Origin: a virus
Length of the DNA: 32,985 nucleotides
Virus record (IMG/VR): IMGVR_UViG_3300008267_000193
Coordinates: 1-32,985 of that record
Strand: one strand, 5' to 3'
Made by a program: the position numbers and the translations under genes. The first letter of the stretch is position 1, and each line of letters begins with the position of its first letter. Under the pieces are notes generated by a model that worked only from the letters and a program-made list of their open reading frames with translations, had not been told where the DNA came from and searched no databases. Shown in pieces: positions 1 to 32,985 of this stretch.

Positions 1-1686
1 AAAAATAATATATTCTATAAAGAAATAATATTAAGAAATTCTTATATAGCAAAAAATAGCATAAAAATTTATAAAAAAAATATTTCTAAGGAAAACGAAG
101 AGTATTACGTGATTGATTCGCCATCGAAAATATTAAAATTAGATGACGGTATAGAAAATAATAAATTTTTAATAACATGTAACGATGTGTTGTCAGACAA
201 GTATAATAAAGATAAATACATCGTTAAAACTAGTTTTTTGATAAGAGATTTCTCAGAAGAGCTAATAAGAAACAATATTCTATATGGTATAGATGATAGC
301 AAAAAATATATTTTAAAATACATAGATTTATTTGATAAATGTTCTAAAAATAGCTTAATAAAAGATGCTAATATTTATATTTTCGAGCAGGAATACGAAA
401 AAGAACAAACAAATATAAAAGAAAATATTAAAAATTTATCTTATATATTTGCTTTTTATACTGGTGGTGACTTAGAAAAGTACTACTCTTTATTCCTTTC
501 TATTTTTCATCCATTATTTACTAACGTTAGATTGTTAAATCTGCTATTAAACAAACTAGAGATTATTGAGAGAAATTTTAATTCTTTTTTGAATGACTTA
601 GATTTGTTTAAAATTTCTAATAATTCTTTTAAAAACATAAATAACATAAATCTTGAAAATGCCATAGAAGAAAACATTTCTAACAATGTTAATAAACCAT
701 ATTTATTATTGGAACACGAATTCTATACTACCGGCCTTTATGGAGAAAAAGATTTTCAAACATTAGATTATAGTTTTGATGCTGATTATGGGCTAGAAGT
801 TCTAGATACGAGAAAATATGAATCTAGAAAACAACAAATTTACGATGGTCTAAAAATTATAACAATACCAGAATTTAATGCTAGAAAATTAACAGAAGTA
901 ATTAAATACTATGGTATTGCTGACCAAAAAATATCTAACGAATTACAACACTTTAGTTGCCTAGGTATAGATTTAGGAAAAATACACTACCAGATAATCG
1001 ATCAATCTACCCTAACAAATAATGATTTTAATGATATAGTTCTATATTTAAATGATTATAATGATCGTCAATTTAATTTTTCTAAGCCTGAGAGTTACTA
1101 TTATCAATTATTGCAAAAGAATATAAATATAAAATCAATATCCTCAAGGAATAATGATTCTAGAAACCCAGCTCAAAGAACAACTGTTTTTGATCCAAAT
1201 ATAGATAGTAAAATAAAATCAATACAGTATATGTCCGATACCGGCATTAATGTTTTATACTATTTATTAGATAAAAATTCTTTACTAGAATTACCAAATA
1301 ATAGCATGCAGTATGAAGCATCTCTGGAAAGCGGGAAATATGGTACGTCCATATCACCCATAACGTCAGAATTAAAAGATAATTTTGAAGTAAAACCTAA
1401 GTTTATATCCTTATATAATAACTTTTACAATAATCAAATGATAGAATCAGGCAGTAACTATTCTATTTATCAATTACAACCAGCGTGTGTAAATTCAATA
1501 TTTGATAAAAAATTAATAACATATGATAAGTATTATGTAGTAGAAAACAAAAAATACATTCCCTACGAACAACAAACAATTAATGTTTATGAATTTGAAA
1601 AAGAAATTAATTTTAATACTTTACCAAAATTTTTAAATAGAAACATAGTTAATAGTAAATTTATAGTTAACTTAGAAGACTTATAA
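1..1686 (+). CDS. Large virion structural protein, 5' partial
   Basis: The reading frame is open from the first base of the window (frame 1). The 36 codons before the GTG at 109 read as plausible protein, so the gene very probably starts outside the window; 561 residues are visible. The product is rich in Asn, Lys, Ile and Tyr, with no signal peptide or membrane segment. A stretch around residues 170-225 (YIFAFYTGGDLEKYYSLFL onward) is helical and ends in a leucine-rich segment. No enzymatic motif is visible. The next gene starts 2 bases after its stop, which suggests translational coupling. The position ahead of other structural genes and the resemblance to long, poorly characterised virion proteins of marine phages make a structural role likely. 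The exact role is unknown. Confidence 0.6.
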   Translation, partial: KNNIFYKEIILRNSYIAKNSIKIYKKNISKENEEYYVIDSPSKILKLDDGIENNKFLITCNDVLSDKYNKDKYIVKTSFLIRDFSEELIRNNILYGIDDSKKYILKYIDLFDKCSKNSLIKDANIYIFEQEYEKEQTNIKENIKNLSYIFAFYTGGDLEKYYSLFLSIFHPLFTNVRLLNLLLNKLEIIERNFNSFLNDLDLFKISNNSFKNINNINLENAIEENISNNVNKPYLLLEHEFYTTGLYGEKDFQTLDYSFDADYGLEVLDTRKYESRKQQIYDGLKIITIPEFNARKLTEVIKYYGIADQKISNELQHFSCLGIDLGKIHYQIIDQSTLTNNDFNDIVLYLNDYNDRQFNFSKPESYYYQLLQKNINIKSISSRNNDSRNPAQRTTVFDPNIDSKIKSIQYMSDTGINVLYYLLDKNSLLELPNNSMQYEASLESGKYGTSISPITSELKDNFEVKPKFISLYNNFYNNQMIESGSNYSIYQLQPACVNSIFDKKLITYDKYYVVENKKYIPYEQQTINVYEFEKEINFNTLPKFLNRNIVNSKFIVNLEDL

Positions 1687-1687
1687 A

Positions 1688-3874
1688 ATGTTAAACAATA
1701 ATGCTGTATATATAAATATTGGTAATTACCTAGGTAACGTAGATGAAAGTACATACGATACTGGTTCTTATTTGACGTTTAACGTAGATCAGGTTAGATA
1801 TTACTCAAAAAATTACTGGATTTCCAGCGATAACGAACTAGTAGTTGCAAACCAAAAAAATAATAATTATATGTTCTCTCTGGAACATATCGATAGTGGT
1901 TCAGTAGTATTAATAGCAAATAAAGAAAAATTTTCTAATTTAAAAATTAACAATAATGGTATTTTAGAGAATATTTTTGATCCTATTTCTTGGGAATCTT
2001 TTGCAAGAAAAGTTGGCCACGACAACAATGTTTACGAAGATTATTATCTAGAAATAGAGAAATTACTTGATTCTAAAAAAGAAGAGTTAGAAAAAAATAT
2101 AAAATATTTTAATAATAAATTTGTATATAACTTCTTTTCTGACAGATATGAATCTATATCTAATGATATATCGATTGATGATACAGAGCTCCCATCGTTT
2201 GTTAATTTTTTAAATTTTAAAAATAACAAAGATAATACGTATAAAAATATAAATCTTTCATTGGGAGGACTAATAGAAGATAATTATGTTGAATCTGTAT
2301 TGTTATCAACAGATCAAGAAAATATAAAAAAGTATTTTGAAAAATATTCTGATGTTATTATGCGTGACTATGGTTCTTTATTAATTTCATCGTTTAATAA
2401 AGATAATTATAGGGTTAATATAAACAACATTTTACAAGAACAAATTAAATACATTACAGATGTACCATTCCCATTTTATGCAGATATTAAAATAAATAAT
2501 CCATCTTCCAAACAGAAATTATTTTTAAACGGAATCCTAAATTATAAAAAAATTTCTGATGACATCCTGTTTCATTTCCAGAAAAGAACAGAATTTGAAT
2601 CCACAGAACCGTTTATTGTAAAAGACGAATCTTTAACCAATCAAACAATAATAAATTATGATGTAAAAGAGTGGATAGAAAGAGAATTAACCGGACTATT
2701 AAATCCAGGATCAGCAGGAGATGAAAGGATTATAGAAGAAACAGATCGTAACTTTAAAGATGTAGAATATGCTTCTTTAATAAATTATATTAAAAATACT
2801 ATAAAACCTACTGTTAGAAAATACTCCGAACTACAGACAAAATCATGCTACAGTGAGGTTGTATTATATAAGATAGAAAAAAGATTATTTAAAGGCGATA
2901 ATCAGCCATTACAAGAATTTTGGTTCCAACCAAATAATATAGATTATTTAAGACTAATAGATACACAAATATCTTACGAAAAAGAATATCACTATGACAT
3001 ATTTGCTTATACCTTTGTTGTGGGCAATCAATACTCTTACCAGTTATATGATTATACAAGCAGTGAATTAGAGAGATTACAAGATATAAACAATGGAATA
3101 TATAAATTACAAGTAAAAAATAGCCCCACGTATAAAATTTTAAAAATTCCATTGGCTTATTTGCAAGGTGCTGTTCACGAATATCCTTTAACAAAACCAC
3201 AAATAAAAATAGATAACGAAGAGAATAATATAGTCTTTAATATTCTACAATCTAAATCAGAATCACTAGAGAATTTTAAAATTGTAGAAAATAACGATTT
3301 TACAATATTTGATAAAATTAGAAATTCTCAACAAAATTCAGAGCAAGACAAGATAAAATCAATAAATACTAGTGACACAAGAAAGACCGTGGAGATATAC
3401 AAAACCATGGTTAAGCCAATAAGTTCAATATCTTTTCAGGGTAAAAAGTATAAAACTATTGTATTGGATAATCAGACGTTTATAAAAGACGAAATATTAA
3501 CAAATATAAAGTATTATTATATGTTTAGATTTTTAAATAATCACAATACCCCCTCTAATATTTCTAATATTTATGAAATAGAGCTAAAAGAGGAAGATGG
3601 TTATATCTATTTACAGACCCAAGAAGTCGACCTAGAGCAAAAATTAGAAAAAAATATTTATAAAAATTTCAAAAGATACCTTCTAATAAGACCCAGTATT
3701 GTACAAACTCAAGTAAATTCAAGAGTGATAGTTAATTCTATTGAAGATGTAAATCTTGGACCCAATAAAGAATCCATGTGGGGTAAGGACTTTATAGTAC
3801 GTATAACTTCTAAAAATTCTAATAGAGTTTTAGAATTTAATCTTAAATCAATAATAAATCGGAAAAAAGAATAA
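1688..3874 (+). CDS. Large virion structural protein (728 aa)
   Basis: The start ATG lies one base after the previous stop, with only a weak purine-rich SD (agaaga). No catalytic motif or membrane segment is seen. Around residues 385-450 there is a beta-rich segment (VVLYKIEK, then LIDTQISYEKEYHYDIFAY and FVVGNQYSY) that looks like a fibronectin-type strand pattern. The C-terminus (MWGKDFIVRITSKNSNRVLE, about residues 697-716) is a conserved-looking ending. From memory, similar segments occur in structural proteins of marine T4-like phages, but I could not search for them. Very AT-rich with Asn/Lys-heavy composition, matching the preceding gene. Likely a baseplate, neck or tail component; the specific role is unknown. 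Confidence 0.6.
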   Translation: MLNNNAVYINIGNYLGNVDESTYDTGSYLTFNVDQVRYYSKNYWISSDNELVVANQKNNNYMFSLEHIDSGSVVLIANKEKFSNLKINNNGILENIFDPISWESFARKVGHDNNVYEDYYLEIEKLLDSKKEELEKNIKYFNNKFVYNFFSDRYESISNDISIDDTELPSFVNFLNFKNNKDNTYKNINLSLGGLIEDNYVESVLLSTDQENIKKYFEKYSDVIMRDYGSLLISSFNKDNYRVNINNILQEQIKYITDVPFPFYADIKINNPSSKQKLFLNGILNYKKISDDILFHFQKRTEFESTEPFIVKDESLTNQTIINYDVKEWIERELTGLLNPGSAGDERIIEETDRNFKDVEYASLINYIKNTIKPTVRKYSELQTKSCYSEVVLYKIEKRLFKGDNQPLQEFWFQPNNIDYLRLIDTQISYEKEYHYDIFAYTFVVGNQYSYQLYDYTSSELERLQDINNGIYKLQVKNSPTYKILKIPLAYLQGAVHEYPLTKPQIKIDNEENNIVFNILQSKSESLENFKIVENNDFTIFDKIRNSQQNSEQDKIKSINTSDTRKTVEIYKTMVKPISSISFQGKKYKTIVLDNQTFIKDEILTNIKYYYMFRFLNNHNTPSNISNIYEIELKEEDGYIYLQTQEVDLEQKLEKNIYKNFKRYLLIRPSIVQTQVNSRVIVNSIEDVNLGPNKESMWGKDFIVRITSKNSNRVLEFNLKSIINRKKE

Positions 3875-3879
3875 AAACA

Positions 3880-3893
3880 TCTAATTATAAAAG
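3880..3893 (+). promoter_or_regulatory. Promoter-like motif TCTAATTATAAAAG
   Basis: An AT-rich element matching the ACTAATTATA core seen before other virion genes (13100, 15423, 21776). It sits 16 bases before the start at 3909. Possible phage late promoter element; inferred only from recurrence in intergenic gaps. Confidence 0.3.
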
Positions 3894-3908
3894 AACAGAG
3901 GGATATAA

Positions 3909-4880
3909 ATGGCTTCTTTTTTACAAAATAACGGCGATATCATACTAGATGCGGTGCTAACTGATTACGGCAGAAGACTGCTAGCCAGAGGCGATGGATC
4001 ATTTAAAATAGCTAAATTTGCGTTTGGTGATGACGAGATCGATTATGGTCTTTTTAAATCAAAAGAAGTATCTGTAAATCAAGATGTTGATATTATGAAT
4101 ACACCAATTCTAGAAGCTTTTACAAATAACGCTGCTTCTATGAAGAGCCAATTAATTACATTGGGCATAGATAATGTACTATTCTTACCTGTGCTAAAAT
4201 TAAAAAATAATAATGATAATACAATAGGTGATTTCGGAACACCATCCACGGTATACAGCGGATATGTAGTACCGATAGATAGTAACATAAATAATACCTC
4301 TACGTATTCTTCTTACGCTCTAACCGGAACAGTCCAATATAGCTACATCGATGGCGTATTAAATGTTTCCAACAAACACATTGTAATAGACCAAGGATTA
4401 GATTCTGATAAACTAAATTCTTTACAGAGCCTAAAAGATACATCACCAATGCTATATGAAACAGAGTATAATATATATGTTGATAATAGGTTCTGCTCTG
4501 TAGGCAAAACAATAGATGGTACGCTATCTTCGCTAAGACCACTCAGCGTTGATGACGATAATATAGCTGTTTATAAGTTAACCGAACAATCATTGATGAA
4601 CAACACAACATTCGTCACACAGATTAAACCAGATACGGATATAACAAAGAGTAACAGTGTTATAGCTGGCACGAAGGGATCTAGATTAATGTTTACTCTT
4701 GTTCCTAATGGTAATTTGTTATATACAAATACAATGTTCGATAAATATGGCAAAATATTAAACTTAAATAGCAACCAGCCTTCTAAACAATTTAGAACAC
4801 TAAAAATGCCCGTAAGAGTAGTAGGTGTGACAACTGGATATTCACTTGACATGAACGTAATGTTCGCTAAAGTTATCTAA
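3909..4880 (+). CDS. Virion structural protein (MASFLQNNGDIILDAVLTD family)
   Basis: 323 residues. A good SD (GAGGG) precedes the ATG. The N-terminus (MASFLQNNGDIILDAVLTD, then GRRLLARGDGSFKIAKFAFG and DDEIDYGL) is a characteristic opening I associate with a virion protein shared by cyanophages and other marine T4-like phages; this is recall, not a search. The C-terminal half is beta-rich and ends FRTLKMPVRVVGVTTGYSL, compatible with an assembled structural protein. No signal peptide or membrane segment. It is followed 16 bases later by another structural gene that also begins MAS. A tail, neck or baseplate role is inferred; which one cannot be told. Confidence 0.65.
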   Translation: MASFLQNNGDIILDAVLTDYGRRLLARGDGSFKIAKFAFGDDEIDYGLFKSKEVSVNQDVDIMNTPILEAFTNNAASMKSQLITLGIDNVLFLPVLKLKNNNDNTIGDFGTPSTVYSGYVVPIDSNINNTSTYSSYALTGTVQYSYIDGVLNVSNKHIVIDQGLDSDKLNSLQSLKDTSPMLYETEYNIYVDNRFCSVGKTIDGTLSSLRPLSVDDDNIAVYKLTEQSLMNNTTFVTQIKPDTDITKSNSVIAGTKGSRLMFTLVPNGNLLYTNTMFDKYGKILNLNSNQPSKQFRTLKMPVRVVGVTTGYSLDMNVMFAKVI

Positions 4881-4896
4881 TAAAGTAGGATAAAAA

Positions 4897-5979
4897 ATGG
4901 CTTCTTCATATAAATATTTTTCTGACCACGACAGAGTAGTAGCAACAAATAACTTAACAGAAGTTGTTTCAAACGAACGCGGATCCGTATGGGCAAGCTC
5001 TAGTTACGCTCCTAAATATTTTACTCAATATGGTTCAGGAACAGTAGATTTCGCTACCAGCAAAAGAGTATTTGATGTAACATTTGGTAGAAGTTCACAA
5101 ACTACAAATGCAGAGTACTCAAATACAAACTATGACCCAGAAAAAAATATTTATAATCAATTCGCTAAAATACTACTTGGGCATGACTCAAGTAATAATA
5201 TCAATAAGTTCAGCCTAGAAGAAACAGAAGCATCGGTTTTACATAATGCATATTTTATAAACTTTTCTAGATCACAATTCAAAGATGAAATAAAAGAAGG
5301 GTCTGTTTCTATAAAAATCAATGTCAGCGGAGCTGTGAATATTAATTTAGTGGATAGCGGATCTTCTGGTACCGACATACGAGAATGTGTGGCTGGTCAT
5401 TATGGAAAATTATTTGCTACTGCTTCTTCTACAAGCGATACTTCTTCTCTAGTATTCGCTGGCGGAGAAAAGATCGAAGGTTTAGTTTTTTATGAGGCTG
5501 GTATCGCCGTAGTATCACCATATATTTTCTCACAATATTCAACAGATGCAAATCCATCAGGAAGCAATGATTATTTACACTCTAACTCTTTAGGGGTGCT
5601 AAATAGCGCAGCGCCAGTAGTCAGTGGGACTTTTGATATACGTAAACAAATAGTTTCAGGCTCGATAGACGAAGATAATTATGCCCTAACCACACATCTT
5701 TTAACGGCTAGTTACCATGCCAATACAGAGCTAAATTCAACAATTTATTTCTGCCGTGCATATAATCATGAGTTTAACTACTCTTCCAACCCCACGTATT
5801 TAAATAATAGTGAAATAGTAATAAAAGATGGTGATCCAGAAACCCCTCCAAGGGCCTATATAACAACAGTTGGTTTATATAGTGATGATAATCAACTATT
5901 AGCGGTTGCTAAATTATCAGAACCTATATTAAAGACTCCTGAGAATGAGTTAATAGCCCGTGTCCGTTTAGACTTTTAG
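4897..5979 (+). CDS. Virion structural protein, paralogue of the 6306 gene product
   Basis: 360 residues; SD AGGAT before the ATG. The C-terminus (NHEFNYSSNPTYL, then YITTVGLYSDDNQLLAVAKL, ending ARVRLDF) aligns in order with that of the 6306-7211 product (NELNHSNDPTYI, FITKIGLYDEDKKLIAVGSL, ending FKLKIDF), so the two are paralogues. The middle contains a beta-rich region (SVSIKINVSG; GLVFYEAGIAVVSPYIF) that also has a counterpart there (SIELNYYLSGG; GIVLYKEGFILIN). Serine/threonine-rich, with no membrane segments. The general pattern matches virion proteins of T4-like marine phages. Specific location in the particle unknown. Confidence 0.6.
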   Translation: MASSYKYFSDHDRVVATNNLTEVVSNERGSVWASSSYAPKYFTQYGSGTVDFATSKRVFDVTFGRSSQTTNAEYSNTNYDPEKNIYNQFAKILLGHDSSNNINKFSLEETEASVLHNAYFINFSRSQFKDEIKEGSVSIKINVSGAVNINLVDSGSSGTDIRECVAGHYGKLFATASSTSDTSSLVFAGGEKIEGLVFYEAGIAVVSPYIFSQYSTDANPSGSNDYLHSNSLGVLNSAAPVVSGTFDIRKQIVSGSIDEDNYALTTHLLTASYHANTELNSTIYFCRAYNHEFNYSSNPTYLNNSEIVIKDGDPETPPRAYITTVGLYSDDNQLLAVAKLSEPILKTPENELIARVRLDF

Positions 5980-5995
5980 TTTTGAAGGACTATAG

Positions 5996-6211
5996 ATGAC
6001 CAACAATAATGTTCATCAAAGTAGAAATACTTTAAATAACTCTGCTAAATCTACTAGCAGAGTTAAATTGAACATGTACGGCGGTGTTTTAAAGGGTAAT
6101 ATCATAACGGAGCCAATATTTCCACCGCCGCCACCACCACCGATAGTTTGCGAAATAGATGCATTAGATTTTAGTTGTGCAGATAATTCAGAGTATATTG
6201 GGGTGATATAG
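5996..6211 (+). CDS. Small protein with polyproline run, unknown function
   Basis: 71 residues; SD GAAGGA seven bases before the ATG supports the start. The N-terminal half is polar (Asn/Ser/Thr). Residues about 43-49 are an uninterrupted seven-proline run followed by IVCEIDALDFSCADNSEYIG, which carries two cysteines. No signal peptide. It lies between two paralogous structural genes and directly before a strong terminator, so it is probably the last gene of a structural transcript. A short linker or decoration protein of the virion is possible but unproven. Confidence 0.55.
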   Translation: MTNNNVHQSRNTLNNSAKSTSRVKLNMYGGVLKGNIITEPIFPPPPPPPIVCEIDALDFSCADNSEYIGVI

Positions 6212-6226
6212 AATATAATAAATAAT

Positions 6227-6267
6227 AGCAGGCGATAACTTTCTTAGCAAGGTTATCGCCTGTTTCT
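6227..6267 (+). terminator. Factor-independent terminator
   Basis: Perfect 11-base inverted repeat CAGGCGATAAC (6229-6239) and GTTATCGCCTG (6252-6262) with a 12-base loop, extended by one G-U and one A-U pair, followed by a T-rich tract. It closes the structural transcript after the 5996 gene. Confidence 0.85.
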
Positions 6268-6305
6268 TTAATAAAATACTATATATAAAAGAAGTTACAA
6301 ATAAA

Positions 6306-7211
6306 ATGTCAAAATATAGGTTTATAAAAGATTCAAAACTAGAAAGACCAAGAAATATAAGCCACGAAGTCTTTATGTCGGCTTCATATGGTGATATATT
6401 TGAATATCAACCTGTAGATAATCCATTAAAAATATATCACTTTAGTGGATCTGTTACCGGCTCTGACGATTACAAAGTTTTAAGGTCGTTGAAAAATACA
6501 ATAAATTATTATAAAGCGCAAGATGATCTATTCCAACATGATAATTTTAACAATAAACCATCATCTCTATACGCATTCAGTACAGCGCATCTTGGATCTG
6601 GTTTTGAAAAAGGATCAATTGAATTAAATTATTATCTTTCTGGCGGTTTAATATCAAAAATAAGGGATTCCAGGGAAGATGGTGTACTATACTCAGATAA
6701 TGACGAGAAAGTTGGTATAGTTTTATATAAAGAAGGATTTATATTAATCAACAACACTTCTTCTTTGTCTAATGTTATATGTGACTTTTCTTCTAGTTAT
6801 CAAACCTTTCAAGATAATCCGAAATGGATTCATGCGTTTTTAAGTGCAAGTGATTCTTTATATTTTGATATAAATTATGGCATAAAGAACGATGTTTCTA
6901 CAAATTTAAATTTTGTATACGCCGAGAAGAATGAATTAAATCATTCTAACGATCCAACATATATAGAATCAGGTAGTTATAGGCCAATATCTGGTTCGTT
7001 TTTCTTTAAAGAGAATGAAGATATACGTATCAAAAATACTGTTAAATCACCATTTGTTAGCGGAAGTGCTAATTTTGAAAAGCAAACATTTATAACAAAA
7101 ATAGGCTTATATGATGAAGATAAAAAACTGATTGCTGTTGGCAGTCTAGCAAATCCTGTTAGAAAAACAGAGAATAGAGAGTTTGTATTTAAACTAAAAA
7201 TTGATTTTTAA
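6306..7211 (+). CDS. Virion structural protein, paralogue of the 4897 gene product
   Basis: 301 residues. It shares the domain order and C-terminal signature of the 4897 product (NDPTYI, then FITKIGLYDEDKKLIAVGSL, ending in a V/L-x-I/L-DF motif). The N-terminus differs (MSKYRFIKDSKLERPRNIS). No strong SD is visible immediately before the ATG (aaataaaatg, with gaagttac farther up). A terminator separates the two paralogues, and a TATATAAAAG element lies about 20 bases before this start, so it may have its own promoter. Structural role inferred from paralogy and neighbours. Confidence 0.6.
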   Translation: MSKYRFIKDSKLERPRNISHEVFMSASYGDIFEYQPVDNPLKIYHFSGSVTGSDDYKVLRSLKNTINYYKAQDDLFQHDNFNNKPSSLYAFSTAHLGSGFEKGSIELNYYLSGGLISKIRDSREDGVLYSDNDEKVGIVLYKEGFILINNTSSLSNVICDFSSSYQTFQDNPKWIHAFLSASDSLYFDINYGIKNDVSTNLNFVYAEKNELNHSNDPTYIESGSYRPISGSFFFKENEDIRIKNTVKSPFVSGSANFEKQTFITKIGLYDEDKKLIAVGSLANPVRKTENREFVFKLKIDF

Positions 7212-7223
7212 TCTAATTAAAAC

Positions 7224-8315
7224 ATGGAAAATAAAACACCAAACATAGAATTAACCTACGCATCATCAATCGAAAATGTTGATTTTGCTTTTTATGATTG
7301 GTTAGATAAAGAACTTAATCTTTCATGCAACTCTAAAGACGGATTTAAAAAAGTACCGGTTATATGGGTAACCCCTGAGCGCGCCTTTCAAGTAAAACAA
7401 AATAAAGAGTTTAGAGATATAAATGGAACATTAAATGTTCCAATGATGACAGTAGAACGAACATCTATAACAAAAGATGTTAAAAACAATGCAACATATT
7501 ACACAAATTTACCTCCCAAAAATAATAGACAAATTATAGCAAAGCGTATAAATCAGAAAAAAACTTCTGAGTTTGCTAACGCTGATAGCAATCGTAAATA
7601 TGGACCAATAGGGTTCGTGTCTCCAAGAAGAAATGAAAAAGTAGTCTATCAATTTGATAGTATGTTATTGCCTGTTTATGCTAATTTTACTTATAACATA
7701 ACTGTTTTTACGCAATTCCAGCAGCAAATGAATGAAATACTACAACCTTTTCTTGCCAGAACTGGTAGTACTAGATATTTCATTATTGAGCGTGATGGTT
7801 ATAAATATGAATGTTTTATAGAGCCTAACTTTGAAACAAAAAATAATATAGCGTCAATGGAAGAGGAAGAACGACGCTATATAACAAACATAACTATTAA
7901 AGTACTTGCTAATCTTATATCAGATGGTGCAAATCAAGCTGATTCCGTAATTAAAACATATGAAAACGCAGTTGAACTAAAACTACCAAGAGAAAATCTA
8001 ATAATTGCTAAAACGGAAATAGTTCAACCTAAGGAAATAGTCGCGCCAGCGAGTAACGTAGGTACACAAATATATTCAAACGTGCTTATGAAAAAAGTAT
8101 TTCTTATAGGCGATGGTATTAATTCACTATATACCGTTGTTCACAACTTTAACACTAGAGATATTATCACGATTGTAAGGTCTAATGGTGGCCTTACCGG
8201 TGATGACTTTGGTAGAGTCGAAGTCGCTATAGATTATAGTGACCCAAATCATATAGATCTCGATATGGGTGATATTATTGGAGTTGATGAATATTCTGTA
8301 ACGATTATGGGTTAA
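7224..8315 (+). CDS. Virion structural protein with C-terminal beta domain
   Basis: 363 residues. The body contains KVPVIWVTPERAFQ, then PMMTVERTSITKD, NLPPKNNRQIIAKRI and an F/Y-rich segment (TYNITVFTQFQQQMNEILQ). I recall such an order in structural proteins of marine T4-like phages. The last ~80 residues (VFLIGDGINSLYTVVHNFNT, then RDIITIVRSN and the IMG ending) form the small GDG-x-TVxHNxxTRD domain found at the ends of many phage tail and fibre proteins. The 12-base gap before the ATG has no recognisable SD, which is unusual here; translation may depend on coupling with the upstream gene. No membrane segments. Confidence 0.6.
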   Translation: MENKTPNIELTYASSIENVDFAFYDWLDKELNLSCNSKDGFKKVPVIWVTPERAFQVKQNKEFRDINGTLNVPMMTVERTSITKDVKNNATYYTNLPPKNNRQIIAKRINQKKTSEFANADSNRKYGPIGFVSPRRNEKVVYQFDSMLLPVYANFTYNITVFTQFQQQMNEILQPFLARTGSTRYFIIERDGYKYECFIEPNFETKNNIASMEEEERRYITNITIKVLANLISDGANQADSVIKTYENAVELKLPRENLIIAKTEIVQPKEIVAPASNVGTQIYSNVLMKKVFLIGDGINSLYTVVHNFNTRDIITIVRSNGGLTGDDFGRVEVAIDYSDPNHIDLDMGDIIGVDEYSVTIMG

Positions 8316-8348
8316 AGAACTAGTTATATGTAAATTTGAGGATTTATA

Positions 8349-8804
8349 ATGTCACAAAGTTTAATAGTGAAAGATGGTAATGGCGATATAAAGAGTTTAC
8401 AAGTAGATTCAGGTAGCTATGGATATATTTCTAATCATGCTATTGTCTCGACCGCTACCGGATCGGCAATAAAAAAATACTATACTGATGGACCAGACGG
8501 CTGGGAATGGGTTGTTTCAAAAGGTGTTACAACAATTCTTGGTTTTGATAAAGACAGAAAATCATTAATTATAAACAATAATACAGAAATTGGCAAATGT
8601 TATATTCTTGTTGGATCAAATAACTTTGGAACAATAACGGATGTGACAGCAGCGCCACCAACCTATAGCTTTTTATTAGATCCAAAAGGAACTTACTTTT
8701 CCGATACTACAACAGCTGTTTTACAGCACGCTATATATATTCCAAGTTCTTCAAATATTCCAAATTCATCGTCTATGACCGTTTGTGTAACCGAGGTAAA
8801 ATAA
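8349..8804 (+). CDS. Putative small virion or fibre protein
   Basis: 151 residues; SD GAGGA precedes the ATG. Beta-rich and Ser/Thr-rich, starting MSQSLIVKDGNGDIKSLQVD, a two-strand opening similar in style to those of nearby fibre proteins. No coiled coil, membrane segment or catalytic motif. The next fibre gene begins one base after its stop, and the SD of that gene (GAGG) lies inside this gene's end, so they are translationally coupled. This could be a small fibre, a capsid decoration or a fibre-assembly partner; I do not recognise it. Confidence 0.5.
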   Translation: MSQSLIVKDGNGDIKSLQVDSGSYGYISNHAIVSTATGSAIKKYYTDGPDGWEWVVSKGVTTILGFDKDRKSLIINNNTEIGKCYILVGSNNFGTITDVTAAPPTYSFLLDPKGTYFSDTTTAVLQHAIYIPSSSNIPNSSSMTVCVTEVK

Positions 8805-8805
8805 T

Positions 8806-10344
8806 ATGTCTTATGTAACTTATCCCACTTATGTTCTACCAAATGATCTAAATGTAAATTCAGTAACGGCATCAAATGGATTCACAGGTTCTTTTATTGG
8901 TGACGGCTCCCAATTAACAAACATACCTTCTACTGCCGTTAACTTATCGGCCTATGCAACACTTACTGGCGTGTCAGGAACTTTCGTTTCACAATCACAA
9001 CTGTCTGATTATGCTACCTTAACTGGCGTTAGTGGAACTTTCGTAACCAATGCTGCTGCAACTGCTTCATTAGCTTTCTTAACCGCTTCAAATGTATTTA
9101 GTGCAAATCAAACAATATCAGGCTCAATGTTTGTCAGTGGTTCTTCATATGTTATTGCTAGTTCCTCTTCCCCGGCACTTAGAGTAGCGCAAGTAGGCTC
9201 CGGTCCCGCTTTCTTTGTTGAAGATGAAACAAGCCCTGATTCATCAGGCTTTGTAATAGATCCATCAGGAAATGTTGGTATTGGATATTCTAGTGGTACT
9301 ACATTCTCGCGTAAACTACAGGTAAATGGAAATATTAACGCCGGGACGTTTATCGGTAATTTATCAGGTACTACTGCGGGTTCTAGTGTAATAGCGGGTA
9401 TGATAACTGCCTCAAGTGGTTTCTCTGGTGGGTTATATGGAACTGCTTCATATGCATTAGATGCTGACACACTAGACGGTCAAGATTCAAACCTATTTGC
9501 TTTAAAGACCGATGTAACCGGCGCATTAACTCCATATGCAACACTAACAGGAGTTAGTGGCACATTCGTAACAAATACAGCTGCAACTGCTTCACTTGCT
9601 TTCTTAACCGCTTCAAATACCTTTACTGCTGTTAACACATTCCAAAGTGCAGTAACTGGTACTAGTGCTTATCTATCTGGCGATCTATATGTCAATGGTA
9701 CAGCTAGCATAGCAGTCCTAAATACAGTTCAACAACAATCATTAAAGATTGGTGATAAATATATCACAATCCTAAGTGGTGCTAGTTCACAAGCAGAAAT
9801 GGACGGAGCTGGTATCCTGTTTGGAAGCGGCAGCTCAGATACTCCAAAGGGTGAACAAGACTCTGTAGCGCATATAATTTACAGAAATGGTAATGATCAA
9901 CTAGAAGTATTTCCCGGGTTGAAGGTTTCAGGTAGCTTAACAGCTTCGGCTGCTTCTTCATTCACCGAAGCAACTGCTTCTGTTGGTTTCAAAGGTGGCA
10001 CCTTCGAAGGTTCCTCGATTAGTGGATCAAGCACGCTAAAGATTGGTGGTTTATCAACCTTCGGCGGTTCAGTTATAGTTCCAATGAGAACTGAAACTGC
10101 AAATTATAGCATAAGTGCAGCGACTGATTATATCGTTGCATTCAGCGGTAGTAACTTAACTGCATCATTGCCAAGCGCTGCTGATGTAAACGGATTAACA
10201 TTAATTGTTAAGAACACTCACACCTCACCACTATTTATTACCTCATCAGTTAGCACAATCGATGGTGGCTCATCAGTAACAATCAGCACACAATATAATT
10301 CATATACATTTGTCTCAGACAATACTAATTGGTTAATTGTTTAA
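8806..10344 (+). CDS. Tail fibre-like protein, modular
   Basis: 512 residues. The N-terminus (DLNVNSVTASNGFTGSFIGD, then GSQLTNIPS) is the start typical of marine phage fibres and is nearly repeated in the next gene. Repeated YATLTGVSGTFV modules follow, then SNVFSANQTISGSMFVSGSS and FFVEDETSPDSSGFVIDPSG, a beta-strand module shared with the next gene. A central segment (LKIGDKYITILSG, DGAGILFGSG) resembles a domain in the 15492 product. The final ~75 residues (DYIVAFSGSNLTASLPSA to the end) are a C-terminal domain also shared with the 10390 product. Probably a trimeric fibre or adhesin; host-recognition role inferred. Confidence 0.7.
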   Translation: MSYVTYPTYVLPNDLNVNSVTASNGFTGSFIGDGSQLTNIPSTAVNLSAYATLTGVSGTFVSQSQLSDYATLTGVSGTFVTNAAATASLAFLTASNVFSANQTISGSMFVSGSSYVIASSSSPALRVAQVGSGPAFFVEDETSPDSSGFVIDPSGNVGIGYSSGTTFSRKLQVNGNINAGTFIGNLSGTTAGSSVIAGMITASSGFSGGLYGTASYALDADTLDGQDSNLFALKTDVTGALTPYATLTGVSGTFVTNTAATASLAFLTASNTFTAVNTFQSAVTGTSAYLSGDLYVNGTASIAVLNTVQQQSLKIGDKYITILSGASSQAEMDGAGILFGSGSSDTPKGEQDSVAHIIYRNGNDQLEVFPGLKVSGSLTASAASSFTEATASVGFKGGTFEGSSISGSSTLKIGGLSTFGGSVIVPMRTETANYSISAATDYIVAFSGSNLTASLPSAADVNGLTLIVKNTHTSPLFITSSVSTIDGGSSVTISTQYNSYTFVSDNTNWLIV

Positions 10345-10389
10345 TTATAAAATAATATAATATCAATATAAACCAGAGAGAATAACCGC

Positions 10390-13059
10390 ATGTCATATAT
10401 AAAACCAGAGATACCTAGTAATTTAGATGTCAATTCGGTAACAGCATCCGCTGGATTTACTGGTTCGTTTATTGGTGATGGTTCTGGATTACAAAATATA
10501 CCATCAGGCGCTGTTGATCTTTCTGCTTACGCGACACTAACAGGTGTTTCTGGCACGTTTGTAAGTAATGCTGCTGCAACAGCTTCGCTAGCATTCCTAA
10601 CTGCTTCAAATACGTTTACTGGTGTTAATACTTTTAATAATAATATAGTTATAGGCGACAGTAAAATATTGCATGGGTATCTTGTATCAGCTAATGGTGC
10701 AAGATCACATGCACAAGGACAAGCCTCCCAGGCAAATGGAGTTGGCTCTTATTCTCAGGGAAATGGTGTAACTGCTGGCGGTGATTATTCTCACGCTGAA
10801 GGATTAGGAGCTGTGGCAATCGGATTTGCTTCTCACGCAGAAGGAAACAGTGCGCATGCTAACAGTAACTATTCACACGCAGAAGGCGATAATACAGTAA
10901 CAAATGAACAATGTTCACATGCTGAAGGATCTTTTACCACAACCTATGGATATGCTTCTCATGCCGAAGGACTCGGAACAATTACGTCTGCAAGTTACCA
11001 ACATGTTCAAGGTAAATATAATGCAACAAGTTCAACTGCATTAGCGTTAATAGGAAACGGAACTGCCGATAACGCAAGGTCTAACATATTAGAAGTATAT
11101 TCAACAAATATTATAGTATCTGGTGGACTAAATGTAACCGGCGGCATAACAGGTTCTATTAGCGCAAGCACATTAGTAGTTAATAACCTAACCGCTTCTA
11201 ACCTATCAGCTTCATCTGTTAATGTAGATTACATAGATTTTAACACAACGCTATACCCAACACCACCACCTCCACCAGCAACTCTTGGAAGAATATTCTA
11301 TAATGCTGGCTCTGGGGATTTATCAACTTATCTTGATACAAACGGCTTATATTTAAATAACGGACAACAATTAGTACAAAGAATACATAACGCAAATATA
11401 TCTCCAACATTAACAAAAGGAACAGTTGTACATATAACAGGCAGTACAAACGCTGCTGTACCAAGAGTAACAAAAGCAGATTGGTCAAACGATAGCGGAT
11501 CCGCAAATACTCTTGGTATAGTTATGAGCGACATAGCTTTGGGCGACGAAGGTTATGTGCTAGTCCAAGGTGTTATAGACTATAATACAAATGCTTGGGG
11601 TAACGGCGACATAATATATCTATCGGGAAGTGGTGGCTTATCTAACGTTAAACCAATTGCTCCAAAACACACAATAGTTGTTGGTCAAGTAGTAACTTCC
11701 AAAAACGATGGTTTGCTCTATGTTTCTATACAAAACGGTTATGAATTAGGCGAACTACACGATGTAAAAACAAACGGTAAAACAAATGGTGAACTATTAA
11801 TATGGGATAGTTCTATACCAGCTTGGAAAAATAGCTCAACATTAAATGGTTATACGTTTACTGGAATTAACACTTTCCAAAATGCAATAACTGGTTCATC
11901 AGCGCTCTTTACTGGTTCGTTAAACGTATCAACTTCTATAAGTGCATCACAAATTACAGGATCATTTAGCGGAAGCGGCGCATTAATAAATAATATCACC
12001 GCTTCTAATATAAATAATTTTACATCTGATGTAAGAAATCAATTTACAGCCGGCGCAAATATATCAATAGATTATAATACAGGAATTATAACCGCATCAG
12101 CTGGAACAACTGATCTATCTGCATATGCTAAGTCGGCTGATGTTACAAGTTCATTTGCTAGACTTACTGCTTCAAATACATTTACAGCTGATCAAACAAT
12201 AACTGGTTCGATTTATGTGAGCGGTTCATCGTATTATGACGTTAGTTCATCTAACCCAGCATTAAGAATAACACAAAGAGGCGCTGGTACTGCATTAAGA
12301 GTAGAAGATTCAACAAATCCAGATTCTAGTCCATTTATTGTTGATTCTGGTGGAAATGTTATTATTGGTCAACAAACCCCTTATGCAAATTTAACAGTAG
12401 TTGGAAATGTTGTTCAAGGAAGCAATTTACAAACTGCTCAAGGTGTTGGCGCTCATGCAGAAGGGGATTCAACTAAAGCAACTGGTACAACTTCTCACGC
12501 AGAGGGTGCAACAACTCTAGCATCAGGAATTGCATCTCACGCAGAAGGGCAATGGACAACAGCATCAGCAAATTATTCTCACGCAGAAGGTCTTTGGACA
12601 ATTGCTTCTGCAAGCCATCAACACGTTCAAGGTAAATATAATGCTACAAGCACCACTGCACTAATGCTTGTTGGTAATGGCACTGCCGATAATGCAAGAA
12701 GTAACATATTGGAAGTTTACACGGGAAGCGTTGTTGTTAGTGGATCTTTAAACATAACAGGTGAAACAACCTTTGGAGGCGGTATCAAATCATCAATATC
12801 TACAAAAACCTCTAATTATCCACTAACCGCTTCTTCGGATTATATCGTTGCGTTCAGCGGAAGTAATTTAACAGGAACGTTACCGGCTGCAACCAATATA
12901 AAAGGAACAACTTTTATAGCTAAAAACTTAAGCGCAACGCCACTATTCATTACAGCATCCAGTGGTCAAATAGATGGTAGTACTACTGGTATCACACTGG
13001 CTTCGCAATATGAAAAAGCAACTTTTATTTCTGATAATTTTAATTGGTATACAATATAA
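10390..13059 (+). CDS. Long tail fibre with YadA-like SHAEG repeats
   Basis: 889 residues. The N-terminus is paralogous to the previous fibre (LDVNSVTASAGFTGSFIGDG). Two blocks of SHAEG repeats, at about residues 100-235 and 683-790, each end in the same HVQGKYNAT...NGTADNARSNILEVY element. Such repeats form the trimeric beta-roll head of YadA/Hep_Hag adhesins and phage fibres. Between them lie a short polyproline run (about residue 291) and a segment with KGTVVHITGS and GYVLVQGVIDYN. The C-terminal domain from about residue 803 matches that of the 8806 product. Probably a trimeric host-recognition fibre. The duplicated SHAEG block suggests growth by internal recombination. Confidence 0.72.
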   Translation: MSYIKPEIPSNLDVNSVTASAGFTGSFIGDGSGLQNIPSGAVDLSAYATLTGVSGTFVSNAAATASLAFLTASNTFTGVNTFNNNIVIGDSKILHGYLVSANGARSHAQGQASQANGVGSYSQGNGVTAGGDYSHAEGLGAVAIGFASHAEGNSAHANSNYSHAEGDNTVTNEQCSHAEGSFTTTYGYASHAEGLGTITSASYQHVQGKYNATSSTALALIGNGTADNARSNILEVYSTNIIVSGGLNVTGGITGSISASTLVVNNLTASNLSASSVNVDYIDFNTTLYPTPPPPPATLGRIFYNAGSGDLSTYLDTNGLYLNNGQQLVQRIHNANISPTLTKGTVVHITGSTNAAVPRVTKADWSNDSGSANTLGIVMSDIALGDEGYVLVQGVIDYNTNAWGNGDIIYLSGSGGLSNVKPIAPKHTIVVGQVVTSKNDGLLYVSIQNGYELGELHDVKTNGKTNGELLIWDSSIPAWKNSSTLNGYTFTGINTFQNAITGSSALFTGSLNVSTSISASQITGSFSGSGALINNITASNINNFTSDVRNQFTAGANISIDYNTGIITASAGTTDLSAYAKSADVTSSFARLTASNTFTADQTITGSIYVSGSSYYDVSSSNPALRITQRGAGTALRVEDSTNPDSSPFIVDSGGNVIIGQQTPYANLTVVGNVVQGSNLQTAQGVGAHAEGDSTKATGTTSHAEGATTLASGIASHAEGQWTTASANYSHAEGLWTIASASHQHVQGKYNATSTTALMLVGNGTADNARSNILEVYTGSVVVSGSLNITGETTFGGGIKSSISTKTSNYPLTASSDYIVAFSGSNLTGTLPAATNIKGTTFIAKNLSATPLFITASSGQIDGSTTGITLASQYEKATFISDNFNWYTI
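10700..11130 (+). repeat. First SHAEG (YadA-head type) repeat block
   Basis: Codes for a run of 14-17-residue repeats centred on SHAEG and closed by a HVQGKYNAT element. The block recurs at 12440-12760 in the same gene. Confidence 0.7.
12440..12760 (+). repeat. Second SHAEG repeat block
   Basis: A shorter copy of the block at 10700-11130, ending in the same HVQGKYNAT and NGTADNARSNILEVY elements. Differing internal repeats show divergence after duplication. Confidence 0.7.
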
Positions 13060-13099
13060 ACTATTTTATATGCAATAAAGTCTTTTTCTTTTTTTAAAT

Positions 13100-13115
13100 A
13101 CTAATTATATATAAG
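13100..13115 (+). promoter_or_regulatory. Promoter-like motif ACTAATTATATATAAG
   Basis: Best copy of the recurring intergenic element. It lies 84 bases before the start of the strongly codon-biased gene at 13199 and just before an inverted repeat (13113-13147). Possible phage late promoter; inferred from recurrence. Confidence 0.4.
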
Positions 13116-13147
13116 CGTGATTTTGTATTAAAAGCAATCTCACGCTT
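13113..13147 (+). promoter_or_regulatory. Inverted repeat in leader region
   Basis: AAGCGTGA (13113-13120) pairs with TCACGCTT (13140-13147) across a 19-base loop, extendable through a small bulge. It could be a weak terminator for the upstream fibre gene or a 5'-end stabilising hairpin of a transcript that starts near 13110. No long T-run follows, so I prefer the second reading. Confidence 0.45.
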
Positions 13148-13168
13148 TGTATTGTCTATTTATCACAC

Positions 13169-13188
13169 GCCGTGACGACGGCAAGGAG
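13169..13188 (+). promoter_or_regulatory. GC hairpin abutting a strong SD
   Basis: GCCGT-GACG-ACGGC (13169-13182) is immediately followed by AAGGAG (13183-13188), 10 bases before the ATG at 13199. The same architecture occurs before the genes at 15492 and 21872. It supports the 13199 start over the in-frame GTG at 13172, which lies inside the hairpin. Confidence 0.6.
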
Positions 13189-13198
13189 ATCCAAATTA

Positions 13199-15334
13199 AT
13201 GGCAAATCCATTAAAAGTTCTAACCCAACTTAGCGCTTCAAAAGAAGCACAATTTGCGGAAGTAGTTGAAATGCAAAAAACCGTCACCGTTTCAGGTGGC
13301 GATCTTAGATACACCAATGCTGAAGGTGAAATCAGCGGTTCAGGCGCGTTTAAGAATGCAGGCGCTGCACAACTAGGTTCAACCCTAGCTGTTACTGGTG
13401 ATGCAAATCTAGCTGCTAAATTAGATGTCAAAGGTGACTCTGCTCTATCCGGCGCTCTAGGTGTTGTTGGAGTTGCAACTCTACAAGATCAAATCGTTGT
13501 AGCTGGTGCAGCTGACTTTAATAGCTCAATGGATGTTCAAGGTGACCTAAACCTACAAAGCGACCTAGACGTAGCTGGTTATGTAAAAGTAATTGGCGAA
13601 CTAAGCGGTTCTGCCGCATTAAACATCGGTGGTCAATCTCACTTTGTCGATAACGCACAATTTGATGCTGAATTAAATGTTGACGGCGCTGTTGACATGG
13701 ACAGCACCCTAAATGTTGCTGGAAACATCACTGCTCAAGCATCAGCATCAATCGCTGGCGATCTAGACGTTGACGGCCTAGCTGATATCGCTGGTGACCT
13801 AGGCGTTCATGGAAATGCAGTTATCTACGGAAACCTCGAAGTTAAAGGTATGACCACTACTATCGAATCAACTACCGTAACTGTTGCTGACGCGAACATC
13901 CAATTAGCGACTGTTGCTTCACCAACCGATTCCACCGCTGACGGTGCTGGTATCACCATCCTAGGTACATTCAACAAAACTTTCCAATGGAACAATGACG
14001 GTCATGGCTTTACCTCAAGCGAAAACATGAACCTAGCCGGTGGCAATGTTTACAAGATTGACGGACAAGAAGTTCTAGCCAAAGACGGCTTAGAAACCAC
14101 TCTATCATTTGCTGGTGGAACTGCAAACGTTGCAGTATCTTCAACCGCAGTTTCTATCGATGGTGATCTAGAATTATCTGACGATCTACACGTTCTAGGC
14201 GATCTAGATATCGATGGTGCATCAAACTTTGATGGCGTTGCTACATTCGCAAGCGACGTCACTGCTTCAGCAAATCTTGATGTTGCTGGCAATGTTCACA
14301 TAGCAGGTGGAAAACTTGAAATAGACAGAGTAGGAGACTTTGCGATGGTTGAATTAGATGGCTTTGCTGCTATCTATGCCAACAGCTCTAACGAACTAGC
14401 AATTGCTGACGGTGCGTTTACAATACACCAGACCAGCGGCGTTGCAATCTTTAGCTCTGATCTATCTGCCTCTGCTGGTCTAGATGTTGTTGGTAATGCA
14501 CACATTGCTGGTCAACTAGACGTTGATCAAGCTGCTGATCTAGGTTCAACTCTAGATGTCGCTGGCGTTGCTTCATTTGCAGCTGATATCACTGCTTCAG
14601 CAAATGTTGATGTTGCAGGAGATGTTCGCATACAAGGTGGAAAACTTGAAATAGATGCGGACGCAGGTATTGCTTCAATATATTTAGATGGTCTTCCTGC
14701 TATATATTCCAACCCTCTTAACGAACTAGACATTGGCGATGGTGCTCTTTTAATAAATCGTTATACATATGCCTCTACCTTTTCTGCTGATATCACCGCT
14801 TCAGCTGGTCTAGATGTTGCAGCTGCTGCTCATTTTGCAGCCGCTGTTGATATGGGCAACACTCTAAATGTAGTTGGCCAAGCTGACTTCCAAGACGCTG
14901 CAAATTTCCACGGCAATGTTGCAATGGATGCAGCTCTAAACCTAAGCGGTTCAGCATTCATCAACATCACCACCCCAGTTGTTGCTGGTAAATATAACGT
15001 CAATGACGCTATCCGCGCTCTAGATGACAAAGCTGGTCAACAAGCAAACAACATTAACAGCAACTACGCTGCTCTACGTTATCTATCTGCTGCAAACTTC
15101 GATGCAAACGGTATGGCTGCATTTACCTCAAGCTTCGCTGCTGCAGACATCGAACAAGTATCAGTAGACGTATTAGTACAAGCTGGTGGATCAGGCCCAT
15201 GGACCAACGATCTACTATCAGTACAAGTTAAAGCAGCTGGCTCATTCGTTGGCTTTGAAATCAGCGCTCCAGCAATGGGTGCTTCTGACAAAGTACGTAT
15301 CATCGCTGTCAAAGAAAGCGGTTCACTAGCTTAA
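13199..15334 (+). CDS. Repetitive virion protein, probably abundant
   Basis: 711 residues from the ATG at 13199, chosen because AAGGAG sits 10 bases upstream. The protein is built from short beta repeats of the type LDVAG-x-ADFxxxxDVxGDL, alanine- and aspartate-rich. A segment near residue 220 (TTIESTTVTVADANIQLAT, DGAGITILG) is a common fibre module. Residues about 355-570 contain two 110-residue repeats. The last ~110 residues (NDAIRALDDKAG to the end, with PWTNDLLSVQV) form a C-terminal domain shared with the 21872 and 23766 products. Codon use is strikingly uniform (CTA for leucine, GCT for alanine), unlike the neighbours, which suggests high expression. Framed by its own leader and a strong terminator, so probably a monocistronic, abundant fibre or decoration protein. 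Confidence 0.7.
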   Translation: MANPLKVLTQLSASKEAQFAEVVEMQKTVTVSGGDLRYTNAEGEISGSGAFKNAGAAQLGSTLAVTGDANLAAKLDVKGDSALSGALGVVGVATLQDQIVVAGAADFNSSMDVQGDLNLQSDLDVAGYVKVIGELSGSAALNIGGQSHFVDNAQFDAELNVDGAVDMDSTLNVAGNITAQASASIAGDLDVDGLADIAGDLGVHGNAVIYGNLEVKGMTTTIESTTVTVADANIQLATVASPTDSTADGAGITILGTFNKTFQWNNDGHGFTSSENMNLAGGNVYKIDGQEVLAKDGLETTLSFAGGTANVAVSSTAVSIDGDLELSDDLHVLGDLDIDGASNFDGVATFASDVTASANLDVAGNVHIAGGKLEIDRVGDFAMVELDGFAAIYANSSNELAIADGAFTIHQTSGVAIFSSDLSASAGLDVVGNAHIAGQLDVDQAADLGSTLDVAGVASFAADITASANVDVAGDVRIQGGKLEIDADAGIASIYLDGLPAIYSNPLNELDIGDGALLINRYTYASTFSADITASAGLDVAAAAHFAAAVDMGNTLNVVGQADFQDAANFHGNVAMDAALNLSGSAFINITTPVVAGKYNVNDAIRALDDKAGQQANNINSNYAALRYLSAANFDANGMAAFTSSFAAADIEQVSVDVLVQAGGSGPWTNDLLSVQVKAAGSFVGFEISAPAMGASDKVRIIAVKESGSLA
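14261..14920 (+). repeat. Tandem 330-base internal repeat
   Basis: The segment starting ACTGCTTCAGCAAAT at 14261 recurs at 14591, an offset of exactly 330 bases (110 codons). Near-identical flanks (DVAG, GGKLEID) enclose a divergent core (VELDGFAAIYANSSNELAIA versus IYLDGLPAIYSNPLNELDIG). Confidence 0.6.
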
Positions 15335-15381
15335 TTTAGAAATAGTATACAAAATATACATACTAAACTAAGTGTTTAAAG

Positions 15382-15419
15382 AGGTGGCGGTGCGAAAGTG
15401 CCGTCACTTTCTTTTTTTC
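15382..15419 (+). terminator. Factor-independent terminator with GAAA tetraloop
   Basis: GTGGCGGTGC (15384-15393), loop GAAA, GTGCCGTCAC (15398-15407), then a pyrimidine tract containing seven consecutive T. The stem includes G-U pairs. It ends the transcript of the repetitive virion gene at 13199. Confidence 0.88.
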
Positions 15420-15422
15420 AAA

Positions 15423-15437
15423 ACTAATTATTAATAG
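15423..15437 (+). promoter_or_regulatory. Promoter-like motif ACTAATTATTAATAG
   Basis: A copy of the recurring intergenic element, located directly after the terminator and 55 bases before the fibre gene start at 15492. The position fits a promoter for the following fibre operon; inferred. Confidence 0.38.
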
Positions 15438-15465
15438 TACTATATTTATATTTATTATTCTTTCA

Positions 15466-15483
15466 TGGGCTATTGCCCAAGGA
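15466..15483 (+). promoter_or_regulatory. Hairpin abutting SD
   Basis: TGGGC-TATT-GCCCA (15466-15479) runs directly into the SD AAGGA (15479-15483), eight bases before the ATG at 15492. Same design as at 13169 and 21843. An ATG at 15465 that would extend the frame overlaps the hairpin and has no SD, so it is not the chosen start. Confidence 0.55.
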
Positions 15484-15491
15484 ACCAATTC

Positions 15492-16739
15492 ATGCCAGTA
15501 ACAATATCAGGTATAAGAAGCACTTCTACGTTTACAGTTGGAAACGGTGGAACGGGTGCAACACAATTTGATGAAGGTGGTGTATTAATAGGACACGGAA
15601 ACAGTCCAGTAACATCAATAACAGGAAGTGATGGACAAGTATTAACTTGGTCAGATGCAGAAGGTAGCTGGGTTGCAGCAGAACCAGCAGCAGGCAGTGG
15701 TGGTTCTGGTGGTGGTATCGCATCAGTAACAACTTCTGGTAACTTACAAGGCAGTGGAACTGCTGGTTCTCCAGTAACATTAAAAGCTAATATTTCACTA
15801 ACCAGTGTTACAGCTTCATTTAACGGTAATGGTTCAGCATTAACTGACTTAACTGCTTCACAAATTGGTGGTTTAAACGCTGCGGTTGACGCAAGAATAA
15901 CCAACATTCCTAATGCTTCTCTACAAAATAGCTCAATAACAGTAAATGGTCAAGCTGTTTCATTAGGTGGCACAGTAACAATAGCAACAGTAGATGAAAA
16001 CCCATCATTCACAAGCATTACAGCAGCAACTGGTACTGTATCTGGTGATTTAACTGTTCAAGGTAATCTATACGTTAATGGTGCTCAAACTGTTGTTAAT
16101 ACAACAGATTTAACAATCACCGATAACATTATATTAATTGCGAGTGGCGCAGTAAACGCTGCTCAACTAGATGGGTCCGGTATACATTTTGGTAGATTAC
16201 CAAGTGAAGATGCTAGAATTATCTATGACTCCGTAAATGATTGGATGGAAATATATCCAGGAGTTAGTGCATCACTATATACTGGTAATGGTGCTGGTTT
16301 AGTTAATGTACCAAACAGTTCTCTCCAAAATAGTTCAATAACAATAAACGGTTCACCAATATCTCTTGGTGGAAGTGTAACAGTTGCTGATACAAGCACA
16401 ATGAGCTTTACTGCATCTGGTTTTGCAGTAGGTGATGTTGTTGCACTAAGCGGCTCACTTGTTAAAGCAGATTATTCAGATGATACCAAATCAAATGCAT
16501 TTGGCGTTGTTTCAGCAGTTGCCGGAACCAACGTATCTGTTAGAGTGTTTGGTGAAATAACTGCATTAAGTGCAAGTAACTATGCTACTGCTGGTACTCT
16601 TGTATATGTTGGACCAAGTGGAAGCGTTGTTAACTACAGCAGCATTCCAAGTGGTAAATACGCAACACAAATAGGTATAATCAGCCCTTCGTCTGGAAAG
16701 ATTATCATTCAACCAAGAATATTTGGTCAAAAGAATTAA
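15492..16739 (+). CDS. Tail fibre-like protein
   Basis: 415 residues from ATG 15492; AAGGA eight bases upstream decides this start over the in-frame ATG at 15465. Contains a NGGTGATQFDEGGVLIGHGN module near the N-terminus (the GGTG-T-fibre linker), repeated NSSLQNSSITING elements, a VNGAQTVVNTTDLTITDNII module with LDGSGIHFG and MEIYPGVSAS, related to the module in the 8806 product, and a C-terminal beta domain (VGDVVALSGSLVKA, GTLVYVGPSGSVV, ending IIIQPRIFGQ). No membrane segment. Probably a fibre subunit; receptor role inferred from context. Confidence 0.68.
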   Translation: MPVTISGIRSTSTFTVGNGGTGATQFDEGGVLIGHGNSPVTSITGSDGQVLTWSDAEGSWVAAEPAAGSGGSGGGIASVTTSGNLQGSGTAGSPVTLKANISLTSVTASFNGNGSALTDLTASQIGGLNAAVDARITNIPNASLQNSSITVNGQAVSLGGTVTIATVDENPSFTSITAATGTVSGDLTVQGNLYVNGAQTVVNTTDLTITDNIILIASGAVNAAQLDGSGIHFGRLPSEDARIIYDSVNDWMEIYPGVSASLYTGNGAGLVNVPNSSLQNSSITINGSPISLGGSVTVADTSTMSFTASGFAVGDVVALSGSLVKADYSDDTKSNAFGVVSAVAGTNVSVRVFGEITALSASNYATAGTLVYVGPSGSVVNYSSIPSGKYATQIGIISPSSGKIIIQPRIFGQKN

Positions 16740-16759
16740 TTTAAGAAGGAAAATGACAA

Positions 16760-18067
16760 ATGGCTAAAAAAAGCTTAATACTTTCTAATAATGATGGAAG
16801 AGTTACATTTAGTAACACTGGTTCCCTTTGGTATGACGATGTAACTTTGTCGATAACAGGCAGTGAAATATCTGCAAGCTCAATAGCATTCGCTGGTATT
16901 TCAGTTAATAAACTAATGTATGTTAGCGGCAGCAGCATACTTCCAGTTGTTACAGGAACTGTCAATAATGGTGCTCTTGTATGGAATGCAACAACAAGTC
17001 AATGGTCAGCAAGCGCTGATATAGTTGAATATTATACTGGTAGTGCTGGAGGCGATTTATCTGGTACATTTGGACAAATTGGTTTTCCAGTAGTAAAAAA
17101 TATATCAAATGTTAGCTCTGGTACACTATCTGCTTTTTATGGCGGAACTGGTGCAAATATTCCAACTGGAACAAATATATTATTAAAAGCAACAAGCGGT
17201 AGTTTCACATATCTATCTGCAAGTGCAGCATCTTCAGGAAGTCTTGTAACAGCAACTTCACAAAATGGTTGGACGTTAGCACCTCCTGCGTATCAACCAG
17301 ATGTAAGATTTTATACAAGCGGAAGCACTGGTAATACATTCACGTGGACAAAACCAACCGGCGCAAGATTTGCAAGAGTTATCTTACAAGGTGCTGGTGG
17401 TGGTGGTGGAGGGTCCACATCAAATAACGCTCCGTCTGCACTAAATGGTGGCGGTGGTGGTGCAGGTGCATTCACAGACGTAACAATAGAAATATCGTCA
17501 GTCTCATCAGCATCTGTTACTACAGGAATTGGTGGTAATGGAGGTATTTGTAATGTTGTTGCATCCACAACAAATGGTTTAAGTGGCTCCATAACAAGTT
17601 TTACAACAAATGCTGGAACTGTTTTAAGCGCCAATGCTGGTCTTGGAGGAGTAAGAACAAGCGGAGCTAATACAAATGCTGGTGGTGCTGGCGGAACTGC
17701 GATGTCAGTAGCTAACGGTGGGTATTCTAAGACTGGCGATGCTGGTGCGACAGGTGGTGCGGCTCAAAGGACTGTTTATGCAATATGTGGTGGTGGAGGT
17801 GCCGGTGGATGGTATAATCGCTCAATTATTACTCCTATAATTCAATCAACTTCTTTTGGTTATAGCACAACATCAGATGGTGTAAATTTAAGTATGTTAA
17901 CTTTTGCTTCTGGAACAAATGGAAATCTAACCACTCCAGAACGTGCTGGTTATGGTGGCGGTGGGGCCGCCGCTGTCGCCGGTAGTACTGTTGCGCCAAC
18001 TCAGCGCGCCGCTGGCGTGACTAGTGATCACGGTGGTCATGGCTACGTATTAGTCATCTCTTGGTAA
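16760..18067 (+). CDS. Tail fibre with glycine-rich tip domain (first of three)
   Basis: 435 residues; SD AAGAAGGA nine bases upstream of the ATG at 16760. The N-terminal part is beta-rich (MAKKSLILSNNDGRVTFSN). A linker VKNISNVSSGTLSAFYGGTG follows, found in the same place in the next two proteins. From about residue 183 the protein becomes a glycine-rich domain (FTWTKPTGARFARVILQGAG, then runs of Gly) ending GGHGYVLVISW. This corresponds to the Gly_rich domain of phage and prophage adhesins; polyglycine tips act in receptor binding in some T-even-like adhesins. Three adjacent paralogues suggest variable or alternative tips. Confidence 0.7.
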   Translation: MAKKSLILSNNDGRVTFSNTGSLWYDDVTLSITGSEISASSIAFAGISVNKLMYVSGSSILPVVTGTVNNGALVWNATTSQWSASADIVEYYTGSAGGDLSGTFGQIGFPVVKNISNVSSGTLSAFYGGTGANIPTGTNILLKATSGSFTYLSASAASSGSLVTATSQNGWTLAPPAYQPDVRFYTSGSTGNTFTWTKPTGARFARVILQGAGGGGGGSTSNNAPSALNGGGGGAGAFTDVTIEISSVSSASVTTGIGGNGGICNVVASTTNGLSGSITSFTTNAGTVLSANAGLGGVRTSGANTNAGGAGGTAMSVANGGYSKTGDAGATGGAAQRTVYAICGGGGAGGWYNRSIITPIIQSTSFGYSTTSDGVNLSMLTFASGTNGNLTTPERAGYGGGGAAAVAGSTVAPTQRAAGVTSDHGGHGYVLVISW

Positions 18068-18092
18068 CAAATTTTACAGAGGATAAAATAAA

Positions 18093-20330
18093 ATGGCAAT
18101 CAAAAAAATATCATATGATTTAAGTGGTAAGATAAAAGAAATAGCTTCCTCTTCTGTGAATTATGATGATGGCAATAATAAATTGACAGTCGATAAAATG
18201 TCATTTAGTACCGCATCAGTTGGTACAGGAAATGGATTATTATCAACATTAGTCGGTGGAACATTATCAGCATCAGCAGGAGCAAGTGATGGTGAAATTG
18301 TTTCTTGGAGCACAAGTTCAAATAAATGGGTTTTAAAAGGTGACACGGTTGATCTAACAAATGTAATTCCGACTGGTGACTTAACCGGTTCAACATATAG
18401 CAATGCACTTGTTAAAAGCCTATCAAACGTAAGCTCTGATACGTTGGCTGTAGCAAATGGTGGAACTGGTTTAACAACTGCACAGGTAGCAGCGCTTGGC
18501 ACAGGATCGGCATTATTAATTGGTCACGGTGCAAGTGCAATGACTTTAATTAGGGATGTAGCTCAGGGTGATTTAAATAAAAAACCAGTATTATCAGCAA
18601 ATGCTGGCGGCACCGGTTGGTCATATATAACTCAATCTGCACCAGCAGCAAATGCTGATGTTCAAGTATTCAGCACAGCTGGTTCATTTAATTGGTATAA
18701 ACCAGCAAACACAAAAATGATTCGTGTTCTTGTTCAAGGTGCTGGTGGTGGTGGTGGAAGTGGTGCAAATAGAAATAGCTTAGTTGCTGCCCTTGGAGGT
18801 GCTGGAGGTGCCGCTGGTGCTTTCGTTGATTCGGGATTAGTTCTTATTGAAGACGGTTTCCTAACTGCTTCTGTTGTTGTTGGGTCTGGTGGTGCTGGTG
18901 GTGTTTATCCAGTAAGCGGAACTGCTGGATTTACTGGTTCTGCTGGTGGTCTAAGTTCATTTGGAAGCGCATTAGACGGTCAATATTTTGCTGCAAATGG
19001 TGGTTCTGGTGGTGGAAGCGGATCAATATCATCAGGTGTTATTTCAAGTGGTGGAGCTTCTGTTACAGCTTCATCAAATGTTTATGATAATATCGCATAT
19101 AATAGTATCAGAGTTTTGAATTCAAGCCGTTCAGGATCAAACAATTCTACCACAGCTGGTATTTCTAATCCATACATATATACTGCTGGTACAACTTATT
19201 ACAATAATGGTGGTGGAGCATCTGGCGGTAGTTTAGTCGCAGCAAACTTTATAACAAATTATGCCGGTGGCAATGGCGGAACGAATAGCATTAATAGCGG
19301 CTCTGCAACCTTCGGTCTTCATGATGCAAGAATAGCAATTTCTTCATCTGCAACTTCTTCAATTGGTAGTTTTACTTACCCACAAGATATATTTGTTGCA
19401 TCTGGTGGTGGTGGAGGTGCAAGTGCAAAAGTTACAGAAACTTTTGATAGTGGAACATATGCATTATATCACGCAAATTTAGATAATCCAACAAGAGATA
19501 ATTCAATATATCGTCAATCTGTTTTATCGGGATCGGCTACGGGTGTTAAAATTATATCAACTGGTTCGCTAGTGATACCACAATTAAGCGGATCTGGCTG
19601 GAGTGATGGTGTTGTTTCAAGTTCTGCGTGGAATAATACCGTAGGCACTGCTTCAAGTTTGTATTTTAGTCCTGGATATAATGCAGGAACAGCTCCTTGG
19701 TCCGTAGAAAGCTGGTTTTATTTAAATAACACTGGTAGCGGTGGTGGCACATCTTGTTATTTACTTGGTGCCGGTTATAACGGTGTATCGCTTGGTTGTC
19801 TTCTTGGAATTAGTTCATCCCTTGGTGTTCCAAAGTTAAGAATTTGGTCAAATGGAGCTGATAATATAACTACTTCTTCAATTAAAATGCCAATCAACGA
19901 ATGGTGTCATATCCTATTACAAAAATCAGGATCAAACGTACAAGCATATATAAATGGAACATCATCTTTAAATGTTGTTTTAAACCCAACAGTAAATGGT
20001 ACTTTTGGTTATAGCCTCACGCTGAACTCGACGGCCGGAGCTGGAGCATACAACTTCAACGGATATGCAAAAGAGTTTAGACATTTAAACAGAGCACAGT
20101 CATTAACAGAAATTCAGACAAACTATACAAATGTTATAACTAATATATCTGGTCCTTATAACGATATTTCATTCGTAAACGAATATCGCGGTGGCCTTGG
20201 TGGCAATGGTGCTTGGGGAAGTGGTGGTGGCGGTGGTGGTGCTTCAACAAACTATACCGGTTCACAAGTTCAACAAGGCGGTAATGGCGGCGATGGTTAT
20301 GTTGCAGTTATAAGTTATAAAGATTTCTAA
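18093..20330 (+). CDS. Glycine-rich tail fibre with inserted LamG-like domain
   Basis: 745 residues; SD AGAGGA upstream. Same plan as the 16760 and 20352 products: beta-rich N-terminus (MAIKKISYDLSGKIKEIASS), VKSLSNVSSDTLAVANGGTG linker, then a glycine-rich domain from about residue 189 (FNWYKPANTKMIRVLVQGAG). Unlike its paralogues it carries about 200 extra residues (about 483-680) resembling a LamG/concanavalin A-like jelly roll: APWSVESWFYLNNTG, MPINEWCHILLQKSGSNVQA, YINGTSS, FNGYAKEFRHLNRAQSLTEI. The glycine-rich domain resumes afterwards and ends GGDGYVAVISYKDF. LamG-like folds commonly bind glycans, so this may add a sugar-binding head to the fibre tip. Function inferred. Confidence 0.72.
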   Translation: MAIKKISYDLSGKIKEIASSSVNYDDGNNKLTVDKMSFSTASVGTGNGLLSTLVGGTLSASAGASDGEIVSWSTSSNKWVLKGDTVDLTNVIPTGDLTGSTYSNALVKSLSNVSSDTLAVANGGTGLTTAQVAALGTGSALLIGHGASAMTLIRDVAQGDLNKKPVLSANAGGTGWSYITQSAPAANADVQVFSTAGSFNWYKPANTKMIRVLVQGAGGGGGSGANRNSLVAALGGAGGAAGAFVDSGLVLIEDGFLTASVVVGSGGAGGVYPVSGTAGFTGSAGGLSSFGSALDGQYFAANGGSGGGSGSISSGVISSGGASVTASSNVYDNIAYNSIRVLNSSRSGSNNSTTAGISNPYIYTAGTTYYNNGGGASGGSLVAANFITNYAGGNGGTNSINSGSATFGLHDARIAISSSATSSIGSFTYPQDIFVASGGGGGASAKVTETFDSGTYALYHANLDNPTRDNSIYRQSVLSGSATGVKIISTGSLVIPQLSGSGWSDGVVSSSAWNNTVGTASSLYFSPGYNAGTAPWSVESWFYLNNTGSGGGTSCYLLGAGYNGVSLGCLLGISSSLGVPKLRIWSNGADNITTSSIKMPINEWCHILLQKSGSNVQAYINGTSSLNVVLNPTVNGTFGYSLTLNSTAGAGAYNFNGYAKEFRHLNRAQSLTEIQTNYTNVITNISGPYNDISFVNEYRGGLGGNGAWGSGGGGGGASTNYTGSQVQQGGNGGDGYVAVISYKDF

Positions 20331-20351
20331 CACTAGGAGATAAACAAACAA

Positions 20352-21767
20352 ATGGCAATTAAAAATATATTAGTATCAAGTGGTGATGGAAAGGTTCAAG
20401 AAATAGCCGCTGGCGTCGATGGCGCACAGTTATCAGCATCATTACTAACAATCAACACTGCGTCATTTACGGGTGTTAATAATGGTATAATTCAAGTTGT
20501 TAATGGTCGTATTGAAACAATCACTGGCTCTGGTAACAATTACAAAATCAACTATGACACAACAACCGGTAAATTTATTGCTGAGAGTGACACAACTGGA
20601 AGTCTTGGTGGTGATTTGTCTGGTGGTTCAAGTGCAGCAAGGGTTAAGAGTGTTGCAAACGTAACAACTGGTATTCTGTCCGCATCATATGGCGGAACTG
20701 GCACAGGCAGTTTCACAGAAGGTGCACTTGCAACAAGTAATGGTGATGGTCCAATTTATACTGGAAACGGTAATAAAGTTCTTGCTGTTGGATCGGATGG
20801 TAATTACACTTTTGCTGATCCAAGTATGCTGGACTTTACTCCAATGACCGGTACAGTCGTACATTTATATACAGGTTCAGTTGGTGCTCAACAAACATTC
20901 ACTTGGACAAAACCTGTTGGTGCAAGATTTGTTAGAGTTATTTGCCAAGGTGGTGGTGGAGGTGGCGGCTGCGGCAACGGCGATGATGGCGCTGGAATTG
21001 GACACGGTGGATGCGGTGGCGGTGGGGGAGGATACTCGGATGTTACTTTTAATGCTCTTTCAATTTCAGAAACTGTCATTATTACTGCCGGTTCTGGTGG
21101 ATTAAGTGGCTTAGGAACAGCGAATTCTAAGTCCATTGCTAGATATTCTTCCGCTGGAGGCTCTTCATCGTTTGGTGGTTATATTTTTTCTGGAGGCGGC
21201 GGTGCAGGGCCAACACCGGCTTATAATTCAAATACCCTATATGCAGGTGGAGCAGGCGGCGGCGGAATGACTACTGATGGCGGGAGCGGTGGAAATATTC
21301 CGGGGCAGGGCAGCGTCTCGACTGATGGCGTCAGTGTTGCAATAGGCGCACCAGGCGGTGGTGCAGGTGCAAATAGGCCCAGCAATCTTGGCCGAACTGG
21401 GGGTTCTATTACTGGGTATATAGCAGGACCAATTGGAGGCTCTGCTGGAACTGCTGCCGTTTTAGCGGGAAATGGAAATGCTCCAGGAACTTTAAAATAT
21501 TTAAATTTTTTTAATCTGTTTATAAATGACATACAGTCTTTCTCCATGCCTAATCTAATGTGTGCTGGTGGAGCGGGCGGCGGCGGGAGACAAGGCCCCT
21601 CCACAATCGGCTCGGCGCCTCTTTCTCCTTGGAAAGCAGGCGATGGCTCATCTGCTACATTTGGTGCCGGTGGCGGCGGCGGTGGAAGATGGGATAGCGC
21701 TTATACTGCACCTGGTGGAGATGGTGGTAATGGTGGTGTTGGTTACGTTCTCATCATCTGTTACTAA
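20352..21767 (+). CDS. Glycine-rich tail fibre (third of three)
   Basis: 471 residues; SD TAGGAGAT upstream. N-terminus MAIKNILVSSGDGKVQEIAA is paralogous to that of the 18093 product. Linker VKSVANVTTGILSASYGGTG, then a glycine-rich domain from about residue 170 (FTWTKPVGARFVRVICQGGG) ending GGVGYVLIICY. The DNA for the glycine-rich part is visibly richer in GC (runs of GGC, CTCG, GGGGCAGG) than the first third of the gene and than most of the window. That suggests domain acquisition by recombination. Probable receptor-binding fibre or adhesin. Confidence 0.7.
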   Translation: MAIKNILVSSGDGKVQEIAAGVDGAQLSASLLTINTASFTGVNNGIIQVVNGRIETITGSGNNYKINYDTTTGKFIAESDTTGSLGGDLSGGSSAARVKSVANVTTGILSASYGGTGTGSFTEGALATSNGDGPIYTGNGNKVLAVGSDGNYTFADPSMLDFTPMTGTVVHLYTGSVGAQQTFTWTKPVGARFVRVICQGGGGGGGCGNGDDGAGIGHGGCGGGGGGYSDVTFNALSISETVIITAGSGGLSGLGTANSKSIARYSSAGGSSSFGGYIFSGGGGAGPTPAYNSNTLYAGGAGGGGMTTDGGSGGNIPGQGSVSTDGVSVAIGAPGGGAGANRPSNLGRTGGSITGYIAGPIGGSAGTAAVLAGNGNAPGTLKYLNFFNLFINDIQSFSMPNLMCAGGAGGGGRQGPSTIGSAPLSPWKAGDGSSATFGAGGGGGGRWDSAYTAPGGDGGNGGVGYVLIICY

Positions 21768-21775
21768 TCCCCAGA

Positions 21776-21791
21776 ACTAATTATATAATAG
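21776..21791 (+). promoter_or_regulatory. Promoter-like motif ACTAATTATATAATAG
   Basis: A copy of the recurring element, 80 bases before the 21872 start. It lies between the two arms of a short ATCCC/GGGAT inverted repeat, so a weak terminator overlapping it cannot be excluded. Confidence 0.38.
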
Positions 21792-21842
21792 GGATATTTT
21801 TAAAATTTAGAAGGGAAGTGATAACTGATTAATATATAACAG

Positions 21843-21860
21843 GCCCATAATGGGCAAGGA
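21843..21860 (+). promoter_or_regulatory. Hairpin abutting SD
   Basis: GCCCA-TAA-TGGGC (21843-21855) immediately followed by the SD AAGGA (21856-21860), upstream of the ATG at 21872. Third instance of this leader design in the window. Confidence 0.55.
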
Positions 21861-21871
21861 AACTTAATGGG

Positions 21872-23194
21872 ATGGCTAACATCTTCAATAATATTAAAGT
21901 TTTAACAGAGCTAGAAGTTAAAAATACGGCAACAATGAAGGAAGGTCTTATTGTTTCCGGCAGTCACAGTGGATCAACTGGTCTAACAGTCAAGAATGAT
22001 GCAATAATTGAAGGACAACTTACTGTTGGCGGCAACGTAGTAAACACAGGATATGCACAAGTTGGTGCATTAGTTGTTGATGGTGTAACCGACATCAGTG
22101 GTTCATTGATTGTAACAGGTAGCGGGTATATAACAGAAGGTCTTGATATAACTGGCGGTGGCTTAGATGTAACTGGTGTTGCAACATTCAATAATGCAAT
22201 TAGCGGCGCTGCAAGTTTAGATATAGTTGGTAACATAAAAGCCTCTGGTGACGTATCTGGTAGCACGGGTCACTTCTCTAATTTAACAGCCGACGCACTA
22301 AATGTCAACTCCCTATACCTACCAGGACAATTTGGTGTATCTGGTTCTGCACAATTAGGTCAAAATAACAGCTCTATTATCACCATAGCCGGTCAAGTAT
22401 CAGCATCAGCTGGTATTGAAGTTACAACCGGTGGATTCAATGCTGCAAACGGTACAGGTTATAAACTAAAAGGTGAAGAAGCACTAAAAGCAAATGGTAA
22501 TAAATTCATACTACAAAGCGGCTCACTTAACAAGATACATTTAGGTGATCTTGGTTACGGCGGTGGTATGGCCGGTAATCAAGGTATCAAAGTATTTTCA
22601 AAAGATGCAACAGCAGTTGTTGGTCCAAGACTATTTGCTTCATTAAGCGATGGTACAGCAAACCAACTTGATATAACAGCTTCATACAGCAAACTATATA
22701 GCACAGCTGGTGATGTGTTATTAAGTGGTTCAAGTGGTATCTATGCCGAAAGCAACCTAGTTGTTGAAAAACAATTAAAACTATCAGGTAGTGCAGACTT
22801 CAAGAACATATCATCAGTAACACGCGATGGAAACGGTTTATATGATGTTGCAGCGGCTATTAGCGCTCTTGATGATGTTATCAATACCGAAGACCGCAAC
22901 TATGGCAAGATGCGTTTTGCTAAAAGCGGATCATTAAATGGCTCAACAGTATCGTTTAACTTAGTAGATGAAGGTGCCGACTCTGTATTTTTCGGAATAG
23001 CTCAAATAAACTACCTAGTAGCAGATGTTATGGTACGTATATCATCAACAGAAGCGTGGACAAACGATCTAACCTCAGTTCAAATATACAATAACGAAGG
23101 TATTATATCAGTAGATCTAGATGTTCCAGCGGCAGAAGCAGGCTGGGAGTACCGTATGATCATCGTTAACGAAAACGGTGAAATGTTTATATAG
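21872..23194 (+). CDS. Repetitive fibre protein with WTNDL C-terminal domain
   Basis: 440 residues. The ATG at 21872 is 11 bases after the SD; a nearer ATG at 21867 is out of this frame. N-terminus MANIFNNIKVLTELEVKNTA parallels those of the 13199 and 23766 products (KVLTQL, KVLTDL). A middle of short beta repeats follows (LDVTGVATFNNAISGAASLD). The C-terminal domain from about residue 323 (YDVAAAISALDDVINTEDRN, then EAWTNDLTSVQI) is shared with those two proteins. No membrane segment. Probably a fibre or decoration subunit. It has its own leader and terminator. Confidence 0.68.
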   Translation: MANIFNNIKVLTELEVKNTATMKEGLIVSGSHSGSTGLTVKNDAIIEGQLTVGGNVVNTGYAQVGALVVDGVTDISGSLIVTGSGYITEGLDITGGGLDVTGVATFNNAISGAASLDIVGNIKASGDVSGSTGHFSNLTADALNVNSLYLPGQFGVSGSAQLGQNNSSIITIAGQVSASAGIEVTTGGFNAANGTGYKLKGEEALKANGNKFILQSGSLNKIHLGDLGYGGGMAGNQGIKVFSKDATAVVGPRLFASLSDGTANQLDITASYSKLYSTAGDVLLSGSSGIYAESNLVVEKQLKLSGSADFKNISSVTRDGNGLYDVAAAISALDDVINTEDRNYGKMRFAKSGSLNGSTVSFNLVDEGADSVFFGIAQINYLVADVMVRISSTEAWTNDLTSVQIYNNEGIISVDLDVPAAEAGWEYRMIIVNENGEMFI

Positions 23195-23219
23195 TTAATT
23201 TCTAATCTACTGTATAATT

Positions 23220-23260
23220 AAGGGAGCAGCGGGTTGATCCTGCTGCTCCTTTAATATTTT
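23220..23260 (+). terminator. Factor-independent terminator
   Basis: GGAGCAGCGGG (23223-23233), loop TTGAT, CCTGCTGCTCC (23239-23249), 11 pairs with one G-U, then TTTAATATTTT. It ends the 21872 transcript. Confidence 0.85.
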
Positions 23261-23269
23261 GGTGAGTTT

Positions 23270-23479
23270 ATGAAAAGAAAAGTAACATATCTTGTAAAAT
23301 ACATGGATCATATAATAAAAGAAATACTGATTCACACAAAAGATATGAAAAGTCAAGCTCAGTTGTTAAAAAATCGTCAATATTTGATAGATGCCGTTGA
23401 AAAACTTGAAAAAAAATATGATAATATTATATCAGATATACAAAATGATATAGAAAGCGTGGACGAAGATGAAATATAG
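23270..23479 (+). CDS. Small coiled-coil protein, unknown
   Basis: 69 residues, preceded by a GGTGAG SD. Highly charged and predicted helical, with heptad-like spacing (AVEKLEKKYDNIISDIQNDI). No cysteines or membrane segment. Overlaps the next gene by 11 bases, which suggests coupled translation. It follows a terminator, so it probably has its own promoter or depends on readthrough. It could be a chaperone for fibre assembly, given its place among fibre genes, but nothing in the sequence proves that. Confidence 0.5.
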   Translation: MKRKVTYLVKYMDHIIKEILIHTKDMKSQAQLLKNRQYLIDAVEKLEKKYDNIISDIQNDIESVDEDEI

Positions 23480-23723
23480 TTTTAATTTTTTACAAGTAAC
23501 AAACTGGTTGTATGTTTGCAGAGAAAATATCAAAAAAATACGTGATCAGGTGTTAAAAGAGGAGCTTACTAAAGAAAAAGCACTTGAAATGTTAATAAAT
23601 GAGAAACGCCGTATATCCACTCTTAAAGATATACTTAACCGTAAAGTTAGGTTACATGGTATATCAAATGATTTTCTTAAAAACCTTAAAGAAATCAAGA
23701 AAGAATATGGTGTCGAAGACTAA
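23469..23723 (+). CDS. Small helical protein, unknown
   Basis: 84 residues, mostly helical and basic (MKYSFNFLQVTNWLYVCREN, then long Lys/Glu-rich helices, ending YGVED). The start lies within the end of the previous gene; its SD (GACGAAGATG) is weak, so translation probably depends on coupling. No recognised domain. It pairs with the 69-residue protein upstream, and the two may act together. Confidence 0.5.
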   Translation: MKYSFNFLQVTNWLYVCRENIKKIRDQVLKEELTKEKALEMLINEKRRISTLKDILNRKVRLHGISNDFLKNLKEIKKEYGVED

Positions 23724-23765
23724 ATTTGACACTATTTAGGGTAATAAAGAGTAAGGAGCGGTAGT

Positions 23766-24392
23766 ATGGCCGTCAAGCCAGTTAAAGTTTTGACAGATCT
23801 GCTTACTAAAAAGCAGATTCTAAAACAAGATCTAGAAGGAAATATACTTTTTAGAGTATCCGGATCGTTAAATAACGGTGTGGTTAGTTCTTCATTACCT
23901 ATAACTGGGTCTGGCGGTCTTTTCTACAATTTAAATACTAAAACTAATACAGTTTTTGATAATATTAACGTAATAACCGGTTCTACTACCGGTGTTTATA
24001 ATGTAGACCAAGCATTTCACGCTGTAGATACTGCTATAACAGATGTTAAGAATTTGATCGCTGGTGAGGATTCACAGGCGTCATCGGCGTATAAACGTTT
24101 ACGGTACAAAGAGGTAGGATTTTTTAGTAGTGATGGCACTGCCGAAATCGTATTACCAAAAACTCAACTAGGGTCACCAGCATTTCCCGTATCATCAATG
24201 GATTTTGTTAATTTATCAGTTATGGTCAAAGATGGAGACGCTTGGACCAATGATTTATTATCAATAAATATAGTAAGCGGCGGTGTTGGTGACGACGAAA
24301 TACATGTACTATTAGATGCACCAGCGCTATCCGACACAGATCAGTATAGAATACTAGCAATTAATGAAAATCCAGATGATTATCTGGTATAA
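23766..24392 (+). CDS. Short virion protein with WTNDL C-terminal domain
   Basis: 208 residues; strong SD TAAGGAG upstream. N-terminus MAVKPVKVLTDLLTKKQILK resembles the KVLT starts of the 13199 and 21872 products. From about residue 80 the protein carries the same C-terminal domain: YNVDQAFHAVDTAITDVKNL, then DAWTNDLLSINIVSGG and a D-x-YRILAINEN ending. It is essentially that domain with a short head and without the long repeat region. This suggests the domain is a fibre base or capping element. Role inferred from paralogy. Confidence 0.62.
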   Translation: MAVKPVKVLTDLLTKKQILKQDLEGNILFRVSGSLNNGVVSSSLPITGSGGLFYNLNTKTNTVFDNINVITGSTTGVYNVDQAFHAVDTAITDVKNLIAGEDSQASSAYKRLRYKEVGFFSSDGTAEIVLPKTQLGSPAFPVSSMDFVNLSVMVKDGDAWTNDLLSINIVSGGVGDDEIHVLLDAPALSDTDQYRILAINENPDDYLV

Positions 24393-24405
24393 GGTTACAT
24401 AAACT

Positions 24406-25791
24406 ATGCCTAATTTCCCATCAATATATTTAGAATTACAAGAACTTTGGAAAAGAATACGTGGTATTGAAAATACCGGCGCTAAACCTATTGGTGCAGC
24501 GGGTGGAGTGTTGAGCGGTTCTTACCCTAACCCAGAAGCATTACAGGCTGATTCGTCTGGATATATACCGGTAACCTCTGATGTATCTGTTGTTAGTATA
24601 AGATCAGTATCCCCTAATAATACACATTTTGGTATAAGCGCCATAGATAAAACTTCTGGTCACGGTACACATTTAGAATTTGTTGCTGGGGATGGAGATC
24701 AAGACGGTGGTGATATAATTCTTGACGCTGGTGATGGTACTTCTGGAAACGGAGGTACAATAAGATTAAGGGCCGGGGAGGGAGAGTTTGGTGGAGATGT
24801 TGTTCTAATAGGTGGCGTGTCAAATAGTGGACACCATCACGGCAGAACTCTTTTATATTCTGGTCCTCATGTGGCCAGCGATGCAGCATCTCTAATCAGT
24901 TTAGAAGGACCGGATTTAAGTTTTGTAAGCGGTGGTAATGTTGAAATATATTCCGGTATGGGTACAAGCGAAGAGGGAAGCATAACAATTGCCACAAAAC
25001 GTAATGATGATGATACTTGTTCAAAAATAGTAATGTCTGGCAGTAGATTAAATTATGGCTCTAATATGTTATTAAATTCTGGGCAGGGTGCTACGCAAGG
25101 AGGTAATATTACTATTAAAGCTGGGGATAGCGTGGTGTTTGGCGGTAATGTAATTATAACTGCCGGTACGTCTTCTTTCCCAGAAGATACGGGTGATGTA
25201 TTTATTTCTGGTTCATCCATAAAACTTTTAACACTCGTTGGAACTGATAGTAACAATAATATAATATTTGATAATGGAAAAGGTATTGATTTTTCTAATT
25301 ACACAGGATCTGATCCAGACAACGGCTACGCAGGTGTTAGCGGCTCATCTGCTACTACACAAGTCTTAAAAGATTACGAAGAAGGATTATGGACACCAGA
25401 ATTTGTAAATGATAGTGATACTGGTAGCTTTAATCACACCATTCAACAAGGAAACTATACCAAGATTGGTAATGTAGTCTATTACAATAGTATAATTCAA
25501 GGAAATGGTCCTAATACAAACACTGGTGAGCTACGCATTAAAGGTTTGCCCTTTACTGCTAAAAATCAAGCAGTAAATTATACAGCTGGTAATATATCAT
25601 ATATAGGACCACTAACTGTAAGTACGCACGTTTCATATACAACAGAAGTTGAAAAAAATACAGGTTGGTTAAAAATATTAACATCTAATTCTGGTGACGC
25701 AGGTCACACTACCCCTATGCCATGTACTGATATAGTGGCTTTTCCTAGTAGTTCTAAGATAACTTTTTCTGGATTTTATTTTGCAGATTAA
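24406..25791 (+). CDS. Tail fibre with beta-solenoid repeats and DYEEG-WTP C-terminal domain
   Basis: 461 residues. The N-terminus is helical (LELQELWKRIRGIEN) and followed by GGVLSGSYPNPE. Residues about 95-270 are glycine-rich repeats of GGD/N-I/V pattern (GGDIILDAGDG, GGTIRLRAGEG, GGNVEIYSGMG, GGNITIKAGDS, GGNVIITAGTS), consistent with a beta-solenoid shaft. The C-terminus from about residue 321 (LKDYEEGLWTPEF, QGNYTKIGNVVYYNSI, RIKGLPFTAKN) is a fibre-end domain I associate with marine phage fibres. No strong SD, but the start is 14 bases after the previous stop. Probable host-binding fibre and the last gene of the fibre locus. Confidence 0.7.
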   Translation: MPNFPSIYLELQELWKRIRGIENTGAKPIGAAGGVLSGSYPNPEALQADSSGYIPVTSDVSVVSIRSVSPNNTHFGISAIDKTSGHGTHLEFVAGDGDQDGGDIILDAGDGTSGNGGTIRLRAGEGEFGGDVVLIGGVSNSGHHHGRTLLYSGPHVASDAASLISLEGPDLSFVSGGNVEIYSGMGTSEEGSITIATKRNDDDTCSKIVMSGSRLNYGSNMLLNSGQGATQGGNITIKAGDSVVFGGNVIITAGTSSFPEDTGDVFISGSSIKLLTLVGTDSNNNIIFDNGKGIDFSNYTGSDPDNGYAGVSGSSATTQVLKDYEEGLWTPEFVNDSDTGSFNHTIQQGNYTKIGNVVYYNSIIQGNGPNTNTGELRIKGLPFTAKNQAVNYTAGNISYIGPLTVSTHVSYTTEVEKNTGWLKILTSNSGDAGHTTPMPCTDIVAFPSSSKITFSGFYFAD

Positions 25792-25820
25792 GTAATGCTT
25801 TATTGAAAAGAAAATATAAT

Positions 25821-26351
25821 ATGATTCTCGGATTAGACATAAGTACTTCTATAACTGGTTTTACGGTATTAAATGAAGATGGGACCATTCTTCATAATGA
25901 AGCTATAATACTAACTTCTAAAAAATTAGAAACATTTATAGAAAAAACAGAAGCAGTTAAGAAAAGATTTGTAGAACTTAAGTACTTATATAACATAAAG
26001 AAGATATATATAGAACAAAGTCTTAGCGCATTCCGTCCCGGCTTGTCAAGCGCTCAAGTAATTTTAACGTTAGGACGCTTCAACGGAATTGTTAGCTGGA
26101 TTTGCTATGAAACATTTGGTATAGTACCAGAGTATATTGGTGCAACAACAGCGCGTAAAGCGGTTGGAATAAAAGTTGAAAAAGGTGCAAACGCTAAAGA
26201 AGTTGTTCTTAAACATCTACTTGACAACGTACCTGACTTCAAAGTAGAGTACACCCCGAAAGGTAACGTAAAGCCTGGAGTTTATGACAGGGCTGATTCA
26301 TGGGTTATGGCCCGTGCGGGGTTCTTACAATGTCAGAAAGTAAAAAGCTAG
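25821..26351 (+). CDS. RuvC-like Holliday junction resolvase
   Basis: 176 residues from the ATG at 25821. An in-frame TTG at 25803 would add six residues (MKRKYN), but homologues usually start MxLGLDxS, so I prefer 25821; neither start has a strong SD. RNase H-fold acidic residues are visible: D6 in ILGLDIST, E65 in KIYIEQS, and D156/D159 in VYDRADSWVMA near the end. RuvC-family enzymes cut four-way junctions with paired metal ions. In phages they resolve recombination intermediates before packaging, the role filled by endonuclease VII in T4. It overlaps the primase gene by 22 bases, so the two are co-translated. Length is typical. Confidence 0.85.
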   Translation: MILGLDISTSITGFTVLNEDGTILHNEAIILTSKKLETFIEKTEAVKKRFVELKYLYNIKKIYIEQSLSAFRPGLSSAQVILTLGRFNGIVSWICYETFGIVPEYIGATTARKAVGIKVEKGANAKEVVLKHLLDNVPDFKVEYTPKGNVKPGVYDRADSWVMARAGFLQCQKVKS

Positions 26352-27274
26352 ATATCTTAAGAGATGTTCTTGGCAGCTACAGTAGAGCAGGCAACGAATA
26401 TCTTTTTAAATGTCCTTTCTGTACTCACCATAAAAAGAAACTCTCTGTTAACTTAAACAAAGATAAATTTAAGTGCTGGATTTGTGAACGTGCTGGTAGC
26501 ATTCACCGACTAGTACGCCGCCTTGGGAGCTTCCTACAGCAGCAAAAATGGAAAGAACTAACAGGAATTGTTGAAGTCTCAGAATTTGAAAAAATTATAT
26601 TAGACCAGCAATTAACACAAGAAGTTGAAGAAGAACAATTAGTACCATTACCACAAGAATTTAATTCCTTGTGTAATATAAATACTTCACTAGTATCAAC
26701 ACAGGCGTTAAATTATCTAAGCAAACGTGGGATCGATAAATATGATATTCTGCGTTGGAAGATTGGTTATTGCTCGTCTGGAAAATATGCTGGTAGGGTG
26801 ATTGTTCCAAGCTTTAATGAAGATGGTAAGGTTAATTACTTTATTGCCCGCTCCTATGATGGTAATTGGCGCAAATATCTAAACCCACCAGATAGCAAAG
26901 ACATTATATTTAATGAGTTGTACATTGATTGGGAAGATGATATTGTATTAACAGAAGGAGTATTTGATGCCATCAAAATTCCTAATTCAATACCAATCTT
27001 GGGATCTACTCTAAGAGAAAATTCAAAGCTGTTCCAAAACATCATCAAGCACGACCCAGCAGTCTATATGTCTTTAGATCCAGACGCAGAAACAAAAGAA
27101 TTCAAAATGATTGAATCATTGCTAAAATATGGAGTTGAAGTATATAAGGTTGAAATTAAACCATTTAAAGATGCTGGTGAGATGAGCAAACAGGAATTTA
27201 TGGAACGCAAGAAAAAAGCCACTCTTATTAAAAATACAGACTATTTATTGTTAGATAAAATTCTATCTATCTGA
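26330..27274 (+). CDS. 61: DNA primase (T4 gp61-like/DnaG-type)
   Basis: 314 residues from the ATG at 26330 (MSESKKLDILRDVLG), inside the end of the resolvase gene; longer in-frame extensions overlap that gene more and lack an SD. Zinc ribbon: C28-x2-C31 (KCPFCTHH) and C49-x2-C52 (KCWICERAG). The TOPRIM core follows: GRVIVPSFNEDGKVNYFIAR, then the glutamate in VLTEGVFDAIKI and the DxD in MSLDPDAETK. It makes short RNA primers for lagging-strand replication, acting with a gp41-type helicase not seen in this window. Size and motif order fit phage primases. Confidence 0.85.
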   Translation: MSESKKLDILRDVLGSYSRAGNEYLFKCPFCTHHKKKLSVNLNKDKFKCWICERAGSIHRLVRRLGSFLQQQKWKELTGIVEVSEFEKIILDQQLTQEVEEEQLVPLPQEFNSLCNINTSLVSTQALNYLSKRGIDKYDILRWKIGYCSSGKYAGRVIVPSFNEDGKVNYFIARSYDGNWRKYLNPPDSKDIIFNELYIDWEDDIVLTEGVFDAIKIPNSIPILGSTLRENSKLFQNIIKHDPAVYMSLDPDAETKEFKMIESLLKYGVEVYKVEIKPFKDAGEMSKQEFMERKKKATLIKNTDYLLLDKILSI

Positions 27275-27283
27275 GGAAATATA

Positions 27284-27601
27284 ATGAAAAAACTAAATGA
27301 AGATGTTATTCGCAAACTTATCATAGAAACTCTTGAAGAACAATTTGTTGATGAAGGTCGTAAGAAGGCAGTTGAAGAAGTTGACGAGCCACTTCAAAAT
27401 CCAGAAGCCGACGTAACTCCAGGCATGGAAGCAGAGCCACAACCACAAGATTTTGGATTAGATCCAGAACAATTTAACGCTGCTCTTGAAGCTGTTAACA
27501 GCGGCGATAAGATGAAAGAATTAGGTGGTTGGTCAGTTCTAGGAAACATTGCTGACAAAATCAAAACAATTATAAAAGAAAAAGAAGGACAAGTGAAGTA
27601 G
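27284..27601 (+). CDS. Small acidic protein, unknown
   Basis: 105 residues; SD GAGGA at the end of the primase gene, spaced well for the ATG at 27284. An N-terminal amphipathic helix (MKKLNEDVIRKLIIETLEEQ) is followed by a proline/glutamate-rich acidic linker, and a C-terminal helix ends in KIKTIIKEKEGQ. No cysteines, membrane segment or enzyme motif. Last gene before a terminator and co-transcribed with primase and resolvase. An accessory role in replication is possible but unsupported. Confidence 0.5.
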   Translation: MKKLNEDVIRKLIIETLEEQFVDEGRKKAVEEVDEPLQNPEADVTPGMEAEPQPQDFGLDPEQFNAALEAVNSGDKMKELGGWSVLGNIADKIKTIIKEKEGQVK

Positions 27602-27628
27602 CTTGAACTAATACTTTAGAAGTGTTAT

Positions 27629-27659
27629 AGTAGCCCTGAGAAATCGGGGCTATTTTTTT
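27629..27659 (+). terminator. Factor-independent terminator with GAAA tetraloop
   Basis: TAGCCCTGA (27631-27639), GAAA loop, TCGGGGCTA (27644-27652), then seven T. Nine pairs with one G-U. Ends the resolvase-primase transcript just before the nuclease gene. Confidence 0.9.
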
Positions 27660-27672
27660 ATTTGAGGTATAG

Positions 27673-28974
27673 ATGCACCGCATAATGCAAGTCAGCGACA
27701 CACACATTCTTACAAACAAGCGTCACGATGAATATCGTGAAGTGTTTTCTAAGATATATGAACTAGCACGTGAACAAAAAGTTACACATATTGTACATAC
27801 TGGTGATCTTTTTCATTCAAAACTACAATTAACACCAGAATGTGTTGCGTTAGCAGTTGAATTTCTGCGTAACCTATCAGAAATCGCACCTGTTTATATG
27901 ATATGTGGCAATCATGATTGCTCACTTAGATCAACTAAGAGACTTGATTCTATAACTCCTATTATAGACGCTATTAAAAGTGATAGAATTCACTACTTTA
28001 GAAAGTCCGGTGAGTATAATTTTGGAGATATAACGTTTGGAGCATTCTCAATGCTCGATCCAGACAACTATCCAAGACCAAGTGATCATTCAAAGATTAA
28101 TATAGCTCTTTATCATGGTTCTATAAGTGGGGTTATGACTGATTCTGGCTATGTCATTAGTCACGGTGACTGTGACGTTGAGATATTTAGAGGCTATGAT
28201 TACGGTCTTCTTGGCGATATTCATCTTTCCAACCAAAAAGTAGATGACGAAGGCAAGATCCGATATCCAGGTTCTACAATTCAACAGAACTTTGGTGAAA
28301 GTAATGATAAGGGCGTATTAATTTGGGATATACATGATAAAAATACGTTTGAATGTAAGCATTATGCATTTAAATGCCCAAAACCATTTATAACTCTTGA
28401 TCTAGACAGCGAAGGACGTTTTGATGAATGGCTAAAGCTACCAGTTGGGTCACGTATCAGACTAAATACCTTTTACAACCTAACTGCGGATAGGGTTAAA
28501 AACGCCATAGATGCCGTTAAAACGCGTTTTAAGCCAGAGAGTGTAACTTTTGTCAGCAAAGCACTAACTAATAAAGAAAACCTTGAGAAAGTATCCAATC
28601 TCTCTCGCATTATGAATCTACGAGATGTATCAGTTCAAGAAGAACTGATTGCAGAATATCTCAAACAATATAATCCATCTACAGAGATGCTTGATGGGGT
28701 ATATGAACTAAACCGCAAGTACAATTCTCAAGTAGAACACGGTGAAGATGTTGGCAGAAACATTAACTGGAGAATAAAATCTCTTGAGTGGGATAATTTG
28801 TTTAATTATGGAGAAGGTAATAGGATAGATTTTACAAAATTAAACGGAATTGTTGGAATTCTCGGTAAAAACTATTCTGGTAAATGCGTAGATGAAAAAA
28901 CAGAAATTGAAGTTGAATATGATGAAAAAGAAATTATTGCAAATTTAGGATATTTACCTGATTTCTTAAAATAA
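27673..28974 (+). CDS. 47: gp47 (Mre11/SbcD-like) nuclease fused to gp46 N-terminus and N-intein
   Basis: 433 residues; SD GAGG upstream. Residues 1-340 are a calcineurin-like nuclease with the metal ligands of the Mre11/SbcD/T4 gp47 family: D9 and H11 (SDTHI), D45 (HTGDLFH), N80-H81 (CGNHD), H148 (LYHGSI), and D182/H184 (GDIHL). Around residues 363-404 the chain continues into the start of a Rad50/SbcC/gp46 ATPase (IKSLEWDNLFNYGEGNRIDF, then GILGKNYSGK), so nuclease and ATPase are one polypeptide. The P-loop is broken after K404 by C405, the first residue of a 29-residue N-intein, and the gene stops there. The nuclease and ATPase process DNA ends for recombination-dependent replication. The remaining ATPase is encoded from 29137. 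Confidence 0.88.
   Translation: MHRIMQVSDTHILTNKRHDEYREVFSKIYELAREQKVTHIVHTGDLFHSKLQLTPECVALAVEFLRNLSEIAPVYMICGNHDCSLRSTKRLDSITPIIDAIKSDRIHYFRKSGEYNFGDITFGAFSMLDPDNYPRPSDHSKINIALYHGSISGVMTDSGYVISHGDCDVEIFRGYDYGLLGDIHLSNQKVDDEGKIRYPGSTIQQNFGESNDKGVLIWDIHDKNTFECKHYAFKCPKPFITLDLDSEGRFDEWLKLPVGSRIRLNTFYNLTADRVKNAIDAVKTRFKPESVTFVSKALTNKENLEKVSNLSRIMNLRDVSVQEELIAEYLKQYNPSTEMLDGVYELNRKYNSQVEHGEDVGRNINWRIKSLEWDNLFNYGEGNRIDFTKLNGIVGILGKNYSGKCVDEKTEIEVEYDEKEIIANLGYLPDFLK
28885..28971 (+). other. N-terminal half of a split intein (29 aa)
   Basis: Starts with Cys directly after the P-loop lysine and reads CVDEKTEIEVEY and so on to DFLK. This has the block A pattern of inteins (C1, T at position 6, alternating strand). 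It is far shorter than the 80-100-residue N-halves of canonical split inteins. It resembles the atypical N-proximal split of the AceL-TerL and VidaL type. Confidence 0.85.
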
Positions 28975-28988
28975 ATTTTCCTGGGTAA

Positions 28989-29024
28989 TTCATCTCCAGT
29001 GTGCCATTTACATGAGGAGATGAA
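28989..29024 (+). promoter_or_regulatory. RBS-sequestering hairpin
   Basis: TTCATCTCC (28989-28997) is perfectly complementary to GGAGATGAA (29016-29024), with an 18-base loop. The 3' arm covers the GAGGAG SD of the 18-codon relic ORF at 29027. Such hairpins silence homing endonuclease genes on early transcripts in T4-like phages (known for I-TevI). It may be a surviving control element of a lost endonuclease. Confidence 0.6.
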
Positions 29025-29026
29025 AA

Positions 29027-29083
29027 ATGAAATACTTAAATTGTATAGATTGTAAGAAAGAAAAAGTTAATATTAAAAAATAA
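29027..29083 (+). pseudogene. Relic of a homing endonuclease N-terminus (18 codons)
   Basis: Behind a good SD (GAGGAG at 29014-29019) is an ORF of MKYLNCIDCKKEKVNIKK and a stop. The CxxC plus KKEK/KVNI pattern is how zinc-finger HNH/Vsr-like phage homing endonucleases often begin. It lies exactly between the two intein halves, where fractured phage genes usually carry a free-standing homing endonuclease gene. The rest of such a gene is absent, so I read it as a deletion remnant. It could instead be a chance mini-ORF. Confidence 0.45.
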
Positions 29084-29136
29084 TTTTAATTGTTTTATGT
29101 CTAATAATATAGAGTTAATAAAAAAAAGGATTTTAC

Positions 29137-29508
29137 ATGAAAAAGAAAATAACAATAGCGCAAGCTTATAAACTGTTTAATCTTTCTAGAGACATAAATA
29201 TAAAAGTATTAACTCCTTATGGATATAAAAAAATCTTATGGTGTGACATAACTTCAAAAAATAGCACTGTTGTCAGAACAACGTTAGAAAACGGATGCTT
29301 TTTAGAATCCTCACCGGAACATCTACTTAAAATTAATAATAAAGATTTTAAAAAAATTATAGATTTAAAGCCAAACGATTGCGTACTAACATTTGATGGT
29401 AAAAGTAAGATAGTTTCTCAAGAAATTTTGAAACATAAAAAAGATCTATATGATATAGAAGTAGAAGATGTGCATCAATATTTTTCAAATGGAATAGTAT
29501 CGCATAAT
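29137..29508 (+). other. C-terminal half of a split intein (124 aa)
   Basis: Hint-fold features in order: strand NIKVLTPYGYKKI, block B with TTLENGCFLESSPEHLL (SxxH, H62, in place of the usual TxxH), block F (DLYDIEVEDVHQYF), block G ending NGIVSHN with penultimate H123 and terminal N124. The +1 residue is Ser, the Walker A serine. Colinear with the upstream 29-residue half, with no endonuclease domain. Confidence 0.88.
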
Positions 29509-31434
29509 TCTTCAGCAGGAATAGATACTCTCTTATATACTATTTTTAATACTACTTCTAAAAATAATCGCAAAAACTTAAATATCATCAATCAAAACCG
29601 TGAACGCGGTCGCGGAAAAGTAGTTATTGATATTGATGGAAATGAATATACTATCGAAAGAACATCAGAAAAGTATACTAAAAAAAGTAAAGGTGTTGAA
29701 ATAACAGAAGCAAAGACCGATGTTGAGTTTACTGGTATTGATGAATCAACTTTAACTGGTCTTGATCGTAGTGACACAGATAAAATTATTCGTAAGTATC
29801 TGGGCACCGTAGACGACTTTATGTTAACTTCTGCTGCAACACAATTTTCAGCACAATCGTTTATTTCAGAAGGTTCTACAAATCGCAAAGCAATTCTTGC
29901 TAAATTCCTTGATCTAGATCTTTTTGAAGCAAAATTCAAAGCAGCTAAATCAGAAGTAGCAGCTACTAAAGTGTTACTCAAGAAGCTAGAAACTATTGAT
30001 TACGAGAAAGAAATTAATGAAACAAAGGAATTAATAAAACTATCAGAAAAAAATATCGAATCTGCAAATCAAGAATTATTAGTTGTAAGTGATGAATTAA
30101 ATAAAAACAGACAAGAACTATTCTCAGTACAAAGTCAAATTAAGATTCTTGAAAAAGATAATACTAAACTAACTGATCTTCTCAAAAACAAAGATGGTTA
30201 TAGCCAAGCAATAAAAATTCTAAATGATAGAATAATTCAATGTGAATCTGAAATAAATAAATTAACCATGGAGTTATCTGGTCTACAACCAGATCTATCT
30301 GTTAACATTGAAGAACTATTATCAAATAAATCAAAAATAGATGCTAACTCTAAAACACTTGATGAACTTAGAGGTGAGCATGCACTTGTAAAACAACAAA
30401 ATAATACCCTTAAGGAAAGAATTAAATTACTATCTGAGGTTCCTTGCGGTACACAGTTTCCTAATTGTAAATTTATCAACAACGCACATACAGCTAATGA
30501 TAAAAAACCACAATCTGATAAAAAATTAATTAAAATTAATGCAGGTATAGACAAGTTATTAAAAGAACAAGCCGAACTAGACGCTGAGTCTGTATCTAAA
30601 AAGATAGACAGATACAATACAGCTTTATCTGTTCAACAAAAAATTAATAATTCAATAAAAGAAATTGAAGCTAGCATAGAAAAATGGAAGTATAAACTAG
30701 AGATTGGCGAAGAATCGCTAGAAAAAACTATTAAGGAACTTGTTGAGTTCAACAACTCAGACTCTGATAAGGATGTTTATGATACCCTTGTTAAATCAGA
30801 ACGTGAAATCAAACTGGCTATAAACAGTTTGGAAATGAATTATAGTGGTATTCAACAAAAAGTTACTAATCTATACAAAGAAAGCGGTTATCTTGTATCA
30901 AAGTTAGAAACACTTGAAGAACAAAAGCAAGAATTAGCTGAAAAACGAGCAGAATTTGGTGTATATGATCTGTTCTTGAAATGTATGCATCCAAACGGGA
31001 TCTCATATCAAGTAATTAAAAATAAACTACCAGTAATAAACGAAGAAATAAATAAAATATTAGCAAATGTTGTAGAATTTGAGGTTTATCTATTGAATGA
31101 TGATGATAAACTTGATATAATGATTAAACATCCAAAACACGAAGCTAGACCATTGGAGATGGGAAGTGGAGCAGAAAAATCATTAGCCTCAATAGCAATA
31201 AGATTAGCGTTTTTACAAGTTACAAGTTTACCAAAATCGGATTTTATAATTTTAGATGAACCAGGCACAAGCCTTGACCCAGATAACTTATCTGGATTTA
31301 TCCGTATCTTGGATCTAATTAAGTCATACTTTAAGACAGTAATCCTAATCAGCCATTTAGATGTTCTTAAAGATGCAGTAGATGTTCAGATCACGATTGA
31401 CCGCAGAGGCGACTATGCTTATGTCAACCAATAG
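29137..31434 (+). CDS. 46: C-intein plus gp46 (Rad50/SbcC-like) recombination ATPase
   Basis: 765 residues; SD AAGGA (29126-29130). Residues 1-124 are the C-intein. From S125 the gp46 ATPase resumes (SSAGIDTLLYTIFN), completing a Walker A with the upstream GKNYSGK. Long coiled coils occupy about residues 270-600, interrupted near the apex by C437-x6-C444 (PCGTQFPNCKF), a candidate zinc hook with wider spacing than the usual CxxC. Near the C-terminus are the ABC signature (GSGAEKS, 676-682), Walker B (FIILDE, D707-E708), the D-loop (SLDP) and the switch histidine H740 (LISHLD). After trans-splicing it would form one chain with gp47 that resects DNA ends and supports recombination-dependent replication. 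A good SD shows it is translated separately. Confidence 0.9.
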   Translation: MKKKITIAQAYKLFNLSRDINIKVLTPYGYKKILWCDITSKNSTVVRTTLENGCFLESSPEHLLKINNKDFKKIIDLKPNDCVLTFDGKSKIVSQEILKHKKDLYDIEVEDVHQYFSNGIVSHNSSAGIDTLLYTIFNTTSKNNRKNLNIINQNRERGRGKVVIDIDGNEYTIERTSEKYTKKSKGVEITEAKTDVEFTGIDESTLTGLDRSDTDKIIRKYLGTVDDFMLTSAATQFSAQSFISEGSTNRKAILAKFLDLDLFEAKFKAAKSEVAATKVLLKKLETIDYEKEINETKELIKLSEKNIESANQELLVVSDELNKNRQELFSVQSQIKILEKDNTKLTDLLKNKDGYSQAIKILNDRIIQCESEINKLTMELSGLQPDLSVNIEELLSNKSKIDANSKTLDELRGEHALVKQQNNTLKERIKLLSEVPCGTQFPNCKFINNAHTANDKKPQSDKKLIKINAGIDKLLKEQAELDAESVSKKIDRYNTALSVQQKINNSIKEIEASIEKWKYKLEIGEESLEKTIKELVEFNNSDSDKDVYDTLVKSEREIKLAINSLEMNYSGIQQKVTNLYKESGYLVSKLETLEEQKQELAEKRAEFGVYDLFLKCMHPNGISYQVIKNKLPVINEEINKILANVVEFEVYLLNDDDKLDIMIKHPKHEARPLEMGSGAEKSLASIAIRLAFLQVTSLPKSDFIILDEPGTSLDPDNLSGFIRILDLIKSYFKTVILISHLDVLKDAVDVQITIDRRGDYAYVNQ

Positions 31435-31444
31435 AGGAAATAAA

Positions 31445-31714
31445 ATGGAACTAGATGAAGATACAAAAAAAGATATTAAAGAACAAATCGTTGAAGAAAT
31501 TAAAAAACCAAATAATTCACGTGGAGTTCTTGATATCGTAACTGAAAAAGCAATTTCAAGAAAATTACTAGTATGGCTAGTATCAACAGTCATGCTTGGA
31601 CTGGGTAAATTAACACCTGATGAGTGGACAGCTATCTCATTAGGTTACGTTGGAATTGAAGGCATAGCTGATATAGCCATTAAATGGAAGGGAGCTAATA
31701 AAAATGTGGTCTAA
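31445..31714 (+). CDS. Putative holin-like small membrane protein
   Basis: 89 residues from the ATG at 31445, chosen because AGAGGA lies seven bases upstream; an earlier in-frame start lies inside the gp46 gene. The N-terminus is acidic and helical (MELDEDTKKDIKEQIVEEIK). A hydrophobic segment follows at about residues 40-54 (LLVWLVSTVMLGLG), with a second weaker one around 61-79 (TAISLGYVGIEGIADIAI). The pattern 'KLT-x-W...GY-G--G--D' resembles small holin-like membrane proteins of other phages. Position at the head of a run of small membrane proteins fits a lysis cassette. The holin role is inferred. Overlaps the next gene by 11 bases. Confidence 0.5.
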   Translation: MELDEDTKKDIKEQIVEEIKKPNNSRGVLDIVTEKAISRKLLVWLVSTVMLGLGKLTPDEWTAISLGYVGIEGIADIAIKWKGANKNVV

Positions 31715-32071
31715 AACTTGGGAAAAAATTAAAAAGGTATTTGTTGCATTAGGGCTTTTTATAGCTGGCTTTTTCTTAATAAAGCGCGGCATAGACGCTG
31801 GCCAATTGGCTGACGTTAAGGATAAAGAAAAAGCCAAGAACGATGCACTAAAAAGCAAATCCGAGCTAGAAGTTGAGAAAGAGAAAACAAAAATCAACAA
31901 AAAGTATAACGAAAAACAAAAAAAAGCAGCAGAAGATTTAAAAAAAAAGTCGAAATCCTCAAAAACCAAACCGAAGAAGAACGAAAAGAACTTGAAAAAG
32001 TTGCCAAAGAAGACCCAGAAGAGTTCGCGAAAATCCTCGAAGAAAGGTTCAAAATAAAATATAGGAAATAG
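31704..32071 (+). CDS. Inner-membrane spanin-like protein with probable -1 frameshift
   Basis: In the starting frame the ORF gives 117 residues ending at 32057. It has an N-terminal membrane anchor (VFVALGLFIAGFFLI, about residues 12-26), then a highly charged coiled coil, but its last 35 residues are a featureless Lys/Ser tail. At 31943-31949 the sequence reads A AAA AAG in the correct phase for -1 slippage, within a run of nine A. The -1 frame continues as VEILKNQTEEERKELEKVAK, then EDPEEFAKILEERFKIKYRK, and stops at 32071, two bases before the next ATG. This restored protein has 122 residues. The coordinates given are for the frameshifted form. Anchor plus periplasmic coiled coil fits an i-spanin, but no partner is proven. 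Confidence 0.55.
31940..31949 (+). other. Slippery A-run (A AAA AAG) frameshift site
   Basis: Nine A followed by G. In the zero frame the codons are AAA AAA AAG, so A AAA AAG is in the phase that promotes -1 slipping in bacterial dnaX. I see no strong downstream hairpin within 10 bases and no clear upstream SD-like stimulator. A one-base deletion or sequencing error in the run would look identical. Confidence 0.6.
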
Positions 32072-32073
32072 TC

Positions 32074-32532
32074 ATGTTGTATAAAAAAATTGTAGCTTTA
32101 TTCCTACTAGTATTTCTAGTGGGTCAACCATCTATTGCTGAAGAAAAATTACCTGGGTTTACATCAGTAAAAGCTGGTGATAAAGCTCCATTTGCAGGAT
32201 TTTTATTTACTTCTGAAGCTATAACTAAAATATATACTACTACTGAAGAGGAAAAAAAGGAATTAGAATTACAGCATACTGCTGAGGTTAGTTCTTTAAA
32301 TTTAGAAATACAAAGACAAATAGAATTAAAGATATCAGAAATAGCAATTAAAAATAAATTTATAGAAGACTTAACTAAAAACAAAGATACAGAAATAAAT
32401 AATAGAGAGAAGATAATAAGAGACTTACAAGAAGAAAATACGGCCAATAAATTCTTTATAGCTGGTTCTTTTATTGCCGGAATATTATTGACAGGTACTA
32501 TTTTTTATATTGCATCAGGAATTTCTAAATGA
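32074..32532 (+). CDS. Putative spanin-like envelope protein with signal peptide and C-terminal TM
   Basis: 152 residues. An N-terminal signal peptide (KKIVALFLLVFLVGQPSIAE, cleavage probably after about residue 22) has no lipobox cysteine. A short domain follows (LPGFTSVKAGDKAPFAGFLF, then TSEAI), a motif recurring in phage envelope proteins as far as I recall. Residues about 55-120 are a Glu/Lys-rich coiled coil, and a C-terminal membrane segment lies at about 127-148 (FIAGSFIAGILLTGTIFYIA). The layout 'N-terminal export, periplasmic coil, C-terminal anchor' parallels unimolecular spanins, except for the missing lipobox. Overlaps the next gene by four bases (ATGA). Lysis role inferred from neighbours. 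Confidence 0.5.
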   Translation: MLYKKIVALFLLVFLVGQPSIAEEKLPGFTSVKAGDKAPFAGFLFTSEAITKIYTTTEEEKKELELQHTAEVSSLNLEIQRQIELKISEIAIKNKFIEDLTKNKDTEINNREKIIRDLQEENTANKFFIAGSFIAGILLTGTIFYIASGISK

Positions 32533-32912
32533 AGAAAGACTTAAATTATATTGCGTCTTTAGAAAAAGCAATCTCAGAAAAATACGGCGAAATTTCAGTA
32601 ATTAATCCAAAATCTTTATGGAATGAAGAAAAAGAAAAAGAATATTTAGAGCAATCTAAACAAAAGATGATATTAGAGTCCAGAAACAGTAAAGAAGAAA
32701 ATACTATTGAATTAGATGGGTTTTTAATGCCAAAGAAACTAATTAATAGTGTTCAGAAGAGGAAATGTGAATATTGCGACACATATTCTTTTAACAGAGA
32801 AGATGATTTATATTTTTCAAAATACGAAACTTGTCGCAAGTGTTATGTAAAATACATAGAAGATAGGGAACAACGCTGGAAGCAAGGTTGGCGTCCAAAT
32901 AAATCGGAGTAA
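32529..32912 (+). CDS. Zinc-ribbon protein, conserved phage type
   Basis: 127 residues; starts in the ATGA overlap with the previous gene. Four cysteines as C80-x2-C83 and C102-x2-C105 (KCEYCDTYSFNREDDLYF, then CRKCYVKYI) form a probable zinc ribbon, followed by a basic/aromatic tail EDREQRWKQGWRP. The N-terminal half is charged and helical. I recall zinc-ribbon proteins with the same RxxRWxxGWRP ending in tailed phages, without known function. DNA or protein binding is possible. No membrane segment. Confidence 0.6.
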   Translation: MKKDLNYIASLEKAISEKYGEISVINPKSLWNEEKEKEYLEQSKQKMILESRNSKEENTIELDGFLMPKKLINSVQKRKCEYCDTYSFNREDDLYFSKYETCRKCYVKYIEDREQRWKQGWRPNKSE

Positions 32913-32917
32913 ATATA

Positions 32918-32985
32918 ATGGCTTTATCAGTATATGAAGTAGTTCAAGGAATTTCTCAAGCAATTCATAATGTACATCACGGTGC
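32918..32985 (+). CDS. Start of another gene, 3' partial
   Basis: ATG at 32918 after the SD GGAG (32906-32909); the frame stays open to the window edge and reads MALSVYEVVQGISQAIHNVH. The opening 'SVYEVVQGISQA' looks like the start of a virion protein known from other phages, by recall only. Too short to call. Confidence 0.5.
   Translation, partial: MALSVYEVVQGISQAIHNVHHG

Follow-up and report, generated by a model that had tools for sequence, protein, structure and literature searches.

Fractured genes, reportedly set out by Dassa in 2009, comprise an extein-IntN gene, a free-standing endonuclease gene and an IntC-extein gene. Atypical split inteins with an N-proximal break have an IntN of 15-37 aa (PMC13014065), and in AceL-TerL, GOS-TerL and the engineered CatN/CatC pair the break falls after helix 1 (PMC13014065). 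The stretch of viral DNA analysed here (32,985 nt, IMG/VR record IMGVR_UViG_3300008267_000193; 'the window') carries an IntN of 29 aa, inside this range. A reading made from the sequence alone had proposed a naturally split intein, broken close to its N-terminus, in the P-loop of a gp46/SbcC-type ATPase; profile matches, a Hint model, the junction residues, uninterrupted homologues and 27 relatives bear this out. Taken as a whole, the locus is very probably best explained by an atypical S1 split intein that restores a Mre11-Rad50 chain in trans.

The intein halves sit on two separate genes (Table 1). The upstream ORF (27673-28974, 433 aa) closes with GILGKNYSGK followed by CVDEKTEIEVEYDEKEIIANLGYLPDFLK and a stop codon. 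The downstream ORF (29137-31434, 765 aa) has its own start codon and Shine-Dalgarno sequence (aagga, 29126-29130), and its first 124 aa, ending HQYFSNGIVSHN, constitute IntC. Re-derivation of the ORFs gave, exact to the base, the anatomy of the sequence-only reading: a 29-aa IntN from Cys1, a 124-aa IntC, VSHN and then Ser. The N-extein matches the SbcD-like PHROG 100 (1.4e-40) and the C-extein the SbcC-like PHROG 77 (2.5e-45); they are 80% and 67% identical, respectively, to those of the relative L004, and the extein dN/dS values are 0.09 and 0.12. As the window is a single metagenomic viral contig, an assembly artefact that joined or broke genes has to be weighed, but the flanking genes follow the order seen in five relatives (L004, L006, L015, L016 and L018) and many independent contigs show this split as well, which makes such an artefact extremely improbable.

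Table 1. Features of the split Mre11-Rad50 locus (positions in the window).
Feature	Position	Strand	Evidence
N-extein: Mre11/SbcD nuclease domain and first Rad50 strands	27673..28884	+	Metallophos PF00149, 3.6e-12
N-extein Walker A end, GKNYSGK	28864-28884	+	
IntN, 29 aa, Cys1 (codon at 28885) and block A, conserved tail EIIANLGYLPDFLK	28885..28971	+	aligns with IntN of 27 other loci
IntN stop codon	28972-28974	+	
RNA hairpin, 3' arm over Shine-Dalgarno GAGGAG (29014-29019)	28989..29024	+	dG -16.3, z -2.67
18-codon ORF MKYLNCIDCKKEKVNIKK, putative start remnant of homing-endonuclease gene	29027..29083	+	begins 53 nt after IntN stop (relatives 52-77 nt)
Putative C-terminal remnant of L109-type endonuclease gene, different frame	29055..29141	+	aligns to residues 360-388 of 389-aa L109 ORF
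IntC, 124 aa, blocks B, F and G, ends VSHN	29137..29508	+	PF14890, TIGR01443; VidaL best fold match
C-extein: remaining Rad50/SbcC ATPase (coiled coil, signature, Walker B FIILDE), Ser+1 first (codon at 29509, straight after VSHN)	29509..31434 (including stop)	+	

The sequence-only reading had suggested comparing both halves with Hint profiles and predicting their structure. IntC alone matches Pfam Intein_splicing (PF14890, 6.1e-8; 33.1 bits, slightly below the cut-off of 35.8) and NCBIfam intein_Cterm (TIGR01443, 1.2e-6, above cut-off), and its sequence matches the solved inteins gp41-1 (2.1e-5), VidaL (8e-4) and CatC (1.4e-3). The 29-aa IntN alone is too short and has no match among the Pfam and NCBIfam profiles; residue by residue it aligns with the IntN of the 27 other loci. 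AlphaFold models the window halves, connected via an artificial read-through linker, as a single confident Hint domain whose best PDB match is VidaL (E 1.3e-10), as it is for the model of the contiguous relative L096 (E 2.1e-10). The window model has 62 PDB matches at E <= 0.001, and most of those listed for it are inteins, accompanied by some hedgehog and BIL domains, which belong to this superfamily too. The class 1 residues (Cys1, IntC Asn124 and Ser+1) are present and are conserved in all 28 loci, IntC His62 (block B) and His123 (penultimate) are invariant in the family alignment, and the block F position, His113, is variable.

In the models IntN forms one strand and, with high confidence, a helix (residues 14-21). 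The modelled strand order is that of S1, with the helix, undescribed for S1, as an addition. The models thus suggest a probable S1-type split, extended by a conserved 13-residue tail, in preference to a break behind helix 1 as in AceL. The sequence-only reading had called the split rare and drawn parallels with AceL-TerL and VidaL; the rarity holds within the limited literature covered, and the modelled strand order favours the likeness to VidaL over that to AceL-TerL.

Profile searching showed that this intein also occupies the K|S/T bond of Walker A in Rad50/SbcC-type ATPases at no fewer than 27 other loci, all in uncultured phages. The split relatives came to light only with a profile built from three sequences; an initial pattern search based solely on IntC returned none of them and a single intein in a helicase-like gene (L011). 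Seven pattern matches in genomes of bacteria and archaea yielded no relative by tblastn, and the only inteins in cultured phages, with 28-41% identity, were in a terminase and a RecA-like gene. IntN is exactly 29 residues long, with a conserved tail (EIIxKLGFLPDELK), in 22 of the 24 split members and is 29-30 aa in all 24; every locus (28/28) has the HN end and Ser or Thr at +1. The intein is contiguous in the remaining 4 of 28, and these show that IntN and IntC are parts of a single domain. Two contiguous members are nested among split ones, which suggests re-fusion. Nearly identical exteins carry different inteins, which points to exchange.

In the upstream gene the Mre11/SbcD nuclease is fused to the start of Rad50, and in homologues both parts form one chain. 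Once joined, the exteins can be aligned over their full length with homologues that lack an intein and consist of a single ORF and, because all 66 readable close homologues (66/66) have one uninterrupted Mre11-Rad50 ORF, ligation would restore both the Walker A motif and the single chain; the GKNYSGKS that the sequence-only reading obtained on joining the exteins is upheld by this alignment. The exteins contain the metallophosphoesterase domain, the SbcC-like body and Walker B of a Rad50/SbcC-type protein, and Walker A only after joining. The Mre11-Rad50 fusion, the related loci and the endonuclease relic in the gap had been overlooked in the earlier reading.

A two-piece enzyme could also arise without splicing if a homing endonuclease broke the gene, the polypeptides formed a heteromer and a dead intein stayed at the break. 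The nrdA/mobE case of phage Aeh1 is a two-piece protein of this origin (as cited in PMC2988022), and L002 and L122 have a break near GDIH in the Mre11 part of the gene, accompanied by an endonuclease-like ORF but by no recognised intein. The joined product, GKSSAGID, is one residue longer after GKSS than close homologues (GKSSxxD), which could signal relaxed constraint; a defect at this position is less likely, as the TT-type intein members share the spacing after Walker A. However, because the break in the window falls between Lys and Ser of Walker A, the unligated protein is without an intact P-loop. The junction residues are kept in 28/28 loci and the IntN length in 24/24, unexpected for a dead element, and the halves model as one domain. 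An unspliced heteromer is thus unlikely and trans-splicing is the preferred reading.

The gap between the halves measures 162 nt in the window. In 18 split relatives it contains an endonuclease-like gene, of three kinds; among these gap ORFs the only recognised nuclease matches are GIY-YIG (L107) and the T7 endonuclease I-like type. The 18-codon ORF has a zinc-finger-like CxxC start that resembles, by eye, that of L109 (MKKICKTCKEEK), and hairpins are similarly arranged ahead of the endonuclease starts in L095, L109 and L119. For the C-terminal remnant, the score summed over five C-termini is 244 versus 113 +/- 11, and 0/3000 shuffles reach it. The window gap is, judging from these sequence comparisons, a decayed endonuclease gene. 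A search for such relics in the short gaps that L100, L102 and L104 have gave no significant match. The late promoter TATAAATA is absent from the gap, and its counts across the window are at chance level.

The gap also bears on an interruption dealt with at the RNA or translational level, by an intron, translational bypass or stop-codon read-through, to give a contiguous intein. The two ORFs share a reading frame, Met lying 252 nt after Cys1, and contiguous relatives exist; but IntC has its start codon and Shine-Dalgarno sequence, the gap is an endonuclease relic, and other split members do not preserve the shared frame. An intron in the gap was rejected for lack of an Rfam match, even at permissive settings, and read-through or bypass on account of seven in-frame stops. 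Such an interruption is very unlikely.

We propose that a phage single-chain Mre11-Rad50 carries, at the Lys-Ser bond of its Walker A, a natural trans-splicing S1-type intein. The two genes would give separate proteins, and IntN (strand and conserved tail helix) would dock on IntC to complete the Hint domain. Class 1 splicing would proceed via the Cys1 thioester, transfer to Ser+1, Asn cyclisation and an acyl shift, joining GKNYSGK to SSAGID; the product would be a Mre11-Rad50 chain of 1045 aa whose Walker A reads GKNYSGKS, and the P-loop could not be intact prior to ligation. The gap genes presumably encode active nucleases, and we infer that the break once held a homing-endonuclease gene, later deleted down to its hairpin-covered start and last codons.

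It is possible, and we hold it tentatively, that this mobile S1-split family is specialised for the Walker A bond in the Rad50/SbcC ATPases of phages; that a homing endonuclease splits the intein, always at the same N-proximal position, where nucleases with unrelated folds succeed one another; and that, after nuclease loss, the halves stay split (the window, L100, L102, L104) or re-fuse (L117, L122). If so, intein splitting could be undone and would depend on whether an endonuclease is gained or lost, and the ATPase would be inactive until both halves are made. Because contiguous, split with endonuclease, split with relic and split-empty stages all occur at one identical site, it becomes possible to test how intein splitting originates and how it is reversed. 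The conserved split geometry allows one to ask how split-intein halves recognise each other, and a short, chemically synthesisable IntN with a family-specific helix would be useful for protein ligation tools. In a phage repair ATPase, it would mean a P-loop that cannot be intact until two gene products meet. No description of the Rad50/SbcC Walker A intein site was found in the limited literature covered, in line with the earlier remark that a gp46/SbcC P-loop host was undescribed to its author's knowledge; within that scope the site, which adds a host protein and insertion point, and the IntN helix appear undescribed.

The element appears to be an atypically split intein, probably of S1 type, and its host gene a fractured one. 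The single-chain Mre11-Rad50 of Microcystis phage Mel-JY01 (WWT39521) has the same fused domain order, but is one ORF without an intein where the window has two genes and a split intein. The fractured-gene arrangement reportedly set out by Dassa recurs in 18 relatives; in contrast to those fractured genes, the window keeps only an endonuclease relic, the host is Rad50, and three kinds of gap gene occur within one intein family. gp41-1 (the top PDB sequence match) and NrdJ-1 are likewise phage-type split inteins, but they are split canonically, so that IntN is long and IntC is short (PMC13014065). AceL-TerL, GOS-TerL and CatN/CatC (PDB 6dsl), which are S2-type, share the short IntN, the long IntC and a similar IntC sequence; their host is terminase, whereas in the window helix 1 appears, from the models, to lie in the C half and the host is Rad50. 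The PolB16 OarG intein (PMC10189870) is S1-type with a short IntN (15 aa), and differs in Ser1 with Ser+1, a DNA polymerase host and an IntC of 168 aa. VidaL (PDB 6vgv; S1-type, IntN 16 aa, Cys-dependent) appears, from sequence and models, to share the fold, the IntC match, the split in the loop after the second strand and the Cys dependence; its IntN lacks the helical tail, whereas the 29-aa IntN of the window has a conserved one and its host gene is Rad50/SbcC.

Two open reading frames (ORFs) carry the window's split intein, and re-reading of the DNA agreed exactly with the ORFs and ends described in the sequence-only reading. The upstream ORF encodes an Mre11/SbcD nuclease and the first Rad50 strands up to the Walker A motif (PHROG 100, 1.4e-40), and terminates in GILGKNYSGK, then CVDEKTEIEVEYDEKEIIANLGYLPDFLK and a stop codon. 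The downstream ORF opens with the 124-residue C half (IntC) ending in SNGIVSHN and continues SSAGIDTLLYTIFNTTSKNNRKN into the rest of Rad50/SbcC (PHROG 77, 2.5e-45). The joined product would have 1045 residues and the Walker A sequence GKNYSGKS proposed in that reading. On its own, IntC matches two intein models: the NCBIfam intein C-terminal model, at 1.2e-6, which passes its cut-off, and Pfam Intein_splicing, whose 6.1e-8 falls slightly short of the curated threshold. Its PDB sequence matches are gp41-1, VidaL and CatC.

Coordinates of the split intein and of other features in the window and in other viral contigs (L numbers); the three distant IntC relatives lie before other Walker A-like sequences (SVLLEALSFVLFGK, SSFIESFEYVLYGR, STLVDSIKLGLFGK).
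Feature	Contig	Position	Remark
Upstream ORF	window	27673-28974	
Cys1 of N half (IntN)	window	28885	
Downstream ORF	window	29137-31434	
Ser+1	window	29509	
Several large ORFs without PHROG match	window	109-6211, 21872-24392	adjoin tail and structural genes
Mre11 part broken directly after GDIH	L002	4001-5700	TnsA-like ORF (PF08722) between pieces
Mre11 part broken directly after GDIH	L122	1404-2800	ORF with weak DUF7487/TPD match between pieces
Distant IntC relative	L134	7-288	
Distant IntC relative	L138	4001-4324	L109-like endonuclease in gap
Distant IntC relative	L309	5001-5282	

In viral-contig homologues and in Microcystis phage Mel-JY01 the Mre11 and Rad50 parts occupy a single ORF. The best homologue, the intein-less L004, shares 80% identity with the window over the N-extein and 67% over the C-extein. 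Among 80 contigs retrieved with an Mre11 profile, some of them near copies, the P-loop is uninterrupted in all 66 that fitted the reading pattern, the 14 outside it being left out. Gene order around the locus is the same in the window, L004 and four further contigs (L006, L015, L016, L018). Against L004 the exteins have dN/dS values of 0.09 and 0.12, with synonymous sites near saturation; they are under purifying selection. After GKSS the joined product is one residue longer than its close homologues, a spacing also found in family members whose C-extein begins TT (TT-type).

When viral contigs were searched with a profile combining the window IntC, CatC and VidaL, about 33 full-length relatives came up; a second scan with an improved profile added L287 and some more distant inteins to an otherwise unchanged set. 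Both sides are readable at 28 loci, counting the window and a few near copies (L109 and L112 among them). At all 28 the intein separates the Lys of a Walker A-like, glycine-rich loop from a following Ser or Thr; the IntN search demanded a Cys after such a loop, and every sufficiently long locus yielded one. Twenty-four loci are split, with an IntN of 29 residues in 22 and 30 in two (L095, L101), ending in EII.KLGFLPDELK or similar. Two sorts of host gene occur. One is the Mre11-Rad50 fusion or a similar long type, mostly with SS exteins; the other encodes an SbcC-like protein whose N-terminal ORF is shorter, with TT or TV exteins (L104 against PHROG 77, 6.3e-35). GTDB genomes yielded no relative, and cultured phages gave only distant inteins, in a terminase and a RecA-like gene. 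Wider VidaL/AceL-like inteins, several with apparent N-proximal splits, occur in phage RecA-like and helicase-like genes (gp204 of Salicola phage SCTP-2, L253; L288-L300).

In 18 split relatives an ORF of about 280-435 residues lies between the intein halves (the 1076-nt gap of L287 is not counted). That of L107 is a GIY-YIG protein (1.2e-10). In L094, L109 and L119 a zinc-finger-like region comes first, and the C-terminal domain common to the three is related to T7 endonuclease I (4.7e-4). For the commonest type, as in L099, neither Pfam nor PDB gave a clear match; a Vsr-like nuclease is suggested by a weak hit to DUF559 and by motifs such as YDF...IIEYNGDxYHGNP...GFEVLVIWDSEY. We infer endonuclease activity and homing for these ORFs. 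TT-type loci (L098-L125) have a recurrent TTTACCTTTTTxGTT ... GGTTATATTTATA between IntN stop and endonuclease start, able to pair with the start region and possibly a shared control element.

The window's own 162-nt gap contains, 53 nt downstream of the IntN stop, an 18-codon ORF that opens with a CxxC motif; endonucleases of relatives start 52-77 nt downstream. A hairpin (dG -16.3, z -2.67) places its 3' arm over the Shine-Dalgarno sequence of this ORF, and T4-type homing endonucleases are known to have hairpins that mask the ribosome site (PMC2988022). Immediately upstream of IntC, in another frame, is a match to the extreme C-terminal end of L109-type endonucleases. By single best score, 1 of 300 shuffles equalled it (0 of 400 in an earlier run); summed over five L109-type C-termini, in a test devised after the match had been seen, the score was 244 against 113 +/- 11 (0 of 3000 shuffles). 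Because the match lies at the expected place and is the expected end, we read the gap as a probable deletion remnant of an endonuclease gene. A comparable remnant occurs in the L095 gap (score 102, reached by none of 300 shuffles).

The IntC tree groups the TT-type members together with support. Within this group the contiguous L117 and L122 are nested among split members that carry an endonuclease (95/87 for the clade of six), L122 pairing with L102 (95/91), and the endonuclease-free L100, L102 and L104 are scattered. This pattern favours repeated endonuclease loss and re-fusion, on a short alignment whose tree alone cannot separate gain from loss. L104 (split) and L122 (contiguous) are 95% and 92% identical in their exteins but only 80% in IntC, an apparent intein replacement between close relatives; L102 comes closer to L122 in IntC (91% identity), yet in the exteins its identity is only 48-54%. 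Judged from these mismatched identities, inteins have moved between hosts. The window falls among the SS-type members without resolution; its extein is placed with phages that lack the intein (support 100 with L004), and the inteins nearest to its own reside in far more distant exteins. This fits acquisition by transfer in this lineage, loss of the intein in all close relatives of the window being a possible alternative to such a transfer.

The break after GDIH, a metal-binding motif in the Mre11 part, marks a further site that coincides with an active-site motif; where the interruption was read (L002, L122), the ORF between the pieces is endonuclease-like. L098 and L117 have a similar layout, and no intein was recognised at the break in L002 or L122, or in the similar layouts.

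The window has the anatomy of a split intein. Its ORFs would be translated as separate proteins, IntN would dock on IntC, and splicing by the well-established class 1 intein chemistry would yield a ligated Mre11-Rad50 chain. For AlphaFold, 28885-29508 was translated with its seven stops read through (TAA and TAG became Gly), so that a meaningless linker of 55 residues joins IntN to IntC, and an alignment of relatives was supplied. Scores were about 90 or more over almost the whole of both halves and poor in the linker. The predicted intein fold supports the sequence-only reading, with VidaL the best PDB match (E 1.3e-10) ahead of NrdJ-1, gp41-1 and other inteins; the natural, contiguous relative L096 (pLDDT 95.7) likewise matches VidaL best. 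Both models place a helix at residues 14-21, after the first long strand and ahead of the split point, and the usual helix 1 in the C half.

This kind of element is already known. A literature search, limited for fractured genes and atypical splits, found no description of an intein in phage Rad50/SbcC; the host site, the helix of the 29-residue IntN and the set of states within one family appear to be new. Published natural atypical splits have an IntN of 15-37 residues and fall after strand 2 (S1: VidaL, PolB16) or helix 1 (S2: AceL, GOS) (PMC13014065; PMC10189870). We tentatively read the window's split, from the predicted models, as S1-type plus an extra helix: it differs from VidaL by the added IntN helix, and from AceL and GOS, split after helix 1, in that helix 1 sits in the C half.

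What the first reader, a model, noticed from the sequence alone, without database searches (positions are those of the whole stretch)
27673..31434. Nuclease and ATPase of the gp47-gp46 complex fused in a single chain that exists only after trans-splicing
Seen: the Mre11-like domain runs without a stop into the Rad50 N-terminal lobe; with the C-extein the spliced chain would be about 1045 residues (404 + 641). In T4 and most relatives gp47 and gp46 are separate. Here the two ATPase lobes lie on different genes, so ATPase activity, and possibly the whole recombination nuclease, would be conditional on splicing. That could tie recombination-dependent replication to timing or redox state.
Basis: partly seen in the sequence, partly recalled or inferred. 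Interest (0 to 1): 0.75.

Follow-up and report, generated by a model that had tools for sequence, protein, structure and literature searches.

The report
Mobile split intein fractures phage Mre11-Rad50
In this phage, a parasitic 'protein-splicing' element sits exactly inside the ATP-binding site of a one-piece DNA-repair nuclease, so the enzyme is made in two halves that probably rejoin themselves; related phages carry the same gene unbroken, or with the same element at other stages of decay.

Summary
ORF 27673-28974 is an Mre11/gp47 domain that runs into the first ~40 residues of Rad50/gp46 and stops inside the P-loop (GKNYSGK). It is followed by a 29-residue N-intein. ORF 29137-31434 is a 124-residue C-intein plus Ser+1 and 641 residues of Rad50. 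The spliced length is 404+641=1045.

Two corrections. First, the fusion is not created by splicing. In about 120 distinct Mre11-Rad50 fusion genes from related viral contigs, 112 are open over at least 900 aa, nearly all ~1040-1050 aa with an empty P-loop site. Such fusions were published in 2011. Second, the ATPase lobes are not on separate genes. The P-loop itself is cut, and most of the N-lobe is on the second gene.

The element is an atypically split, Cys1 intein (nearest solved structure VidaL). The same element lies at the same P-loop in distant fusions: with an intact homing endonuclease (L095, L107), a truncated one (L096), contiguous (L098), and without one in a stand-alone gp46 (L114/L115). 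Inteins are 50-61% identical where host proteins are 24-39%, so it moves horizontally. In the window the endonuclease is nearly gone. Trans-splicing is probably constitutive; timing or redox control has no support.

The parts
27673..28884 (+). N-extein: Mre11/SbcD/gp47 phosphoesterase plus capping and helical Rad50-binding segments, then the first ~40 aa of Rad50 up to P-loop GKNYSGK (404 aa)
   Evidence: fold of relative L013
28885..28971 (+). N-intein, 29 aa, CVDEKTEIEVEYDEKEIIANLGYLPDFLK (Cys1, block A strand, helix 1); TAA at 28972-28974
   Evidence: family members; contiguous form in L098
28989..29024 (+). RNA hairpin TTCATCTCC...GGAGATGAA whose 3' arm covers most of the Shine-Dalgarno-like GAGGAG of the mini-ORF; similar position to the hairpins before the endonuclease ORFs of L095 and L107
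29027..29083 (+). 18-codon mini-ORF MKYLNCIDCKKEKVNIKK, probable remnant of the homing endonuclease start (CxxC); matches the remnant in L096
   Evidence: about 2 of 2000 shuffles as good against L096; not significant against L107 or L095
29137..29508 (+). C-intein, 124 aa, ending GIVSHN (penultimate His, terminal Asn)
29509..31434 (+). C-extein: Ser+1 and remaining 641 aa of Rad50/SbcC/gp46 (rest of N-lobe, coiled coil, signature MGSGAEKS, Walker B, D-loop)
30437..30479 (+). hook region VPCGTQFPNCKF (C-x6-C) at the apex of the coiled coil, conserved in the family; approximate coordinates
   Evidence: both Cys invariant in the alignment
26300..27274 (+). DnaG-like primase next to the locus (same neighbour in L095 and Mel-JY01); start codon uncertain
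25803..26351 (+). RuvC-like resolvase, part of the shared neighbourhood
27629..27654 (+). intrinsic-terminator-like hairpin with T run upstream of the locus; none found between the two halves

Best explanation
A mobile, atypically split, Cys1 (class-1-like) intein inserted precisely between Lys and Ser of the Walker A motif of a naturally fused Mre11-Rad50 gene. It arrived as a 'fractured gene' unit: N-intein, then a homing endonuclease gene behind a hairpin covering its ribosome site, then C-intein. The endonuclease made it spread into empty P-loop sites. In this phage the endonuclease has since decayed to an 18-codon stub. The two precursors (Mre11-Rad50N-IntN and IntC-Rad50) associate through the intein halves. 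Cys1 and Ser+1 do the acyl shifts and transesterification, Asn cyclises, and the 1045-residue single-chain Mre11-Rad50 is restored. Shown by sequence: fusion in relatives, exact insertion, conserved splice residues, related elements with an intervening endonuclease-like ORF, horizontal spread. Inferred: that splicing occurs, that it is constitutive, that the intervening ORF is an active homing endonuclease, that the stub derives from it, and the nuclease function in recombination and replication.
For: Exact empty site: L013 ...GKNYSGK|SSAGVDTLLYTLFN and L005, against the 624-nt insert 28885-29508. Of ~120 distinct fusion genes, 112 are open over at least 900 aa and 4 more run off the contig past the P-loop. 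The window nests inside empty relatives with 100% SH-aLRT at three forks. Same element at the same P-loop in L095 (407-aa intervening ORF), L099/L103/L107 (391-aa ORF), L096 (64-aa remnant), L098 (contiguous intein), and at the stand-alone gp46 P-loop in L114/L115. Inteins 50-61% identical while N- and C-exteins are 24-39%. The L095 and L107 intervening proteins are homologous (33%, E 3e-34). Profile hit to VidaL E 7.3e-12; the L098 contiguous intein is predicted at pLDDT 93 and its best PDB fold is VidaL (E 7.8e-11, target TM 0.86). Both halves keep their motifs; pN is far below pS against relatives (0.15-0.29 against 0.69-0.73). Literature: fusions (PMC3175470), N-inteins of 15-37 aa (PMC13014065), ribosome-site hairpins before phage homing endonucleases (PMC2988022).
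Against: No splicing experiment. The mini-ORF match to the endonuclease is short and convincing only against the L096 remnant. Synonymous sites are saturated, so selection since the insertion cannot be isolated. The contig is a 33-kb fragment. Which of split or contiguous came first is undecided.
Confidence: 0.9

Rival explanations
1. The intein is dead and the two halves assemble without splicing into a working non-covalent enzyme, as reported for nrdA split by mobE in phage Aeh1.
For: Split phage enzymes that work without splicing are known (PMC2988022).
Against: All splice residues (Cys1, S-x-x-H block B, His-Asn, Ser+1) are kept in the window and in divergent members at 50-61% identity. 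The break is inside the P-loop, where a non-covalent join with a 29-aa and a 124-aa tail would probably block the ATP site.
Confidence: 0.05
2. The split is a regulatory device: splicing, and so ATPase and nuclease activity, is conditional on timing or redox state.
For: Cys-dependent inteins can be impaired by oxidation (PMC10189870). The two halves have separate start sites.
Against: Element distribution is that of a mobile parasite; the same element occurs in RecA, DnaB-like and gp46 genes; no terminator-like site between the halves; the nearest relatives do without it.
Confidence: 0.05
3. Artefact: assembly error or frameshift inside an ordinary contiguous intein.
For: A contiguous version exists in L098.
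Against: Five to seven stops in every frame of the gap; the same split point in independent contigs L095, L096, L099/L107.
Confidence: 0.02

Closest known systems
Fractured genes with split inteins and free-standing homing endonucleases (Dassa et al. 2009, doi 10.1093/nar/gkp095; known here from memory and from citations, text not held)
   Same: Host gene broken by split intein halves with an endonuclease-like ORF between (L095, L107)
   Different: Host is a fused Mre11-Rad50; N-intein is short; in the window the endonuclease has decayed to a stub
Atypically split inteins: VidaL, AceL TerL, GOS TerL, PolB16 OarG
   Same: Short N-intein (29 aa, within the 15-37 aa reported), long C-intein; VidaL is the nearest solved relative by sequence and fold. 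The break after helix 1 corresponds to the S2 position of AceL and GOS TerL (PMC13014065)
   Different: VidaL and PolB16 break earlier (S1 position); only about 21% identity to VidaL in the fold alignment; different host gene
Mre11/Rad50 fusion proteins (Mimivirus R555 and aquatic viral homologues; Yoshida et al. 2011, PMC3175470)
   Same: One chain, N-terminal Mre11 and C-terminal Rad50; abundant in aquatic virus metagenomes
   Different: Those were reported as fusions; the paper does not mention inteins
T4 gp47/gp46
   Same: Domain functions, phage recombination nuclease
   Different: Two separate genes; no intein

Membership tests
Atypically split intein | HINT fold and intein motifs across the two fragments | tested here: met
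   PF14890 hit in window (E 4.3e-6 but under Pfam's cut-off); profile to VidaL 7.3e-12; fold of contiguous homologue L098. The window pair itself could not be folded as one chain
Atypically split intein | Short N-intein (15-37 aa) and long C-intein on separate ORFs | tested here: met
   29 aa and 124 aa, stops between in all frames; range from PMC13014065
Atypically split intein | Catalytic residues at both junctions (Cys1; His-Asn; Ser/Thr/Cys+1) | tested here: met
   GK|C......SHN|S
Atypically split intein | Splices in trans | not testable with these tools
   needs co-expression
Fractured gene with homing endonuclease | Empty-site homologues with precise insertion | tested here: met
   L013, L005 and ~110 others
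Fractured gene with homing endonuclease | Endonuclease ORF between the halves | tested here: not met
   Window has only an 18-codon stub; related elements L095 and L107 do carry an intervening ORF, so the window is read as a decayed member
Mre11/Rad50 fusion | Mre11-type phosphoesterase and Rad50-type ATPase in one reading frame in homologues | tested here: met
   fold search hits Mre11, Rad50 and SbcCD structures
Mre11/Rad50 fusion | Nuclease and ATPase activity | not testable with these tools
   motifs intact; no assay

The most novel reading that the evidence does not exclude
After losing its endonuclease the split intein has been kept because trans-splicing usefully delays or gates assembly of the P-loop, making the phage's recombination nuclease active only when both halves have accumulated.
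Probability: 0.07. Interest if true: 0.75.

Novelty: new member of a known kind. Interest (0 to 1): 0.5.

Why it matters
The contigs give a series at one site: empty, split with an intact endonuclease-like ORF, split with a truncated one, split with a stub (the window), and contiguous. That makes the birth and decay of a split intein directly comparable. The host gene belongs to the break-processing machinery that homing itself may use (gp46/gp47 are listed as possible homing functions in PMC2988022). The family also supplies several natural short-N-intein pairs (26-30 aa at this P-loop site) for protein chemistry.

Tried and rejected
Rfam on the locus: only sub-threshold chance hits, no intron. 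Promoter scan: no more than shuffles. Uninterrupted second gp46 in the contig: none. Searching close relatives of the C-intein directly found only a contiguous helicase intein; the productive step was a DNA pattern for the P-loop followed by Cys, and then for the N-intein start. A search with the L107 endonuclease-like ORF found only its own allele. dN/dS: synonymous sites saturated, so only a rough indication. Two family scans failed on a wrong frame. The 2009 fractured-genes paper is not held.

Full report
Observation. Two ORFs lie head to tail on the + strand, 27673-28974 (433 aa) and 29137-31434 (765 aa). The first matches SbcD/Mre11 families and the second SbcC/Rad50 plus an intein C-terminal region. 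The first reads without a stop from Mre11 into the start of Rad50 and reaches the P-loop, GILGKNYSGK, then CVDEKTEIEVEYDEKEIIANLGYLPDFLK and stop. The second opens with 124 residues that end SHN and continues SSAGIDTLLYTIFN, the second half of the P-loop and the first helix.

Correction on the lobes. Only about 40 residues of Rad50, two or three beta strands and the P-loop up to its lysine, are on gene 1. Most of the N-lobe, the coiled coil with a C-x6-C hook (both cysteines invariant in 27 relatives) and the C-lobe are on gene 2. The predicted fold of the uninterrupted relative L013 (mean pLDDT 81, pTM 0.47, so domain placement is unsure) shows the Mre11 helices at 320-357 followed after a few residues by Rad50 strand 1 at 366. 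Its best PDB matches include Mre11, Rad50 and SbcCD entries.

Not chance, not an error. The gap between the IntN stop and the IntC start has seven stops in frame 0 and five in each other frame, so a single frameshift cannot explain it. The intein model hits the window at E 4.3e-6. A profile of the family hits VidaL at 7.3e-12 and gp41-1 at 3.5e-11 among solved structures.

The fusion is the ordinary state. tblastn and locus searches found the same gene in one piece in Microcystis phage Mel-JY01 and in many IMG/VR contigs. Among 123 distinct loci, three of them copies or pieces of the window itself, 112 are open over at least 900 aa and 4 run off their contig past the P-loop; one of the 112, L098, holds the contiguous intein. 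Nearly all the rest read GKN[YF]SGK|S across the site. The searches rank by similarity, so these counts are not population frequencies. Mre11/Rad50 fusions in aquatic viruses were described in 2011 (PMC3175470).

The insertion. Aligned with L013 and L005, the window carries exactly 624 extra bases, 28885-29508, between the Lys and Ser codons of Walker A. In a tree of exteins the window sits inside empty relatives with 100% SH-aLRT at three forks; the five intein-bearing genes need at least three to four changes (several long branches, so deep placement is unsure).

Relatives of the element. A DNA pattern for GKN..GK followed by Cys found L095. There a 448-aa Mre11-Rad50N-IntN ORF, a 407-aa ORF and an IntC-Rad50 ORF lie in a row, with primase-like and RuvC-like neighbours as in the window. 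A pattern for the N-intein start found more. At the fusion P-loop: L099/L103/L107 with a 391-aa ORF between the halves, L096 with a 64-aa remnant, and L098 with the intein contiguous. At a stand-alone gp46 P-loop: L114/L115. Related N-inteins also occur in DnaB-like helicase and RecA genes. The L095 and L107 intervening proteins are homologous (33%, E 3e-34). They are taken to be homing endonucleases from their position and from weak matches of the L107 protein to HNH-endonuclease and resolvase families; activity is untested.

Horizontal spread. Among the fusion genes, inteins are 50-61% identical pairwise, while N-exteins are 29-39% and C-exteins 24-33%. The window's closest exteins (about 62-80% in the N-half) have no intein.

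Decay in the window. The 162-nt gap holds a 9-bp hairpin covering most of a Shine-Dalgarno-like GAGGAG, followed by an 18-codon ORF, MKYLNCIDCKKEKVNIKK. Hairpins lie at the same place before the ORFs in L095 and L107. Ribosome-site hairpins are known for several phage homing endonucleases (PMC2988022). The mini-ORF aligns with the L096 remnant (about 2 of 2000 shuffles as good) but not significantly with L107 or L095. A decayed endonuclease is therefore likely, not proven.

Mechanism. By established intein chemistry, the halves associate, Cys1 forms the thioester, Ser+1 takes over the N-extein, Asn cyclises, and a native peptide bond forms between Lys404 and Ser. The N-intein ends after the first helix: in the L098 model (pLDDT 93) that helix is residues 14-21 and the next strand starts at 36. 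This corresponds to the S2 split site of AceL TerL and GOS TerL, and its length falls within the 15-37 aa reported (PMC13014065). The best fold match is VidaL. Splicing itself is inferred.

Regulation. Nothing found supports timing or redox control. No terminator-like site lies between the halves, and the element's distribution is that of a parasite lodged where imprecise loss would destroy the gene. Cys-dependent inteins can be impaired by oxidation (PMC10189870), so redox dependence is possible in principle.

Verdict. A well-supported new member of the fractured-gene, atypically split intein kind in a known type of fusion gene. Its value lies in the series of states at one site.

Noticed in passing
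L005:9089-11113: The nearest relative contig carries a contiguous intein with a long, endonuclease-sized insert in the gene downstream of its terminase-like gene (portal by position).
   Followed up: partly
L003:7950-12175 (LR756508.1, 484-kb phage): The Mre11 half of a fused Mre11-Rad50 gene is broken near the GDIH motif by a 305-aa ORF with a TnsA-like nuclease domain; no Rfam intron match and no clear intein junctions, so it may be a free-standing endonuclease split.
   Followed up: partly
L102, L104, L112, L118, L119 (start of each match): In RecA-like genes one intein appears to end (LSHN) only seven residues (TMYGDPT) before another begins (CVDLDTEIEVEF).
   Followed up: no
L098:4105-4578: Contiguous version of the same intein at the same P-loop, useful to decide whether the split or the one-piece form came first.
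   Followed up: partly
L105, L106, L109, L110, L111, L113, L100: DnaB-like helicase P-loops (G[NS]PGGGK|C) carry a related intein, split in some contigs (56-58 aa N-part) and contiguous in others.
   Followed up: partly
window 27629-27654: Strong intrinsic-terminator-like hairpin just upstream of the fused gene, suggesting that it starts its own transcription unit.
   Followed up: no
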